Assembly (NCBI GenBank): GCA_001828855.1
Contig: MHZT01000003.1
Coordinates: 186,001 to 250,000, forward strand
Source of the DNA: Rhodobacterales bacterium RIFCSPHIGHO2_02_FULL_62_130
Lineage (GTDB): Bacteria > Pseudomonadota > Alphaproteobacteria > Rhodobacterales > Rhodobacteraceae
Length of the DNA stretch: 64,000 nt
Direction of reading: 5' to 3'
Part shown: one piece after another, positions 1-64,000 of the stretch
Layout of the letters: each line of letters opens with the position of its first letter
Numbering within the stretch: position 1 is the stretch's first letter
The notes under the pieces: model-generated
What the model was told of the DNA's origin: nothing
Databases searched by the model: none
The model's input: the letters and a program-made list of their open reading frames with translations, nothing else
Translations under genes and position numbers: made by a program

Positions 1-369
1 CGAGTTCCGCATGATCATGAAGGAGGCGATTTCATAGACGACATTGTTCATCCACGGCGTCTTGAAGGCGGTGCCGTGGCTGGCCTCGTGCCAGCGGCTG
101 TCCGAGGCCGAGCCATATAGCACGCCGTAAGCCAGCCAGAACGGCACCGACCACCATGTTGGCCAAAGCGCGATGCCTGCGCCGGCAAAGGCGATCATCA
201 GCCCGTAGAGCAGAAGGGTGTCGTGGATGGCGGGCTGATCGCTGCGCGTCATCAGGTCTTTCATCACCTTGCGCGGCACTTCGGTGTGATACCATTCGGC
301 GGCGGACAGGCCGGATTCGACGGCGCGCGCCGCGTCGGGGCCAAGCAGGCTGTAATCACGTTTGGTCAT
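1..369 (-). CDS. Fatty acid desaturase family protein, partial (C-terminus beyond window)
   Basis: The frame opens with ATG at 369 and reads off the left edge without a stop, so only the first 123 residues are present. They contain a hydrophobic stretch at about residues 49-80 and then a histidine box, HEASHG, near residue 96. A histidine box of this type after a membrane hairpin is the iron-binding signature of membrane fatty acid desaturases and related hydroxylases. The remaining histidine boxes would lie outside the window, so the substrate cannot be judged. The gene is divergent from the LacI-type regulator at 507. Confidence 0.7.
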   Translation of the reverse strand, partial: MTKRDYSLLGPDAARAVESGLSAAEWYHTEVPRKVMKDLMTRSDQPAIHDTLLLYGLMIAFAGAGIALWPTWWSVPFWLAYGVLYGSASDSRWHEASHGTAFKTPWMNNVVYEIASFMIMRNS

Positions 370-448
370 GGGGCGCTCCTCTGCTCTCCATCTTGGCGGC
401 AGAATAGAAGATTTATTCCATTTCACACAAGCTTTGCGCTGGCGGTTT

Positions 449-496
449 TCGTCAGTTTTCGTCATAATCTGGAGGGATACTGAAGGTTAATCGTCA
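449..496 (+). promoter_or_regulatory. TCGTCA direct repeats upstream of the LacI-type regulator
   Basis: The hexamer TCGTCA occurs at 449-454, 459-464 and 491-496. The first two starts are exactly 10 bp apart, one helical turn. The same 10-bp-spaced pair recurs at 1563-1578 before the inositol operon. This suggests an operator for the regulator encoded at 507, bound at its own promoter. Classical LacI operators are palindromes, so the direct-repeat form is unusual. Confidence 0.5.
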
Positions 497-506
497 AGAG
501 GCAGCA

Positions 507-1532
507 ATGAAACGTCCGGGCATGGCAGAGCTTGCACAAGCGGCGGGGGTGTCGATTGCCACCGTGGACCGGTTTTTGAACGGGCGCGAGGCGGTGCGCG
601 AGGACACGCGCATCCGCATCACCGAGGCGGCGCAGCGCATCGGGCATCCGGCGGCGCGGCGGCTGGTGCCGCAGGCAGCGGATTTGCCGGAACTGCGGTT
701 CGGGGTGTTGCTGCACAAACAGGGGCAGGATTTCTACAAGGCCTTTGCCGATGAATTGCACCGCGCCGTAGCTTTGGTGCCGGGGGTGCGCGGGCGGTTG
801 GTGCTGGAATTTTCGGTCAGCCAAGCCCCCAGCGAGATGGCGGGGCATCTGCGCGCGATGGCCGGACGCTGTGACGTCTTGGCGGCGACCGCCGTTAACC
901 ATCCCGAAGTTACCTCGGCGGTCGAGGAACTGGCCGCCAAGGGGTTGTCGGTGTTCTCGCTGCTGTCGGATTTTGCCCAAGGCGCGCGCGCGGGCTATAT
1001 GGGCCTGAACAACTTGAAAGTGGGGCGAACGGCGGCATGGATGATGGCGCAGGCGATCCGGTTGCCGGGGGTGATGGCAATTTTTGTCGGCGGCCACCGC
1101 TGGCACGGGCATGAGCTGCGCGAAACCGGCTTTCGCAGCTATATGCGCGAATGTGCGCCGCATCTGACGGTTCTTGACCCTTTGGTTAACCTTGAGACGC
1201 GGCAGTTGACCTATGAAACCACCATGGGCCTGCTGGCACGCCAGCCGAATTTGCGCGGCATCTATGTGGCCGGTGGCGGGATGGAGGGCGCGATTGCGGC
1301 GCTGCGCGAGGCGCGACCCGTTGACAACATTGCGATGGTGGTGTCGGCGCTGACGCCAGACTCGCGTGCGGGTCTGGCCGAAGGGCTGGTGACGATGGTC
1401 ACCGATACGCCGCTGGAAAAGCTGTGCCGCGAGCTTTTCGTCGCAATGGCGCGGGTGGCGACGGATGGGCCGCCGCAGGGCGGTATCCAGCATTTTCTGC
1501 CGCCTGATCTGCATGTGGCCGAGTCTATCTGA
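507..1532 (+). CDS. LacI-family transcriptional regulator (inositol-type operon)
   Basis: This 341-residue protein starts with a LacI helix-turn-helix (about residues 3-50, with the pattern AQAAGVSIATVDRFLNG) and continues with a periplasmic-binding-protein-like effector domain from about residue 70 to 325. The family senses sugars or polyols and usually represses nearby uptake genes. It lies just upstream of an inositol-type operon in the same direction, and both promoters carry paired TCGTCA repeats, so autoregulation and control of that operon are likely. The effector is inferred to be inositol or a derivative; the sequence does not prove it. Confidence 0.85.
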   Translation: MKRPGMAELAQAAGVSIATVDRFLNGREAVREDTRIRITEAAQRIGHPAARRLVPQAADLPELRFGVLLHKQGQDFYKAFADELHRAVALVPGVRGRLVLEFSVSQAPSEMAGHLRAMAGRCDVLAATAVNHPEVTSAVEELAAKGLSVFSLLSDFAQGARAGYMGLNNLKVGRTAAWMMAQAIRLPGVMAIFVGGHRWHGHELRETGFRSYMRECAPHLTVLDPLVNLETRQLTYETTMGLLARQPNLRGIYVAGGGMEGAIAALREARPVDNIAMVVSALTPDSRAGLAEGLVTMVTDTPLEKLCRELFVAMARVATDGPPQGGIQHFLPPDLHVAESI

Positions 1533-1562
1533 TCCTGTGCGGTGAAGGTTTCATTTCAGTTC

Positions 1563-1578
1563 TCGTCAAAAATCGTCA
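1563..1578 (+). promoter_or_regulatory. TCGTCA direct-repeat pair before the inositol-type operon
   Basis: TCGTCA occurs at 1563-1568 and 1573-1578, again 10 bp apart, matching the pair at 449-464. The site lies about 107 bp before the chosen start of the isomerase gene. It probably binds the LacI-type regulator encoded at 507. Confidence 0.5.
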
Positions 1579-1684
1579 GACACATGTGTTGACCTTGGAA
1601 TTTTTTGTTTGATCAACATCGCAAATGGAATATCAATTCCATAACGGTGCCAAGCTGGTGCCGACTCGATGGAGACCTTCCCGA

Positions 1685-2491
1685 ATGTTGCCCTTTGCTT
1701 TGAACCACATGACCACCCCGAATCTGGGCTGGGAGGCCTTTCTTGATCTGGCCAAGGATCTGGGATGCGTGGGCGTGGAATTCCGCAACGACTTCAAGAC
1801 CGCGCTGTTCGATGGAGCCGATCCGGCTGTGGTGGGCGCTGCCGTCCGCGCCCGTGGCCTGCGGTTTCTGGCGCTGGCCGAGGTGAAGATGTTCAATGAC
1901 TGGTCCGACGCCAAGCGCGCCGAGGCCGAGGCGCTGATGAAAATCGCCGTGGCGGGTGGGGCCGAGGCGATCAGCCTGATTCCGCGCAATGACAACGTGG
2001 CCACCTCGCGCGAGGACAGCCGCCGTGTGACCGAAGTGGCGCTGCGCGCATTGCTGCCGATGCTGAAGGCGCATGGGCTGAAGGCGATGGTCGAGCCGCT
2101 GGGCTTTGAGGTCTGTTCCTTGCGCTACAAGGACGTGCTGGCCGAGGTGATTGATGCGGTGGGCGGGCGTGGCACCTATTTCATGGTGCATGACACCTTC
2201 CATCACGCGCTGGCAGGCGGCGGGCCGATCTTTGCGGACCTGACGGGGATCGTCCATGTCTCGGGTGTGAAAGACAGCATCTATGTCAATGACATGCGCG
2301 ACCCGCACCGTGTGCTGGTCGATGCCGATGACCTGCTGGGCAATGTCGCGCAAATCCGCGCGCTGCGGGCGGCGGGGTACACCGGTGCCATCAGCTATGA
2401 GCCGTTTGCGCCTTCGGTGCATGCGCTGGCCGATGCCAAACCGGCGCTGGCCGCATCTATGGACTTCATTCGCGCGGGCGTTGCGGCCTGA
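1685..2491 (+). CDS. Sugar phosphate isomerase/epimerase family TIM-barrel protein, IolI-like
   Basis: The protein is a single-domain xylose-isomerase-like TIM barrel of 268 residues. It resembles IolI, which interconverts 2-keto-myo-inositol isomers, in overall length and in metal-site segments such as MVHDTFHHA in the middle and SYEPF near the end. I chose ATG 1685 because GGAGA at 1671-1675 is a good ribosome binding site for it; the in-frame ATG at 1625 would add 20 poorly conserved-looking residues. Its place at the head of a binding protein-permease-ATPase-inositol dehydrogenase operon supports an inosose isomerase role. A different keto-sugar isomerase activity remains possible. Confidence 0.72.
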   Translation: MLPFALNHMTTPNLGWEAFLDLAKDLGCVGVEFRNDFKTALFDGADPAVVGAAVRARGLRFLALAEVKMFNDWSDAKRAEAEALMKIAVAGGAEAISLIPRNDNVATSREDSRRVTEVALRALLPMLKAHGLKAMVEPLGFEVCSLRYKDVLAEVIDAVGGRGTYFMVHDTFHHALAGGGPIFADLTGIVHVSGVKDSIYVNDMRDPHRVLVDADDLLGNVAQIRALRAAGYTGAISYEPFAPSVHALADAKPALAASMDFIRAGVAA

Positions 2492-2506
2492 GGGGGTGGG
2501 TTGAAA

Positions 2507-2531
2507 ATTGCAATGTGTATTGTAGTGCAAT
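2507..2531 (+). promoter_or_regulatory. Inverted repeat ATTGCA-N13-TGCAAT before the binding-protein gene
   Basis: ATTGCA at 2507-2512 and TGCAAT at 2526-2531 form a perfect 6-bp inverted repeat with centres about two helical turns apart. It lies in the 155-bp gap between the isomerase and binding-protein genes. It differs from the TCGTCA repeats, so it may be an internal promoter operator for another regulator. Confidence 0.35.
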
Positions 2532-2646
2532 AAATGTTGCCAATTGGATCAGACTACGGTTTAGTGCCGATCTGAATACCGCCCCCGAAAGGGCGGTCCG
2601 GCGGGGAGAACGGTGTGCCGGACACCATCTTGTGGAGGAGAGACAC

Positions 2647-3588
2647 ATGAAGAAGACCCTTATGACCGCTGGTTTCGTTGCCCTGATGGGGACCAGCGCA
2701 CTGGCAGACGGCATCGGCGTTTCGATGGCGAAGTTTGACGACAACTTCCTGACCGTGCTGCGGAACGGCATTGATGCCACCGCGACCGAGCTGGGCGTTT
2801 CGGTTCAGATTGAGGACGCGCAGAACGATGTGGCCAAGCAGTTGGACCAGATCAACAACTTCATCGCTTCGGGCGTTACGGCGATCATCGTGAACCCGGT
2901 TGACACCTCGGCCACCCAAGCCATGTCGGACGCGGCTGCCGCTGCTGGCGTCCCGCTGGTCTATGTGAACCGTCAGCCGATCAACGTTGACACCCTGCCG
3001 GACAATCAGGCTTTCGTGGCCTCGAACGAAGTGGACTCTGGCACGCTGGAAACCATCGAAGTCTGCGCGCAACTGAAAGCTGCGGGCAAGGACAAGGCCA
3101 ACGTCTATGTGATGATGGGCGAGCTTTCCAACCAGGCCGCCGTGCAGCGCACCGCCGACATCCATGACGTGATGGCGGCTGGCAAATGCGCGGTCGAACT
3201 GACCATCATCGACGAGCAGACCGCGAACTGGTCGCGTGACGAAGCCCAGAACATGATGACCAACTGGTTGTCCACCGGCACGCCGTTTGACGGTGTGATC
3301 GCCAACAACGACGAAATGGCCATTGGCGCCATTCAGGCGATGAAGGCTGCAGGCATCGATATGGCTTCGGTCGTTGTCGGTGGCATCGACGCCACGCAAG
3401 ACGCTTTGGCTGCGATGCAGGCGGGTGATCTGGACGTGACCGTATTCCAGAACGCGGCCGGTCAGGGCGCAGGCGCGCTGGATGCTGCGATCAAGCTGGC
3501 GGCCGGTGAAGCTGTCGAGCAGAAAGTCTACATCCCGTTCGAGCTGGTGACGGCAGCGAACGTGGCGGACTACGCTGCCAAGAACTGA
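2647..3588 (+). CDS. Periplasmic sugar/inositol-binding protein of a CUT2 ABC transporter
   Basis: The 313-residue protein begins with a Sec signal peptide (MKK, hydrophobic core, SALA-D cleavage near residue 20) followed by a type I periplasmic binding domain. It is of the ribose/inositol class, with the usual pattern of a flexible hinge and the segment NNDEMAIGAIQAMKAAG near residue 220. GGAGGAG just before ATG 2647 fixes the start. It should capture the substrate and deliver it to the permease encoded next. Neighbouring IolI- and IolG-like enzymes point to myo- or scyllo-inositol, although a single-domain ATPase as here is also seen in fructose (Frc) systems. Confidence 0.82.
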   Translation: MKKTLMTAGFVALMGTSALADGIGVSMAKFDDNFLTVLRNGIDATATELGVSVQIEDAQNDVAKQLDQINNFIASGVTAIIVNPVDTSATQAMSDAAAAAGVPLVYVNRQPINVDTLPDNQAFVASNEVDSGTLETIEVCAQLKAAGKDKANVYVMMGELSNQAAVQRTADIHDVMAAGKCAVELTIIDEQTANWSRDEAQNMMTNWLSTGTPFDGVIANNDEMAIGAIQAMKAAGIDMASVVVGGIDATQDALAAMQAGDLDVTVFQNAAGQGAGALDAAIKLAAGEAVEQKVYIPFELVTAANVADYAAKN

Positions 3589-3603
3589 TCCTTCGGGATG
3601 AGT

Positions 3604-3636
3604 GGGGTGGCGCCGATGCGCCGCCCCTTTTCTCTT
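3604..3636 (+). terminator. Hairpin after the binding-protein gene (attenuator)
   Basis: A 10-bp stem (3604-3613 with 3618-3627, one G-U pair) with a 4-nt loop is followed by TTTTCTCTT. It lies between the binding-protein and permease genes of one operon, so it probably ends part of the transcripts or stabilises the upstream message. Confidence 0.72.
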
Positions 3637-3693
3637 GCCGCGCGGGGAAACGCGGTGACAGGATTTAAAACGACATCATTGGGGGAGACTGCC

Positions 3694-4764
3694 GTGGCAG
3701 AGCCAACGCATGGCCTTGGGGGTTTGAAATATGACCCGTCCAAGAAGGCAAGACCGCAAGAATTCAACGTGTTCATCGCTTTTGTCGCCATCGTGGTGGC
3801 TTTCGAGGTGCTCGGCCGCCTGATCATTGGCGAAAGTTTTCTGTTCAACACCCGTGAAGGCACCGAAGGTCTGTTCAACACGCAGCGCCTGTCGATCATC
3901 ATTTTGCAGGTGGCGACGGTGGGCATCATTGCCATCGGGGTGACGCAGGTGATCATCACCGGCGGCATCGATCTGTCGTCGGGGTCCATTGTGGGTGCGA
4001 CGGCGATGGTCGCCATGAGTTTCGCACAAACCGCGCTGGTGAACGGCAACCCGAACCCCAAGGCGATTTTCGGCGACTGGGCGATGGATTTGCCGGTGCT
4101 GGTGCCGATTGTGGTCGGGCTTTCCGTCGGGCTTCTGGCGGGGTTGGTCAATGGCGCGCTGGTGGCCTATACCAAGATTCCGCCCTTTATCGCCACGCTG
4201 GGCATGATGGTTTCGGCGCGCGGATTTGCGCGCTGGTGGTCCACCGGCAACCCGATTTCCTTCCCGACCGAAAGCTATAATGCCATCGGGACAGGGATGC
4301 GTCCGGTTCTGGTTTTTGTGGCGCTGGCGGTGCTGTTCCACCTGATCATGACCTATACCAAATACGGCAAGCACAGCTATGCCATCGGGTCCAATGAGCA
4401 GGCCACGCGGATGTCGGGGATCAACGTCGACCGTCACAAGGTGCTGGTCTATGTGATCGCGGGGATGCTGGCCTCGATTGCGGCCATCGTGGTGTCCTCG
4501 AAGGGGCAGACCGCGCAGGCGAATATGGGGGTGATGTACGAACTTGACGCCATCGCCATGGCGGTGATCGGCGGGATTTCCCTGCAGGGCGGGCGCGGAT
4601 CGATCATCGGCACGGTGATCGGGGCGCTGATCTTCGGGGTAATCATCTCGGGGTTCACCTTCCTCAAGCTGGACGCCTATTACCAAGAGATGGTGAAGGG
4701 CGCGATCATCATCGGCGCGGTTGTGCTGGACCAATGGCGGCAGAAAAGCCGCGCGAGGAGCTGA
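3694..4764 (+). CDS. CUT2-type sugar/inositol ABC transporter permease
   Basis: This is a 356-residue inner-membrane permease of the ribose/fructose type (BPD_transp_2 family) with about eight to ten hydrophobic segments. The conserved GGIDLSSGSIVGATAM segment near residue 88 and the GGISLQGGRGSIIGT segment near residue 292 are typical of the family. GTG 3694 was chosen because GGGGGAGA sits at 3681-3688 and because an upstream ATG at 3598 would run through the hairpin at 3604-3627. The ATPase gene follows after three bases. Confidence 0.85.
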   Translation: MAEPTHGLGGLKYDPSKKARPQEFNVFIAFVAIVVAFEVLGRLIIGESFLFNTREGTEGLFNTQRLSIIILQVATVGIIAIGVTQVIITGGIDLSSGSIVGATAMVAMSFAQTALVNGNPNPKAIFGDWAMDLPVLVPIVVGLSVGLLAGLVNGALVAYTKIPPFIATLGMMVSARGFARWWSTGNPISFPTESYNAIGTGMRPVLVFVALAVLFHLIMTYTKYGKHSYAIGSNEQATRMSGINVDRHKVLVYVIAGMLASIAAIVVSSKGQTAQANMGVMYELDAIAMAVIGGISLQGGRGSIIGTVIGALIFGVIISGFTFLKLDAYYQEMVKGAIIIGAVVLDQWRQKSRARS

Positions 4765-4767
4765 GCC

Positions 4768-5538
4768 ATGAGCGATATCATTCTTGAAACCCGGGGCCTG
4801 ACCAAACGTTATGGCGGTGTGCATGCGCTGGAGGATGCCAATTTCATCCTGCGCGCGGGCGAGCATGTGGCCGTGGTGGGCGACAATGGCGCCGGTAAAT
4901 CGACCTTCGTGCGGCAGATCACGGCGGTGGAACAGCGCACGGCGGGATCGGTGTTCTTCGACGGGCAGGACGTGTCTTTCGCGGGGCCGTTGCAGGCGCG
5001 CGAGGCGGGCATTGAAACGGTTTTTCAGACTTTGGCGCTGGCCGATGATCTGGACGTTCCGTCCAACCTGTTTCTGGGGCGCGAGCTGTATAAATTCCGC
5101 CTTGGCCCGTTCTCGGTGCTGGATCGCAAGACCATGCGCGCCCGCACTCTGGAAGCCTTGAAAACCACGGCGGTGAAAATTCCCAATGTCGATAACCCGA
5201 TCCGCAACATGTCGGGGGGGCAGCGGCAATGCGTGTCGATTGCGCGCACGGCGGCTTTCGCGTCCAAGCTGGTGATCATGGACGAACCCACCGCTGCCTT
5301 GGGCGTTCAGGAAACCGCGCAGGTGGAAAACATCATCCGCGGGCTGAAAGAACGCGGCGTGCCGCTGATTCTGGTCAGCCACAATCTGCGGCAGGTGTTC
5401 GATCTGGTGGACAGGATCGTCGTGTTTCGCCGTGGCAGGATCGTGGCCTCCTTGCGGAAAGACGAGACGGATGGCAATGACATCGTAAGCTACATCACCG
5501 GCGTGAAGGGCAATGGCGCGGAAACCGCCTTTGCCTGA
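4768..5538 (+). CDS. Sugar/inositol ABC transporter ATP-binding protein, single domain (FrcA-like)
   Basis: The 256-residue protein has one complete nucleotide-binding domain: Walker A GDNGAGKST near residue 37, signature MSGGQ near 149, and Walker B LVIMDEPTAAL near 170, followed by the switch histidine in VSHNL. Most CUT2 transporters use a tandem ATPase of about 500 residues, whereas this one is half that size, like the fructose FrcA protein, and should act as a homodimer. It completes the binding protein-permease-ATPase set. The inositol dehydrogenase gene follows after 62 bases. Confidence 0.85.
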   Translation: MSDIILETRGLTKRYGGVHALEDANFILRAGEHVAVVGDNGAGKSTFVRQITAVEQRTAGSVFFDGQDVSFAGPLQAREAGIETVFQTLALADDLDVPSNLFLGRELYKFRLGPFSVLDRKTMRARTLEALKTTAVKIPNVDNPIRNMSGGQRQCVSIARTAAFASKLVIMDEPTAALGVQETAQVENIIRGLKERGVPLILVSHNLRQVFDLVDRIVVFRRGRIVASLRKDETDGNDIVSYITGVKGNGAETAFA

Positions 5539-5600
5539 CCTTCGGGTGCCTGTTGGACTTGATATAACGGAGCGGGCATGCCCCGCGTAGGAGACTGCAA

Positions 5601-6602
5601 ATGACTGTAAGATTTGGACTTTTGGGCGCTGGCCGCATTGGCAAGGTGCATGCCAAGGCCGTGACCAATGACGCGAATGCCCAGCTTGTGGCTGTGGCAG
5701 ATGCTTTCCCGACGGCGGCACAGGCGATTGCCGATCAATATGGCTGCGATGTGCGCTCGGTCGAGGCTATTCTGGCCGCAAAGGACATCGACGCGGTGGT
5801 GATCTGCACCCCGACCGACACCCATGCCGATCTGATCGAAGCCTTCGTCAAAGCCGGCAAGGCCGTGTTCTGCGAAAAGCCGATCGATCTGTCGCTGTCG
5901 CGTGTGAAAGCCTGTCTTGAGGTGGTGCGCGCCCATAAAGGCACGCTGATGGTCGGCTTCAACCGCCGCTTTGACCCGCATTTCAAAGCCGTGCGCGCCG
6001 AGATCGACAACGGCACGATTGGCGATGTGGAAATGGTCACCATCACGTCGCGCGATCCGGGTGCGCCGCCGGTGGATTACATCAAGCGGTCGGGCGGGAT
6101 TTTCCGCGACATGACGATCCATGATTTCGACATGGCGCGTTTTCTGTTGGGTGAAGAGATTTCGGAAGTGGTGGCTACGGCTGCGGTTCTGGTTGATCCG
6201 GCCATCGGCGCGGCAGGCGATTTCGATAGCGTTCAGGTCTTGCTGAAAACGGCGACCGGCAAGCAGGCGATGATCTCGAACTCGCGCCGCGCGACCTATG
6301 GCTATGACCAGCGCATCGAAGCGCATGGTGTGCTGGGTGCGGTTTCGGCGGAAAACCAGCGTCCGGTCTCGATCGAGGTGGCGACGGCTGCGGGCTATAC
6401 CCGCCCCGCGCTGCATGATTTCTTCATGACCCGTTATATCGATGCTTACGCCGCCGAAATCGCCACCTTCATCGCGGCGTTGGGGGGCAAGGGCAAGGCC
6501 GAGCCTTCGGGCGAGGATGGGTTGATCGCGCTGGCCTTGGCCGATGCGGCGGTGAAATCCGTGGCCGAGGGCCGCGTGGTGAAAATGTCGGAAATCCTGT
6601 AA
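5601..6602 (+). CDS. iolG: Inositol 2-dehydrogenase (Gfo/Idh/MocA family)
   Basis: The 333-residue protein has an N-terminal Rossmann fold with GAGRIGKVHA at residues 9-18 and the CEKP motif containing the conserved lysine near residue 93. The C-terminal domain carries HDFDMARFLLGEE and NSRRATYGYDQRIEAHG, segments characteristic of NAD-dependent inositol 2-dehydrogenases, which oxidise myo-inositol to 2-keto-myo-inositol. It ends the uptake operon and is followed by a strong terminator. No iolB, iolC, iolD or iolE gene is seen here, so the later catabolic steps must be encoded elsewhere. Confidence 0.85.
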   Translation: MTVRFGLLGAGRIGKVHAKAVTNDANAQLVAVADAFPTAAQAIADQYGCDVRSVEAILAAKDIDAVVICTPTDTHADLIEAFVKAGKAVFCEKPIDLSLSRVKACLEVVRAHKGTLMVGFNRRFDPHFKAVRAEIDNGTIGDVEMVTITSRDPGAPPVDYIKRSGGIFRDMTIHDFDMARFLLGEEISEVVATAAVLVDPAIGAAGDFDSVQVLLKTATGKQAMISNSRRATYGYDQRIEAHGVLGAVSAENQRPVSIEVATAAGYTRPALHDFFMTRYIDAYAAEIATFIAALGGKGKAEPSGEDGLIALALADAAVKSVAEGRVVKMSEIL

Positions 6603-6622
6603 GCCATTGCTTGCAGTATATA

Positions 6623-6656
6623 AAACGCGGCAGGGGCAACCTTGCCGCGTTTTTCA
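6623..6656 (+). terminator. Rho-independent terminator after iolG
   Basis: An 11-bp perfect stem (6623-6633 with 6644-6654) encloses a 10-nt loop, and the T-rich end of the stem continues as TTTTT. It separates the inositol-type operon from the HAD-SorC genes. Confidence 0.85.
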
Positions 6657-6767
6657 TTTTGACGCTGCGGCGGGGGCAAGGGGCAGGGGACTTGCCCGCC
6701 GCTGCTTTGGCGTGTTTGAGTGGCGGTGAAAACGGGGGATGGATGATGGCTGGCACCAAGGCAGGGC

Positions 6768-7445
6768 ATGGCATTGCGCTTTGATCTGGTGATTTTCGAT
6801 TGCGACGGGGTGCTGATCGATTCCGAGATCATCTCGGCCAGCATGTTGATCGAGGAACTGGCTTTGCTGGGGGTGAGGATCGATCTGGATTATGTGGCCA
6901 AGCATTTTCTGGGCCGCAGCTATCCGACGGTGATGCAGACCATCCGGCAAGAGTTCAACCTGACCCTGCCGCCTGCGTTCGAGGACCAATACCGCGCGCG
7001 GCTTCTGGCGGCCTTCGAGTCTGACTTGAAGATCATGCCGGATGTCGCGGGGGTGATCGCTGGCTTGGGCGTGCCGTTCTGTATTGCCACATCGTCCAGC
7101 CCGATGCGGGCGGCGAAGTCGCTGGATATGGTGGGGCTGGGGCATCTGGCGGGGCCGCGTCTGTTCACCTCCAGCATGGTGGCGCGGGGCAAACCTGCGC
7201 CGGATCTGTTCTTTCACGCCGCAAACTGCATGGGGGCAGAGCCTGCGCGCTGTCTGGTGATCGAGGATAGTCTGACCGGCATTCGCGCGGCCAAGGCGGC
7301 GGGGATGCCGGTCTGGCGCTTTACCGGTGGCAGCCATCTGAAAAACCGCGTTCTGGACGAACCCGAAGACGCCCGCCCTGACATGCGGTTTGCATCCTTC
7401 GCGGCCTTCTACGACATTGCGCCAGACCTGAAGGGGCAGCCATGA
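6768..7445 (+). CDS. HAD-family phosphatase, beta-phosphoglucomutase-like
   Basis: This 225-residue haloacid-dehalogenase-like hydrolase has the nucleophile motif FDCDGVLIDSE (Asp11, Asp13), a helical cap, the GKPAPD lysine motif near residue 143 and the acidic motif VIEDSLTG near 164. Proteins of this subgroup remove phosphate from small sugar phosphates or isomerise them. The stop overlaps the start of the SorC-type regulator by four bases, and both precede the sorbitol/mannitol operon, so a polyol- or hexose-phosphate substrate is likely. The exact substrate is unknown. Confidence 0.8.
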   Translation: MALRFDLVIFDCDGVLIDSEIISASMLIEELALLGVRIDLDYVAKHFLGRSYPTVMQTIRQEFNLTLPPAFEDQYRARLLAAFESDLKIMPDVAGVIAGLGVPFCIATSSSPMRAAKSLDMVGLGHLAGPRLFTSSMVARGKPAPDLFFHAANCMGAEPARCLVIEDSLTGIRAAKAAGMPVWRFTGGSHLKNRVLDEPEDARPDMRFASFAAFYDIAPDLKGQP

Positions 7446-8398
7446 GCCGCATCGAACCCGAACCCAGCCTGAATGACGAAGCTGCCCGCGCGGGCTGGCT
7501 TTATTATGTGGGGGGGATGACGCAGGACCAGATTGCCTCGGAACTGGGGGTTTCGCGGCAAAGGGCGCAGCGGTTGGTCAGTCGGGCGATGGCGGACGGG
7601 TTGATCCATGTGCGGCTGAACCATTCCATCGGCGCCTGTCTGGATCTGGAGCAGGCCTTGAAGGCGCGGTTCCAGATGACCCGCTGTCGGGTTGCGCCGG
7701 GATTGGGGCCGGGAGCGGACGGGGTGCGCGCGATTGCACCCGCGGCGGCGGCGGAACTGGAGCGGTTTCTGCGGATGCCCGATCCTTCGGTGATCGGGCT
7801 TGGCACGGGGCGGGCGCTGCGCGGCATGGTGGACGCGATGGCCCCGATGGATGCCGAACAGCATCGGCTGGTGTCGCTGATCGGCAATATCGCCCCCGAT
7901 GGTTCGGCCAGTTTCTTTGACGTGGTGATGCGGATCGCCGACAAGGTGCGCGCGCCGCATTACCCGATGCCGGTGCCGGTGATCAGTCCGACCTCGGCGG
8001 AAAACGCGGCGTTTCATGCGCTGGGTCCGGTGAAAAAGGTGGTCGATCTGGCGCGGGCGGCGGATGTGATTTTCGTGGGCGTCGGGCAGATGAGCAATGA
8101 CGCCCCGCTGCTGAAGGACGGATTCGTCAGCAGGTCGGAACTGGACGAGATGCAGGCGGCGGGGGCCGTCGGTGAAGTTGCCGGTTGGGTCTATGATTCG
8201 GCGGGGATATACCTTGATGTCGGCACCAACACGCGCACCGGCGGGGTGCGTGTTACCCCCGGACTGGCGCGGCCCTCGATCGGAATTGCTGCGGGCGCAT
8301 CCAAGGTTCCAGCCATTTCTGCCGCGCTGAAATCCGGCATTATCAACGGTTTGGTGACAGACGAACCCACAGCCCGCGCCCTGCTGCTACAGGCCTGA
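7442..8398 (+). CDS. SorC-family sugar-binding transcriptional regulator
   Basis: The 318-residue protein has an N-terminal helix-turn-helix (GGMTQDQIASELGVSRQRAQRL, about residues 24-45 and split here only in description) and a C-terminal SorC sugar-binding domain with GLGTGRALRGM near residue 119. Members bind a phosphorylated sugar and control polyol operons. It overlaps the HAD gene by four bases and lies directly upstream of smoE in the same direction. The near-palindrome at 8448-8461 is a plausible operator. The regulated unit is very probably smoEFGK-smoS-mtlK. Confidence 0.85.
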   Translation: MSRIEPEPSLNDEAARAGWLYYVGGMTQDQIASELGVSRQRAQRLVSRAMADGLIHVRLNHSIGACLDLEQALKARFQMTRCRVAPGLGPGADGVRAIAPAAAAELERFLRMPDPSVIGLGTGRALRGMVDAMAPMDAEQHRLVSLIGNIAPDGSASFFDVVMRIADKVRAPHYPMPVPVISPTSAENAAFHALGPVKKVVDLARAADVIFVGVGQMSNDAPLLKDGFVSRSELDEMQAAGAVGEVAGWVYDSAGIYLDVGTNTRTGGVRVTPGLARPSIGIAAGASKVPAISAALKSGIINGLVTDEPTARALLLQA

Positions 8399-8447
8399 CC
8401 TTCGCATTTGCGGCGGATAAAGGGGCTTGACGGATGCCACCCAGATA

Positions 8448-8485
8448 TGAGCAATTACTCACCAAGCGATGAAATGCTCAATCGC
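8448..8485 (+). promoter_or_regulatory. Operator candidates before smoE
   Basis: TGAGCAATTACTCA at 8448-8461 is a 14-bp palindrome with one mismatched pair. GCGAT at 8466-8470 and ATCGC at 8481-8485 form a second inverted repeat. A possible -35 box TTGACG lies at 8427-8432. These sites fill the gap between the SorC-type regulator and smoE and are the likely place of control of the polyol operon. Confidence 0.5.
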
Positions 8486-8503
8486 TGATCTGGGAGGATA
8501 CAT

Positions 8504-9814
8504 ATGAACAAGACGCTTCGCGCGCTGTTTGGCGCGACGGCTTTGCTTACCCTTGCGGGTGTGGCAGCGGCCGAAACCACGATCACCGTCGCCACCGTGA
8601 ACAACGGTGACATGATCCGCATGCAGGGTCTGATGGACGATTTCTATGCCAAGAACCCCGACATCAAGGTCGAGTGGGTCACGCTGGAAGAGAACGTCCT
8701 GCGCCAGAAAGTCACCACCGACATCGCCACCAAGGGCGGCCAGTTCGACGTGCTGACCATCGGCACCTATGAAGTTCCGATCTGGGGCAAGGCCGGTTGG
8801 CTGGTTGGCCTGAACGACCTTCCCGCCGAATGGGACAAGGCCGACCTGCTGCCCGCCATCGCCGGTGGTCTGACCGTGGACGGCGAGCTTTATGCCGCGC
8901 CCTTCTACGGCGAATCCTCGATGGTGATGTATCGCAAGGATCTGATGGAGGCCGCTGGCCTGACCATGCCCGAAGCCCCGACCTGGGCCGACATCAAAGC
9001 CGCCGCCGCCGCCATGACCAACAAGGACGCCGAGCAATACGGCATCTGCCTGCGTGGCAAAGCTGGCTGGGGCGAGAACATGGCCTTCCTGACCGCCATG
9101 TCGAACTCGTTCGGTGCCAAGTGGTTTGACGAAAACTGGAACCCGCAATTCGACCAGCAGCCGTGGAAAGACACCCTGTCGTTCTACCTTGACCTGATGA
9201 ACGAATACGGTCCCCCCGGTGCCTCGAACAACGGCTTCAACGAAAACCTTGCGCTGTTCCAGCAAGGCCATTGCGGCATGTGGATCGACGCGACTGTTGC
9301 GGCGTCTTTCGTGACGGGCAAAGACTCGACCGTGGCCGACAAGGTTGGTTTCGCACTGGCCCCCGACAACGGTCTGGGCAAGCGTGGCAACTGGCTCTGG
9401 GCTTGGTCGCTGGCCGTTCCGGCTGGTTCCGCCAAGGTTGATGCCGCCAAGACCTTTGTGGCTTGGGCGACGTCGAAGGAATACACCGCGCTGGTTGCTT
9501 CGAAAGAAGGCTGGGCGAACGTGCCTCCGGGAACCCGCACCTCGCTTTATGCGAACCCGGATTACCAGTCGGTGCCGTTTGCCAAGATGACGCTGGACAG
9601 CATCAACTCGGCTGATCCGACCCAGCCGACGGTTGATCCGGTGCCTTACGTTGGCGTGCAGTTCGTCGCGATCCCCGAGTTCCAGGGCTTTGCCACGGCT
9701 GTCGGCCAGCAGTTCTCGGCAGCGCTTGCTGGCACCACCTCGGTCGATGACGCCTTGGCCGCAGCGCAAGAGCTGACCAAGACCGAAATGACCAAGGCCG
9801 GTTACATCAAGTAA
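8504..9814 (+). CDS. smoE: Sorbitol/mannitol-binding periplasmic protein
   Basis: The 436-residue protein has a clear signal peptide ending VAAA-E near residue 23 and then a family 1 extracellular solute-binding domain. Gene order (binding protein, two permeases, MalK-type ATPase, sorbitol dehydrogenase, mannitol dehydrogenase) is that of the Rhodobacter smo operon, which imports D-sorbitol and D-mannitol. GGGAGGA precedes ATG 8504. A hairpin with a T-run follows the stop, so expression should be higher than that of the permeases. Confidence 0.88.
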   Translation: MNKTLRALFGATALLTLAGVAAAETTITVATVNNGDMIRMQGLMDDFYAKNPDIKVEWVTLEENVLRQKVTTDIATKGGQFDVLTIGTYEVPIWGKAGWLVGLNDLPAEWDKADLLPAIAGGLTVDGELYAAPFYGESSMVMYRKDLMEAAGLTMPEAPTWADIKAAAAAMTNKDAEQYGICLRGKAGWGENMAFLTAMSNSFGAKWFDENWNPQFDQQPWKDTLSFYLDLMNEYGPPGASNNGFNENLALFQQGHCGMWIDATVAASFVTGKDSTVADKVGFALAPDNGLGKRGNWLWAWSLAVPAGSAKVDAAKTFVAWATSKEYTALVASKEGWANVPPGTRTSLYANPDYQSVPFAKMTLDSINSADPTQPTVDPVPYVGVQFVAIPEFQGFATAVGQQFSAALAGTTSVDDALAAAQELTKTEMTKAGYIK

Positions 9815-9825
9815 CCGACTGATCT

Positions 9826-9860
9826 GCGGGGCCGATCCTCCCAAGGCGGCCCCGCTTTTT
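9826..9860 (+). terminator. Hairpin with T-run between smoE and smoF
   Basis: GCGGGGCCG at 9826-9834 pairs perfectly with CGGCCCCGC at 9847-9855 across a 12-nt loop and is followed by TTTTTC. It lies inside the operon, so it most likely acts as a partial terminator that favours the binding-protein message. Confidence 0.78.
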
Positions 9861-9883
9861 CTTTCCCGCAACAGGAGCCGACA

Positions 9884-10753
9884 ATGGCCACCGCCCATTC
9901 CCGCACCGCTGCTAGGCTGATGGTTTCCCCCGCCGTTATCCTGTTGTTTTTGTGGATGATTGTTCCCTTGGGGATGACCGTTTACTTTTCTTTCCTGCGC
10001 TATAACCTGCTGACCCCCGGCACGTCTTTTGCGGGCCTCGACAACTATTATTACTTCCTGACCAATGCCGCGTTCTGGGATGCGCTGGTCAATACCATCA
10101 CGCTGGTGGTGGGGGTGCTGCTGATCACGGTGTTTGGCGGGATTGGCCTTGCGCTGCTGCTGGATCAGCCGATGTGGGGGCAGGGGATCGTGCGGGTGAT
10201 GGTGATCGCCCCGTTCTTCGTGATGCCCACCGTGTCGGCGCTGGTCTGGAAGAACATGTTCATGAACCCCGTGAACGGCATGTTCGCCCATATTGCCAAG
10301 GCCTTGGGATTTGCTCCCTATGATTTTCTGGCCCATGCGCCGCTGCTGTCGATCATCGTGATTGTGGCTTGGGCTTGGCTGCCGTTTTCGACGCTGATCC
10401 TGCTGACCGCGCTGCAATCGTTGGACCGCGAGCAGCAAGAGGCGGCGGAAATGGATGGCGCGTCCACGCTGTCGCGCTTTTGGTATCTGACCGTGCCGCA
10501 TTTGACCCGCTCGATCACCGTGGTCATCCTGATCCAGACGATCTTCCTGCTGTCGGTTTTTGCGGAAATTCTGGTGACCACCAACGGCGGCCCCGGCACC
10601 GCATCGACCAACATCCCCTACCTTGTCTACGCCCAGTCCCTGCTGTCGTTTGACGTGGGCGGAGGCTCCGCCGGTGGCATCGTTGCCGTCATCCTTGCCA
10701 ACATCGTTGCCTTCTTCCTGATGCGGATGATCGGCAAGAATCTGGACGCATGA
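9884..10753 (+). CDS. smoF: Sorbitol/mannitol ABC transporter permease
   Basis: This 289-residue inner-membrane protein of the MalF/CUT1 class has six predicted membrane spans. The cytoplasmic EAA loop that contacts the ATPase is visible as EQQEAAEMDGAS near residue 187. An AGGAG site precedes ATG 9884. The last four bases overlap the start of the second permease gene, indicating tight co-translation. Confidence 0.87.
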   Translation: MATAHSRTAARLMVSPAVILLFLWMIVPLGMTVYFSFLRYNLLTPGTSFAGLDNYYYFLTNAAFWDALVNTITLVVGVLLITVFGGIGLALLLDQPMWGQGIVRVMVIAPFFVMPTVSALVWKNMFMNPVNGMFAHIAKALGFAPYDFLAHAPLLSIIVIVAWAWLPFSTLILLTALQSLDREQQEAAEMDGASTLSRFWYLTVPHLTRSITVVILIQTIFLLSVFAEILVTTNGGPGTASTNIPYLVYAQSLLSFDVGGGSAGGIVAVILANIVAFFLMRMIGKNLDA

Positions 10754-11586
10754 ACATGGCCCGCAAAATCACCCAAACCCGCAAGACCACCGTCACTGTT
10801 ATCGCGTGGATCATCGGTTTCCTGATCTTCTTCCCGATCCTGTGGACGATCCTGATGAGCTTCAAATCCGAAGGCGATGCCATCAAGGCACCTTTGGCGA
10901 TGCTGACCTCGCACTGGACGCTGGAAAGCTATGGCGAGGTGCAGGAGCGTTCTAACTATCTGCGGTTCTTTATGAATTCGGTGGTGATCTCGCTGGGGTC
11001 CACCATTCTTGCGCTGGTGATCGCCATTCCTGCGGCATGGTCGATGGCCTTTGTGCCGGGGCGGCGGACCAAGGATCTGCTGATGTGGATGCTGTCAACC
11101 AAGATGATGCCCGCCGTGGGGGTGCTTGTGCCGATGTATCTGATGTTCCGCGATTTTGGTCTGCTGGACACCCGCACGGGGCTGGTGGTGGTGCTGACGC
11201 TGATCAACCTGCCGATCGTGGTCTGGATGCTTTACACCTATTTCAAGGAAATCCCCGGCGAGATCCTTGAGGCGGCGCGGATGGATGGCGCAAATCTGCG
11301 CTCGGAAATCCTGTATGTGCTGACGCCGATGGCGGTGCCGGGGATCGCGTCGACCATGCTGCTGAACATAATTCTGGCATGGAACGAGGCGTTCTGGACA
11401 CTGCAACTGACCACTTCCGACGCGGCCCCTTTGACGCAGTTCATCGCGTCCTACTCCTCCCCCGAAGGCCTGTTCTACGCGAAACTGTCGGCGGCCAGCA
11501 CGATGGCCATCGCCCCGATCCTGATCCTTGGCTGGTTCAGCCAGAAGCAACTTGTCCGCGGTCTGACCTTCGGCGCGGTTAAATAG
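10750..11586 (+). CDS. smoG: Sorbitol/mannitol ABC transporter permease
   Basis: The 278-residue protein is the MalG-type partner of the preceding permease. It starts with a positively charged N-terminus and a first membrane span near residues 17-38, and the EAA loop appears as [12 protein letters not shown] near residue 172. It should form the membrane channel together with the product of the gene that overlaps its start. The ATPase gene begins eight bases after its stop. Confidence 0.87.
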
Positions 11587-11594
11587 AGGTTCCC

Positions 11595-12589
<995 letters not shown>

Positions 12590-12593
<4 letters not shown>

Positions 12594-13360
12594 GACTACT
12601 TGGAAAAACCGCCCTGATCACAGGGTCCGCCCGTGGTATCGGGCTTGAATTCGCCCGCGCCTATATTGTGGAAGGCGCAATGGTCGCGCTGGCCGATATC
12701 AACGCTTCGGCGGTCGCTGCGGCTGCCGCCGAATTGGGACCGCAAGCCATCGGCGTCCAGATGGATGTGACGTCGCAGGCTTCGATTGATGCGGGCTTTG
12801 CCAGTGCCATCGCGCAGATGGGGCATCTGGATATTCTGGTGAACAACGCCGCGCTGTTCTCGGCCGCCCCCATCGACGAGATCACGCGCGCCGATTATGA
12901 ACGTTTGTTCGCCGTAAACGTCTCGGGCACGCTGTTTTGCCTGCAGGCCGCCGCGCGCCATATGATTGCGAGCGGAAAAGGCGGCAAGATCATCAACATG
13001 GCGTCCCAAGCGGGGCGGCGGGGCGAGGGGTTGGTGGCTGTCTATTGCGCCAGCAAGGCCGCCGTCATCAGCCTGACCCAAAGCGCGGGGCTGGGGCTGA
13101 TCGAACACGGCATCAACGTCAATGCCATTGCGCCGGGTGTGGTGGACGGTGAGCATTGGGACGGCGTGGACGCATTTTTCGCCAAATATGAAAAGAAACC
13201 GCTGGGCCAGAAAAAACGCGAAGTGGGCGAAGCCGTGCCGTTTGGCCGGATGGGAACCGCTGCCGATCTGACCGGCATGGCAATCTTTCTTGCCACCCCC
13301 GAAGCAGATTACATCGTCGCCCAGACCTTCGGGGTCGATGGCGGAAACTGGATGGCCTGA
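12590..13360 (+). CDS. smoS: Sorbitol dehydrogenase (short-chain dehydrogenase)
   Basis: The 256-residue short-chain dehydrogenase has the NAD-binding TGSARGIG motif at residues 11-18, the NNAA motif near 84 and the YxxxK catalytic pair in VYCASKAA near 153-157. It closely resembles, over its whole length as I recall it, the Rhodobacter sphaeroides sorbitol (galactitol) dehydrogenase, which oxidises D-sorbitol to D-fructose. The SQAGRRGE and [11 protein letters not shown] segments are characteristic. It is translationally coupled to the ATPase gene and followed by the mannitol dehydrogenase gene after two bases. Confidence 0.92.
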
Positions 13361-13362
13361 GC

Positions 13363-14790
13363 ATGAACACCGCGCAAACCCCCGCCTATGACCGCAGCAA
13401 ACTGACTGCCGGTATCGTCCACATCGGCCTTGGCAATTTTCACCGCGCGCATATGGCCGTCTATCTGGACGACCTTTTCGCCAAGGGGCAAAGCCTTGAC
13501 TGGGCGATCCTTGGGGCAGGGGTGCGCGAGGGCGACGCCAAGATGCGCGAGGCGTTGCTGGCGCAGGACTGCCTTTCGACCGTGATCGAGCTGGACCCCG
13601 CAGGCAAATCCGCCCGCCGGATCGGGTCGATGATCGGGTTTATCGAAGTGCAGCCGGACAATGCCGCCCTGATCGCCGCGATGGCGGACCCGCAAATCCG
13701 CATCGTTTCCCTGACCGTGACCGAAGGCGGCTATTTCATTGATCCGGCCACCGGCCAGTTCGACCCCACCGCGCCCGAGATCGTGGCCGATGCCGCCCAT
13801 CCGCACCGCACCGCCTTTGGCGCGATCATCGCGGCGCTGAAAGCGCGGCGGGCGGCGGGGACCGCGCCATTTACCGTGATGTCCTGCGACAACCTGCCCG
13901 GAAACGGCCATGTGACGCAGGATGCCGTGACCGGACTTGCGCGTCTGTCCGATCCCGCGCTGGCCGACTGGATTGCTGCAAATGTGGCTTTCCCGAATGG
14001 CATGGTGGACCGCATCACCCCCGCCACCGGCCCGCGTGAACGCGCGATGGCGGAAAGTTTCGGCCTGCAAGATCCGGTTCCCGTCACCTGCGAGCCGTTC
14101 CGGCAATGGGTGCTGGAAGACAACTTCCCCGCAGGCCGCCCCGCGCTGGAACAGGTGGGCGTCACCTTCTCGCGCCATGTCCATGCCTATGAGGCGATGA
14201 AAATCCGCATCCTGAACGGCGGGCATGCCACGATTGCCTATCCGGGCGGTTTGCTCGACATTGAATATGTGCATGAGGCGATGGCGCATCCGCTGATCCT
14301 TGGCTTCCTGAACAAGCTGGAGACCACCGAGATCATCCCCACCATCGCGCCGGTGCCGGATACCGATCTGAACGCCTATTATGCTGAAATCGTGCAGCGG
14401 TTCTCGAACCCCGAAGTGGCCGACACCGAACGCCGCCTGTGCCTTGACGGATCGAACCGGCAGCCGAAATTCATCGTGCCGCCTTTGCGCGACCGTCTGG
14501 CGGCAGGGCAAAGCGCCGAGGGGCTGGCGCTGGTATCCGCGCTGTGGTGTCGCTATTGCACCGGCACGTCGGATCACGGCACGCATATTCCGCCGAATGA
14601 TCCGAACTGGGATGCGCTGCAGGCCACGGCCATCGTGGCACAAACCAATCCGCAGGCATGGCTGGAACAGCGCACGATCTATGGCGATCTAGCGGACCAT
14701 GCAGGCTTTGGCGCAAGCTTTGCCCGCCATCTGGCCCGCATCCGCGATCACGGCACCGAAGCGGCCCTGCGCGCCTATATTGCGGGCTGA
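13363..14790 (+). CDS. mtlK: Mannitol 2-dehydrogenase (long-chain polyol dehydrogenase)
   Basis: At 475 residues this has the usual size of polyol-specific long-chain dehydrogenases. The Rossmann motif GIVHIGLGNFHRAH lies at residues 17-30, and the family segment around MKIRILNGGH containing the catalytic lysine lies near residue 280. The enzyme oxidises D-mannitol to D-fructose with NAD. Together with the sorbitol dehydrogenase it converts both imported hexitols to fructose. No fructokinase gene follows, so fructose must be phosphorylated by an enzyme encoded elsewhere. Confidence 0.92.
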   Translation: MNTAQTPAYDRSKLTAGIVHIGLGNFHRAHMAVYLDDLFAKGQSLDWAILGAGVREGDAKMREALLAQDCLSTVIELDPAGKSARRIGSMIGFIEVQPDNAALIAAMADPQIRIVSLTVTEGGYFIDPATGQFDPTAPEIVADAAHPHRTAFGAIIAALKARRAAGTAPFTVMSCDNLPGNGHVTQDAVTGLARLSDPALADWIAANVAFPNGMVDRITPATGPRERAMAESFGLQDPVPVTCEPFRQWVLEDNFPAGRPALEQVGVTFSRHVHAYEAMKIRILNGGHATIAYPGGLLDIEYVHEAMAHPLILGFLNKLETTEIIPTIAPVPDTDLNAYYAEIVQRFSNPEVADTERRLCLDGSNRQPKFIVPPLRDRLAAGQSAEGLALVSALWCRYCTGTSDHGTHIPPNDPNWDALQATAIVAQTNPQAWLEQRTIYGDLADHAGFGASFARHLARIRDHGTEAALRAYIAG

Positions 14791-14808
14791 GGTTTTCGCT
14801 TGTCTTGA

Positions 14809-14844
14809 GGTGGCCGGCCTTCGCAGGGCCACCTTCGCAGGGCC
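14809..14844. terminator. Hairpin with tandem 13-bp repeat between mtlK and arsJ
   Basis: CCTTCGCAGGGCC occurs twice, at 14818-14830 and 14832-14844. GGTGGCC at 14809-14815 can pair with GGCCACC at 14827-14833. It lies between convergent genes and could end transcription from both sides, although a T-run is poor. Confidence 0.4.
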
Positions 14845-14864
14845 GGTCACTTTCGTTTGGGCTG

Positions 14865-16091
14865 TCAGCGCGCTGCGGGCATGATCCGTCCAACGCTTAG
14901 GGCGCTTGCGGCAGCCATCGCGCCTGCGGTGGCAAGGCACAGCGAAAGCCCGCCGATCTGATAGCTGATCCCCGACAGCAGCGTGCCGATCAACCGGCCC
15001 GCCGCATTGGCCATATAGTAAAAGCCCACATCCTGCGACACCCGCTCGGCGCGGCTGAGGGCAAGGATCAGATAGGAATGCAACGCCGAGTTCACCGCCA
15101 AGACAAAGCCGAACAGCAGCAGCCCTGCCACAAGGCTGATGGTCAGCCAAGGCGCAGGCGCGGGGGCCAGCAGGGCCAATCCGGCAAGGATCAGCGGGAT
15201 CGGCACCAAGGCCGTGGCCCAGACCGATGCCATGCGGGCCTGCCCCGTGGCGGGCAGCAGGCGCGGGGTGGCGGCCTGCACCGCGCCATAGGCGATGATC
15301 CACAGTGCCATGAACCCTCCGATCAGAAAGAAGGCGGCGCGGCGGCTGTCGGGGCTGCCATCCGACAGAACCGACTGGAAATAAACCGGAATCCCCACCA
15401 CGAACCACACATCGCGCGCCCCGAACAGGAACATCCGCGCCAGCGACAGCCGGTTGATCTGGGTGTCTTTCGACCAGACCGAGCCGAGTTTGGTTCCCTT
15501 TTTGCCCGCAGGCAGGCCCTTGGGCAAAAACAGCGCCACGGCCAGCAAGATTGCCGCCAGCACCGCCGCCATCGCCCAGACCGCCGCCTGAAACCCAGCC
15601 AGCGCCAGCAGGGCCGCGCCAAGGAAGAACCCCACCCCCTTGACCGCGTTCTTTGATCCGGTCAGCGCGGCCACCCAGCGAAACAGCGCGCCTTCCGTCT
15701 CGGGGGCCAGCAGCTTGACCGCCGATTTCGACGACATCTTGGTCAGGTCTTTCGCCACGCCCGACAGCCCTTGCACCCCCATCACGAAGGCGACCGAGGC
15801 TGCGATGCTCCATGCAGGGTCAAGCAGGGCCAGCGCGGCCAGTGCCACGATCTGCAACGCCAGCCCCGCATACAGCGTGGCCGCAAGGCCAAAGCGCGCC
15901 GCGATCCATCCCGCCGCCAGATTGGTGACGATGCCCGCCACCTCATAGAGCACGAACAGCCAAGCCAGTTGCAGCGCGCCAAAGCCCAAGGCGTTGAAAT
16001 GCAGCAGCACCAGCATCCGCAGCGCGCCATCGGTCAGCATGAAGGCCCAATAGGCGGCCGTGACGGCGGCATAGGCGTGCAGCGGTTTCAT
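14865..16091 (-). CDS. arsJ: ArsJ-type organoarsenical efflux permease (MFS)
   Basis: This 408-residue major-facilitator protein has about twelve hydrophobic segments. It belongs with ArsJ, which exports 1-arseno-3-phosphoglycerate made by a linked GAPDH, as shown by the start overlap with a GAPDH gene (ATGA) and by an ArsR-ArsC gene upstream. The segment [12 protein letters not shown] near residue 115 is a family feature as I recall it. ATG 16091 was chosen because it overlaps the GAPDH stop; an upstream ATG lies inside the GAPDH gene. Confidence 0.87.
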
Positions 16092-17098
16092 AGCGTGCCT
16101 GCGACCATGCGGGTGATGTCGGCTAAGCGGCAGGCATAGCCCCATTCGTTGTCATACCACGCGTAGACCTTCACCTGCGTGCCTGCGATCACCATCGTGG
16201 ACCTTGCATCGATGATCGAGGACCGCGGGTCGTTGACGTAATCGGAGGACACCAGCGGGCGGGTCTCATAGCCCAAAATCCCTGCCAGCGGCCCTTCGGC
16301 GGCGGCGGCGAAAAGCGCGTTCACCTCTTCGGCACTGGTTTCCCGCGCCACTTCGAACACGCAATCGGTGATCGAGGCATTCAGCAGCGGCACGCGGATG
16401 GCATGGCCGTTCAGCCGCCCCGCCAGTTCGGGATAGATCAGCGTGATCGCCGTGGCCGATCCGGTGGTGGTGGGGATCAGGTTCATCAGGGCCGACCGCG
16501 CGCGGCGCATGTCCTTGGCGGGGCGGTCCACGATGGTCTGGGTGTTGGTCACATCATGGATGGTGGTGATCGAGCCGTGCTTGATGCCAAGGGATTCGTG
16601 GATCACCTTGACCACAGGGGCAAGGCAGTTGGTGGTGCAACTTGCCGCCGTGATCAGGTTGTGCTGCGCCGCATCATAAAGCTGATGGTTCACGCCATAG
16701 ACCAGATTAAGCGCGCCGCCATCCTTGACCGGTGCCGAAACCACCACCTTTTTCACGCCCGCCGCGTAATAGGGCGCAATCTTGGCCGCTGTCTTGAAGA
16801 CGCCGGTGCAGTCGATCACCAGATCGACGCCCAGTTCGGCCAAGGGCAGATCCTCGATCTTTTTGGCGTGGGTCAGCCGGATCTGCTGGCCGTTCAGGGT
16901 CAGGCTGTCCGCATCATGCGAAATATCGGCCCGCCAGCGTCCGTGGACAGAGTCAAACTCCATCAGAAGGGCGTGCTGTTCGGCATCGCCCGCGACATCG
17001 TTCAGCAGCACGATCTGGCCTGCGGCGCCTGTGTCGATCAGGTCACGCAGCACAAGCTTTCCAATCCGGCCAAGGCCGTTCAGGGCAATACGGGGCAT
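16088..17098 (-). CDS. ArsJ-associated glyceraldehyde-3-phosphate dehydrogenase
   Basis: This complete 336-residue GAPDH has the NAD-binding start LNGLGRIGK and the catalytic cysteine in [10 protein letters not shown] near residue 153. Placed between the arsenic regulator/reductase and ArsJ, it is expected to use arsenate in place of phosphate and form 1-arseno-3-phosphoglycerate, which ArsJ exports. It is therefore probably a resistance enzyme and not the main glycolytic GAPDH. It starts nine bases after the ArsR-ArsC stop. Confidence 0.88.
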
Positions 17099-17107
17099 GG
17101 GATTTCC

Positions 17108-17923
17108 TTAGATATGGCCAAGATCATCAAGGCGGTGTTGCAGGGCCAGCCGGTCAAGCTGATCGAAAGACAGCGCGGCAAAGCCGGTCAGGCGCTTGTG
17201 CAATTCGGCATAGGTGCGCGCAAAGGCCAGCGCCTTTTCGGCATCGGTGCCGGTGGCCTTGACCGGATCGGGCAGGCCCCAATGCGCCGTCATCGGCTGA
17301 CCGGGCCAAGGCGCACATTCCTCGGATGCCGCCGCATCGCAGACGGTAAAGACGAAATCCATCTGCGGCGCGTCGGGCTGTTCAAATTCCGAGATATGCT
17401 TGGAGCGCAGACCCGACACATCATGGCCTGCACGTTCAAGCACGGTGATGGCATAGGGGTTCAGCGCGGTTCCCGGCCGTGTTCCCGCCGAAAAGGCACG
17501 GAACCGGCCCGCGCCCAGATCGTTCAGAATGGCTTCGGCAAAGATCGAGCGGGCCGAATTGCCCGAGCAGATGAAAAGCACGTTATAGGGTCGGGTCATG
17601 GCAGCCTCGGTTTCAGGAAGGGCAGGGCAAAGGCCGGGACGCCCCCGGCAGCAGTCGTTCACCAGATAGGCCACCAGCGCGCCCGCGCGGTCCAGATCGA
17701 CGGTGTAAAACAGGGACCGCCCGTCGCGCTGGTGCCGGATCAGGCCCACCTGCTCCAGCGCCGCCAGATGGTGCGACAGGGTGTTCTGTTTCAGATCAAG
17801 GGATTGGGCGATCTCGGTCGGGCGCACGCCTTGCGGGGCGTGGCGCATCAACAGCCGGAACACGGCCAGACGCCCCGGACTGCCGAGAGTTGCGAAGGTA
17901 GAGGTGGCATCTATTATTTCCAT
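17108..17923 (-). CDS. ArsR-ArsC fusion: arsenic-responsive repressor joined to arsenate reductase
   Basis: The 271-residue protein has two parts. Residues 1-100 form an ArsR winged helix (TEIAQSLDLKQNTLSHHL near 36-53), ending in a cysteine cluster Cys91, Cys92, Cys99 that could bind As(III). Residues 112-250 form a low-molecular-weight-phosphatase-type arsenate reductase with P-loop CSGNSARS (Cys119) and the redox pair Cys195/Cys203 typical of thioredoxin-coupled ArsC. ATG 17923 lies within a 12-bp-armed inverted repeat, so autorepression is likely. It leads the operon with GAPDH and ArsJ, combining sensor and enzyme in one chain. Confidence 0.88.
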   Translation of the reverse strand: MEIIDATSTFATLGSPGRLAVFRLLMRHAPQGVRPTEIAQSLDLKQNTLSHHLAALEQVGLIRHQRDGRSLFYTVDLDRAGALVAYLVNDCCRGRPGLCPALPETEAAMTRPYNVLFICSGNSARSIFAEAILNDLGAGRFRAFSAGTRPGTALNPYAITVLERAGHDVSGLRSKHISEFEQPDAPQMDFVFTVCDAAASEECAPWPGQPMTAHWGLPDPVKATGTDAEKALAFARTYAELHKRLTGFAALSFDQLDRLALQHRLDDLGHI

Positions 17924-17940
17924 AAATCGGGAATAATAGA
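17910..17940 (-). promoter_or_regulatory. ArsR-type operator overlapping the arsR-arsC start codon
   Basis: TCTATTATTTCC at 17910-17921 and GGGAATAATAGA at 17929-17940 form a 12-bp inverted repeat with one mismatch and a 7-nt spacer. The start codon (17923-17921) lies within it. The AT-rich arms match the kind of site bound by ArsR repressors, and the position would block initiation of the operon. Confidence 0.7.
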
Positions 17941-18049
17941 ATTGATGCCCTGCGCCAAGTGAATGTTTTGTAACGGGCAGGGCGGGGGCAATGGAAAAGG
18001 GGCGGCCCGTTGCCGGACCGCCCCGCACTCGTTACGAAAAGACCCGCGC

Positions 18050-19492
18050 TTATTCGGCGGTCAGGCGCAGAACGGCGATGTTCTTGCTGCCATCGGCGGC
18101 GGCGGTGGTGCCAGCCAGCACGATCAGCCGATCACCCTGAACCGCGACGCCATTTGCCATATCATCGCCATCGCCCAGCGAGATATTGACGATGCCGTTC
18201 TCGGTGCCGTCATCGGCGGTGCCAAAGCCCTGATCCAGCGCGCCATCGGTTTCATAGCGCAGCACGGCGATATTGGTGCTGTCGCCCTCTTGGTGATAGC
18301 CGCCGACCACGATCTTGCCATCGGCCTGCAGGGCTACACCGGTGGCAAAATCATTGCCTTCACCCAGCGAGGTGCTGACAAAGCCGTTCGGAGTGCCATC
18401 CTCGGCCACGCCAAAACTGTCATCCGCCGCGCCATCCGTGTTCAGACGGGCAAGGATGACGTTGCTGCTGCCATCGGCGGTGACCGAGTCGCCGACCACA
18501 ACAATCTTGCCATCCGCCTGCACCGCCACATCGCGGGCGATGTCATTGCCGTCGCCCAGCGAGACGTTGACGATGCCGTTCTCGGTGCCATCCTCGGCGG
18601 TGCCAAAGGCCTGATCCAGCACGCCCGCAGCATCATAGCGCGACACCGCGATATTGGTGCTGCTGCCCTCTTCGTGATAGCCCGCAACGACGATCATGCC
18701 ATCGGCTTGCAGCGTCAGCGCGGTGGCGAAATCATTGCCCTCCCCAAGCGAGGTGCTGACAAAACCGTTCGGCGTGCCATCTTCCGAAACGCCAAAGCTG
18801 TCATCCGCCGAACCATCCGCATTCAGCCGTGCGACGATCACATTGCTGCTGCCATCGGCTGACACCGAGTCGCCCGCGATCACGATCTTGCCATCGGCCT
18901 GAATGGCCACATCGCGCGCGATGTCATTGCCATCCCCCAGCGAGATATTGACGATGCCGTTTTCGGTGCCGTCATCGGCGGTGCCAAAGCTTTGGTCCAG
19001 CGTGCCATCCACATTCACGCGCAACACCACCATATTGGTGCTGCTGCCCTCTTCGTGAAAGCCCACCACGACGACTTTGCCATCGGCCTGCACGGCGGCG
19101 GCGGTGCCGAAATCATTGCCATCGCCCAGCGAGATATTCACCACGCCATCGGGGGTGCCATCCTCGTTGCCTACGCCAAAACCGGCATCAAAGGAACCAT
19201 CAGCGGTGTATTTCACCAGCACGATGTCATTGCTTTGGCCGTTGTAACGGTTGCCCACCACGATCAGCTTGCCATCTTCGGCCAAGGCAAGGCCGTTGGC
19301 CACATCATCGCCATCGCCCAGCGAGGTGCTGACCACGCCCGCAGGCGTGCCGTCTTCTTCGCCCGCGCCAAAGCTGGCATCCAGCATTCCCGCCGTGCCA
19401 GCCGCCCATGCCGCCGTCGCAGCCACCAGAGCCACCGCCGAAGTGGCCGCCAAAAGCCGCGATTTCAGGGGGGATACAGATTGAAAAGACAT
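18050..19492 (-). CDS. Secreted delta-60 repeat protein, predicted seven-bladed propeller
   Basis: The 480-residue protein has a signal peptide ending AWA-A near residue 31, then seven copies of a 62-64-residue repeat to the C-terminus. Each copy runs from an LDxxFG motif through DGT-NG-V--SLG-GND and ADGKIVV to VLR. This is the delta-60 repeat, thought to form beta-propeller blades, so seven copies could close one propeller. Repeats alternate between two subtypes (ending in EEGSSTN or ADGSSN), which suggests duplication of a two-repeat unit. Its function is unknown; periplasmic or extracellular location is inferred. Confidence 0.78.
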   Translation of the reverse strand: MSFQSVSPLKSRLLAATSAVALVAATAAWAAGTAGMLDASFGAGEEDGTPAGVVSTSLGDGDDVANGLALAEDGKLIVVGNRYNGQSNDIVLVKYTADGSFDAGFGVGNEDGTPDGVVNISLGDGNDFGTAAAVQADGKVVVVGFHEEGSSTNMVVLRVNVDGTLDQSFGTADDGTENGIVNISLGDGNDIARDVAIQADGKIVIAGDSVSADGSSNVIVARLNADGSADDSFGVSEDGTPNGFVSTSLGEGNDFATALTLQADGMIVVAGYHEEGSSTNIAVSRYDAAGVLDQAFGTAEDGTENGIVNVSLGDGNDIARDVAVQADGKIVVVGDSVTADGSSNVILARLNTDGAADDSFGVAEDGTPNGFVSTSLGEGNDFATGVALQADGKIVVGGYHQEGDSTNIAVLRYETDGALDQGFGTADDGTENGIVNISLGDGDDMANGVAVQGDRLIVLAGTTAAADGSKNIAVLRLTAE

Positions 19493-19596
19493 GGAGTCTC
19501 CCGTTCATTTGCTATGTCAAATTCTACGGGTCAGACATTTGCCGTAATTTCCGTGCCAATGCCAACCCTGAATTATGAGCAAATATGAGCGGGCGA

Positions 19597-20196
19597 TCAG
19601 GCGGCGATCTGGTCCAGACGCAACAGGTGTTCGATCTGGGGCGCATCGTCCGGGGCGCAGGATTCATAGCTCATGTCAATGACATGGCGCTGGCCGATCT
19701 TGCGGAACAGGATGTGCCAGCGGTGTTTGTAGAACACCTCCAGATCAACGGCGGTGTCGACATGGTTGACGCTGACGCCCGAGGCCATCACGATATCGTC
19801 TGAGAGGATTCCGCTGATCGTGTCGCCATCAGACAGCATTTGCTGCGCCTCACCGACCAGATCATCGCGCAGCATTGCGCCGGACATGGTTGCAAGTTCC
19901 GGCCAAAGCGCCGCAAAACCCTGCGACCGCGCCAAAAGCCGCACCCCGTCCAGATCATAAAGCGCGCGCAGGCCAGCAAGGCGGGAAATGGAGGCGCGTT
20001 CGATGGCCAGCTCATCGCGGCTGGTTTTGGACATCAAGGCCTGTAGCCGCAGGGCGGTCTGCGCCGATGGCACATCGCGCCCGCGTTCCCAATGCGAGAC
20101 CGCACTTTGGCTGACGCCCAGCATCTGGGCCAGATACTCCTGCTTGATGGCATTGGCCTTGCGCCAAGCCGTCAGGTCTGTGCCAAAATTTCTCAT
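19597..20196 (-). CDS. XRE-family helix-turn-helix regulator
   Basis: The 199-residue protein begins with a Cro/C1-type helix-turn-helix (about residues 6-60, with AQMLGVSQSAVSHWERGR). The C-terminal half has no domain I recognise. ATG 20196 was preferred to an upstream ATG because the domain then begins normally near the N-terminus. It lies upstream of the secreted repeat protein in the same direction with a 104-bp gap and might control it. Confidence 0.7.
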   Translation of the reverse strand: MRNFGTDLTAWRKANAIKQEYLAQMLGVSQSAVSHWERGRDVPSAQTALRLQALMSKTSRDELAIERASISRLAGLRALYDLDGVRLLARSQGFAALWPELATMSGAMLRDDLVGEAQQMLSDGDTISGILSDDIVMASGVSVNHVDTAVDLEVFYKHRWHILFRKIGQRHVIDMSYESCAPDDAPQIEHLLRLDQIAA

Positions 20197-20300
20197 GGAT
20201 GCGATACCATAGCTGTGCCCATGCCATGGCTTCGCCTGCCGTGCGCGGTCTCGCAAGCTATCAAAAGGCTAAGCCGGTGGCACAAATAGACGGTCTTTGC

Positions 20301-20642
20301 CTAGGGCTTCACACGCAACGCCCGGGCGGCGGCCTGCAGGGTCTGAAAGGTGTGGTATCGCCGGGCATGCAGGGCCTCAAGCGCACCGCCCGCAGGGGTA
20401 ACGCTGTGTTTGGGGCGCGACATCGCGGCCGGAATATCGGCATAGCCGCCCGCCGCCAGAATGGCCGAGCCAAGCAGCACCGGTTCGGCGGCTTCGGTGG
20501 CCACAACGGCAACCCCGCAGGCACCCGCCAGAATTTGCCGCACCAGATCATGCTGCCCCGCGCCGCCACTGATCAGCACGCGCCTGACCTGCCCACCGTG
20601 TCTAACAGGCTGGCGAGTCTCATGATCGGCCATGCTGCCCAA
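20301..20642 (-). pseudogene. Remnant of an FGGY-family sugar kinase gene (C-terminal fragment)
   Basis: About 95 residues ending at the stop at 20301 match the C-terminal end of FGGY ribulokinase-like enzymes: a VLISGGAGQHDLVRQIL segment, then EPVLLGSAILAAGGY and a final helix. The rest of the enzyme (about 400 residues with the ATP- and sugar-binding core) is absent. The frame begins close to tRNA-Thr, so the 5' part was probably lost by deletion or by an insertion event at the tRNA gene. A working protein is unlikely. Confidence 0.65.
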
Positions 20643-20698
20643 CTGTCGTCGCCACCGGCAATCCGAGAAAGAGCTTCGTTAATTTTCAAGGGTATAAA

Positions 20699-20773
<75 letters not shown>

Positions 20774-20897
20774 GCCGTTCGCTTTGACGACCGTTTCGTC
20801 TGGCGTGGCGGCTGATTAGACGCATTCGCGCGGGGGTGCAAGAGCATTTTCGCACGATCTATGGACCCTTTTTTCGGCTTGGGCTAAGGATAGTGCA

Positions 20898-21077
20898 ATG
20901 CAGCAGAACCCCGAAAAGCCAAAAGCCCCGAAACCCGCTCCGCCGACTTCCGCCCAAGTGCGCGAAGAGCGGTTGAAAGCGGCGCTCAAGGCCAATATGG
21001 GCCGCCGAAAGGCGCAGGCGCGCGCGCAGGCTTTGGCGCGGGCCGATGATGCTGATGATGACACCAAGAATAAGTAA
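20898..21077 (+). CDS. Small basic hypothetical protein upstream of murA
   Basis: This 59-residue frame (ATG 20898, TAA 21077) encodes a proline-rich start followed by a basic, alanine-rich helix (EERLKAALKANMGRRKAQAR near residues 23-42) and an acidic end. I do not recognise a domain. A small gene of this kind directly before murA, nine bases away and in the same direction, suggests co-transcription. Confidence 0.6.
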   Translation: MQQNPEKPKAPKPAPPTSAQVREERLKAALKANMGRRKAQARAQALARADDADDDTKNK

Positions 21078-21086
21078 GGCGGGCAG

Positions 21087-22355
21087 ATGGATTCGATTCT
21101 GGTAAAGGGCAACGGGGCGCTGAACGGGGTGATCCCGATTGCGGGGGCCAAGAATGCGTGCCTGACGCTGATGCCCGCGACCTTGCTGTCGGAGGAGCCG
21201 CTGACGCTGACCAATGCGCCGCGCCTGTCGGATATCGCCACCATGACGCAGCTTTTGCAGTCTTTGGGTGCGGAAGTGGCCAGCCTGCAGGATGGGCTGG
21301 TGCTGGCGATGTCCAGCCACAAGATCGACAACCACACCGCCGATTATGACATCGTGCGCAAGATGCGGGCCTCGATCCTTGTGCTGGGGCCGATGCTGGC
21401 GCGGGACGGGCATGCGATCGTGTCACTGCCGGGGGGCTGTGCCATTGGCGCGCGCCCTGTCGATCTGCACCTGAAGGCGCTTGAGGCGATGGGGGCCGAG
21501 TTGGACCTGCGCGATGGCTATGTCCATGCACGCGCCATTGGCGGGCGGCTGACGGGGGCGGTGTTCGAATTCCCCTTCGTGTCGGTCGGGGCCACCGAGA
21601 ATGCACTGATGGCGGCAACGCTGGCCAAAGGCACCACGGTTCTGAAAAACGCCGCGCGCGAGCCGGAAATCGTTGACCTTGCCCGCTGCCTGCGCCGCAT
21701 GGGCGCGCAGATCGAAGGCGAAGGCACCAGCACGATCACCATTCAGGGCGTGGATCGTCTGGGCGGGGCGACCCATCCGGTTGTGACTGACCGGATCGAG
21801 CTTGGCACCTATATGCTGGTGCCCGCGATCTGCGGAGGCGAGGTGGAATGTCTGGGCGGGCGGCTGGATCTGGTCGGCGCTTTTGCCGAAAAGCTGGACG
21901 AGGCAGGGATTTCGGTGACGGAAACCGAGCGTGGGCTGAAAGTTTCGCGCAAGAATAGCCGCGTGAAGGCGGTCAATGTCACGACCGAGCCTTTCCCGGG
22001 ATTTCCGACCGACCTTCAGGCGCAGATGATGGCGCTGCTCTGCACGGCGGATGGCGTTTCGGTGCTGGAAGAGAAAATCTTCGAGAATCGCTTCATGCAT
22101 GCGCCCGAACTGCTGCGGATGGGGGCCAAGATCGACGTGCATGGCGGCACCGCCACCGTGACCGGCGTGGAAAAGCTGCGGGGCGCGCGCGTGATGGCGA
22201 CCGATCTGCGGGCATCCGTCAGCCTGATTCTGGCGGGGCTTGCCGCCGAAGGCGAAACCGTCGTCAGCCGCGTTTACCACCTTGACCGCGGCTATGAGCG
22301 GGTCGAGGAAAAGCTGCGGGCTTGCGGCGCGCAGATCGAACGGATCAAGGCATGA
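21087..22355 (+). CDS. murA: UDP-N-acetylglucosamine 1-carboxyvinyltransferase
   Basis: The 422-residue protein is full length for MurA, which transfers enolpyruvate to UDP-GlcNAc in the first committed step of peptidoglycan synthesis in the cytoplasm. The catalytic cysteine is Cys118 in [10 protein letters not shown], the residue attacked by fosfomycin in this family, and KNA near residues 22-24 matches the substrate lysine motif. The stop overlaps the next start by four bases. Confidence 0.95.
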
Positions 22356-22825
22356 GCGACGCGCGGTTCGAGGATGCGGAAACCGGCCCCCTGCGCCTGA
22401 TCGCGCAGGATGCCGAAGGCTTGGGCGTGTTCTCGGCGCTGGTGCAGGACGCGGTGTTTCCGATCATGGAAATGACCTATGCCCGCGCGCGCCGCCGCTT
22501 TGCGCTGATGCTCAACCGCTTTCGCTGGGAGGACCGGATCGAGGCGGAGCGCACGGGCCGCCCCTATGAACGGGTGCAATCGCTGCTGGTGTTCGAGGAT
22601 GTTCTGGCGGTGCGGACCACAGGCATTGATCGCAGCGATGGCGAGACCGTGCTGTCCTTGCTGCAAATCACCTATGCGCCGGGGCCGGATGGCACCGGCA
22701 CCGTGACGCTGGTTCTGGCGGGCGACGGGGCGATTGCGCTGGAGCTTGAGGCGTTGGATGCCACCCTGCGCGATGTGACCAAGCCCTATATCGCGCCTTC
22801 GCGCAAACGCCCCAGCCACGATTAA
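22352..22825 (+). CDS. DUF2948 family protein
   Basis: The 157-residue protein matches the DUF2948 family in length and in segments such as [18 protein letters not shown] and [14 protein letters not shown]. The function is unknown. ATG 22352 overlaps the murA stop (ATGA), so the two are translationally coupled. In related genomes, as I recall, hisD comes next; here hisD is 21.5 kb away. The stop overlaps the stop of the opposite small gene. Confidence 0.82.
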
Positions 22826-22953
22826 TCCTTGGTGGATTTGCCCGTGCTGATCTGCACCTGATTTTTGGTGCTTGGCGTCGCGATGGCAGGTTTCGCCTTT
22901 TCCTTTTTCGGCTTCTTCTCGTCCCGTCCGCGTTTGTTCATGCCCTTGGCCAT
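22822..22953 (-). CDS. Small lysine-rich hypothetical protein
   Basis: The 43-residue frame from ATG 22953 encodes a strongly basic peptide starting MAKGMNKRGRDEKKPKKEK and ending in a polar tail. Similar tiny MAKG-type lysine-rich proteins occur widely in proteobacteria and have no known role. It converges on the DUF2948 gene with overlapping stop codons. Confidence 0.55.
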   Translation of the reverse strand: MAKGMNKRGRDEKKPKKEKAKPAIATPSTKNQVQISTGKSTKD

Positions 22954-23040
22954 GCTATTGGACCTTTCCGCAAAGCGACCATCCGTTTGGCCTGAGGTCA
23001 GGCTATACCCTTTCGGGCGGGGCGGCACTTACATTCGGCG

Positions 23041-24012
23041 TTATCGCAGCCCGACCGCCTTGCGACCCAAGGCACTGATCGACACCGCCAGCAGGATGAT
23101 CGCGCCCACCATCACCTCGCGCACATAGCTGTCGACCTGCAACTGGGTCAGACCGTTGTCCATCACCCCCAACACCACCACACCGGCAAGCGATGCCAGC
23201 ACCCGCGGCTGGCCGTCGCGGGTCACGGTCATGCCCAGAAACACCGCCGCAATCGCCGTCAGCATCAGCCCGTCGCCTTGGGTCGGGTTGGCCGAAGCCA
23301 CGCGCGAGGCATACATCAACCCCGCAACCGCAGCCCCCACGCCGGTAAAGGCAAAGGCCGACAGCCGCAGCCACGCCACCTTGACCCCCGCCAGACGCGC
23401 GGCCTCGGCATTGCCGCCGATGGCATAAAGACGGCGGCCATAGGTGGTCTGCTCCAGCACAACCCAAACCGCAGCCGTGATCGCCAGCGCCAGCACCGTC
23501 AGCCATGGCAGGACGGCGGGCTTGTCGGCCACCGTGCCGATGGGGATACCGGATTTCGCAAAGGCGGCGAAGGCTTCGGGGATGGCCTTGCCGAAAATGG
23601 TCTTGCCATCCGACACCATGAAGGCCGCCCCCGAATACATCGTCAGCGTCGCAAGCGTCGCCACAAAGGGCAAAATCCCGATCAGGCTGATCAGCGCGCC
23701 ATTGACCAGACCGCCCAGCAGCCCCACCGCCAGCGCCGCCAGCACCGCAGCCCAGACCGGCCAGCCAAAGGTGAACAGCACCGCCGCCACCACCCCCGCC
23801 AGCGAGGCCATCGCCCCCACCGACAGATCGAAATCGCCCATCACCATCACCACCGTCATGGTGACCGCGACCACGATCAGCATCGCAAGTTGCTGGCTGA
23901 TGTTCAGCCAATTGCGCGCGGTCATAAAGGTGTCGGGCAGCATCACCCAGAAAAAGAGCACAATCGCTGCCATACCGATCAGGCTGCCATAGTGACGCAG
24001 GAAATGGGCCAT
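23041..24012 (-). CDS. CUT2-type sugar ABC transporter permease
   Basis: This 323-residue inner-membrane permease of the ribose type has the GDFDLSVGAMASLAG segment near residue 60 and about nine hydrophobic stretches. It follows its ATPase gene directly (stop and start adjacent at 24013/24012) and belongs with the binding protein at 25562. The glycine-rich GGISLxGG segment of the family is altered here to MTVTRDGQPR, which may affect coupling or specificity. Confidence 0.85.
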   Translation of the reverse strand: MAHFLRHYGSLIGMAAIVLFFWVMLPDTFMTARNWLNISQQLAMLIVVAVTMTVVMVMGDFDLSVGAMASLAGVVAAVLFTFGWPVWAAVLAALAVGLLGGLVNGALISLIGILPFVATLATLTMYSGAAFMVSDGKTIFGKAIPEAFAAFAKSGIPIGTVADKPAVLPWLTVLALAITAAVWVVLEQTTYGRRLYAIGGNAEAARLAGVKVAWLRLSAFAFTGVGAAVAGLMYASRVASANPTQGDGLMLTAIAAVFLGMTVTRDGQPRVLASLAGVVVLGVMDNGLTQLQVDSYVREVMVGAIILLAVSISALGRKAVGLR

Positions 24013-25509
24013 TCAGGCGGTCTCCGGTTGATAACACAGGTCCAGCAGGGCGGCTTCGGTCAGGCCCGTCGCGGGCAGGGTGCGGGTGATGCGCCCCGCA
24101 TGCAGCACCGCGATGCGGTCCGAAAGACCGATCACCTCGGGCAGGTCGGACGAGACCAGAATCACCGCCACCCCCTTGGCGACAAGATCGCGGATCAGGG
24201 CATAGATGTCGAACTTGGCGCCCACATCGACGCCGCGGGTGGGTTCATCTAAAAGCAAAACTTTAGAATCACCCGCCAAGGCGCGGGCAAACAACACCTT
24301 TTGCTGATTGCCGCCTGACAGCTCTGCCGTGGGTTGACGGGCCGAGGTGGCCTTCAACCGCACCTGTTCGGACAGCCGCGCCACCAGCGCGGATTCCCGC
24401 CCGCGCCGCAGCAGCCCCAGCGGCGACAGCGCGCGCAGATGCGGCAGCGTCACGGTTTCCGACAGCGCACGGCCCAGCATCAGCCCCTCGGTGCGGCGTT
24501 CGCGCGGGACATAGGCAAGCCCCTGCGCCCAAGTCTGCGCCGGAGTTTTCCCCAAAGCCGCCCCGTCCAGCGTCACCTCGCCCTGACGCGGGATCGCCCC
24601 GATCAGCGCCCGCAAAAGCGCATTGCGGCCCGACCCTGACAGGCCCGCAATCCCCAGAACCTCGCCCCTGCCCAGATCAAGGCTGATGCCCTGCAACGGC
24701 CCCGCGCGCAGGTTGCGGATCGACAGCAGGGGGGCAGAGATGCCTTCGCCCTGCTTCGGATAAAGATCGGCCAGCGCGCGCCCCGTCATGTCATGGATGA
24801 TCTGGTCGCGGCTGGTCTCGGCAATCGCGCGGGTCGAGACATGCGCCCCGTCGCGCAGCACCGTCACGCGGGTTGCCAGCGCCATCACCTCATCCATCCG
24901 GTGCGAGACATACAGGATCGCAGCGCCCTGCGATTTCAGACGGGAAATGGCGTCAAACAGCCGTGCAGCCTCGGCCCCCGTCAGGGCGGCGGTGGGTTCG
25001 TCCATCACGTAGGCCCAAGGGGCAGGGCCATCCTCGGGAAGCAGGGTCGCCGCGATCCGCACCAGCATCTGATCCCCCGGACCAAGCGCCGACATCGGCG
25101 CGCGCGGGGCGATATGGCTGACGCCCAGACGGACCAGCGCCCCTTGCGCCGCCGCCGCCAGCGCCCGCCAGTTCACAAGGCCGAACCGCAGCGGGTAGGG
25201 GCGCGACAGGTGCATATTCTCGGCCACTGAAAGGCCGGGAACCACCTGCAATTCCTGATGCAAAAAGCGAAAGCCCGCAGCCTTGGCCGCCGCAGGACTG
25301 CCCAGCCGCAAGGGCGCATCGTTCATAAGCAAGGTGCCGCCATCCGCCCGCTCCAGCCCCGCCAGAATACGGATCAGCGTGCTTTTGCCCGCGCCATTCT
25401 CGCCCATCAGGGCGTGAACCTCGCCGCCCCTCAGGTCCAGCGCAGCCCCGTCCAGCGCGCAGGCAGGCCCGTAAGCCTTTGTCAGGCCGGAAAGTGTCAG
25501 CCGTGGCAT
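24013..25509 (-). CDS. Sugar ABC transporter ATPase, tandem-domain CUT2 type
   Basis: The 498-residue protein has two ATPase domains. The first has Walker [10 protein letters not shown] near residue 36 and Walker B YVMDEPTAAL near 157; its signature region reads ALGPGDQ where LGVGQQQ-like sequence is common. The second has the usual weak Walker A (GLSGSGRNAL) and a good LSGGNQQK signature near 400. It drives import with the permease encoded next and the binding protein upstream. ATG 25509 gives a normal N-terminus. Confidence 0.85.
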   Translation of the reverse strand: MPRLTLSGLTKAYGPACALDGAALDLRGGEVHALMGENGAGKSTLIRILAGLERADGGTLLMNDAPLRLGSPAAAKAAGFRFLHQELQVVPGLSVAENMHLSRPYPLRFGLVNWRALAAAAQGALVRLGVSHIAPRAPMSALGPGDQMLVRIAATLLPEDGPAPWAYVMDEPTAALTGAEAARLFDAISRLKSQGAAILYVSHRMDEVMALATRVTVLRDGAHVSTRAIAETSRDQIIHDMTGRALADLYPKQGEGISAPLLSIRNLRAGPLQGISLDLGRGEVLGIAGLSGSGRNALLRALIGAIPRQGEVTLDGAALGKTPAQTWAQGLAYVPRERRTEGLMLGRALSETVTLPHLRALSPLGLLRRGRESALVARLSEQVRLKATSARQPTAELSGGNQQKVLFARALAGDSKVLLLDEPTRGVDVGAKFDIYALIRDLVAKGVAVILVSSDLPEVIGLSDRIAVLHAGRITRTLPATGLTEAALLDLCYQPETA

Positions 25510-25526
25510 TGATAAATCCCGAAGAT

Positions 25527-25553
25527 GCGGGGCCATGCGCGCCACGGCCCCGC
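25527..25553 (-). terminator. Hairpin between binding-protein and ATPase genes
   Basis: GCGGGGCC at 25527-25534 pairs with GGCCCCGC at 25546-25553. It lies in the 52-bp gap after the binding-protein gene, inside the operon, and probably protects or partly terminates the binding-protein message. No clear T-run follows. Confidence 0.6.
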
Positions 25554-25561
25554 CACGATCC

Positions 25562-26518
25562 TTATTCCGCCGCGTTGGCCGAAGTAATCAGCTTGGTCGG
25601 CACATAGATCACGCCCGAGCGCAGGGTTTCCCCGCCCAAGACCCGCGCTACGGTGTCGGCGGTCGTCGCACCAATCCCTGCAAAGTCCTGCGCGACCGAA
25701 GCCTCGAAATTGCCACCCGCCGCAATCGCCTCGCGCGCCTGGGGGTTGGCGTCGATGCCGGTGATCACGATGCCTTCGCCCTGACGGCCCGCAGCCTCGA
25801 TCGCCTGCAAAGCGCCAAGCGCAGGCTGGTCCCATGCCGCCCAGACGGCCTTGATGCTGCCCGGTTCGGGGTTGGCGGCCAGAATTGCCTCCATCTTGGC
25901 ACGGCTGTCGGCAATGCCGCCGTCCGAGACATCGGGGGTGATCCGGTCCAGCACCTTGATGTCGGGATGATTGGCAAAGACCGCATCCGCCACCGCGCCG
26001 CGCACCTGCACGGGCGGGAAGGCGTCAAAGGTGAACATCACCACATTGCCCGCGCCACCGATGCGGTTGGCCACATAGACCGAGGTTTCCGCCGCCATCG
26101 CATAGCCGTTCGAGGTGATATTGGCCTTGATGCGCGGATCGGCCCCCGCATCCATGCCGAACACCGGAATATTCGCCGCCGCTGCCGCATCAAGCCCTGC
26201 GCCCACCTGCGCCGGATCGACGTTCAGCACGATGGCATTGACGCCTTGCGCCACCACATCCTCCATCCGGCTGATGACGGCGGCCACATCGCCTGCGGTG
26301 TCGATCACATTGACTTCCCAGCCCAGTTCCTTGGCACGGGCCTGAAAGCTTTCGACATAGAACTGCGTGCCGGGTTGGGCCAGATAGGGCGTGATCACCG
26401 CAATCTTCTCGCCCTGCGCCCAAGCAGCGCCTGCGCCCATGGCCGCAAAGCCTGCCGCCAGCACCAAAGCCCGCCCGAAACCGCGCCCCAGTTCACGCCG
26501 TGTAAATTCCAAAGCCAT
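25562..26518 (-). CDS. Periplasmic sugar-binding protein of a CUT2 transporter
   Basis: The 318-residue protein has a signal peptide with a twin-arginine pair (TRRELGR near residues 6-12), a hydrophobic core and AWA-Q cleavage near residue 34, so Tat export is possible. The mature part is a type I periplasmic binding domain of the ribose class. It heads an operon with a tandem ATPase and one permease, and is divergent from a sugar kinase gene 93 bp away. The substrate is probably a pentose or pentulose that the kinase phosphorylates; this is inferred from position. Confidence 0.82.
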   Translation of the reverse strand: MALEFTRRELGRGFGRALVLAAGFAAMGAGAAWAQGEKIAVITPYLAQPGTQFYVESFQARAKELGWEVNVIDTAGDVAAVISRMEDVVAQGVNAIVLNVDPAQVGAGLDAAAAANIPVFGMDAGADPRIKANITSNGYAMAAETSVYVANRIGGAGNVVMFTFDAFPPVQVRGAVADAVFANHPDIKVLDRITPDVSDGGIADSRAKMEAILAANPEPGSIKAVWAAWDQPALGALQAIEAAGRQGEGIVITGIDANPQAREAIAAGGNFEASVAQDFAGIGATTADTVARVLGGETLRSGVIYVPTKLITSANAAE

Positions 26519-26611
26519 CCCCAAACTCCCCCTGTCGCTGTGGACCCTTGCGGGGCAATGATTGGCAGGCCAGTCTGGCGACGTCCAGAGGTTTATCAAG
26601 GGGGCAGGGCG

Positions 26612-28078
26612 ATGGGGCGGCTGATCGGGATTGATGTCGGGACCACCTCGGTCAAGGCGGTGATGATCGACACCAAAGGCACAAGATTGGCCGAGTTTGC
26701 AGCATCTTACCCCACGCAGCACCCCGCACCCGGCTGGGTGGAGCAAGACCCCGAAGATTGGCTGCGGCTGGTCATTCAGGCTTTGGAGCGGTTTGCCGCG
26801 CAGGGTGGGCCGGCGCAGGCGATCTGCCTGACCAGTCAGGTCAATACCCATGTTTTTGTCGATCCGACCTTGAACGTGCTGCATCCGGCGATTGTGTGGC
26901 AAGACGGGCGTGCCGGTATTGCGGGGGCCGAGATCGAGGCAGGGATCAGCCCCGACGACAAGATTGCATGGCTGGGCGCGCCGATTCCGGTCGATGCCAG
27001 TCACGCGCTGGCGCGGATGGGCTGGATGGCGGCGGTGCGGCCCGATCTCTGGGCCAAAACCGCCCATGTCATGCTGCCGCGCGATTTTCTGCTGGCACGG
27101 TTGACGGGGGCGGTGGTGGCCGATCCGATCTCTGCCGTGGGGCTGGTTGGTCCCGATCTGCGCTATGCCAAGGCGCTGATTGCGCGGATGGAGGGGGCGG
27201 CGGCGCGGCTTGCGCCCTTGGCTGATCCGCTGTCGGTGGTGGGGCATATATCGCAAGGCCTGCCCTTTGCCGGAACGCCCGTGGTGCTGGGGATGATGGA
27301 TGCCTGGGCCAGCCTGTTCGGCCTTGGCGTCGCGGGGCAGGGGCAGGCGATGTATCTGTCCGGCACCTCCGAGGTGCTGGGGCTGATTTCTTCCACCCTG
27401 AACCCCGAGCCGGGGGTGATTACCTTTCCGAACTGGGCGGGCATTACGCTGCATGCGGGGCCGACGCAGGCGGGCGGGGCCTCGCTTGATTGGGTGGCGC
27501 GGCTCTTGGGGCGGGAGGCACCCACCCTTTGCGCGCTGGCCGCCGATATCACCGCCACATCGCCGCTGTTCCTGCCGCATTTGCAGGGCGAGCGCGCGCC
27601 TCTGTGGGATGCAACCGCGCGCGGCACCTTTGCGGGTCTGACGGGGGCCACCGGACCTGCCGAACTGACCGCCGCCGTGCTGGAGGGCGTGGCCTTTTCC
27701 GCGCGTCTGGCATTCGAGGCGTTGCAACGGTCCGGCGGGGTGGTGCCATCCGAGATCAGGACCGGCGGCGGCGGGGCGGTCTCGGACCACTGGTGCCAGA
27801 TCCGCGCCGATGTGCTGAACCGCGCTCTGGTGCGGGTTCAGGGCCGCGATCCCGGTGCCTTGGGGGCTGCGGTCATGGCAGGGGTGGGCTGCGGTGCCAT
27901 GTCCGGTCTGGCACAGGCGGCGGGCGCGTTGGTGCTGACAGACCGCGTGTTCCAGCCCGATCCGAAGGCCGCCGCCTTGGCCGATACCCGCTTTGCGATC
28001 TGGAAGCAGCTTTACACGCAGATCCGCCCGATCAACGCGCAACTGGCGCAGGCTGTGCCGCCTCGATCTGGCGGGTGA
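26612..28078 (+). CDS. FGGY-family carbohydrate kinase, xylulokinase-like
   Basis: The 488-residue protein is full length for FGGY kinases, with the ATP-binding start IGIDVGTTSVKAVMID, a conserved substrate segment MDAWASLFGLG near residue 229 and the C-terminal RTGGGGAVSDHW motif near 386. These enzymes phosphorylate pentuloses or polyols in the cytoplasm. It is divergent from the transporter at 23041-26518 and likely handles its substrate. The last 47 bases overlap the 3' end of the LysR-type gene on the other strand. Confidence 0.8.
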   Translation: MGRLIGIDVGTTSVKAVMIDTKGTRLAEFAASYPTQHPAPGWVEQDPEDWLRLVIQALERFAAQGGPAQAICLTSQVNTHVFVDPTLNVLHPAIVWQDGRAGIAGAEIEAGISPDDKIAWLGAPIPVDASHALARMGWMAAVRPDLWAKTAHVMLPRDFLLARLTGAVVADPISAVGLVGPDLRYAKALIARMEGAAARLAPLADPLSVVGHISQGLPFAGTPVVLGMMDAWASLFGLGVAGQGQAMYLSGTSEVLGLISSTLNPEPGVITFPNWAGITLHAGPTQAGGASLDWVARLLGREAPTLCALAADITATSPLFLPHLQGERAPLWDATARGTFAGLTGATGPAELTAAVLEGVAFSARLAFEALQRSGGVVPSEIRTGGGGAVSDHWCQIRADVLNRALVRVQGRDPGALGAAVMAGVGCGAMSGLAQAAGALVLTDRVFQPDPKAAALADTRFAIWKQLYTQIRPINAQLAQAVPPRSGG

Positions 28079-29000
28079 TCATGCCCAGAATCGTGCGCGC
28101 GGCGGGGGGCAATTCGGCGTCGCGGCGGGTCAACAGGCTATAGGGGGCCACCATGATCCCCAGATCGATGTTGATGCAGCCAAAGGGCGCATCCGGGGCT
28201 GTGGCAAACTGGTCCGCCACCGCCTGCGCCAGCGGCGCTATCGAGTTGGATTGCTGCAACAGCGCCAGCGTCAGCAGAAAAGAGGCTGTTGAAAGCCGTT
28301 GCTGCGGCGCGGGCAAGCCCAATTCCCGCAACCGCGCCAGAACGGCGGCACCGATGGGAATATCCTTGTCGGGCATCACCCAATCATATTGCATCAGATC
28401 GGCGGGGCTGTCGGGGGTGGCACCGGCAAAGCGATGGCCCTTTCGCACCAGCAGCGCCACAGGCTCCGGCGCGATCACGCGGCCCTCGAACTGGCTGGCA
28501 TCCACGCCCACCGGAATCCGCCCGATGGCAAAATCGATCCGCCCCGACAGCAGTTGCGCGCACAGGATGTCGGAACTGGCCACCACCACCTCGGCCTGAA
28601 TACCGGGATGCGACAGCCGCGCGGTGCGAAGCGTGGGCAGCACGATATCCAGCGCGGGCGCGGTCACAGCCCCAATCCCCACCCGCCCCAGCCCGCCCGC
28701 GCCGGTTTCCGCCAATTCGCGCCCCGCATCGCGCATCTCCAGCAGCACCCGCCCCGCACGCCGCGCCAGCACTTGCCCCGCTTCGGTCAAAGACACGCCG
28801 CGCCCCGACCGGATATGCACCGGCACGCCCGCGATGCGTTCGATCTCGGCCAAAAGGCGCGAGGCGGCAGGCTGGGTGATTCCCAACGCCTGCGCCGCAG
28901 CCCCGATCTGGCCTGTTTCGGCAAAGGCCGCCATCATCCGCAAATGGCTGATCTTAAGCCCCTTTTGCAGCAGAAAGTCAGGATTCTTGCGATGTGGCAT
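28032..29000 (-). CDS. LysR-type regulator, GbpR-like
   Basis: The 322-residue protein has a LysR helix-turn-helix (AAAQALGITQPAASRLLAEIE near residues 34-54, in part) and a substrate-binding domain from about residue 95. It is divergent from chvE with a 153-bp gap, as GbpR is in Agrobacterium, where it controls the sugar-binding protein in response to arabinose, galactose and related sugars. An inverted repeat at 29013-29032 fits a LysR box. Its 3' end overlaps the kinase gene by 47 bp. Confidence 0.82.
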   Translation of the reverse strand: MPHRKNPDFLLQKGLKISHLRMMAAFAETGQIGAAAQALGITQPAASRLLAEIERIAGVPVHIRSGRGVSLTEAGQVLARRAGRVLLEMRDAGRELAETGAGGLGRVGIGAVTAPALDIVLPTLRTARLSHPGIQAEVVVASSDILCAQLLSGRIDFAIGRIPVGVDASQFEGRVIAPEPVALLVRKGHRFAGATPDSPADLMQYDWVMPDKDIPIGAAVLARLRELGLPAPQQRLSTASFLLTLALLQQSNSIAPLAQAVADQFATAPDAPFGCINIDLGIMVAPYSLLTRRDAELPPAARTILGMITRQIEAAQPAPVAR

Positions 29001-29012
29001 AGCAAATCCGAT

Positions 29013-29032
29013 ATGTAATCATGCAATAACAT
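29013..29032. promoter_or_regulatory. LysR-type box between gbpR-like gene and chvE
   Basis: ATGTAATCATGCAATAACAT has half-sites ATGTnAT and ATnACAT as an inverted repeat and contains the T-N11-A spacing of LysR sites. It lies 13 bp from the regulator start and next to TTGACG at 29036-29041, a possible -35 box for chvE. Confidence 0.5.
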
Positions 29033-29153
29033 AATTTGACGGTAATACCCCGAACTTGCAACTCTCGCGCTGCGGCAGGGATAGGGGCGTCAAGCTCCGA
29101 GGCTGCAAAGATTTAGACGGATTGCGCCTTCGGGCGACCATGGGAGGACTACA

Positions 29154-30227
29154 ATGCAAATTTCCAGACGTGCGCTTCTGGCGCTGACGGCGGCTGCTTC
29201 GGTTTCTGCGCTGGGCGCGCCGATGTTCGCGCAGGACAAAGGCACCATCGGCATTTCGATGCCCACCAAATCCTCGGCCCGTTGGATTTCGGACGGCGAG
29301 TCGATGGTGGCACAGTTCACCGCTGCCGGTTACGGCACCGACCTGCAATACGCAGAGGATGACATCCCGAACCAGTTGGCCCAGATCGAGAACATGATCA
29401 CCAAGGGCGTCAAGGTTCTGGTGATTGCCGCCATCGACGGCACCACGCTGTCGAACGCGCTGGACAACGCCGCTGCGGCTGGCATCAAGGTCATCGCCTA
29501 TGACCGCCTGATCCGCGACTCTGGCTCGGTTGACTACTATGCCACCTTCGACAACTTCAAAGTCGGTGTGCAGCAGGCGGAATCGCTGGTGGCTGGCCTG
29601 AAGGCCAACTTCCCCGATGCCAAGCCGTGGAACGTCGAACTGTTCGGCGGCTCGCCCGACGACAACAACGCATTCTTCTTCTACAACGGCGCGATGTCGG
29701 TGCTGCAGCCGATGATCGACGCAGGCGATATCGCCATTCCGTCGGGTCAGGCGGGCATGGATGTTGTCGGCACGCTGCGTTGGGATGGTGCTGTGGCACA
29801 GGCGCGCATGGATAACCTGCTGTCGGCCAACTACGGCGACAAGGTTCTGCACGGCGCGCTGTCGCCCTATGATGGCCTTTCCATCGGCATCCTGTCGTCG
29901 GTCAAAGGCGTGGGCTATGGCTCGGGCGATCTGAAGATGCCGATCGTCACCGGTCAGGACTGCGAAGTGCCGTCGATCAAGTCGATCATCGCGGGCGAGC
30001 AGTATTCCTCGATCTTCAAGGACACCCGCAACCTTGCTGGCGTCACCGTGAAGATGGTCGATGCGATCCTGTCGGGCGGTGAGCCGGAAATCAACGACAC
30101 CGCCACCTATGACAACGGCGTCAAGGTTGTGCCGTCCTACCTGCTGGCCTCGCAGCCGGTCGATGCTTCGAACTACGAAGAAATCCTTGTGGGTTCGGGC
30201 TATTACACCGCAGATCAACTGAAGTAA
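29154..30227 (+). CDS. chvE: Multiple-sugar-binding periplasmic protein
   Basis: The 357-residue protein has a signal peptide (SRRALLAL, cleavage after MFA near residue 25; the arginine pair could be Tat-compatible) and then a ChvE-type binding domain. Recognisable segments are [16 protein letters not shown] near 37, [20 protein letters not shown] near 117-136 and [15 protein letters not shown] near 162. Proteins of this group bind L-arabinose, D-galactose, D-glucose and D-xylose. It starts an operon with gguA, gguB and the arabinose/galactose oxidation genes. Confidence 0.92.
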
Positions 30228-30238
30228 GCTGATCTCTG

Positions 30239-30276
30239 ACCGGCCCGCCGTCATTGCTCCCGACGGCGGGCCGGTT
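30239..30276 (+). terminator. Strong hairpin between chvE and gguA
   Basis: A perfect 14-bp GC-rich stem (30239-30252 with 30262-30275) with a 9-nt loop is followed by TCATTTTG. Lying between the binding-protein and ATPase genes, it should raise the ratio of binding protein to transporter. Confidence 0.78.
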
Positions 30277-30308
30277 CATTTTGCGGGGTAAGTGCGGGGG
30301 GAAACGCA

Positions 30309-31838
30309 ATGACCACACTTCTGGAGATGCGCGGGATCAGCAAGGTCTTCCCGGGCGTCCGCGCGCTGGACCATGTGAACCTGCAGGTCGAGGCTGGCGA
30401 GATTCACGCGATCTGCGGCGAGAACGGGGCCGGGAAATCCACCCTGATGAAGGTGCTGTCGGGCATCTATCCGCATGGATCGTATGAGGGCGAAATCCTG
30501 TATGACGGGGCCACCCTGATGAACCGCTCGATCTCGGATTCCGAGGCGAAGGGCATCATCATCATCCATCAGGAACTGGCCTTGGTGCCGCTGCTGTCGA
30601 TTGCTGAAAACCTTTTCTTGGGCAACGAGGTGGCGAAGAACGGCGTGATCAACTGGCCGCAAACCTTCCAGAAAACCGAAACTTTGCTGGCCAAGGTTGG
30701 TCTGGCCGAGGCCCCGACCACCAAGGTGGAAAAGCTGGGTGTCGGCAAGCAGCAACTGATCGAGATTGCCAAGGCGCTGGCCAAGGATGTGCGCCTGCTG
30801 ATCCTTGACGAGCCGACCGCCGCCTTGCAGGAAAATGACAGCCAGAAGCTGCTGGACCTGCTGCTAGAGCTGAAGGCGCAGGGGATCACCTCTATCCTGA
30901 TTTCCCATAAGCTGAACGAAATCAATCGGGTGGCCGACCGCATCACCATCATCCGCGATGGGGCGTCGGTTTCCACCCTGACCCGCGCCGAAATCACCGA
31001 AGACCGCATCATCCGCGATATGGTGGGCCGCGACATGGCGCACCGCTATCCTGACCGCACGCCCGACATTGGCGAAACCTTGCTGGAAGTATCCGGCTGG
31101 AACGTCTGGCACCCTGAACAAAAGGGCCGCCAGATGATCCGCGACGCGGGTTTCACCGTGGCAAAGGGCGAGATTGTCGGCATCGCTGGCCTCATGGGGG
31201 CAGGGCGCACCGAACTTGCGATGAGCCTGTTCGGCCACAGCTATGGCACCAACATTTCCGGCAGCGTCAAAGTGGGTGGCAAACCGGTGGATACCTCGAC
31301 CGTGGCCAAGGCCGTCTCGGCGGGCCTGTCCTATGTCACCGAAGACCGCAAGGCGCTGGGCCTTGTGCTGGACGAACCCATCGTGCGCAATATCACGCTG
31401 GCCAACCTGATGGGTGTGTCAAAGCGCGGCGTGCTGGACAAGCGGCGCGAGACGCAAGTGGCCGAAGGCTATCGCAGCGCCATGGCGATCCGAACGCCGG
31501 GCGTGTTCCAGAAGGTGGTGAACCTGTCGGGCGGCAACCAGCAAAAGGTGGTGCTGTCGAAGTGGCTCTTCACCGATCCGCAAGTGCTGATCCTTGATGA
31601 ACCCACCCGCGGTATCGATGTGGGTGCCAAGTTCGAAATCTACTCGATCATGAACGACCTTGCCGCCCAAGGGCGCGGGGTGGTGATGATCAGTTCCGAG
31701 ATGCCCGAGTTGTTGGGCATGTGCGACCGCATCTATGTGATGAACGAGGGCCGGATCGTGGGCGAACTTTCCCGCGCCGAGGCCAGTCAAGAGCGCATCA
31801 TGGCGCTTATCCTGAAAGACAGTGGAAAGGCAGCATGA
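30309..31838 (+). CDS. gguA: Sugar ABC transporter ATPase, tandem-domain
   Basis: This 509-residue protein has two ATPase domains: Walker [10 protein letters not shown] near residue 38 and [11 protein letters not shown] near 160 in the first, and LSGGNQQK near 400 with [13 protein letters not shown] near 425 in the second. It matches the xylose/arabinose-galactose subgroup (XylG/GguA). It partners the overlapping gguB permease and ChvE. GGGGG before ATG 30309 gives a usable ribosome binding site. Confidence 0.92.
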
Positions 31839-33016
31839 TGGCAGAGAAAAAGGGTATTGGCGCGCATCTGGGCGGGCATCTGCGCGAAAACGGGATGATG
31901 ATGGCGCTGGTCGCCATTGTCGCCTTCTTCACCATCATCGTGAAGGTGGTGCTGGATGTCGATTTCCTGTCGGCGCAGAACATCACCAACCTGTTCCTGC
32001 AAAACTCTTACGTCATCATCATGGCGCTGGGGATGCTTCTGGTGATCGTGGCGGGGCATATCGACCTGTCTGTCGGATCGGTCGTGGGCTTTACGGGGGC
32101 TGTGGCCGCCGTGCTGACGGTGAACCTTGATTGGCCCGTGATCGCCGTGGTGCCGACCTGCCTTCTGGTGGGCTTTGTCATCGGGGCCGCACAGGGCTAC
32201 TGGATCGCCTATTGGCGCATCCCGTCCTTCATCGTCACACTTGCGGGCATGCTGGTGTTTCGTGGCCTGACACTTTGGCTGCTGAACGGCCAGAACATCG
32301 GTCCCTTCCCGAAAACCTTCCAGTCGCTTTCGACCGGCTTTATCCCCGACCTGTTCGCCGTCGGCAAACCCAACGTCACCGCGATTGTGGTGGTGGCGCT
32401 GGCGGCGGCGGTGGTGATCTGGCTGGGCTGGCGCGCCCGCAACCGTGATGCCGAATTCGGGATCGAACCCGAACCGATGGTGATCTTTGCCATCCGCAAT
32501 GCGGTTGTGGCGGCGGCGCTGATGTTCGTGGGCTACAAGCTGGCCTCGTTCCGTGGCCTGCCCAACGTGGTGGTGATCCTGTCGATCCTGACCGTGCTTT
32601 ACGCCTTCTTCACCGAGAACACGACCACGGGCCGCCGCATCTACGCGCTGGGCGGCAATGAAAAGGCCGCCAAATTGTCGGGGATCAAGACTGATCGGCT
32701 GGTGTTCCTGACCTTCTGCAACATGGGCGTTCTGGCGGCACTGGCGGGGATGATCGTGGCGGCGCGCCTGAACTCTTCCACCCCCAAGGCGGGCGGCGGG
32801 TTCGAGCTGGACGTGATCGCGGCTGTGTTCATTGGCGGCGCGTCGATGTCGGGCGGGGTTGGCAAGATCATCGGCGTGGTGGTCGGTGCGCTGATCATGG
32901 GCGTGATGAACAACGGCATGTCCATCCTTGGCATCGGCATCGACTATCAACAGGTGATCAAGGGGCTGGTGCTGCTGGCCGCCGTGATCTTCGACGTCTA
33001 CAACAAGAATAAATGA
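31835..33016 (+). CDS. gguB: Sugar ABC transporter permease
   Basis: At 393 residues this permease is longer than ribose-type ones, as is usual for the XylH/GguB subgroup, which carries an extra charged loop (about residues 190-215 here). The [16 protein letters not shown] segment is near residue 73. ATG 31835 overlaps the gguA stop; the next codon is also ATG, so the exact start is uncertain by one residue. It forms the channel for ChvE-bound aldoses. Confidence 0.9.
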
Positions 33017-33020
33017 GGCT

Positions 33021-34016
33021 ATGATGCTGATCTCGCAAATCATTCAGGAAGATGGCAGTCTGGCCGTCGTGCTGCGCGAAGGCTCCGAGGCTGCCATCGT
33101 CAAGGGCGCCGCCAGCACCTATGCCTTGGCGCAAGAGGCGATTGCCAAGGGTAGCAGCCTGTCGGCAGTGATTGCCGCGCACGGGCTGGGGCAGGCGGTC
33201 GATCTGGCGCGGCTGGCCGAGGAGGGCCGACTGACCCTTCCCGTCAGCCATCCCGATCCGACCCATATGCACCTGACCGGCACCGGCCTGACGCATCTGG
33301 GATCGGCTGCGGCGCGCGATGCGATGCATACCAAACTGGAAGGCACCGAGTCCCTGTCGGACAGCATGAAGATGTTCCGCATGGGGCTTGAGGGCGGCCG
33401 CCCCGAGGCAGGCGCCATCGGTGTGCAGCCCGAATGGTTCTACAAGGGCAACGGCCACGCCGCCGTGCCGCATGGTGCGGCCTTGACCTCGCCCGCTTTC
33501 GCGCTGGATGGCGGCGAAGAGCCTGAAATCGCGGGCATCTACATCATCGGTCCCGATGGCACCCCCTTCCGCATCGGCTGGGCCTTGGCGAATGAATTTT
33601 CCGACCATGTGACGGAACGGATCAACTATCTGTTCCTTGCCCATTCCAAACTGCGCCCCGCCTCCTTTGGTCCCGAGATTCTGGTGGGTGATCTGCCCGC
33701 CGACATCCGCGGCACAAGCCGCATCCGCCGCGATGGTGCGGTGATCTGGGAAAAGCCCTTCCTCTCGGGTGAGGCGAACATGTCCCATACCTACGCCAAT
33801 CTGGAACACCATCACTTCAAATATGACGTGTTCCGCACCCCCGGCGATCTGCATGTGCATATGTTCGGCACGGCTACCCTGTCCTTTGCCGATGGCATCA
33901 CGCCCCAAGCCGGTGATGTGTTCGAGATCGAGGCCGCGCCCTTTGGCCTTACCCTGAAAAACCCGCTGGCGGTGCTGCCTGCCACCGCTGCCGCCACTTC
34001 CGTCAAAGCCCTGTGA
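33021..34016 (+). CDS. AraD1/GguC family protein (FAH-like; sugar-acid dehydratase candidate)
   Basis: The 331-residue protein matches the GguC/AraD1 family, which has a fumarylacetoacetase-like fold and is found in L-arabinose oxidation operons. Genetic work on the family suggests a 2-keto-3-deoxy-L-arabinonate dehydratase role, giving 2-oxoglutarate semialdehyde. That step is otherwise missing from this operon, which holds arabinonate dehydratase and the semialdehyde dehydrogenase. Conserved acidic and histidine segments (HPDPTHMHLTGTGLTHLGSA in residues 77-96) are visible. It follows gguB by four bases. Confidence 0.78.
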   Translation: MMLISQIIQEDGSLAVVLREGSEAAIVKGAASTYALAQEAIAKGSSLSAVIAAHGLGQAVDLARLAEEGRLTLPVSHPDPTHMHLTGTGLTHLGSAAARDAMHTKLEGTESLSDSMKMFRMGLEGGRPEAGAIGVQPEWFYKGNGHAAVPHGAALTSPAFALDGGEEPEIAGIYIIGPDGTPFRIGWALANEFSDHVTERINYLFLAHSKLRPASFGPEILVGDLPADIRGTSRIRRDGAVIWEKPFLSGEANMSHTYANLEHHHFKYDVFRTPGDLHVHMFGTATLSFADGITPQAGDVFEIEAAPFGLTLKNPLAVLPATAAATSVKAL

Positions 34017-34023
34017 GGACGAA

Positions 34024-35766
34024 ATGACCTTCAAACCCGCCGCATGGCCCCGCAAACTGCGCTCGCAAGAGTGGTTCGGTGGCACGTCAAAAGACAACAT
34101 CTACCATCGCGGCTGGATGAAGAACCAAGGCTTCCCGCCCGACCTGTTCGATGGCCGCCCCGTGATCGGCATCCTGAACACATGGTCGGAACTGACGCCC
34201 TGCAACGCGCATCTGAACGATCTGGCGCAGCGGGTGAAGAACGGGATTTACGAGGCGGGCGGTTTTCCGGTCGAAGTGCCGGTGTTCTCCACCTCCGAAT
34301 CCGCCTTCCGCCCCACCGCGATGATGTTCCGCAATCTGGCTGCGATGGCGGTGGAAGAGCAGATGCGCGGCCAGCCGATGGATGGCTGTGTGCTGCTGGT
34401 CGGCTGCGATAAAACCACGCCCAGCCTGCTGATGGCGGCGGCCAGCACCGACCTGCCGTCGATCATCGTCACCGGCGGGCCGATGCTGAACGGCTATTAC
34501 AAGAATGAACGGGTCGGGTCCGGCACCCATCTGTGGAAATTCTCCGAGGCCGTGAAGGCTGGCACCATGACGAAGGAAGAATTCGTCGAGGCCGAGGCGT
34601 CGATGTCGCGCAGCCCCGGCTCCTGCAACACCATGGGCACCGCAAGCACGATGGCCAGCATGGCCGAGGCATTGGGCATGGCGCTTTCCGGCAATGCCGC
34701 CATTCCGGCGGTGGACTCCCGCCGCCGCGTGATGGCGCAACTGACGGGCCGTCGCATCGTGCAGATGGTGAAGGATGATCTGAAACCCTCTGATATCCTG
34801 AAGAAAGAAGCGTTTGAGAACGCCATCCGCACCAATGCCGCCATTGGCGGTTCCACCAATGCCGTGATCCACCTTCTTGCCATCGCAGGCCGCGTTGGCG
34901 TCGATCTGACGCTGGACGACTGGGATCGCTGTGGCCGCGACGTGCCGACAATCGTCAACCTGATGCCGTCGGGCAAATACCTGATGGAGGAATTCTTCTA
35001 CGCAGGCGGCCTGCCCGTCGTCATCAAACGCTTGGGCGAAGCGGGGCTTTTGAACAAGGACGCGCTGACCGTATCCGGCGAAACCGCTTGGGATCAGGTC
35101 AAGGACGTGGTGAACCATAACGAAGACGTGATCCTGCCCGCCGACAAGGCGCTGGCGAAATCGGGCGGCGTGGTGGTGGTCAAGGGCAACCTTGCCCCCA
35201 AGGGCGCGGTGCTGAAACCTTCGGCAGCGACCCCCGCCCTGATGACCCACCGTGGCCGCGCCGTGGTGTTTGAAGACATCGACGACTACAAGGCCAAGAT
35301 CAACGACGAGGCGCTTGATATCGACGAAACCTGCGTCATGGTGCTGAAAAACTGCGGTCCCAAGGGCTATCCGGGCATGGCCGAAGTGGGCAACATGGGC
35401 CTGCCGCCGAAAGTGCTGCGCAAAGGCATCACCGATATGGTGCGCATTTCCGATGCGCGCATGTCCGGCACCGCCTATGGCACGGTTGTGCTGCACACTT
35501 CGCCCGAGGCCGCTGCCGGTGGCCCACTGGCCGTGGTGCAGAACGGCGATTTCATTGAACTCGACGTGCCGAACCGCCGCCTGCATCTGGATATTTCCGA
35601 CGATGAACTGGCAGAGCGGCTGTCGAAATGGCAGCCCAGCCATATCCGTCCCGAAGGCGGCTATGCATGGCTGCACCAGCAGCATGTGCAAGGCGCCGAT
35701 ACCGGTGCCGACCTCGATTTCCTGAAAGGATCGCGCGGCAATCCGGTAGGCAAGGACTCGCATTGA
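34024..35766 (+). CDS. L-arabinonate dehydratase (IlvD/Edd family)
   Basis: The 580-residue protein belongs to the iron-sulfur sugar-acid dehydratases. Cys60, Cys128 and Cys201 sit where the family binds its [2Fe-2S] cluster, Lys129 in CDKTTP is the likely carbamoylated metal ligand, and RMSGTAYG near residue 478 holds the catalytic serine. It resembles the Rhizobium L-arabinonate dehydratase in length and motifs. The enzyme removes water from L-arabinonate (or D-fuconate/galactonate) to give a 2-keto-3-deoxy acid. It lies between gguC and the sugar dehydrogenase gene, with a one-base overlap to the latter. Confidence 0.87.
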   Translation: MTFKPAAWPRKLRSQEWFGGTSKDNIYHRGWMKNQGFPPDLFDGRPVIGILNTWSELTPCNAHLNDLAQRVKNGIYEAGGFPVEVPVFSTSESAFRPTAMMFRNLAAMAVEEQMRGQPMDGCVLLVGCDKTTPSLLMAAASTDLPSIIVTGGPMLNGYYKNERVGSGTHLWKFSEAVKAGTMTKEEFVEAEASMSRSPGSCNTMGTASTMASMAEALGMALSGNAAIPAVDSRRRVMAQLTGRRIVQMVKDDLKPSDILKKEAFENAIRTNAAIGGSTNAVIHLLAIAGRVGVDLTLDDWDRCGRDVPTIVNLMPSGKYLMEEFFYAGGLPVVIKRLGEAGLLNKDALTVSGETAWDQVKDVVNHNEDVILPADKALAKSGGVVVVKGNLAPKGAVLKPSAATPALMTHRGRAVVFEDIDDYKAKINDEALDIDETCVMVLKNCGPKGYPGMAEVGNMGLPPKVLRKGITDMVRISDARMSGTAYGTVVLHTSPEAAAGGPLAVVQNGDFIELDVPNRRLHLDISDDELAERLSKWQPSHIRPEGGYAWLHQQHVQGADTGADLDFLKGSRGNPVGKDSH

Positions 35767-36680
35767 TGGCACGGCAGAAGATCGCCCTCGTCGGCATCGG
35801 CAAGATCGCGCGGGATCAGCATGTTCCGGCCCTTGCCGCCAGCCCCGACTGGGAGCTGGCCGCCACCGTCTCGCGCGCAGGCTCGGTCGATGGCATTGAA
35901 AGCTATACCGATTTTGCCGCAATGCTGGCCGCGCGGCCCGACATTGGCACGGTTTCCCTGTGTATGCCGCCGGTGCCGCGCTTTGCCTATGCCGAGGCTG
36001 CGCTGAAGGCGGGCCGCCACGTCATGCTGGAAAAACCCCCCGGCGCGACCTTGGCCGAGGTGCATGCCCTGACCGCCCTTGCCGCCGCCAACAACCTCAC
36101 GCTTTACGCCACATGGCACAGCCGGATGGCGCATGGCGTGGCCCCTGCAAAGGCGTGGCTGGCGGATAAAACCGTGACCCGCGCGCGTATCACATGGCGC
36201 GAAGATGTGCGCAAATGGCACCCCGGTCAGGACTGGGTGTTTGAACCGGGCGGCATGGGCGTGTTCGATCCCGGCATCAACGCTCTGTCGATCCTGACGG
36301 AAATCCTGCCCGCGCCGGTGCATCTGACCTCCGCAACCCTGACCTTCCCCGAAAACCGCCAGACCCCGATTGCGGCGGCGCTGGCCTTCTCGGGCAATGT
36401 GACCGCCGATTTCGACTGGCGTCAGGAAGGCCCGCAAACGTGGGATATTGTTGTGGAAACCACCTCAGGCAGCCTCACGCTGCACATGGGCGGCTCGCAA
36501 CTGTCCACCAGCGACGGCCTTGCCTCCAGCGGCCCTGACCGCGAATATCCCAATCTTTACGCCCATATGGCCACCCTTGTCCGTGACCGCAGATCGGATG
36601 TAGACCTTGCGCCCATGACCCATGTTGCCGACGCGCTGACCTTGGGTCGCCGCGACGTGACCGAAGCCTTCCACTTCTAG
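35766..36680 (+). CDS. D-galactose/L-arabinose 1-dehydrogenase (Gfo/Idh/MocA family)
   Basis: This 304-residue protein has the Rossmann motif GIGKIARDQH near residue 10 and the conserved lysine in MLEKPPG near 94, with a short C-terminal domain. The WHSRMAHGVAPAK and WREDVRKWHPGQDWVFEPGGMGVFDPGI segments (described in parts) are typical of galactose 1-dehydrogenases that oxidise D-galactose or L-arabinose to the lactone. It overlaps the dehydratase stop by one base and supplies the first oxidation step of the pathway. No lactonase gene is seen in the operon. Confidence 0.82.
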   Translation: MARQKIALVGIGKIARDQHVPALAASPDWELAATVSRAGSVDGIESYTDFAAMLAARPDIGTVSLCMPPVPRFAYAEAALKAGRHVMLEKPPGATLAEVHALTALAAANNLTLYATWHSRMAHGVAPAKAWLADKTVTRARITWREDVRKWHPGQDWVFEPGGMGVFDPGINALSILTEILPAPVHLTSATLTFPENRQTPIAAALAFSGNVTADFDWRQEGPQTWDIVVETTSGSLTLHMGGSQLSTSDGLASSGPDREYPNLYAHMATLVRDRRSDVDLAPMTHVADALTLGRRDVTEAFHF

Positions 36681-36681
36681 G

Positions 36682-36756
36682 CTTCATCTTGGCCTAAATA
36701 CTCCACGGGGGAGCGTCCCATCGGAACGATGGGGCGCAGGGGGTGTGAAACCCCCT
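36682..36756. repeat. Intergenic repeat with two hairpins
   Basis: A copy of the repeat CATCTTGGCCTAAATACTCC lies at 36685-36704, followed by CCCATCG/CGATGGG (36717-36733, 3-nt loop) and AGGGGGT/ACCCCCT (36738-36756, 5-nt loop). The core recurs, inverted or direct, near 38430, 44205, 46695 and 46760. It lies within the arabinose operon and may act as a processing or pausing site. Confidence 0.65.
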
Positions 36757-36781
36757 CCGCCCTTTGAAAAGGAACCAACCT

Positions 36782-38287
36782 ATGCTGACCGGACACCACC
36801 TGATCGCAGGCGACTTGATCGCCAATACCGCAACCTTCCTGTCCTCGCCCGCGCATGGGCCATCTTATGCGTTCTCGGTCGGCACCCCCGCCCATATCGA
36901 TGCCGCAGTCCGCGCCGCCGAGGCCGCTTTCCCCGCCTATGCCGCCACCACGCGCGACCAACGTGCCAATTTCCTTGACCGGATCGCCACCGAAATCGAC
37001 GCCCGTGGCGCCGAGATCACCGAGATCGGCACACAGGAAACCGGCCTTCCCGCCGCACGTCTTGAGGGCGAGCGGGGCCGCACCACCGGCCAGTTGCGCC
37101 TGTTCGCAGCGCATATCCGCGACAAGGCCCATCTCGATTGTCGCATCGACGCCGCCTTGCCCGACCGCAAGCCGCTGCCGCGTCCCGAAATCCGCATGAT
37201 CCAGCGCCCGATCGGCCCTGTGGCGGTGTTCGGGGCGTCAAACTTCCCGCTCGCCTTCTCGGTTGCGGGCGGCGATACCGCCAGCGCCTTGGCCGCTGGT
37301 TGCCCTGTGGTCGTCAAGGGCCACTCCGCCCATCCCGGCACGGGCGAGATCGTGGCGCAGGCTGTGCTGGCCGCTATCCATGCCTGCAATATGCCCGTGG
37401 GCGTGTTCAGCCTTGTTCAGGGCGGCAAACGCGATGTGGGCGAATCCCTTGTGCAGCACCCGCTGATCCGCGCCGTGGGCTTTACCGGCAGCCTTGGCGG
37501 GGGCCGCGCATTGTTTGATCTTTGCGCGCAGCGCCCCGATCCGATCCCCTTCTTTGGCGAGCTTGGCTCCGTGAACCCCGTGTTCCTGCTGCCCGATGCA
37601 CTGACCAACCGCGCCGCCCAGATCGCCGCTGGCTGGGCTGCCAGCCTGACGATGGGCGCGGGCCAGTTCTGCACCAATCCGGGCATCATCGTCGCGCTGG
37701 ACTGCCCCGAAACTGACGCCTTCACCGCAGCCGCCCATGACGCGCTTGCCCTGATCGGGCCGCAAACCATGCTGACCGACGGCATCGCCGCTGCCTACCG
37801 CGAAGGGCGTGACCGCATTGCCGCAGGGCAGGGCGTGCAAACCCTGCTGGCCGCAGGCGCGCAGGACCGCCAAGCCTCGCCCTATCTTTACAGCGTTTCG
37901 GGTGATGACTGGCTGGCCAATCCGGCCTTGGGACATGAGGTGTTCGGCCCGCTGGGTCTGATCGTGCGGGTGCGTGATGAGGCGCAAATGCTGGCGGTGG
38001 CCCATAGCCTTGAAGGCCAGTTGACCTGCACGCTGCATGTCGATGCGGGCGACCATGACCTTGCCGCAACCCTGCTGCCGGTGCTGGAGCGCAAGGCGGG
38101 CCGTGTGCTGGCCAACGGCTTCCCCACGGGGGTCGAGGTCTGCGATGCGATGGTGCATGGCGGCCCCTATCCGGCCTCGACCAACTTCGGCGCGACCTCG
38201 GTCGGCACCCTGTCGATCCGGCGCTGGTTGCGGCCTGTGTCCTACCAGAACCTGCCCGAAGCCCTGCTGCCCCCCGATCTGCGCTAG
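36782..38287 (+). CDS. 2,5-dioxovalerate (alpha-ketoglutaric semialdehyde) dehydrogenase
   Basis: The 501-residue aldehyde dehydrogenase has the segment FGASNFPLAFS near residue 151, the glutamate motif FFGELGSVNP near 258 and the catalytic cysteine in GAGQFCTNPG near 298. The GASNFPLAFSVAGGDTASA region (residues 151-169) is characteristic of enzymes that oxidise 2-oxoglutarate semialdehyde to 2-oxoglutarate. It would end the arabinose pathway and feed the TCA cycle. AAAAGGAA before ATG 36782 supports that start. It is separated from the sugar dehydrogenase by a repeat element. Confidence 0.87.
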   Translation: MLTGHHLIAGDLIANTATFLSSPAHGPSYAFSVGTPAHIDAAVRAAEAAFPAYAATTRDQRANFLDRIATEIDARGAEITEIGTQETGLPAARLEGERGRTTGQLRLFAAHIRDKAHLDCRIDAALPDRKPLPRPEIRMIQRPIGPVAVFGASNFPLAFSVAGGDTASALAAGCPVVVKGHSAHPGTGEIVAQAVLAAIHACNMPVGVFSLVQGGKRDVGESLVQHPLIRAVGFTGSLGGGRALFDLCAQRPDPIPFFGELGSVNPVFLLPDALTNRAAQIAAGWAASLTMGAGQFCTNPGIIVALDCPETDAFTAAAHDALALIGPQTMLTDGIAAAYREGRDRIAAGQGVQTLLAAGAQDRQASPYLYSVSGDDWLANPALGHEVFGPLGLIVRVRDEAQMLAVAHSLEGQLTCTLHVDAGDHDLAATLLPVLERKAGRVLANGFPTGVEVCDAMVHGGPYPASTNFGATSVGTLSIRRWLRPVSYQNLPEALLPPDLR

Positions 38288-38336
38288 GCTCCGCCCAACC
38301 AGACCGCGAAAGGCGGGACGGATGGGATGAAACGCG

Positions 38337-38364
38337 CCCTGCCACAATCCGCGATGTGGCAGGG
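38337..38364 (+). terminator. Hairpin after the arabinose operon
   Basis: CCCTGCCACA at 38337-38346 pairs perfectly with TGTGGCAGGG at 38355-38364 across an 8-nt loop. No T-run follows, so it may terminate weakly or act from both sides between convergent genes. Confidence 0.5.
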
Positions 38365-38422
38365 GACGATCTGCAAAGGGCAGGCCTTCAGGGCGCCGCG
38401 ATAGCAGGGCCACCCTTTCTAT

Positions 38423-38447
38423 GCAGATATTTGGCCCAAGATGAAAG
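38423..38447 (+). repeat. Copy of the intergenic GATATTTGGCCCAAGATGAA repeat
   Basis: GATATTTGGCCCAAGATGAA at 38426-38445 matches the core repeat seen at 36685, 44205, 46695 and 46760. It lies 10 bp after the 3' end of the FAD oxidoreductase gene. The palindromic GGCGGGAG part is missing, so this is a shortened copy. Confidence 0.6.
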
Positions 38448-38457
38448 CCGGCGGCGG

Positions 38458-39843
38458 TCAGCGCCCTGTCAGCCAGTTGCCAAACGCCGCGATGCGCGAG
38501 GGCGGAATATCCAGCCGCGCCTCACGGCGGTCGGCGATGTTCAGCAAGCCATACATGCCGTGAACCCCCAGCCAGCGCAGCGGTTCCGGCTCCCACGGGC
38601 GGACCTTGCGGTTGACCCAAGGCAGACCGGTCAGCCCCGTATCGCGGCCCAAGGCCAGATCGGCCAGCGTGCGGCCCGCAAGGTTTGACGTGGATACCCC
38701 CACACCCACATAGCCGCCCGCCCAGCCCAGACCCGTGGCGCGGTCAAGCCCCACAGTGGCGCACCAGTCGCGTGGCACGCCCAGCACACCGCACCATGCA
38801 TGATCGATGCGGTGGGGGATGGTGGCAGGGAAATGCCGGTGCAGGATCGCCGTCAGCCTGCGGATGGTTTCGCTGTCCGGCGTGCCTGCGGCATCCACCG
38901 CCGAGCCAAAGCGATACGGCACCCCGCGCGCGCCCACGGTGATGCGGCCCTCGCGGGTGCGCTGGCAATAGCAATAGGCGTTGTTGAAATCACCAAAGAT
39001 CTCATGGCCTTGCCAGCCGATCTGCGCCCAGACGCTTTCGGGCAAAGGCTCGGTTGCGATCTGGGCCGAGTTCAGCGGCAACCAGTCGCGCTTGGTTCCC
39101 GGCAGGGTAGCGGTAAAGCCCTCGGTGCAGCGCAGGATGATCGGGGCGGTGACCGTGCCGCATTTGGTCGTAACGCGGCCCGCCGAAATCGCCGTCACTT
39201 CGGTGCTTTCCGCGATCTGCACGCCCAGCCGTTCCACCGCCATCGCCAGCCCGCGCACCAGTTTGGCCGGCTGCACCCGCGCGACATTCGACACCACCAT
39301 GCCGCCGCGCACACCGGGAATGTTCACCCGTGCGCGCGCTGCCTCCGCGCCGATCTGATACACGCGGGTCTCTTCGCCCCAGTGCTGACGATGCCGCACC
39401 TCGGCGGCCATCCGCACCTCTTGCGCGCGGTTGGTGGCGACCATCAGCTCATCCGTCCGCAGGATATCGGCCTCGATGCCCTCAAGGTCCGCCACCCGGA
39501 TCACCTCGTCCACCGTGCCATTCATCGCCTGCACCATGTCGCGCACGGCGGATTCGGAACTGTCCTTGGCATAGCGGGCATGGTTCCACGCAAAGCTGCC
39601 CGACAGCCATCCGCCGTTCCGCCCCGAGGCTCCAAAACCGGCGAATTCCTTTTCGACCACCACCACCCGCAGCGCCGGATTGGCCTGTTTCAGATAATAG
39701 GCCGTCCAAAGCCCGGTATAGCCCGCCCCCACAATGCAGACATCCGCCACCGTATCCCCCGCCAGCGGCGCGCGGCGGGCGGGCTTGCCGATATCGGCAT
39801 ACCAGAAAGAAATCTCGCCGATGGTTTTGGGGCTATGGGTCAT
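38458..39843 (-). CDS. FAD-dependent oxidoreductase, amine oxidase-like (DAO family)
   Basis: The 461-residue protein starts with a dinucleotide-binding motif, VCIVGAGYTGLWTAYYL near residue 35, and has the DAO fold found in gamma-glutamylputrescine oxidase, sarcosine oxidase and related enzymes. GFGASGRNGGWLSG near 70 is a typical FAD-contact segment. Such enzymes oxidise amines or amino acids in the cytoplasm. ATG 39843 was chosen because AAGGA lies about nine bases before it; ATG 39852 is an alternative. The substrate is unknown. Confidence 0.8.
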   Translation of the reverse strand: MTHSPKTIGEISFWYADIGKPARRAPLAGDTVADVCIVGAGYTGLWTAYYLKQANPALRVVVVEKEFAGFGASGRNGGWLSGSFAWNHARYAKDSSESAVRDMVQAMNGTVDEVIRVADLEGIEADILRTDELMVATNRAQEVRMAAEVRHRQHWGEETRVYQIGAEAARARVNIPGVRGGMVVSNVARVQPAKLVRGLAMAVERLGVQIAESTEVTAISAGRVTTKCGTVTAPIILRCTEGFTATLPGTKRDWLPLNSAQIATEPLPESVWAQIGWQGHEIFGDFNNAYCYCQRTREGRITVGARGVPYRFGSAVDAAGTPDSETIRRLTAILHRHFPATIPHRIDHAWCGVLGVPRDWCATVGLDRATGLGWAGGYVGVGVSTSNLAGRTLADLALGRDTGLTGLPWVNRKVRPWEPEPLRWLGVHGMYGLLNIADRREARLDIPPSRIAAFGNWLTGR

Positions 39844-40014
39844 GCGGGCCATCCTTGTGTTCTGGCCAGAGGCTAACCGCGCCGCCCACCTGCGTCCGCC
39901 CCAAGCGCCCGCGAAATTGCCCAAAGGCGACACCTGATCCTGACAAAATGCGGCCTGCCGCTTTACGCGGTCACAAATTCCGGCAACATCTGCGCTATCC
40001 AGACCGGAGCCACC

Positions 40015-41235
40015 ATGCGCCTGCTGATTTCCTTTGCCGCCCTGTTCCTGTCGGTAATCCTGCTGCAACTGGGGGCGGGGGGCGTCGCGCCGCTGGATGC
40101 GCTTTCGGGGGCGGCCTTGGGCTTTTCGAAATCCGAGATCGGGCTGATCGGCTCGGCACATTTCTTCGGCTTTTTCATCGGCTGCTGGTGGGCGCCGCGC
40201 CTGATGGGCGAGGTCGGCCATTCCCGCGCCTTTGCCGCCTTTGTCGCCGCAGGCACCATCGGGATTCTGGCGCATATGCTGGTGATCGATCCGATTGCAT
40301 GGGGGATCATGCGGATGGCCTCGGGTCTATGCGTAGCCGGGGCTTACACCATCATCGAGGCGTGGCTGCAATCGAAGGTCACCAACGAGACGCGGGGCCG
40401 CGCGATGGGGGTGTATCGCGTGGTCGACATCACCGGATCGCTGGCGGCCCAACTGGTGATCGGCGTGCTGACGCCGGGGTCGTATGTGTCCTATAACCTG
40501 CTGGCGCTGCTACTTTGTGCGGCGCTGTTCCCCTTGACGCTGACCAAGGCCGAGCCGCCCGAAACCCCCGAAGCGCCGCGCCTGCGTCCTGCGATGGCAT
40601 GGCAGAAATCGCCCCTCGCGGCGGCGGGGGTGATTGTCTCGGGCGTGACGGGGGCGGCCTTCCGTATGGTCGGGCCGATGTATGGGCTGGAGTTGCGTCT
40701 GACTGCCAACGAGATAGGGATATTTCTGGCAGCCTACGTGCTGGGCGGAGCTTTGGCACAGGTGCCGGTGGGCTGGGCCGCCGACAAGTTCGACCGCCGC
40801 CATGTGCTGATGGGCTTGTCGCTGCTGGCGATTGCGACCTGTCTGGCCACGGTGGCGCTGTCGGGGCAGGGGGCTTGGGTGAATTATCTCTCTATCGCGG
40901 CCTTCGGCTTTTCCACCTTGCCGATCTATTCGGTGGCCACCGCCCACGCCCATGATTACGCCACGCCGCTGGAACGGGTGGAACTTTCGGCCGCGCTGAT
41001 GTTCCTTTACGCGGTGGGGGCGATTGCCAGCCCCTATGCGGCCTCGGTGCTGATCGAGTATTTCGGGGCATCCGCGATGTTCGGCATGATCATTCTGGCG
41101 CATGTCGTGCTGATCGTCTTTGGCCTTGGCCGGATGCGGACCCGCCCCGCCCCCGAACAGCGCACCGCCTATCTGGACGAACCCCGCACCTCGTTCCTGA
41201 TCGGCAAGCTGCTGGGGCGGTTCCGCGACCGCTGA
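40015..41235 (+). CDS. MFS transporter, YcaD-like
   Basis: The 406-residue protein has twelve predicted membrane segments in two halves, with a cytoplasmic MFS loop motif in GWAADKFDRRHVLM near residue 252. The overall pattern and the ANEIGIF and HDYATPLERVELSA segments fit the YcaD/CsbX-like group of the major facilitator superfamily. No substrate is apparent. It is divergent from the FAD oxidoreductase gene with a 171-bp gap, so the two might share a promoter region. Confidence 0.75.
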   Translation: MRLLISFAALFLSVILLQLGAGGVAPLDALSGAALGFSKSEIGLIGSAHFFGFFIGCWWAPRLMGEVGHSRAFAAFVAAGTIGILAHMLVIDPIAWGIMRMASGLCVAGAYTIIEAWLQSKVTNETRGRAMGVYRVVDITGSLAAQLVIGVLTPGSYVSYNLLALLLCAALFPLTLTKAEPPETPEAPRLRPAMAWQKSPLAAAGVIVSGVTGAAFRMVGPMYGLELRLTANEIGIFLAAYVLGGALAQVPVGWAADKFDRRHVLMGLSLLAIATCLATVALSGQGAWVNYLSIAAFGFSTLPIYSVATAHAHDYATPLERVELSAALMFLYAVGAIASPYAASVLIEYFGASAMFGMIILAHVVLIVFGLGRMRTRPAPEQRTAYLDEPRTSFLIGKLLGRFRDR

Positions 41236-41325
41236 CGGATTTGATCTGTCGCGGGGGCCGCCCGGTCTGGCCCTTGGGCTTTGCATGGGTTAAACGGGGC
41301 GCGAACTGGCATAAAGGGCGCTGAC

Positions 41326-43044
41326 ATGGCACGGATTCTGATTACCTCCGCCATCCCCTACATCAACGGGATCAAGCATCTGGGCAACCTTGTGGGCAGC
41401 CAACTGCCCGCCGATCTGTTCGCGCGCTATATGCGGGGCCGCGGGCATGAGGTGATGTTCATCTGCGCCACCGACGAACACGGCACCCCCGCCGAACTTG
41501 CCGCCGCCAAGGCGGGCAAGCCCGTGGCCGAATACTGCGCCGAAATGCACGACGTGCAGGCCGAAATCGCGCGCGGCTTCCGGCTGTCGTTCGACCATTT
41601 CGGGCGCTCCTCCAGCCAGCGCAACCACACCCTGACCCAGCATTTCGCAGGCGCGCTGGACAAGGCCGGCCTGATCGCCGAAGTCTCGGAAAAACAGGTG
41701 TTCTCCATCGACGACAACCGCTTTCTGCCCGACCGCTACATCACCGGCACCTGCCCGAACTGCGGCAACACCTCGGCCCGTGGCGACCAGTGCGAGGAAT
41801 GCACCAAGCAGCTTGACCCGACCGACCTGATCAACCCGCGCTCGTCCATCTCCGGTTCCACCAATCTGGAAGTGCGCGAAACCAAGCATCTTTACCTGCG
41901 CCAGCGCAGCCTTCGTGACAAGCTGGAGGCGTGGATCGACTCCAAAAAAGACTGGCCGATCCTGACGACATCGATCGCCAAGAAATGGCTGAACGATGGC
42001 GACGGCCTGCAAGACCGTGGCATCACCCGCGACCTGCACTGGGGCATCCCCGTGAAAAAGGGCGATCAGCCTTGGCCGGGGATGGAGGGCAAGGTCTTCT
42101 ACGTCTGGTTCGATGCCCCCATCGAATATATCGCAGGCACCGCCGAATGGGCCGATGCCAATGGTCTGGGCGATGAGGCGTGGCAACGCTGGTGGCGCAC
42201 CGACAAGGGCGCTTCGGACGTGACCTATTACCAGTTCATGGGCAAGGACAACGTGCCGTTCCACACCCTGTCTTTCCCCGCCACCATTCTGGGATCAGCC
42301 GAGCCGTGGAAGCTGGTCGATTACCTGAAATCCTTCAACTACCTGAACTATGACGGCGGCCAGTTCAGCACGTCCCAAGGACGCGGCGTGTTCATGGATC
42401 AGGCGCTGTCGATCCTGCCCGCCGATTACTGGCGCTGGTGGCTTCTGTCGCATGCCCCCGAATCCGCCGATAGCGAATTCACATGGGAGAATTTTCAGGC
42501 CTCGGTGAACAAGGATCTGGCCGATGTGCTGGGCAACCTTGTGTCCCGCGTCACCAAATTCGCCACCGCGAAATTCGGCAACACCGTTCCGGCCGAGGGC
42601 GAGTTCGGTCCGCAGGAAACCGCGCTGATCGCCGATCTAGGCGCGCGCATCAAGGACTACGCCGCGCTGATGGAGGCGATGGAGGTCCGCAAGGCCGCCG
42701 CCGAGTTGCGCGCGATCTGGGTGATCGGCAACGAATACCTGCAATCAGCCGCCCCGTGGACCGTCGTGAAAACCGACCCCGAGCGCGCGCAGGCGATGGT
42801 GCGGCTGGCGCTGAACCTGATCCGCATCTACGCGATCCTGTCGCGCCCCTTCATCCCCGACGCCGCCGCGACGATGATGGCGGCGATGGGATCGGATGAC
42901 TGGACATGGCCCGAGGACATCTCGGCTGCGATGCGCGCCCTGCCCGCAGGCCAGCCCTTCGCCGTGCCGGAAAACCTGTTCCGCAAGATCACCGACGAAG
43001 AACGCGCCGACTGGCAAACCCGCTTCGCAGGCGTTCGCACCTGA
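41326..43044 (+). CDS. metG: Methionyl-tRNA synthetase
   Basis: The 572-residue class I synthetase has the HIGH-type motif as HLGN near residue 20 and a zinc knuckle CPNCG...CEEC (residues 141-158). The position of KMSKS reads QFSTSQ near residue 346, in which both usual lysines are replaced. The C-terminal anticodon-binding domain is present ([14 protein letters not shown]), and the EMAPII-like tRNA-binding extension is absent. ATG 41326 is the start because the family begins [15 protein letters not shown]. Confidence 0.93.
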
Positions 43045-43091
43045 TGCAAATCGATGCGGTTTCGGCTATGCTTCCCGAACAGGGGGACCAT

Positions 43092-44099
43092 ATGTCGGAT
43101 GAGCAGAAATATGTGGCCAAAGGCTCGGCCCATGTGAAAGTCCCGGTGGGGGTGCAGCCCCTGTCTGTGACCTTCGTTTTGCTGCCGAAATTCACCATGC
43201 TGGCGTTTTCTTCCGCGATTGAACCCCTGCGGATGGCGAACCAGTTGACGCAGCAGGTGCTGTTCCGCTGGCAAGTGCTGTCGGATGACGGCCTGCCGGT
43301 GGCCTGCTCGAACGGCGTGCCGGTTGTGGTCGATGGCAAATGGTCCGACGCCAAACCCGAAGGGCTGATCCTTGTGGTCTCGGGGGTGGAGCCGGAAGGC
43401 AAGGCCTCGGTGGCGCTGGGCGATTGGCTTCGCAGCCTGTGGCGGCGCGGGCGTATTGTGGGCGGGCTTTGCACAGGGGCCTATGCGCTGGCGCAGGCGG
43501 GTATCCTCAAGGGCCGCCGTTTTACCATGCATTGGGACAATATCGACGCCTTCGCCGAAAACCACCCCGACCTGCAGCCCGCGCGGCAGGTGTTCTGCAT
43601 CGATGACCGCGTGATGAGCTGTGCCGGCGGCGTCGCCGCCGCCGATCTGATGCTGAAACTGATCAATGACCGCTTTGGCCCTGCCTTGGGCCAAGAGGTG
43701 ATGAACATGTGCCTGCTGACCCGCCGCCGCGACGAGGCAGACCACCAGACCACCTCGCTTGCCGCCCGCCTTGGCACGCGGCATGACAAGCTGCTGCAGG
43801 CCGCCGCCTATCTCGAGGCGCATATCGAGGAAGACTTCGATCTTGACGCCTGCGCCGCCCACCTGTCGCTGTCGCGCCGCCAGATCGAACGGCTGTTCTC
43901 GCGCTATCTGAACGTGACACCCGTGCGCTACATGAACGACCTGCGCCTTGCCCGTGGCCGCGCCCTGCTGGCCGAGACGGACATGAAAGTGACCGAGGTG
44001 GCGATTGCCTGCGGTTACGCCAGCGCCTCGCATTTCTCGAAAAGCTTCCGCAAGAAATACGGCGTCTCGCCCTACCGCTTCTCGCATTTCGGCGCCTGA
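43092..44099 (+). CDS. GlxA/AraC-family transcriptional regulator
   Basis: The 335-residue protein joins a DJ-1/PfpI-like (glutamine-amidotransferase-type) domain, about residues 20-190, to a C-terminal AraC helix-turn-helix (DACAAHLSLSRRQIERLF near 265-282 and SASHFSKSFRKKYGVSPYRF near 312). Regulators of this kind control amino-acid, choline or carnitine catabolism. ATG 43092 was chosen because AGGGGGA lies at 43081-43087; an in-frame ATG at 43044 overlaps the metG stop. A hairpin follows at 44159. Confidence 0.82.
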   Translation: MSDEQKYVAKGSAHVKVPVGVQPLSVTFVLLPKFTMLAFSSAIEPLRMANQLTQQVLFRWQVLSDDGLPVACSNGVPVVVDGKWSDAKPEGLILVVSGVEPEGKASVALGDWLRSLWRRGRIVGGLCTGAYALAQAGILKGRRFTMHWDNIDAFAENHPDLQPARQVFCIDDRVMSCAGGVAAADLMLKLINDRFGPALGQEVMNMCLLTRRRDEADHQTTSLAARLGTRHDKLLQAAAYLEAHIEEDFDLDACAAHLSLSRRQIERLFSRYLNVTPVRYMNDLRLARGRALLAETDMKVTEVAIACGYASASHFSKSFRKKYGVSPYRFSHFGA

Positions 44100-44158
44100 T
44101 CCCTGCAACAACGGTGATCCAGCGGCGCGCGTTCCGCGCATTATCATAGGTCGCCTAC

Positions 44159-44180
44159 GCGGCCCAAGGGCCGCTTGTCT
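44159..44180 (+). terminator. Hairpin after the GlxA-type regulator
   Basis: GCGGCCC at 44159-44165 pairs with GGGCCGC at 44168-44174 (2-nt gap in the loop, or a shorter stem with a larger loop), followed by TTGTCT. It probably ends transcription of the regulator. Confidence 0.5.
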
Positions 44181-44190
44181 CCGTTTGGCT

Positions 44191-44219
44191 CCGCCGGGAG
44201 TATTTATGCCAAGATGAAA
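44191..44219 (+). repeat. Copy of the GGGAGTATTT-type intergenic repeat
   Basis: CCGCCGGGAG at 44191-44200 continues as TATTTATGCCAAGATGAA (44201-44218). It is a copy of the core repeat seen at 36685, 38426, 46686 and 46740. It sits in the 255-bp gap before hisD together with two hairpins. Confidence 0.65.
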
Positions 44220-44273
44220 CCCCGTTCCTCATCCTCTTCGCAAAAATATCCCGGGGGTGAGCGCGGCACGCGC

Positions 44274-44302
44274 GAGGGGGCTGGCCCCCTCCCTTCTTCT
44301 TG
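44274..44302 (+). terminator. Hairpin upstream of hisD
   Basis: GAGGGGG at 44274-44280 pairs with CCCCCTC at 44285-44291 across a 4-nt loop, followed by CCTTCTTCTT. It lies in the repeat-rich gap before hisD. No other gene was seen in 44100-44354. Confidence 0.5.
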
Positions 44303-44354
44303 CAGGCACCGGATGCAGCCGCTAAGGACTGGGCGCATAACCGGAGGCCCGATC

Positions 44355-45680
44355 ATGCCCGTTTTCCTGTCCACCCAAGATGCCGATTTCGAACCCCGTT
44401 TCGCAGCACTTCTGGGGATGAAGCGCGAAGAGGCGGAAGATGTCGATCAGGCCGTTGCCGCCATCATCGCGCAGGTGCGTGCCGAAGGTGACACTGCGCT
44501 GATTGCCCTTACCTCCCGTTTTGATCGCCTTGATCTTACACCTGCAACGCTCGCCTTCTCGGCAGCCGAGATCGAGGCGGAATGTGCCAAGGTCTCGCCC
44601 GAAGATCGCGCGGCACTGGAACTGGCGGCGGCGCGCATCCGCACCTATCACGCGCGCCAGATGCCGGAAGACGCGATGTGGGAAGACGCCGCCGGTGCGC
44701 GTCTGGGCTGGCGCTGGACGCCTGTTTCGGCGGCGGGGTTGTATGTGCCGGGGGGAACGGCGTCTTACCCGTCCTCGGTGCTGATGAACGCGATTCCGGC
44801 CAAGGTGGCAGGGGTGCAGCGGCTGGTGATCGCTTGCCCGACCCCCGGCGGCGTGGTCAATCCGCTGGTGCTGCTGGCGGCGCGGATTGCGGGTGTGGAT
44901 GTGATCTACCGTGTCGGCGGCGCGCAGGCGGTGGCGGCTTTGGCCTATGGCACCGAAACCATCGCACCCGTTGATAAAATCACCGGTCCCGGCAACGCCT
45001 ATGTCGCCGCCGCCAAGCGCCGCGTCTTTGGCCGCGTGGGCATCGACATGATCGCAGGCCCTTCCGAGATTCTGGTGATCGCCGACCGCGACAATGATCC
45101 CGACTGGATCGCGCTGGATCTGCTGTCACAGGCCGAACATGATGCCTCGGCCCAGTCCATCCTGATTACCGACGATGCCGCCTTTGGCGCGGCAGTGACG
45201 GCTGCGGTGGAAAAGCGGCTGGAAACGCTTGAACGCCGCGAAATTGCAGGCGCAAGCTGGCGCGACAATGGCGCGGTGATCGTGGTGCGCGATCTGGCCG
45301 AGGCGGCGGGGCTGTCGAACCGCGTCGCCCCCGAGCATCTGGAACTTTGTGTCGCCGACCCCGACGCGCTCTCGCACCAAATCACCCATGCCGGCGCAAT
45401 CTTCCTTGGGGCATGGACTCCGGAAGCCATCGGCGATTACGTTGGTGGGCCGAACCATGTGCTGCCCACCGCACGCTCGGCGCGGTTTTCTTCGGGATTG
45501 AGTGTCATGGACTTCCTCAAACGCACCACTTTGGCCAAGATGACGCCCGCCGCCCTTGCCGCCATCGGCCCTGCGGCGGAACGGCTGGCGATCTCGGAAA
45601 GCCTTCAGGCGCACGGGCTTTCCGTGCGTGCGCGGCTTGACCGTCTGAACAGCGAAAGTTTGACCGGAGGGGCCGAATGA
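44355..45680 (+). CDS. hisD: Histidinol dehydrogenase
   Basis: The 441-residue protein is full length for HisD, which carries out the last two steps of histidine synthesis (L-histidinol to L-histidine, NAD-dependent). Conserved segments include GLYVPGG near residue 128, DKITGPGNAYVAAAKR near 205 and the zinc-binding region EHDASAQ near 258. ATG 44355 is preceded by GGAGG. Its stop overlaps the UPF0262 start by four bases. Confidence 0.95.
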   Translation: MPVFLSTQDADFEPRFAALLGMKREEAEDVDQAVAAIIAQVRAEGDTALIALTSRFDRLDLTPATLAFSAAEIEAECAKVSPEDRAALELAAARIRTYHARQMPEDAMWEDAAGARLGWRWTPVSAAGLYVPGGTASYPSSVLMNAIPAKVAGVQRLVIACPTPGGVVNPLVLLAARIAGVDVIYRVGGAQAVAALAYGTETIAPVDKITGPGNAYVAAAKRRVFGRVGIDMIAGPSEILVIADRDNDPDWIALDLLSQAEHDASAQSILITDDAAFGAAVTAAVEKRLETLERREIAGASWRDNGAVIVVRDLAEAAGLSNRVAPEHLELCVADPDALSHQITHAGAIFLGAWTPEAIGDYVGGPNHVLPTARSARFSSGLSVMDFLKRTTLAKMTPAALAAIGPAAERLAISESLQAHGLSVRARLDRLNSESLTGGAE

Positions 45681-46156
45681 GCAACCGCATCTGCGCCATC
45701 GACATTGACGAGCGCGGCCTTGCCCGCCCGACGCCCGAGATCGAACAGGAACGCAAAGTCGCCATCTTCGATCTGCTGGAAGAAAACTCCTTCGGCCTGC
45801 CCACGCGCGAAGACCGCCCGACGCCACAAGGCCCGTATCGCCTTGGCCTTGCCATCCGCGAGGGCCGTCTGGTCTTCGACATCGCCACCGAAGACACGCA
45901 GAAGGTGGGCGAGTTCCACCTGTCGCTTGGCCCGTTCCGGCAGGTGGTCAAAGACTACTTCCAGATCTGCGAAAGCTATTTCGAGGCCGTCAAACGCCTG
46001 CCGCCCTCCCAGATCGAGGCCATCGACATGGCGCGGCGCGGCATCCACAACGAAGGCGCCCGCGTGCTGCAGGAACGGCTTGAAGGCAAGGCCGCTGTCG
46101 ATATCGACACCGCGCGCCGCCTGTTCACCCTGATTTGCGTCCTGCATTGGGGTTAA
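45677..46156 (+). CDS. UPF0262 family protein
   Basis: The 159-residue protein matches UPF0262 in length and in segments such as DIATEDTQKVGEFHLSLGPF and RRGIHNEGARVLQERL. The function is unknown. It is translationally coupled to hisD by overlap and lies two bases before the phosphatase gene. This order is conserved in many alphaproteobacteria, as I recall. Confidence 0.87.
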   Translation: MSNRICAIDIDERGLARPTPEIEQERKVAIFDLLEENSFGLPTREDRPTPQGPYRLGLAIREGRLVFDIATEDTQKVGEFHLSLGPFRQVVKDYFQICESYFEAVKRLPPSQIEAIDMARRGIHNEGARVLQERLEGKAAVDIDTARRLFTLICVLHWG

Positions 46157-46158
46157 CC

Positions 46159-46629
46159 GTGGCCGTTTTTCCGCAGTCTGTGCTGTTTTGCTGCGATCAT
46201 AACGCCATCCGGTCGCCCATGGCCGAAGGCCTGATGAAAAAGCTCTACGGCCAGCGGGCCTATGTCCAGTCGGCGGGCGTGAAGAATGATATGGAGGTGG
46301 ACGGCTTTTCCATCGCCGTCTGTCAGGAAATCGGCATCGAGATCGCCCGCCACCGCGCGCGCTCCTTTGACGAGATGCAGGAATGGGGCGACGATCTGGG
46401 CCAGTTCGACCTGATCATCGCCCTGTCCCCCGCCAGCCAGCGCATGGCACTGGAACTGACGCGGCTTTACCACCTCGAGGTCGAATACTGGCCGATCCTT
46501 GATCCCTCGGGTCTTGGTGAAACGCGCGAGGCCAAACTCGCTGCCTATCGTCAGGCGCGCAACCAGATCCGCGACCGCATGATCGCCCGCTTCGGCCCGC
46601 CCAGCGAAAGCGAAGACGCGAAAAGCTGA
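46159..46629 (+). CDS. Low-molecular-weight protein-tyrosine-phosphatase-like protein
   Basis: The 156-residue protein has the P-loop C-X5-R-S in CDHNAIRSPMAEG near residue 12 and an aspartate in DPSG near residue 114 that matches the general-acid loop. It could act on protein phosphotyrosine or on small molecules; arsenate reduction is also known for this fold, but the extra cysteine pair is absent. GTG 46159 was chosen because it begins two bases after the UPF0262 stop. Confidence 0.78.
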   Translation: MAVFPQSVLFCCDHNAIRSPMAEGLMKKLYGQRAYVQSAGVKNDMEVDGFSIAVCQEIGIEIARHRARSFDEMQEWGDDLGQFDLIIALSPASQRMALELTRLYHLEVEYWPILDPSGLGETREAKLAAYRQARNQIRDRMIARFGPPSESEDAKS

Positions 46630-46654
46630 GCAACTCTGTGATGCCTCTGCCAAA

Positions 46655-46813
46655 GGTGCGTGGAGACCACGCACCCTACCCTTCGGATTTCATCTTGGCC
46701 CAAATACTCCCGCCGGAGGCACCTGCCGCATATGCAGGATGCCTCCGGCGGGAGTATTTGGCCAAGGTGAAGCCGTGCAGGAAACGGGGTAGGGTGCGTG
46801 CTTGTCACGCACC
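46655..46813. repeat. Nested palindromic repeat cluster between convergent genes
   Basis: The outer part is GGTGCGTGG/CCACGCACC (46655-46675) on the left and GGTGCGTG/CACGCACC (46793-46813) on the right, each next to CCTACC or GGTAGG. The inner part is one arm at 46686-46721, with TTTCATCTTGG and CCGCCGGAGGCA, and a near-perfect reverse complement at 46740-46771. The whole can fold into one large cruciform or RNA hairpin between two gene ends. The right outer repeat overlaps the hxlR stop at 46805-46807. Confidence 0.75.
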
Positions 46814-47164
46814 TTGCGCGGCAAGGATCTCGGGCAGCTTGGCTTCGATCCAGCCGGTAAGATCGGCGACGCGCTGTGCGGCCTCAGCCCCCAGTGGCGT
46901 CAGGGAGTAGTCGACATGGGGCGGGACGACCTGATGCGCCACCCGCAGGACCAGCCCGTCGCCTTCCAGCACTTGCAGGGTCTGGGCCAGCATCCGTTCC
47001 GACACCCCGCCCACCCGCCGCCGCAACGCCGAGAAACGCTGCGTGCCATCCTGCAGCGCCAGCAGAACCAGCACGCCCCATTGGCTGGTCAGATGTTTCA
47101 ACACCTGCCGCGACGGACATTCGGCGGCCAGCACATTGGGCGGAAATTGCATCCCTGCGTTCAT
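46805..47164 (-). CDS. HxlR-family redox-sensing regulator, QorR-like
   Basis: The 119-residue protein is a winged-helix HxlR regulator with WGVLVLLAL near residue 29 and SERMLAQTLQVLEGDGLV near 55-72. A single cysteine at position 16 (AECPSRQ) corresponds to the N-terminal thiol that senses oxidants or quinones in QorR and YodB. It is divergent from a quinone-reductase-like gene, the same pairing as qorR-qor2, so repression relieved by oxidation is likely. Its last codons lie in the repeat ending at 46813. Confidence 0.82.
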   Translation of the reverse strand: MNAGMQFPPNVLAAECPSRQVLKHLTSQWGVLVLLALQDGTQRFSALRRRVGGVSERMLAQTLQVLEGDGLVLRVAHQVVPPHVDYSLTPLGAEAAQRVADLTGWIEAKLPEILAAQGA

Positions 47165-47191
47165 CGTCAGGCCTTTGTGCGAAAATGCGGT

Positions 47192-47209
47192 ATACTTACT
47201 AAAATGTAT
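47192..47209. promoter_or_regulatory. Possible HxlR operator
   Basis: ATACTTACTAAAATGTAT has ATAC/GTAT outer arms and a partly symmetric centre, and lies between the divergent hxlR-type and qorB-type genes, 28 bp from the regulator start. The AT-rich, TAC/GTA-flanked form fits known HxlR sites. Confidence 0.4.
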
Positions 47210-47267
47210 GTTCTTCCTTTTCATAAGTAAAGGCGTATCTCTGCGCCATCAGCAACAGGAGATCCCC

Positions 47268-48107
47268 ATGACCATCGCCATCACCGGAGCCACGGGCCAG
47301 TTGGGCCGTCTTGCCCTTGCCGCCGTGCAAGCCCGCGCACCAGAGGCCGCGATTGTGGCCCTTACCCGTAATCCCGCCGCCGATCTGGGGGTGCCGGTGC
47401 GTGCCTTTGATTATACCAAAGCGGAAACCCTTGCCCCCGCTTTGGCCGGCATCAAAACGCTGGTGCTGATTTCCTCGAATGATTTCAATGATCGCGCCGG
47501 ACAGCACCGGGCCGTGATCGATGCCGCCAAGGCTGCGGGCGTGGGCCGGATCATCTATACCTCGATCCTGAAGGGCGACGCCTCGCCGATGCTGCTGGCG
47601 GCCGATCATATCGCCACCGAGGCATATCTGAAGACGTCGGGGCTTGCCGTTACGCTGCTGCGGAACGGCTGGTATACCGAGAATTACACCGGATCGCTGG
47701 CCGGATCGGTCGCGCATGGTGCGCTGATCGGGGCGTCTGGTGAGGGGCGCATCGCCTCTGCTGCACGCGCCGATTATGCCGAGGCGATTGCCGTGGCGGC
47801 GCTCGACGAGGCCCATGCGGGCAAGACCTATGAGCTGGCAGGCGATCTGCCGCATAGCATGGCCGATTTCGCCGCCGAAGTCTCGCGTCAGGTGGGCCGT
47901 GATATTCCTTTCAACAACCTGCCCAAAGACGTCTACGCAGGAATTTTGACCGGCTTCGGCCTGCCCGAAGGCTTTGCCACCATTCTGGCCGACAGCGATG
48001 ATCACGCTTCGCGCGGGGCGTTGTTCGATGAAAGCCGCACCCTGTCGCGCCTGATCGGCCACCCGACCACGCCGATTGCGGTCTCGATCAAGGCGGCGCT
48101 GGCCTAG
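47268..48107 (+). CDS. NAD(P)H:quinone oxidoreductase-like SDR (NmrA family)
   Basis: The 279-residue protein is an atypical short-chain dehydrogenase with the NAD(P) motif ITGATGQLGR at residues 4-13 and the NmrA-like segment YTSILKGDASPM near 99. It resembles QorB (YtfG), which reduces quinones with NADPH. ACAGGAGA before ATG 47268 fixes the start. Its divergent HxlR regulator suggests induction by quinones or oxidants. Confidence 0.8.
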   Translation: MTIAITGATGQLGRLALAAVQARAPEAAIVALTRNPAADLGVPVRAFDYTKAETLAPALAGIKTLVLISSNDFNDRAGQHRAVIDAAKAAGVGRIIYTSILKGDASPMLLAADHIATEAYLKTSGLAVTLLRNGWYTENYTGSLAGSVAHGALIGASGEGRIASAARADYAEAIAVAALDEAHAGKTYELAGDLPHSMADFAAEVSRQVGRDIPFNNLPKDVYAGILTGFGLPEGFATILADSDDHASRGALFDESRTLSRLIGHPTTPIAVSIKAALA

Positions 48108-48323
48108 GGTCTTCGCGGCGGATCGGGGTAATTCGGGGGCAGGGCGCAGGCCTTGTCCCCTTCCCCGGCCTGTCGCAAATCGCCCGAATATGCCGAAACC
48201 GACGTGGACCTTTGCGGCCCTTCATGCGACAAATGTTGACAAAGGGTTAAAGTCATAACCCCAACCCGTTGATATAACTGCATGAAAAATGGTCCCGCGT
48301 TGGGGCCAAGCCAAAGGCCCGCC

Positions 48324-48746
48324 ATGACCAAGACCACCGATCAAACTGCCGCCCACGGCACAGTCGCCGCCTATTATGCCGCTTTCAACGCAGAAAATCC
48401 CGCCGGAATGCTGGCCTGCGTGACCGATGATGTGGAGCACCGCGTCAACGAGGGCGGTATCCGCAGGGGGCGCGATCTGTTCGCGGAATTCTGCGCCCAT
48501 ATGGGCGTTTCCTACCGTGAGCGACTTGAGGACATCGAGATTTTCGTGAACGCGGCAGGCACCCGCGCCGCCGCGGAATTCATGGTCCACGGGGAATATC
48601 TGAAAACCGATCCCGGCCTGCCCGAGGCCGCAGGCCAGACCTATATCCTGCCCGCCGGATCGTTCTTTGATCTGAAAGACGGCAAGATTTCCCGCATCAC
48701 CACCTTTTACAACCTGAACGACTGGATCGCGCAGGTCTCGGCATGA
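48324..48746 (+). CDS. NTF2-like nuclear transport factor 2/ketosteroid isomerase-type protein
   Basis: The 140-residue protein has the SnoaL-like alpha+beta cone pattern: a helix AAYYAAFNAENPAGMLA near 16-32, then ACVTDDVEHRVNEGG and a final strand region ISRITTFYNL. Members are small hydrolases, isomerases or binding proteins, so a specific reaction cannot be assigned. ATG 48324 is close to the gene start region, and the stop overlaps the acetyltransferase start by four bases, so the two are probably co-translated. Confidence 0.7.
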   Translation: MTKTTDQTAAHGTVAAYYAAFNAENPAGMLACVTDDVEHRVNEGGIRRGRDLFAEFCAHMGVSYRERLEDIEIFVNAAGTRAAAEFMVHGEYLKTDPGLPEAAGQTYILPAGSFFDLKDGKISRITTFYNLNDWIAQVSA

Positions 48747-49327
48747 TCGAAGTCCGCGCCCTGCGTGGAGCCGCGCTTGAGGCCGCGCTGGATCATGTCG
48801 CGGCGCTTCGTATCGCGGTGTTCCGTGACTGGCCCTATCTTTATGACGGCACGCTGGATTATGAGCGCGCCTATCTGGCCACCTACCGCGACAATCCCGG
48901 CGCGCTGCTGGTGGGGGCGTTTGATGGTGACAGGCTGGTGGGGGCGTCAACCTCGACACTGATGGAAGATCATGCCGCCGAATTCGCCGCCCCCTTTGCC
49001 GCGCGCGGCATGGCGCTGGAGACGATCCTTTACGGCGCGGAATCGGTGCTGCTGCCCGAATATCGCGGTATCGGGCTGGGCCATAGATTCATCGACCTGC
49101 GCGAAGATCACGCCCGTGCCATGGGGCGCAGCCATGTCGCCTTCTGCTCGGTCCAGCGCCCGGCGGATCACCCCGCCAAACCTGCCAACGCCCGCACCAA
49201 TGATGCATTCTGGCGGGGCAGGGGATACGAGCCTTTGCCGGGGGTGGTGGCTGCATTTGCGTGGAAAGATCTGGGCGATGCCGCCGAAACGGTAAAGCCG
49301 CTGCAGTTCTGGATGCGCCAACTCTGA
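48743..49327 (+). CDS. GNAT-family N-acetyltransferase
   Basis: The 194-residue protein has the acetyl-CoA-binding pattern of GNAT enzymes: a beta strand in [17 protein letters not shown] near 51-67 and [16 protein letters not shown] near 107-122. The R-G-I-G-L-G segment is the pyrophosphate-binding motif. The acceptor is unknown. It overlaps the NTF2-like gene and lies 169 bp before infA; a short repeat (49336-49358) occupies the gap. Confidence 0.78.
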
Positions 49328-49335
49328 TCCGACAG

Positions 49336-49358
49336 GCTGCGTGAAATCACGCACCCTA
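49336..49358 (+). repeat. Copy of the TGCGTG/CACGCA palindrome
   Basis: GCTGCGTGAAATCACGCACC lies at about 49337-49356. It is a third copy of the palindromic repeat found at 46655 and 46793, here between the acetyltransferase gene and infA. Confidence 0.6.
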
Positions 49359-49496
49359 CTCTTTGCCGTGCAGGGCCGCGCCCGTCTGCGAACAGCCCCC
49401 GCCTTTTCGCAGTTTCCCCTTGAAAACCGCCCGTTTTGGGCGCATATGCCCGCCAATGCCTGCGCCTTGCGCGGGCGAAACTCTATTGGAGAGACC

Positions 49497-49715
49497 ATGG
49501 CCAAGGAAGACATCCTCGAATTCCCCGGTGTCGTTAAGGAACTTCTGCCCAACGCGACATTCAAGGTCGAACTCGATAATGGCCATGAACTGATCGCTGT
49601 CATGGCAGGCAAGATGCGCAAGAACCGCATCCGCGTTCTGGCGGGCGACAAGGTTCAGGTGGAAATGACCCCCTATGACCTGTCCAAAGGCCGCATCAAC
49701 TATCGCTTCAAGTAA
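49497..49715 (+). CDS. infA: Translation initiation factor IF-1
   Basis: The 72-residue protein has the exact length and sequence pattern of IF-1: MAKEDILEF, then [20 protein letters not shown] and [17 protein letters not shown] (each part of the single S1/OB fold). It binds the 30S A site during initiation. GGAGAG precedes ATG 49497. The Maf gene begins two bases after its stop. Confidence 0.96.
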
Positions 49716-49716
49716 G

Positions 49717-50292
49717 TTGCGGCTGATTCTGGGATCGGCCAGCCCGCGCCGGAAGGAACTTCTGGCGCAGCTTGGCATTACCCCCGACGCCATCCTGCCC
49801 CCTGACATCGACGAAGACCCCAAGCGGTCGGAACTGCCGCGCCCCTATTGCGCGCGGGTAGCGCGTGAAAAGGCGCTGGCTGTGGCCTGTGGGCCGGATG
49901 ACGTGGTGCTGACCGCTGACACCACCGTTGCGCTTGGTCGCCGCATCCTTGGCAAGCCGCGCGATGCGGGCGAGGCGGCCGAGTTTCTCACCGCGCTTGG
50001 CGGGCGTCGCCATCAGGTCATCACCGCTGTCGCCGTGCGGCGCGGCGACCGGATCTGGACGCGGGAAAGCGTTTCTGCCGTGAAGATGAAACGCCTGTCG
50101 GATGCCGAGTTGAACAGCTATCTTGCCGGTGGCGACTGGCAGGGCAAAGCGGGAGCCTATGGCATCCAGGGCGCTGCCGGTGCCTTCATTCCGTGGATTT
50201 CCGGCAGTTTTACCGGCATCGTGGGCCTGCCTTTGGCCGAAACCGCCGCCCTGCTGCAAGCCGCAGGCTACCCCGTCTGGAGACAGCCATGA
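49717..50292 (+). CDS. maf: Maf-family nucleotide pyrophosphatase
   Basis: The 191-residue protein from TTG 49717 begins (M)[15 protein letters not shown], the Maf signature, and contains DTTVALG near residue 69 and [11 protein letters not shown] near 147. Maf proteins hydrolyse modified or canonical nucleoside triphosphates (house-cleaning role) and affect septum formation. The TTG start is preferred because it begins the family pattern one base after the infA stop. The stop overlaps the RNase G start. Confidence 0.9.
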
Positions 50293-51317
50293 TTGGCCGC
50301 ATCGTTCTGCTTGACGACATCAAATCCCGCCCCGCCGCTGCCCTTGTGGTCGATGGCCAGCTTGTTGATCTGGCGATTGATCCCGAAGGCGATGCGCCTT
50401 TGCCGGGGGCGATCTACCGTGCCGTTGCCGACCGCCCGATGAAAGGGCAGGGGGGGCTTTTCGTCAAGCTGCCCGAAGGTTCGGGCTTTTTGCGCCAGAC
50501 AGCAGGGATTGCACCGGGCCAACGCTTGCTGGTGCAGATCACCGGCCCTGCCGAGGCGGGCAAAGCCTATCCGGTCACCACGCGGCTTTTGTTCAAATCG
50601 CGCTATGCGATTGTGACGCCCGGTGCGCCAGGCCTGAACATCTCGCGCCGGATCAAGGATGAGGCCGCACGAGCCGAGCTTGAGGCGCTGGCCGCCGCAG
50701 GTATGGCCGGTGCGCCCGAAGACTTGGGCCTGATTTTGCGCTCGGCCTGTCTTGGGGCCGAGGATGACGAGATTGCCGAGGATATCACCGCGATGCGCGA
50801 TCTGGCGCAGGCGGTGCTGGCCGATACCGAAGGCGGGCCGGAACTTCTGGTCGAAGGCGCGGGCGCGCATGAAACCGCGTGGCGCGACTGGGCCGATCCC
50901 GCCCCTGACGAGGTGATCGAGGGCGGCTTTGCCGACAATGGCATTGCCGAGATGATCGACGCGCTACTGACCCCGCGTGTGGGTTTGGGCGAGGGCCATA
51001 TGATGATTGAACCCACCCGTGCGCTGATTGCGGTGGATGTGAACACCGGCAACGATACCTCGCCTGCCGCTGCGCTGAAGGTGAACATCGCGGCCGCCCG
51101 CGAAGTGCCGCGCCAGTTGCGGCTGCGCGGTCTTGGCGGACAGGTGGTGATCGATTTCGCCCCGATGCCGAAGAAAGAGCGCGCGATTCTGGATCAGGTC
51201 ATCCGTGCCGCGTTCAAATCCGAGTCAGAGGTCAATCTGGCAGGCTGGACCACGCTTGGCCTGTTCGAGATGACCCGCAAGCGTGACCGGCTGCCCTTGG
51301 CTGCGCTTTTGGCATGA
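50289..51317 (+). CDS. Ribonuclease E/G-family endonuclease, short form lacking the Zn-link
   Basis: The 342-residue protein has an S1-like N-terminus ([22 protein letters not shown] near 37-58) and the catalytic DNase I-like part with aspartates in IAVDVNTGN near 254 and QVVIDFAPM near 285. The usual Zn-link cysteines that follow LFEMTRKR in RNase E/G are missing; the chain stops eleven residues later. The next gene, yacG, starts in an overlapping frame with CPIC. Whether the short form is active as a dimer is uncertain. Confidence 0.82.
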
Positions 51318-51490
51318 CCTGCCCGATCTGCGCCCGCGAAAGCGACGAAAAACACCGCCCGTTCTGCTCGCGCCGCTGTGCGGATGTGGATTTGGGGCGG
51401 TGGCTGCACGGCAGCTATGCGATCCCCGCCGAGGCAGTGGACGACGAAAACCCCCCTGAGATGCCCGTCCCGCCATCCCGACCGCAATGA
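51314..51490 (+). CDS. yacG: DNA gyrase inhibitor YacG
   Basis: The 58-residue frame from ATG 51314 encodes a single zinc finger: CPIC at residues 3-6 and CSRRC at about 18-22. The rest is a short acidic-proline tail. YacG binds gyrase B and lowers its activity. ATG overlaps the RNase stop (ATGA), so translation is coupled. It is the last gene of the housekeeping group. Confidence 0.88.
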   Translation: MTCPICARESDEKHRPFCSRRCADVDLGRWLHGSYAIPAEAVDDENPPEMPVPPSRPQ

Positions 51491-51586
51491 TCCGAAAACT
51501 CTGCATTTTTCTGCCAAAACCCTCTGGACAGCCCCGCGCACCTGACGTATCACCCCGCCATCGAACGGCGCTGCTGTTCGAACGGT

Positions 51587-51662
51587 GCCCAGATAGCTCA
51601 GTTGGTAGAGCAGCGGATTGAAAATCCGCGTGTCGCTGGTTCGATTCCGGCTCTGGGCACCA
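51587..51662 (+). tRNA. tRNA-Phe (anticodon GAA)
   Basis: The cloverleaf is complete: acceptor GCCCAGA with TCTGGGC, anticodon stem GCGGA/TCCGC around TTGAAAA, T-loop GTTCGATTC, and an encoded CCA at 51660-51662. The anticodon GAA reads phenylalanine codons. Confidence 0.96.
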
Positions 51663-51696
51663 TTTAAATCTTTCACATAAAATACTTATTTTTGTC

Positions 51697-51716
51697 AGGA
51701 TCAGCCTTCTGATCCT
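51697..51716 (+). terminator. Hairpin after tRNA-Phe
   Basis: AGGATCAG at 51697-51704 pairs perfectly with CTGATCCT at 51709-51716 across a 4-nt loop; only TTCGACGTTT-like sequence follows, so termination may be weak. The rest of 51717-51917 shows no gene that I can support. Confidence 0.5.
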
Positions 51717-51917
51717 TCGACGTTTCGTAGCCTCGTCTTCCCCGCCGCGTGCTTCGGTTGCATGGTGGTGAGACCAGGTGGGTGCGAACGGTGGGGCGCT
51801 GCAGGAAGGTCTGGACTTGGCGACCGGACGGATTCATCCTTTGTTTGAGTTTCTGGAACTGCACTGCTTGCTGTCGGCTTTGATCCGGCGGGGGGCCAAA
51901 AGAGGGGCCATGCTGAA

Positions 51918-54533
51918 ATGGAGCCAGCCGATCATCCGCTACATTGCTTGGGAAAAGCTGCGGTTGCGCGCATAGCGGGCCTTCTGGCTGTGGCCATCTT
52001 CGGGATGGCGCTGATGGTGCAGGGTGCGGCAGCCGAGGACCGCATGATCCGGGTTGGTGTCTATGCCAACGAACCAAAGCTGTTTGTAGACGCCAATGGC
52101 GAGGCGGCGGGCATCTTTCCGGATTTGCTTGCCGAGATTGCGGCGAAGGAGAATTTGCAATTCACCTACATTCCCTGTGAATGGCAGCATTGTCTGGAAA
52201 TGGTCAAGTCGGGCGAGCTGGATCTGATGCCGGATGTCGCGCTGAACGAGGAACGCCAGAAGGTGTTCGACTTCCATAAAACGCCTGCGCTGAACAGCTG
52301 GTCGGTGATTTACCGCAGCCCTTCGGTGCGGGTCGAGTCTTTCCTTGATCTTGAAAACCGAAGCGTCGCGGTCCTGAAGGAATCCGTCCAGCAAAGCTAT
52401 CTGCAGAATGCGCTTAACGCCTTTGGCGTCAATGCGCGGCTGATCCCTGTCACCACCTTCGAGGAGGGGTTCCGTGAGGTGCAGGCAGGGCATGTCGATG
52501 CCGTTGCGGTGAACCATCACTACGGGTCTTTTGCGGCCAAGAAGTTCGGTCTTGTTGAAACCTCGATCGTCTTTCTGCCTAGCAGCCTGTTCATCGTCAC
52601 CAAGAAAGGCACCAATGCCGGATTGATGACCCTGTTTGATTACTATTTCGACCAGTGGCGCGAAGACCCGCAGTCGCCGCTGTTCCACATCCTGAAGAAA
52701 TGGACCGGAGAGGAATCCATTTCCGTGGTGCCTTTCTATATCTGGTGGGCGCTGGGGGGCATATCAGGGGTTGTGGTGTTGTCTCTGGGTATAGCCGCCT
52801 ATTTGCGCGCCGAGGTAAAGCGGCAGACTGCGCGGGTCCGTGAGGGGGAAGACAGGCTGGATGCCATTCTGAACGAGGTCGGATCGGGAATTTACGTGAA
52901 GGACACCTCCCTGCGGTATCAATATGTGAACCGTGCGATCAGCGAGGCATTGGGCAAGTCCGAGGGCGAAATTCTGGGCAAGCTGGACAGTGATTTCCTT
53001 GACCAGAAAGAAGCCCAGCAAATGATGCAGATTGATCGGGAGGTGCTTGAAACCGGTCACAGATACAGTGGGCGGGAAATTGTCATGAAAGGGCCGGACG
53101 GTCCGCCGCGGACGTTCTTTTCGGTGAAAAAGCCCCTCTATGATGCCAAAGGGGCCATTGCGGGGCTTTGCGGTATTTCTACGGACATCACCGATCAGGT
53201 CGATTTCAAGGAAAGGCTGGACAAGCTGGCGAATTTTGATCCGCTGACCGGCCTGCATAACCGGATGTTCTTCTTTCAAGAGGCGGAACGCATGGTGAAG
53301 CGGCCGGATCATCCGGCGGGCCAATCCGCGTTGATTTTGATTAACCTCGACAATTTCAAGGATCTTAACGATACGGCGGGCCACCGTGTTGGCGATCTGC
53401 TTTTGAAAGAAACGGCTGTCCAGCTTGGCAAGATCAAACAGGGCAACCAGCTTTTGGCCCGTATCATGGGCGACTCTTTTGCATTTTTCATCGAGACGCT
53501 GCCGACAGCCAAGGGTGCGTTGATCGGCGAGATCAATGATGTCACGGCGCAGATTTTGGCAGCGGTCGCGCGATCGAAAAACCTTGAGGGGCTGGTCTAT
53601 CATGGCAAGGCATCGCTGGGGATTTCAATCTTTGATCCTGCGCTGCTGACGCTGCAGGTCGCCTTCCAGCAGGCTGAACTTGCCCTTTATGAGGCCAAAA
53701 GCTCTGACAAGGGGGCGTTCCGCATCTTCGAGGCCGAAATGGAACAGCTTGCGACGGGGCGGCTGAAGCTTGAGGCGGAATTGCGGGATGCCATTCATTC
53801 CGGTCAGCTTGTCACCTATTACCAGCCGCAAGTGGATGCACAGGGCAAGTTGCATGCGATGGAGGCGCTTGTGCGGTGGAACCACCCCGAGCGCGGGCTT
53901 TGTGGCCCCGCCACGTTCATTCCGCTTGCCGAATCCAACGGCCAGATTCTTGCGGTTGGCCGCATTGTGCGCGATGCGGTGTGCCGGCAACTGGAGATTT
54001 GGGCAAAAGACCCGCGGACAGCCAAGATCATCCTTGCCGTCAACGTCAGCGCCACCGAATTCTTCGAGGAAGGCTTCGTGCATAGCGTCATCGACTCTTT
54101 GTCGAGCTTCAAGTTCGATCCGGCCTGTCTTGAGCTTGAATTGACGGAAAGCCAGTTCATCAAGAATTTCGATCAGGCACTGGTCAAGATGGCGGCCCTG
54201 AAAGGCATGGGGGTGCGGCTGTCGCTGGATGATTTCGGCACAGGATATTCATCTCTCAGCCGCCTCAAGCGACTTCCCTTTGACCAGTTGAAGATTGATG
54301 CCAGCTTTGTCAGGGACATTGTTTCAAGCTCGCGCGATGCTGCAATCGTTCAGACCATCGTCCACCTTGCCAATGCGCTGGGGGTCGAGGTTCTGGCGGA
54401 AGGGGTCGAGACACAGGCGCAAAAAGACCGGCTGATGGCTTTGGGATGCAAGAAGTTTCAGGGCTTTCTGGACGGCGCCCCCATGCCGATCGGGCAGATC
54501 GAAGCCAAGTTTCTGGCATTGAAGCCGGTCTGA
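51918..54533 (+). CDS. Membrane sensor with PAS, degenerate GGDEF and EAL domains (c-di-GMP phosphodiesterase)
   Basis: The 871-residue protein has, in order, a signal/anchor start (GLLAVAIFGMALMV), a periplasmic SBP_bac_3-like sensor domain (about 45-265), one membrane span (272-298), a PAS domain (311-428), a GGDEF-like domain (433-604) and an EAL domain (615-864). The GGDEF site reads MGDSF at residues 517-521, so cyclase activity is unlikely. The EAL motif (residues 649-651), ELTES, DDFGTGYSS and EGVET are kept, so c-di-GMP hydrolysis is likely. An exported ligand probably controls it. The start is uncertain; ATG 51918 has a weak AGAGGGG site. Confidence 0.85.
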   Translation: MEPADHPLHCLGKAAVARIAGLLAVAIFGMALMVQGAAAEDRMIRVGVYANEPKLFVDANGEAAGIFPDLLAEIAAKENLQFTYIPCEWQHCLEMVKSGELDLMPDVALNEERQKVFDFHKTPALNSWSVIYRSPSVRVESFLDLENRSVAVLKESVQQSYLQNALNAFGVNARLIPVTTFEEGFREVQAGHVDAVAVNHHYGSFAAKKFGLVETSIVFLPSSLFIVTKKGTNAGLMTLFDYYFDQWREDPQSPLFHILKKWTGEESISVVPFYIWWALGGISGVVVLSLGIAAYLRAEVKRQTARVREGEDRLDAILNEVGSGIYVKDTSLRYQYVNRAISEALGKSEGEILGKLDSDFLDQKEAQQMMQIDREVLETGHRYSGREIVMKGPDGPPRTFFSVKKPLYDAKGAIAGLCGISTDITDQVDFKERLDKLANFDPLTGLHNRMFFFQEAERMVKRPDHPAGQSALILINLDNFKDLNDTAGHRVGDLLLKETAVQLGKIKQGNQLLARIMGDSFAFFIETLPTAKGALIGEINDVTAQILAAVARSKNLEGLVYHGKASLGISIFDPALLTLQVAFQQAELALYEAKSSDKGAFRIFEAEMEQLATGRLKLEAELRDAIHSGQLVTYYQPQVDAQGKLHAMEALVRWNHPERGLCGPATFIPLAESNGQILAVGRIVRDAVCRQLEIWAKDPRTAKIILAVNVSATEFFEEGFVHSVIDSLSSFKFDPACLELELTESQFIKNFDQALVKMAALKGMGVRLSLDDFGTGYSSLSRLKRLPFDQLKIDASFVRDIVSSSRDAAIVQTIVHLANALGVEVLAEGVETQAQKDRLMALGCKKFQGFLDGAPMPIGQIEAKFLALKPV

Positions 54534-54669
54534 TTATGGCGTTACGCGGGATGCACCTTGGGCATAGGTTTGCATTCTGTGTTGTCCTGACGGGTTTCAG
54601 CGCGGCCGGAAGAGGGGCGAGGTTCATCTGAACGGTCGCTGTGCGTTTCCGACGTGGTTTTCCGCCGCA

Positions 54670-54683
54670 TTGACCCAGATCAA
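54670..54683 (+). promoter_or_regulatory. FNR/FnrL-type box before a small membrane protein gene
   Basis: TTGACCCAGATCAA matches the FNR consensus TTGAT-N4-ATCAA except for one base. Its centre is 69 bp before ATG 54746, so a start point about 41 bp downstream, typical for FNR activation, would fall near 54718, just before the ribosome binding site. This predicts anaerobic or low-oxygen expression. Confidence 0.6.
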
Positions 54684-54745
54684 CGTGACATCTTCGATCC
54701 GGGCGCAGGATGGCGCGGTTTCAGGCACTCATAAGGAGAGCGGCG

Positions 54746-54856
54746 ATGATGACCGGATTTGGTGCGGGGGCGGGCTTTGGTTGGATCGGCATGCTGCTGG
54801 TTCTTGTGCTGGTCGTGTTGGCCATTGCGGCGCTGATCAAATATCTGCGGTCATAA
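54746..54856 (+). CDS. 36-residue single-span membrane peptide
   Basis: ATG 54746 is preceded by a strong site AAGGAGAG at 54733-54740, and the frame ends with TAA at 54856. The peptide has a glycine-rich start (MMTGFGAGAGFGW), a single hydrophobic stretch (IGMLLVLVLVVLAIAALI) and a basic end KYLRS, like the N-terminal halves of SHOCT-type membrane proteins. The function is unknown. The FNR-type box at 54670-54683 suggests it is made under low oxygen. Confidence 0.65.
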   Translation: MMTGFGAGAGFGWIGMLLVLVLVVLAIAALIKYLRS

Positions 54857-54962
54857 GCGGCGGGTCGCGTGACACCGGAAAAATCCGGCGGGGGGCTATG
54901 TCTTGGTCTTTCCATTCGACGGTGCATCCGCAATCATGCGGGGGCAACGCGGTGGGGACGAA

Positions 54963-55580
54963 ATGTCGGTATCACTACTTTTCGCCTGCCTCAACGTGTT
55001 GGGAACGTTTGTTTTTGGTCTTAGCGGCGCAATGGTTGCGATCCGGCTCAGGTTCGACATTTTCGGTATTCTCGTCCTGTCGGTTGCGACCGGTGTGGCG
55101 GGCGGAATTATTCGGGATCTGCTTCTGGGTGCTGTGCCGCCAGAGGTTCTGCACACAGTCTGGCCGATGGCCATCGCCAGTCTGGCGGGGATCTGCGCCT
55201 ATTTCTTCCAACCCGTGATCGAACGTTTCAAGCGGCCCGTCATGCTGTTGGATGCAATAGGACTGGGTGTCTTTGCTGTTGCCGGATGTAGCAAGGCGAT
55301 AGCCTTCGGATTGGCCCCCCCGGGCGCGATCCTGTTGGGCGTCATGACCGCGATCGGGGGTGGCATGCTGCGCGACATGATGGCGGCCGAGGTTCCGCGT
55401 GTGCTTCATGAAGAAGTCTATGCGCTGGCCGCCTTTGCGGGGGCTGCGACCTATGCCGGCTGTCTTTGGCTGGGGGTTCCCGAAATCGCAGCGGCTGCCG
55501 GTGCGGTGTTGCTTGCCGTTGGCCTGCGGCTTGCAAGTGTCCGGTTCGGATGGAAGTTGCCGCGCCCGTCCGGTTCCTGA
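54963..55580 (+). CDS. TRIC/UPF0126 family membrane protein (cation channel-like)
   Basis: The 205-residue protein is a seven-span membrane protein made of two repeated halves, each with a glycine motif (VATGVAGGIIRDLLLG near 36-51 and MTAIGGGMLRDMM near 122-134). This matches the UPF0126 family, now linked to trimeric intracellular cation channels. The ion selectivity here is unknown. ATG 54963 gives the usual family length; an in-frame ATG 20 codons upstream would add a charged tail. Confidence 0.8.
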   Translation: MSVSLLFACLNVLGTFVFGLSGAMVAIRLRFDIFGILVLSVATGVAGGIIRDLLLGAVPPEVLHTVWPMAIASLAGICAYFFQPVIERFKRPVMLLDAIGLGVFAVAGCSKAIAFGLAPPGAILLGVMTAIGGGMLRDMMAAEVPRVLHEEVYALAAFAGAATYAGCLWLGVPEIAAAAGAVLLAVGLRLASVRFGWKLPRPSGS

Positions 55581-55626
55581 ACAGTCCCGCTTTGGCGTCT
55601 TGCCCTTGATACGCAGGCCCTAGGGG

Positions 55627-55959
55627 TCATTTCAGCGCTACATAGGTCAAAGGGTCAAGCATCGCGCATCTGACCGCGGTGGGTTTTCCCGTAACGTCAC
55701 TGACGATGTCTTTTATCTCTGCACAGATTTCACGAATACGGCCGGTTGTCCGCTCTGGTCGGGGCAAGATGTGCAACTCGACATTCACAGGAGGCTGATC
55801 CTGCAAGGCGCGCACGGGAATGACCACGATATGACAGGCTGACAACGTCACCCCCAAGCGATCACAAAGCAGATCCCGCAAAGCGGGCAGCCTGTTTTCA
55901 AGAGATTGGCCGCAGTCCTGCAAAAGCAGGTGATCCGCAAACAGTTTTACATTGGGCAT
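55627..55959 (-). CDS. Tautomerase-like protein (110 residues)
   Basis: The protein starts MPNVKLFADHLLLQ, so the mature chain would have an N-terminal proline, the catalytic base of tautomerases such as 5-carboxymethyl-2-hydroxymuconate isomerase. It is longer than 4-oxalocrotonate tautomerase but near the size of that isomerase. The identity is uncertain. As the last gene of the operon with a ring-cleaving dioxygenase, it could tautomerise the ring-fission product. Confidence 0.55.
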   Translation of the reverse strand: MPNVKLFADHLLLQDCGQSLENRLPALRDLLCDRLGVTLSACHIVVIPVRALQDQPPVNVELHILPRPERTTGRIREICAEIKDIVSDVTGKPTAVRCAMLDPLTYVALK

Positions 55960-55974
55960 GGCGGACGGTCCTTT

Positions 55975-57015
55975 TCACGCAGGCTCCATTGCGGTGAGCA
56001 AAGCAACATTGTCGGGATGGGCGGCGATTTCGCCGGACTCGATCCGCAAGGCGATATCGACGACGCGCGCGTTGATCGGGGCGGTCTTGCCATGCTGCCG
56101 CAGCACATTGACCACCCAGCCATTGACCTCTTCGATTTCGGCCCGACGCCCTTTGCGCCAATCCTGCAAGGATGTCGTCAAAGTATCCTCGCGCGAGAAG
56201 GTCCGAAGCACCTCGTCGAATATCTGGTCCACATAGCGCTCGGGGTGATTGCTCATGACTGGTGGCATGCCGATGATCGGCATGATCGTCGCGCCATCGG
56301 CCAGCGCGGCTTGCATCGCCTCATATCCTGCGTGGCGCATCACTTCGAGCATACCGGGCGCTCTTGCCGCGTCATTCAGGGCTGTGTCGATGATGGCAGA
56401 GGGGATCAGTTCCGCAGCGTTCACGACCAGTTTCATCCATTTGGCCGAACGGATGTCATCGGTCACCTCGACCCGCCCCGAATTCCGCAAAAGCTGCGCC
56501 ACGCTTTCAACCCGGTGCTGCTGAGCCGGATCAAGCGCCCCAAGCGCGAACCAGCTTTCGTCGTGGTCATTCTGGCGGTTCGTGACGCCCGGAACCCACA
56601 TGTTCGAGGCGATTTCGATGACGGCACCGATGGTTCTGTGTCGGCCCACAACCGTTGCGATGTCTTCGTGCGTCATGCCGTTCTGCAGACCGACGATGAA
56701 CCCATCGGGTGCCAGCACCGGTTTGATCAGGTGGCTTGCCCAGACCGTGTCGTAGGCCTTGACCACAAGGAAGACCAGATCGAAGGGCTGCCTGATCTCG
56801 GCGACCTGACACAGGTGCAGGGCCGGCACGCGCACGTTCAGGCTTCGGGTTGGCAGGTTGACGGTGATGCCGTTGGCACGGATCGCTTCGACATGGGCGG
56901 GCCATTGGTCGATGAAGGTGACATCCAATCCGGCAAGGGAGAAGTCGGCCGCTATCGAGGCACCTTGCGCGCCTGTTCCCAGAAACGCGATGCGGGGGCG
57001 GTTTGTCATGGTCAT
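55975..57015 (-). CDS. Ketopantoate reductase (ApbA/PanE) family oxidoreductase
   Basis: The 346-residue protein has the NADPH motif FLGTGAQGAS at residues 10-19, KAYDT near 87, the QNGMTHED segment near 110 and the catalytic-lysine region KWMKLVVNAAE near 192. PanE-family members reduce 2-keto acids or related carbonyls. It overlaps the dioxygenase gene by four bases. In this operon it probably reduces a keto acid from ring cleavage, and not ketopantoate; that is inference from neighbours. Confidence 0.78.
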   Translation of the reverse strand: MTMTNRPRIAFLGTGAQGASIAADFSLAGLDVTFIDQWPAHVEAIRANGITVNLPTRSLNVRVPALHLCQVAEIRQPFDLVFLVVKAYDTVWASHLIKPVLAPDGFIVGLQNGMTHEDIATVVGRHRTIGAVIEIASNMWVPGVTNRQNDHDESWFALGALDPAQQHRVESVAQLLRNSGRVEVTDDIRSAKWMKLVVNAAELIPSAIIDTALNDAARAPGMLEVMRHAGYEAMQAALADGATIMPIIGMPPVMSNHPERYVDQIFDEVLRTFSREDTLTTSLQDWRKGRRAEIEEVNGWVVNVLRQHGKTAPINARVVDIALRIESGEIAAHPDNVALLTAMEPA

Positions 57016-57890
57016 TCCGAGGTTCCTTGCATCACGCCACGCCGTTGCAGAACAAAATCATAGGTCGAGCGCCATTTCGTCTCGCCGTCCTGAACTGGCA
57101 CGAAGGTGGCGATCAGTGATTGTTTCACTCCAAACACGGCATCAGAGTCGAGATAGGCATCCCCTGCCACGAAGGTGTGGGTGATAACGGTCTCAAAGCC
57201 GTCACGGCTGATGATGAAGTGCATATGGGCGGGGCGATAGGGATGGCGGCCAAGCTGCGCCAGCAATTGCCCGACCGGACCATCGTCGGGGATCGGATAC
57301 GAGACTGGCCTGATGCCTTGGAACCAGTAGCGCCCATCCTCGCCGGTGACGAAGACGCCCCGATTGTTATGGGCGGGCTGGACGCCGGGTTGCTGCACAT
57401 CATAAAAGCCGTCTTCGTTGTCAGACCAGACATCGATCCGCACCCCTTCCAGCGGGGTGCCGTCAAGATCAGTCACGGTGCCTTCGAACAGGCAGGTTTC
57501 GCGGCCGCCGTCCTTGGTAATGCTGGCCCCCATCGGATATTCAGGCACGCCATCGACGTGGAACGGACCCAGCACGGTGTTTTCGGTGGCCCCCTGCGGC
57601 CTGCGGTTGTTGATGGCATCCACCAGCATCGACACGCCCAGCACATCGGACAAAAGAATGTATTCCTGCCGGTTTTCATCACAGATCTTGCCCGTGCGGG
57701 TCAGGAAGTCGATGGCCAGACTCCATTCGTCCTGCGTCAGCGCCACGTCTTTGACAAAGGCATGAAGATGCGACACCAGACTGGCCATGACCCGCGCCAG
57801 ACGGGCATCGGCAGATGGTCCCATCCGCGCATTGACAGTCTGCACCGAGGCTTCTTCGGTGAAATAGCCCGTGCTAGCGTTGGCAGTCAT
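57012..57890 (-). CDS. Hydroxyquinol 1,2-dioxygenase-type intradiol dioxygenase
   Basis: The 292-residue protein matches intradiol dioxygenases of the hydroxyquinol type in length and in N-terminal segments EWSLAIDFLTRTG (near 55) and RQEYILLSDVLGVSML (near 74). The ferric ligands are seen as Tyr163 (GFYDVQ), Tyr198 (PVSYPIPDDGPVG) and His222/His224 (RPAHMHF). The family cleaves hydroxyquinol to 3-hydroxy-cis,cis-muconate, which gives maleylacetate. Its place behind a sugar-type ABC transporter is unusual. Which aromatic substrate it uses is not shown. Confidence 0.82.
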   Translation of the reverse strand: MTANASTGYFTEEASVQTVNARMGPSADARLARVMASLVSHLHAFVKDVALTQDEWSLAIDFLTRTGKICDENRQEYILLSDVLGVSMLVDAINNRRPQGATENTVLGPFHVDGVPEYPMGASITKDGGRETCLFEGTVTDLDGTPLEGVRIDVWSDNEDGFYDVQQPGVQPAHNNRGVFVTGEDGRYWFQGIRPVSYPIPDDGPVGQLLAQLGRHPYRPAHMHFIISRDGFETVITHTFVAGDAYLDSDAVFGVKQSLIATFVPVQDGETKWRSTYDFVLQRRGVMQGTSE

Positions 57891-57975
57891 GGAGCATCCC
57901 TTCAACTGGACAGCATATCTTACGGCTCTGCCCAAGCAGGCAGGGGGGGCGTTTCGGGGCCAAGGTCATGGCTTT

Positions 57976-60504
57976 TCAGGAGTTCGTGCGGCTGCGCGCG
58001 GTTGAATAAATCAGCGCGGCCGACAGGATCAACGCCCCTTGGAAGACGTATTGGTATGTCTGGGAAAGCCCGAGGAAGGACACCGCATTCAGCACCTCGG
58101 TCAGAAGAACGGCCCCCATGACCGTCCCGACAAAGGTGCCACGGCCGCCACGCAGGCTTGTGCCACCCAGAACAACGGCTGTGATGCTGGCCAGCGTGTA
58201 ATTCACCCCCTGCTGGGGATCACCGACACCGATCTGGACCATCAGCATGACGGCTCCAAGGGCGGTAAAGAACGCAACGGCGATGTAACCGGTGATGGCC
58301 ACACGATCCACACGGATGCCCATCCGCCGCGCTGCACCTTCCTCGGAGCCAAGCGCGCGTAGTTGCCAGCCCGCCCTACTGTGACGCAGGACATATTCCG
58401 CAATCAGGGCAACTACGACCAGCGCGATGAAGGCCACGGGGATCGGCCCCAGCTTCCAGCCGATGACATCCATTACCGCAAAGTTGATATAGCCCCCCGG
58501 CCCGTCGCGCAGCACAAAGCTTAGCCCCTGAAGGCCGATATACATCGCCAAGGTCGCCGCAATCGGGGTGAAGTTGGCAAACCGGATCAGGCAGCCATTC
58601 ACCGCCCCGACCACGAGTGCCGCCGCGACCATCAAGGCAAAGCCAAGCGCGATTGTCTGCGGCGACTGCCCGTCATTGATGAAGAACGAGGCGACGACGA
58701 CCAGAAAACCGGCCAGAGGCCCGACCGAAAGATCAATCCCGCCGATCAGCAAGGCAATGGTCTGCCCCATCGCAATGAAACCAAGGGCCGTCGCCAACAA
58801 CAGGATGTTCGAGATGTTGAAGGCCGACAGATAGTTGGCGTTCTGGCTGAACACGTAAAGGCCCAAGGCCACCACCACCGCGACCAAAGGCGCGACAGTT
58901 GCGTTGTCGCTTTGCAAGTAGTGATGCAATCTGCGCCCCTTGTCGCGGGCGCGTTGCACCGCATCTCCGGCGGTGGTGCCGTGTGATTGTGCCTTGACCG
59001 CGGCGGCGACTATGCGGGCTTCGGTCACATCGTCGCCGCGCAGCGTCTGCGCCACTTGCCCGCGTGACATCACGACGACGACATCGCACAGCCCTTCCAG
59101 TTCTGCAGCATCGGACGAATTCACGATAACGGGCGTTCCCGATTGCGACACCTCGCGCAAGATCCGGTAAATCTCGAACCGTGCGCCCACATCGACGCCT
59201 TGTGTCGGCTCGTCTGCAAGGATGAAGCCGGGCCGCGACATCAGGGCGCGTGCCATCACAACCTTTTGCTGGTTGCCCCCCGATAGCGACAATATTCCTG
59301 CATCCAGCCCCGGCGTCTTGACCGCAAGCGATCCGAACACCTTGCCGACCTCGGCCAGTTCCTTGCGGCGGCTAACGATGCCAAAGCTGCTGAACTGGTC
59401 CAGCGCGGAAAAGGTCGCGTTCTCGCGCACGGTCAGGTCGGCGGCGATGCCTTCGCTGTGGCGGTCGGATGGCATGTAGGCGGTCTTTTTCTTGACCTCG
59501 GCCTGCGACAGCGCAACGCCGTTCAGCCGAACCTCGCCCTGCCACGGCTCCAGCCCCGCCAGCGCCCGCATCAACCCGGCCTGACCATTGCCTTCGACCC
59601 CCGCGATGCCGATGATCTGGCCGCGACCGATCTCGAAGTCGATGCCTTTGAACTTGCGTCCTGACAGCCCTTGCACGGCAAAATTGATCTGCGGGGCGGT
59701 GTCCTCGCATTTCGGCGGAAAGGCCGAAGCAAGGCTGCGCCCGACGATCATTTCCAGCAGGTCATCATCCGAGACGTCGCGCACAAGGGCGCCCCCTTCG
59801 ACCCGCCCATCGCGCAAGACGGTCACGCGATGCGCGATCTGGCGCAATTCGGCCAGTCGGTGGGTGATGTAGATCACCGCCGTGCCTTTTGCCACGACGC
59901 TGCGGATGCGGCTGAACAGCATCTCGGTCGCGTCCTGATCCAGTGCCGCAGTCGGCTCGTCCAGAATGAGAACCGGAGGCCGCGTCGCCAGAGCCTTGGC
60001 GATTTCCAGCAGATGCTTTTGCGCTACGGTCAGGCTGTCGGCGCGGGCGTGCAGCGGAATGGCCAGTCCGACATCATCCAGCATCGCCCGCGCAATTGCA
60101 GCCGGATCACCGCCCGCGAACACGTGGTCGGGCAGGGCGACGCGCAGGTTCTCCAGCACTGACAGATCATCCAGCACCGCCGGATGCTGATACGAGATCG
60201 CCACCCCCAAGTGGGCGGCCTTTTCGGGCGACATCGGTGTAACCGGCTGCCCGTCAAAGGCAATCTCGCCATGCTCGGGTGTCAGAACGCCCGAGATGAT
60301 ATTCATCAGGGTCGATTTGCCTGCGCCGTTTTCGCCCAGAATTGCATGAACCTCGCCGGGGTAGATGTCGACCGACACATCCGACAGTGCCACCACACCG
60401 GAAAACACCTTGGTGATGTTGGAAAGGCGGATTTTGGGCGCGACAAGGGCTGCCTCGGCGGCCTTTTGCATGTGCATGTCATTCATGGGCGTTACCTCGG
60501 GCAT
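57976..60504 (-). CDS. Fusion of tandem CUT2 ATPase and permease
   Basis: The 842-residue protein joins two ATPase domains (Walker [10 protein letters not shown] near residue 57, Walker [12 protein letters not shown] near 180, second-domain LSGGNQQK near 400) to a permease from about residue 530 to the end (GGIDLSVGPLAGF near 605 and GGTSLRGGRG near 785). These are normally separate proteins. A second, free permease is encoded at 61640, so the transporter may contain two different permease halves. The start is 60504 or the in-frame ATG at 60486, which has a GAGGTAA site. Confidence 0.88.
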   Translation of the reverse strand: MPEVTPMNDMHMQKAAEAALVAPKIRLSNITKVFSGVVALSDVSVDIYPGEVHAILGENGAGKSTLMNIISGVLTPEHGEIAFDGQPVTPMSPEKAAHLGVAISYQHPAVLDDLSVLENLRVALPDHVFAGGDPAAIARAMLDDVGLAIPLHARADSLTVAQKHLLEIAKALATRPPVLILDEPTAALDQDATEMLFSRIRSVVAKGTAVIYITHRLAELRQIAHRVTVLRDGRVEGGALVRDVSDDDLLEMIVGRSLASAFPPKCEDTAPQINFAVQGLSGRKFKGIDFEIGRGQIIGIAGVEGNGQAGLMRALAGLEPWQGEVRLNGVALSQAEVKKKTAYMPSDRHSEGIAADLTVRENATFSALDQFSSFGIVSRRKELAEVGKVFGSLAVKTPGLDAGILSLSGGNQQKVVMARALMSRPGFILADEPTQGVDVGARFEIYRILREVSQSGTPVIVNSSDAAELEGLCDVVVVMSRGQVAQTLRGDDVTEARIVAAAVKAQSHGTTAGDAVQRARDKGRRLHHYLQSDNATVAPLVAVVVALGLYVFSQNANYLSAFNISNILLLATALGFIAMGQTIALLIGGIDLSVGPLAGFLVVVASFFINDGQSPQTIALGFALMVAAALVVGAVNGCLIRFANFTPIAATLAMYIGLQGLSFVLRDGPGGYINFAVMDVIGWKLGPIPVAFIALVVVALIAEYVLRHSRAGWQLRALGSEEGAARRMGIRVDRVAITGYIAVAFFTALGAVMLMVQIGVGDPQQGVNYTLASITAVVLGGTSLRGGRGTFVGTVMGAVLLTEVLNAVSFLGLSQTYQYVFQGALILSAALIYSTARSRTNS

Positions 60505-60547
60505 GTCACCGTCCTGCTGTCCCGCTTTGCGCGGAAAGGTCTTAGAA

Positions 60548-60577
60548 CGCGGCCCGAGGCAAATCCCCCGGGCCGCG
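60548..60577 (-). terminator. Hairpin between binding-protein and ATPase-permease genes
   Basis: CGCGGCCCG at 60548-60556 pairs perfectly with CGGGCCGCG at 60569-60577. It lies in the 81-bp gap after the binding-protein gene and probably protects or partly terminates that message. Confidence 0.65.
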
Positions 60578-60585
60578 CGCTGTCT

Positions 60586-61647
60586 TTATTGGCCGACGGC
60601 CTTGGCCTGCGCGTCATCTGCCATTTCGGCCGACAGATAGATCGAACCGGGCAGGTCATCGCGGCAGGTCACAGGGTTCGGACTGCCGGTGACCGAGTTT
60701 TCATAGACCGGCGCCTTGAAGATATTGTCGGCAGGCGGGGTGCCACCGGTTGCCAGAGCCACCGCCCATTGCACGGCCAGACGCACGTTGTCGTTGCCGG
60801 TTGCCACGGTGAACAGTTTGAAGTCCGGATTGGCTTCGTGGTTCTGTTGCCAGAAGCACGACAGCGAATTGCCGTCCGAGGTGGCAATCGCGGGGATCGA
60901 GCGGTTGAACTCGGCAAATACCGGCAGCGCGCCCACCAGCGACGGGCCAAAGTCGGACACGATCACGTCGATCTTGTCGTTCTTGGCAATCTCGGCGGAA
61001 AGAACCTGCTGGGTCAGCGAGGGGTCCCAGTTGGTGACGGCAAAGGGTTCGGGATTGATGAAGACATATTTGTCATCCAGCACCTGTTTCATGCCGGCCA
61101 GTTCGTCCAGACCCTGGCTGTTGCCTGCGGGGCCAGAGAGGAACAGGATATTGCCGCCCTCGGGCAGGGTTTCCTTGATCCAGTTGCCCCAGCTTACGCC
61201 ATCCTCGACAAAGGACGACCCGATGAACTTGGCATAGTTCTCGCCTTCGACACCGCCGACGTTCACGCGGTAAGGCACCACGATAGCGCCCGAACGATGC
61301 GCGTTGGTCAGGGCGGGCAGCACGGCGGGGCCTGCGTCACCGAACACAACCAGCGCCTTGATACCGCGCGCCGCCATCGAGTTGATGTCCGAGATCGCCT
61401 TCTGGGTGTTGCCCTGACCATCGGCATAGACATATTCGGTGATGCTGGGGCATTTCGCGGCCTCTTCCTGACCCGAAGCCGTCGTCACAAGACGCCAGCT
61501 ATTGCCGCCAAACCCGTCGAGCAGGCCAAGCGAAGCCTGGTTCGGTCCGCACCAAGACGGCGTTTCGGCAAGGGCTGTTGTCACTGACAGCGTGGCGGTC
61601 AGGGTTGCGGCTGCAAAAGCCGCCGACATGATCTTCGCTTTAGACAT
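60586..61647 (-). CDS. Periplasmic binding protein of the fused ABC transporter
   Basis: The 353-residue protein has a signal peptide ending ALA-E near residue 27 and a type I sugar-binding domain. Four cysteines of the mature chain (WCGPN, AAKCPS, LSCFW, VTCRDD) could form two disulfides in the periplasm. GGAGGAT before ATG 61647 fixes the start, which overlaps the upstream permease stop by eight bases. Neighbours point to a cyclic polyol or aromatic-related ligand, but the sequence alone does not show it. Confidence 0.83.
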   Translation of the reverse strand: MSKAKIMSAAFAAATLTATLSVTTALAETPSWCGPNQASLGLLDGFGGNSWRLVTTASGQEEAAKCPSITEYVYADGQGNTQKAISDINSMAARGIKALVVFGDAGPAVLPALTNAHRSGAIVVPYRVNVGGVEGENYAKFIGSSFVEDGVSWGNWIKETLPEGGNILFLSGPAGNSQGLDELAGMKQVLDDKYVFINPEPFAVTNWDPSLTQQVLSAEIAKNDKIDVIVSDFGPSLVGALPVFAEFNRSIPAIATSDGNSLSCFWQQNHEANPDFKLFTVATGNDNVRLAVQWAVALATGGTPPADNIFKAPVYENSVTGSPNPVTCRDDLPGSIYLSAEMADDAQAKAVGQ

Positions 61648-62671
61648 TGTCCGTATCCTCCGAGTTGGACTGTTGTGCACGATTTGTTGCGGACCGCTTC
61701 CAGCGGACCGAGTAAACGCCGATCCCCAGAACCAGAGCCAAAGCCTGAATGATGGTCTGGGCGGAAAACGGCACTCCGACGGCGAGGGCGAACTGGCTCA
61801 ACTGGTTGAGAAAGAACGCGGCAATCACGGTCGAAATTGGAAACCCTCGGCCACCCAGCAAAGAGGTTCCGGCCAGCACCACCACCGCAACCGATGGCAA
61901 AAGCAGGCTATCCCCCTGAAAGGCGGTGGGTTCGCGGGTGATCCCCGAAATCAGGATACCCGCGACGCAGTAAAGCAGTTGCGCCAGCACATAGGCCATG
62001 GATTGATAGAGACGCACGCGCAGACCGGCAGCATGGGCGGCGGCAGGGTTTGCCCCGATCGCCTCGAACTGGCGACCGGCGACTGTTGCCTTCAGCACAA
62101 AGCTGACAAGGACCATCAGGCCGAGTGCAAAGAGCAACGAGTTTGGAACTCCGCCTGTTTTGCCGCCTGCGATTTGCGACATCAGCGGCGTGGTGATGCG
62201 TGGCACGCCCCCCGAAACCGCAAAGACGGCCCCGTACAGCAGCGCGTTCATCCCGATGGTCGCAATGATGGCATTCAGCCGCATCACCCCGACAAGGATG
62301 CCGTTGGCGATGCCCGCTACCAGCGCGCAGGCAACCGCGATCAGGACCGCAGACAGCAACTGCCCGTCATCGCCCGATGACATATGGGTGGTGATCACCA
62401 CCGCCAGCGATACCCCTCCGGCCAGCGACAGATCGAAACCGCCTTGCTGGACCACCAGCATCTGCCCGAGACCGACAATGGCAATGATCGCGGCAAAGGG
62501 CAGGCTTCCGGCCAGCGCACCTGCCGAAATCGCCGAGGGCGCAAAGGCCGCGCAGACCAGCAGCAGCACCAGCGTCGAGGCCACCACGGTCACAAAGCCA
62601 CGGGCAAAGCGAACCGACCCAAGACCCAGCGGAAGCCCGCCCGAAGATGTTACCTGAAGTTGTTGCGCCAT
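61640..62671 (-). CDS. CUT2-type ABC transporter permease
   Basis: The 343-residue permease has about eight to ten hydrophobic stretches, with GGFDLSLAGGVSLAVV near residue 77 and GTSLLGGRGFPISTVI near 274. It is a free-standing permease beside the fused ATPase-permease gene, so it probably forms a heteromeric channel with it. Its 3' end overlaps the binding-protein gene by eight bases, and the dehydrogenase gene lies 32 bp upstream in the same direction. Confidence 0.85.
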   Translation of the reverse strand: MAQQLQVTSSGGLPLGLGSVRFARGFVTVVASTLVLLLVCAAFAPSAISAGALAGSLPFAAIIAIVGLGQMLVVQQGGFDLSLAGGVSLAVVITTHMSSGDDGQLLSAVLIAVACALVAGIANGILVGVMRLNAIIATIGMNALLYGAVFAVSGGVPRITTPLMSQIAGGKTGGVPNSLLFALGLMVLVSFVLKATVAGRQFEAIGANPAAAHAAGLRVRLYQSMAYVLAQLLYCVAGILISGITREPTAFQGDSLLLPSVAVVVLAGTSLLGGRGFPISTVIAAFFLNQLSQFALAVGVPFSAQTIIQALALVLGIGVYSVRWKRSATNRAQQSNSEDTDNV

Positions 62672-62703
62672 TCGGTTCTCCCCTCCCGTGTGCGTGCCGT
62701 CGT

Positions 62704-63684
62704 TCAGGCTATTTCAAGCGTGATCTTGACGGCCTTTGTGGGGTCTTTGCCCAAGTCGTAGGCTTTGATCGCATCATCCAGCGCAAAGCTGTGGGTCTGG
62801 ATCGGTGACAGGTCGATGCCGGTGCGCTCCAGAAAGCGGATCGCGGCGGGCCAGACACCCGGCGATCCGATGCAGCCGCGCACGGTCAGATCCTTGATCT
62901 GGATTTTTCCCAGTTCGACCGGAATTTTCTGGCCGATGCTGATGCCCACCATCGAGACAAAGCCTTCGGGCCGCGCATAGTCGAACACGTTGGCCAGCGA
63001 CGACGGATGACCTGCCGCCTCGACCACCAGATCGGCGCCGCCTTTGGTCATCTCGGTCACGGCCTCGACCGGATTGCCGTCGGACGGGTCCACCGTGCCG
63101 ACCGCCCCCAGCTTCATCGCGATTTCGCGGCGCAGAGGCACAGGATCGACCACGATCACCTTGGCCCCCATGCCGATGGCCGCCGCCGCCGAGACCAGAC
63201 CGATGGTCCCCCCGCCAGAAACCACCACCGTCTGCGAGGCATCCACCCCGCCATGACGCAGCACCGCGTAATAGCCGCAGGTAAAGGGTTCGATCAGCGC
63301 GCCCTTGGCATCATCGACACCATCGGGAAGTTTGTGCAGCCATTCGGGGCGGGCGGCAAAGTATTCGCGGTTCGCCCCGTCCATGGAAAAGCCGAAGTGG
63401 TGGATGCGTTCGGGTGTGCGGATCACGCATTCGCCCACCACTCGGTCGCCGCGCTGCAAGCCTTTAACGTTGCGGCCAACCTCGACCACCTCGCCCACCC
63501 ATTCGTGACCGGGGGTCACCGGATAGGAGATCGGGATGATGTATTTACCCGCCAGCAGTTCATAATCCGAATGGCAGATCCCCACACGACGCGACCGCAC
63601 CAGCACTTCGTTGTCGCTGATCGAGGGCGTCTGGATATCGGTTACGATAGGCTGGTTCGGCTTGTCGAAAATCAGGGCTTTCAT
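62704..63684 (-). CDS. Zinc-dependent alcohol dehydrogenase lacking the structural zinc lobe
   Basis: The 326-residue medium-chain dehydrogenase has catalytic zinc ligands Cys37, His60 and Glu61 (CHSDYE, GHEWVGEV) and the NAD motif GGGTIGLVSA near 157. The loop that usually holds four cysteines for a structural zinc (around residues 85-105) has only one cysteine and is shortened. It likely oxidises a polyol or sugar hydroxyl in the pathway of this operon. It follows a Gfo/Idh-type gene that enters from the right edge. Confidence 0.82.
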   Translation of the reverse strand: MKALIFDKPNQPIVTDIQTPSISDNEVLVRSRRVGICHSDYELLAGKYIIPISYPVTPGHEWVGEVVEVGRNVKGLQRGDRVVGECVIRTPERIHHFGFSMDGANREYFAARPEWLHKLPDGVDDAKGALIEPFTCGYYAVLRHGGVDASQTVVVSGGGTIGLVSAAAAIGMGAKVIVVDPVPLRREIAMKLGAVGTVDPSDGNPVEAVTEMTKGGADLVVEAAGHPSSLANVFDYARPEGFVSMVGISIGQKIPVELGKIQIKDLTVRGCIGSPGVWPAAIRFLERTGIDLSPIQTHSFALDDAIKAYDLGKDPTKAVKITLEIA

Positions 63685-63706
63685 CTGTCTCTCCGTCTGT
63701 GCGCGC

Positions 63707-64000
63707 TCAGGCTACGGTTTCGATGCGGCCGCTTTTGGCCGATGCAAATACGGCCTCCAGCAGAGCGATGTTGTTGACCAGATGCTCGGCGGTCACCGGA
63801 TAGATGGGGCCACCGCGCACGGCACGGGCAAATGCCACAAGGTTGTCCTGCACCGGTTCGGCCTTGCCGATCTCGCGGGTGATGATCGGGCCACCGGCCA
63901 TGGCCGAGGTGACGATCCAGCCATCAGGGGCCTCGACATGGGCCTTGTCGCGGATGTCGATCCAGCCCTTTGATCCGTAGACGGTAAAGCGCGACATGAA
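63707..64000 (-). CDS. Gfo/Idh/MocA-family oxidoreductase, partial (N-terminus beyond window)
   Basis: Ninety-seven codons up to the stop at 63707 are present and the frame is open at the right edge. They encode the C-terminal domain of a Gfo/Idh/MocA oxidoreductase: a beta-strand segment FTVYGSKGWIDIRD followed by GGPIYPVTAEHLVNNIALLEAVFASAKSG (residues given in two parts) and the short tail. The NAD-binding domain is outside. It is first in the operon so far as seen, so it could oxidise the imported polyol. Confidence 0.72.
   Translation of the reverse strand, partial: FMSRFTVYGSKGWIDIRDKAHVEAPDGWIVTSAMAGGPIITREIGKAEPVQDNLVAFARAVRGGPIYPVTAEHLVNNIALLEAVFASAKSGRIETVA

Follow-up and report, generated by a model that had tools for sequence, protein, structure and literature searches.

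The operon and its gene products

The window, the whole 64,000-nt stretch of contig MHZT01000003.1 that was analysed, carries at its right end an operon that lies entirely on the minus strand. From low to high coordinates, it encodes a tautomerase-superfamily protein of 110 aa (TAUT, 55627..55959, assigned by predicted fold), a ketopantoate-reductase-like (PanE/ApbA-like) dehydrogenase (PanE, 55975..57015, with ApbA and ApbA_C above the Pfam cut-off), a predicted hydroxyquinol-type intradiol 1,2-dioxygenase (DIOX, 57012..57935, assigned by PDB sequence matches and motifs), a fused CUT2 ATPase and permease with two ATP domains (ABC, 57976..60504, PF00005 in two stretches and PF02653), the periplasmic binding protein of the importer (SBP, 60586..61680, PF13407 and predicted fold), a second CUT2 permease (PERM, 61640..62671, PF02653), a Zn-dependent medium-chain dehydrogenase (ZDH, 62704..63684, PF08240/PF00107) and the C-terminal part of a Gfo/Idh/MocA dehydrogenase (GFO, 63707..64000, PF02894). 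Intergenic distances were between -41 and +81 bases, and every gene that the preliminary description had assigned to this operon was found in its place on the same strand. The operon continues past position 64000 in an overlapping stretch of the contig (L004, the first 9,000 bases of which are identical to the last 9,000 of the window), where the complete GFO gene (L004:8707-9717) is joined by genes for a YciI-family protein, a PRISE-type SDR and a Zn-dependent butanediol-type dehydrogenase (BDH). A divergent HIBADH-family dehydrogenase (HIB) and a putative regulator accompany the operon head. This gene set, here called the module, was mapped at 31 distinct loci, mainly in Rhodobacterales and Rhizobiaceae.

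DIOX scored 428 bits against 6-chlorohydroxyquinol 1,2-dioxygenase (8r2x) and 250 bits against hydroxyquinol 1,2-dioxygenase (1tmx), compared to a best score of 132.5 bits against catechol 1,2-dioxygenases and at most 127.3 bits against chlorocatechol enzymes, and it was far under the cut-offs of the catechol and chlorocatechol equivalog models in NCBIfam. The motifs GFYDVQ, YPIPDD and AHMHF were found at 176, 213 and 236. The iron ligands of intradiol hydroxyquinol dioxygenases are two Tyr and two His, and all four were preserved when DIOX was aligned to 1tmx. The bit scores and the grouping with hydroxyquinol enzymes bore out the earlier assignment of DIOX as hydroxyquinol-type, with a trihydroxybenzene ring as its probable substrate. 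The true start may be the ATG at codon 16.

TAUT matched no family over the cut-off in Pfam or NCBIfam. Its predicted structure (pLDDT 94.4) had the beta-alpha-beta fold of the tautomerase superfamily, as the tautomerase-like label given beforehand implied, with a best Foldseek E of 1.3e-6 (TMq 0.72) and a Z of 13.6 over 103 residues (rmsd 2.0-2.2). Pro1 was not invariant, since it was present in 10 of 12 aligned homologues and replaced by Ala in two (L026 and L030); mutants of superfamily members without Pro1 were among the structures matched by the fold search. Homologues with at least 40% identity were found in 12 of the 31 loci, and a homologue also stands in the order dioxygenase-TAUT-reductase in Paraburkholderia L056, a locus in which no polyol genes were found. 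From the structural model, TAUT is a tautomerase-superfamily protein, with a keto-enol step after ring cleavage as its probable role.

The importer had the complete CUT2 composition of a Peripla_BP_4 binding protein, a double ATPase and BPD_transp_2 permeases, and these domains together with the binding-protein fold confirmed that the transporter had been classified correctly. CUT2 importers typically serve neutral polyols and sugars. For ABC, the highest-scoring NCBIfam models were those of xylose, allose, arabinose and ribose ATPases, none of them over its cut-off. The predicted fold of SBP (pLDDT 78) gave Z values of 23.7-26.5 among the 50 matches listed, which were sugar and polyol binding proteins and included ribose, glucose, xylose and myo-inositol proteins; this comparison singled out no ligand, and sequence matches to solved structures were weak (best 4irx, 37.7 bits).

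For two of the upstream dehydrogenases, the best NCBIfam models were inositol enzymes, at scores below the cut-offs: scyllo-inosose 3-dehydrogenase IolM for ZDH (161.8 bits vs a cut-off of 450) and inositol 2-dehydrogenase for full-length GFO (113.7 bits vs 355). The PRISE-type reductase resembled the known enone reductases of this group (progesterone 5-beta-reductase, iridoid synthase), with 248 bits to the solved progesterone 5-beta-reductase, PF22917 over the cut-off and the NFYY and LKHY motifs, which we take to be markers of PRISE proteins; in contrast to these enzymes, the module member is bacterial and sits in a catabolic operon. No PRISE gene turned up in L066 or L107, and none was annotated in their sister L134, a module record outside the 31. 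PRISE homologues are widespread, and 99 of 165 plasmid records were from Pantoea.

In the Tft chlorophenol pathway, the YciI-family dehydrochlorinase TftG acts at the hydroxyquinol stage, whereas the module has no chlorinated feed and its YciI sits among polyol dehydrogenases. YciI matches occurred in 100 plasmid records; of these, four loci outside the module with a YciI of 62-65% identity were inspected, and in 4/4 a maleylacetate reductase (MAR) and an intradiol dioxygenase adjoined it, in two of them together with xylose-isomerase-like TIM barrels. No recognised cyclitol dehydratase was found in the module, and a dehydratase role for YciI is a guess. BDH alone was not diagnostic, because a BDH search also returned two loci (L114 and L115, the latter adjoining an iol operon) whose shown stretches held no dioxygenase.

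Conservation of the gene set and exchange of its parts

The preliminary description had called for a search for the same gene set in other genomes, and the set proved to be conserved in the 31 loci. A second arrangement, in which BDH-MAR-DIOX lies apart from SDR-YciI-GFO-ZDH-importer, was seen in L090 and L091 and partly in L053 and L102. Six or more of the 31 loci were truncated by contig ends; six were set aside as cut, L053 was also cut at its head, L060 broke off directly ahead of BDH, and several more did not extend to the regulator. Duplicate genomes (L027/L103, L028/L104, L031/L094 and L034/L089) were counted once. Most loci were retrieved via the dioxygenase, so its presence in 31/31 partly reflects selection. 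When loci were instead retrieved by GFO or the binding protein, the dioxygenase was present in 8/8 genomes and 9/9 plasmid records. Specifically, 8 of 394 family genomes had a binding protein with at least 70% identity, the same 8 had a Gfo/Idh protein with at least 83%, and all carried the dioxygenase in the same locus; the two counts came from two draws of 394 with recurring members, apparently an identical draw. Among plasmids, ZDH at E<=1e-60 was found in only 9 records, which were all inspected and all held the dioxygenase. Counting against the link, one further genome (G142) had a Gfo/Idh match at 42%, and L095 and L096 had binding proteins 62-64% identical with no dioxygenase nearby. 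The gene set was patchy, since only 1 of 385 genomes in a class-wide draw, the window's own, was returned at E<=1e-60. The more distant importer homologues in L067 and L068 had other gene neighbours and gave no clue.

Two loci carried different importers that were still CUT2-like, namely Rhizobium indicum (L112; SBP 31%, ABC 35%) and Paraburkholderia largidicola (L109; SBP 29%, ABC 36%); L025, L034 and L060 were left out of the SBP alignment. L109 keeps BDH, HIB, YciI, DIOX, MAR and PRISE, but neither GFO nor ZDH was found at this locus.

The dioxygenase tree was built from 55 matches minus four duplicate genomes, giving 51, and five long rows were removed to give 46 for the AU test; it was without L039, L059 and L060, which had no single match passing the filter (230 aa without a stop), and L112 was in neither this tree nor the upstream-gene tree. 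The module dioxygenases were not monophyletic (AU p=1.5e-5), with five changes of which at least three were forced. In the upstream-gene tree (30 rows, five of them under half filled, by a quick method with a short search), the genes of six Rhizobiaceae loci formed a single clade (SH-aLRT 100). The dioxygenases of the same six loci were split: three formed their own clade (99/97), and the other three fell inside a group (96/93) together with non-module dioxygenases; the nearest neighbour of this second Rhizobiaceae group was weakly supported (81/23). The dioxygenase has therefore been swapped or recruited anew next to polyol genes that remained in place, which indicates a functional link between them. 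At the level of sequence, both the dioxygenase and the importer have been exchanged repeatedly.

These data bear on the proposal that this is an ordinary sugar operon, which the dioxygenase adjoins by chance or for detoxification. Related importers without a dioxygenase nearby fit that proposal, whereas next to one and the same set of upstream genes the dioxygenase has repeatedly been retained or replaced, and genes for 3-oxoadipate breakdown (pcaI, pcaJ and pcaF) join it in four of the 31 loci, with PcaF 7 kb away in a fifth. A chance neighbourhood was rejected on the 8/8 genome co-occurrence and the tree evidence, and this explanation, already unlikely, is now given little credence.

Predicted steps after ring cleavage

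Hydroxyquinol pathways of the resorcinol/gra type share with the module a hydroxyquinol-type 1,2-dioxygenase, a maleylacetate reductase and the product 3-oxoadipate. The preliminary description had proposed that the PanE-like enzyme replaces the maleylacetate reductase as the operon's own. Six loci, the window locus included, have PanE adjoining or near DIOX and no MAR in the stretch examined. If PanE stood in exactly where MAR was missing, the two would alternate; in the stretches examined, both were present in 19/31 loci, neither in two (L036 and L053), and MAR without PanE in four, one of which (L106) had PanE ~4 kb outside. In total, PanE was found in 25/31 loci and MAR within the operon in 23/31. 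The search for MAR outside the locus covered, among the six loci with PanE only, the window genome, and there a MAR homologue, 55% identical to the gene of the Loktanella module, adjoins a second dioxygenase on contig C36. As a general rule the replacement was rejected on these counts and the C36 homologue, and it is very improbable that PanE is the maleylacetate reductase. In plasmids, PanE at E<=1e-60 was found in only 8 records, all within the 9 that carry GFO and ZDH.

A predicted route from a cyclic polyol

We consider the chances about even that the locus serves to import a cyclitol or a closely related cyclic polyol and to degrade it completely, via aromatisation and cleavage of the ring. 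The polyol would be imported by the CUT2 system, and the NAD(P)-dependent BDH, Gfo/Idh and ZDH enzymes, in some loci with HIB and an extra SDR, would oxidise ring hydroxyls to ketones. The ketone would then lose waters by beta-elimination, a step in which YciI would probably assist, and the PRISE-type reductase would remove one ring C=C when the starting polyol is too oxygenated, yielding hydroxyquinol (1,2,4-trihydroxybenzene) or, in a sub-variant, 1,2,3,5-tetrahydroxybenzene. The mass balance agrees, since a trihydroxybenzene results when inositol loses three waters or when quercitol loses two hydrogens as well as two waters. Keto-inositols aromatise through enolisation and beta-elimination (PMC5327690; PMC11467972). 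The intradiol dioxygenase would open the ring, the tautomerase-fold protein would aid conversion of the enol product to maleylacetate, a maleylacetate reductase, encoded elsewhere in the window genome, would form 3-oxoadipate, and PcaI, PcaJ and PcaF would yield succinyl-CoA and acetyl-CoA. The gene set, its conservation and its families are established at the level of sequence, and the lower half from cleavage to 3-oxoadipate is well supported. We infer the substrate and the aromatisation, the order of oxidation and elimination, the roles of YciI, PRISE, PanE and HIB, and all activities. The polyol or cyclitol origin of the ring, suggested beforehand from the dehydrogenases, fitted the evidence and was strengthened by the trees and the loci with swapped importers; which polyol it would be is a matter of prediction.

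Known hydroxyquinol operons produce hydroxyquinol by an aromatic-ring hydroxylase, whereas the module is fed by polyol-type dehydrogenases and a CUT2 importer. No such hydroxylase was annotated in the span of four annotated module loci (L063-L066), except that L063 has a 'putative quinol monooxygenase' of 103 aa. At L053, an acyl-CoA-dehydrogenase-fold (flavin-monooxygenase-like) protein (27%) directly follows DIOX, so that this locus may have an aromatic feed; L059 had a weak hit ~9 kb away. Inositol catabolism (iol; Thermotoga IolG-IolM) is similar in its CUT2 import and as the source of the best sub-cut-off models for Gfo/Idh and ZDH. It differs in that IolE, IolD and IolN were not annotated in the module (for IolE and IolD, in the five annotated loci L063-L066 and L134), and in that the iol ring is hydrolysed, whereas the module ring is seemingly aromatised and cut with oxygen. 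IolD is present in the window genome on contig C34 (898.5 bits, over the cut-off), and therefore myo-inositol itself is probably catabolised by a different route there.

The PDB relatives of Gfo/Idh include DgpA proteins, one solved with isoorientin, which raises an alternative: an aromatic glycoside or C-glycoside would be imported, the Gfo/Idh and Zn dehydrogenases would oxidise its sugar, and elimination would free a hydroxyquinol-type aglycone for cleavage by DIOX. CUT2 import is compatible with a glycoside, and two sister loci (L108 and L110) carry AP_endonuc_2 TIM barrels, but the annotation of the four module loci L063-L066 lists no glycosidase or TIM-barrel protein within the module span, neither GFO nor ZDH was found in L109, and the PRISE enone reductase would have no role. 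We regard this alternative as unlikely.

The L108 and L110 barrels also match the QuiC model weakly (36-49 bits), which brings in quinate and shikimate catabolism, where an alicyclic polyhydroxy ring is likewise oxidised and dehydrated to a phenol followed by intradiol cleavage. The substrate could thus be another hydroaromatic, a quinate-like or partly reduced ring whose aromatisation the dehydrogenases finish. Just outside the module in Loktanella (L063) lies a quinate-type set with a shikimate dehydrogenase, a type II dehydroquinase and a protein annotated as sugar phosphate isomerase/epimerase plus 4-hydroxyphenylpyruvate domain, and a type II dehydroquinase flanks L109. However, these genes are outside the module, the dehydroquinate and dehydroshikimate dehydratases of that route are absent from the module (not annotated in L064-L066 and L134), the route ends in protocatechuate and not hydroxyquinol, and a CUT2 importer is typical of neutral substrates, all of which makes a quinate-like substrate rather doubtful.

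Returning to the cyclic polyol, a dedicated aerobic route, in which a neutral polyol is aromatised by dehydrogenation, dehydration and enone reduction, cleaved as hydroxyquinol or 1,2,3,5-tetrahydroxybenzene and converted to 3-oxoadipate, is put at a little short of an even chance. The preliminary description knew of no pathway of this form, and literature searches, at search-result level, likewise found no description of one. Inositols were long regarded as possible precursors of natural aromatics (PMC5327690, 1964), and the aromatisation chemistry of keto-inositols is known. The conserved cluster suggests that some bacteria first aromatise a cyclic sugar alcohol and then burn it, and the pairing of polyol enzymes with a trihydroxybenzene-type dioxygenase in one operon makes biological aromatisation directly testable. 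The module is also a source of candidate enzymes with which polyols could be converted to phenols. If true, aromatisation would be a means by which cyclitols are eaten, and in plant-associated and aquatic bacteria it would connect the catabolism of sugar-like compounds with that of aromatics.

Operon extent and protein families

Profile searches of the window recovered every gene that the preliminary description had named, as it described them, and domain and model searches placed the importer in the CUT2 class. The operon did not end at the window edge and carried on along the contig (stretch L004) with genes for a Gfo/Idh protein (L004:8707-9717), a YciI protein (L004:9714-9998), an SDR of the enone-reductase (PRISE) type (L004:10019-11089) and a Zn-dependent butanediol-type dehydrogenase (BDH; L004:11124-12191). 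Beyond these comes a divergent pair of genes, for a HIBADH-family dehydrogenase (L004:12499-13437) and for a 576-aa protein (L004:13448-15178) that carries SBP_bac_1/8 domains and is, by inference, a putative regulator. This protein was present in 18 of the 31 loci described below and combines a CUT1-type solute-binding domain with a possible DNA-binding N-terminus (transcriptional-regulator domain, a weak match at E 0.078). It could possibly be a one-component regulator sensing the imported compound via its transporter-like domain. Further along, a short amidohydrolase-like frame, a GntR-type regulator and a proline-racemase-like gene, all named by eye (L004:15315-17582), look like a separate unit.

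By sequence comparison, the dioxygenase (DIOX) was much nearer to hydroxyquinol enzymes than to catechol enzymes, and with its retained Tyr/His motifs this bore out the earlier assignment as hydroxyquinol-type. The top NCBIfam models were inosose dehydrogenase for the Zn-dependent medium-chain dehydrogenase (ZDH) and inositol dehydrogenase for the Gfo/Idh/MocA dehydrogenase (GFO), both scoring so far below the cut-offs that the two proteins are not those named enzymes. The PRISE protein gave 248 bits against a solved progesterone 5-beta-reductase; it was the sole PRISE found in the window genome, and none of 14 control genomes gave a match to the family. The 110-aa tautomerase-like protein (TAUT) had the predicted fold of a tautomerase-superfamily member. 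In a Paraburkholderia locus (L056), a relative sits between dioxygenase and reductase, with an acyl-CoA-dehydrogenase-fold protein and a flavin reductase alongside, and the polyol genes were not found at that locus; thus, TAUT probably acts in the steps after ring cleavage. TAUT-fold homologues with Ala replacing the N-terminal Pro were seen at L026:11925-12254 and L030:11941-12270.

Conservation of the gene set and the lower pathway

Loci were gathered by searches with the dioxygenase, the binding protein and other genes of the set. The set, sought in other genomes as had been proposed, proved to be conserved and was mapped in 31 distinct loci from Rhodobacterales and Rhizobiaceae, plus two MAGs whose titles say no more than Alphaproteobacteria and Proteobacteria. 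DIOX was present in all 31, the ATPase in 29, BDH and the binding protein in 27 each, ZDH in 26, GFO, YciI and the PanE-like reductase in 25 each, and PRISE and maleylacetate reductase (MAR) in 23 each, many absences being contigs cut within the locus. The majority of these loci had been found via the dioxygenase, and a fairer test starts from other genes and looks for the dioxygenase. GFO matches of at least 60% occurred in nine plasmid records, the same nine that carried ZDH, and all nine, when opened, contained the dioxygenase. Among 394 family genomes, a close GFO and a close binding protein were found in the same eight, with the dioxygenase within the locus in 8/8. A class-wide draw of 385 genomes gave no close binding protein except the window's own.

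The proposal that the PanE-like enzyme replaces MAR did not hold as a rule. Both genes lay in the stretches of 19 loci, PanE only in six, MAR only in four and neither in two, and the window genome has a MAR homologue on another contig (C36), beside a second dioxygenase and a TAUT homologue. That second dioxygenase (locus L088; 71%) is also hydroxyquinol-type and lies away from the polyol genes. The genes pcaI, pcaJ and pcaF follow the dioxygenase block in four loci (L025, L060, L089 and L103), and pcaF is 7 kb away in L063.

YciI (62-65% identity) was next to both MAR and an intradiol dioxygenase in 4/4 opened plasmid loci that are not of the module type described below (L108-L111, taken from the 100 plasmid records in which YciI had a match), so that it seems to belong with the hydroxyquinol route in general. 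We liken it, presumptively, to TftG, and it is perhaps an elimination or isomerisation enzyme. Xylose-isomerase-like TIM barrels were present in two of the four (L108 and L110), and a sugar ABC importer lies near the cluster in L108, as does a BDH homologue. The YciI-MAR-dioxygenase clusters of Rhizobium leguminosarum pRL11 (L108/L113; the one with the importer) and an Agrobacterium plasmid (L110) also contain SDRs and may represent a second kind of ring-making locus.

Exchange of the dioxygenase and the importer

The label "module", for loci joining polyol-type dehydrogenases and a CUT2 importer to DIOX, was fixed from gene maps. It took five changes on the DIOX tree, and a single module clade was rejected (AU p 1.5e-5). 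In the upstream-gene tree, six Rhizobiaceae loci with a fused importer formed one clade, but their dioxygenases fell into two groups. Those of L064, L066 and L107 made up their own starred clade; those of L065, L105 and L106 lay within a starred group also containing non-module DIOX, nearest, with weak support (81/23), to the second DIOX of the window genome. Given these trees, the product of the upstream genes is probably what this dioxygenase class cleaves.

In Rhizobium indicum and Paraburkholderia largidicola, different CUT2-like importers adjoin the enzymes. The importer was exchanged as well as the dioxygenase, and its replacement by other CUT2-like importers argues for a sugar-like substrate. 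A relative of the importer (binding protein 62%) occurs in L096 with SDR-like frames, an old-yellow-enzyme-like protein and small proteins, read by eye, and importers of this branch may transport rings other than sugars.

Origin of the ring

A member of an acyl-CoA-dehydrogenase-fold family lay within about 5 kb of DIOX in 6/20 non-module loci, and PF08028 was found in two scanned members; we read these proteins as putative flavin monooxygenases. Three of them, searched against the module loci, matched only L053 (27%, adjoining DIOX) and, weakly, L059. The annotated spans of L063-L066 contained no ring hydroxylase except the small ABM protein of L063. On these results, the imported compound is probably itself converted into the ring through dehydrogenases and eliminations.

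The arithmetic allows this, as inositol less 3 H2O, or quercitol less 2 H and 2 H2O, is trihydroxybenzene. Passages of PMC5327690 describe inosose esters giving 1,2,3,5-tetrahydroxybenzene in basic acylating conditions via enolisation and beta-elimination, and a passage of PMC11467972 describes myo-inosose giving 1,2,3,4-tetrahydroxybenzene in acid. Myo-inositol is an unlikely substrate of the module, because the window genome carries its own IolD.

The preliminary description knew of no pathway of this form. We likewise found none in the titles and abstract openings of the open-licence PMC papers listed (hydroxyquinol with inositol, cyclitol or scyllo-inosose; sugar ABC transporter with maleylacetate reductase; quercitol degradation), and subscription papers may describe one. 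The cyclitol-to-aromatic route now has more support than at first and is plausible, with a putative substrate and a putative aromatisation.
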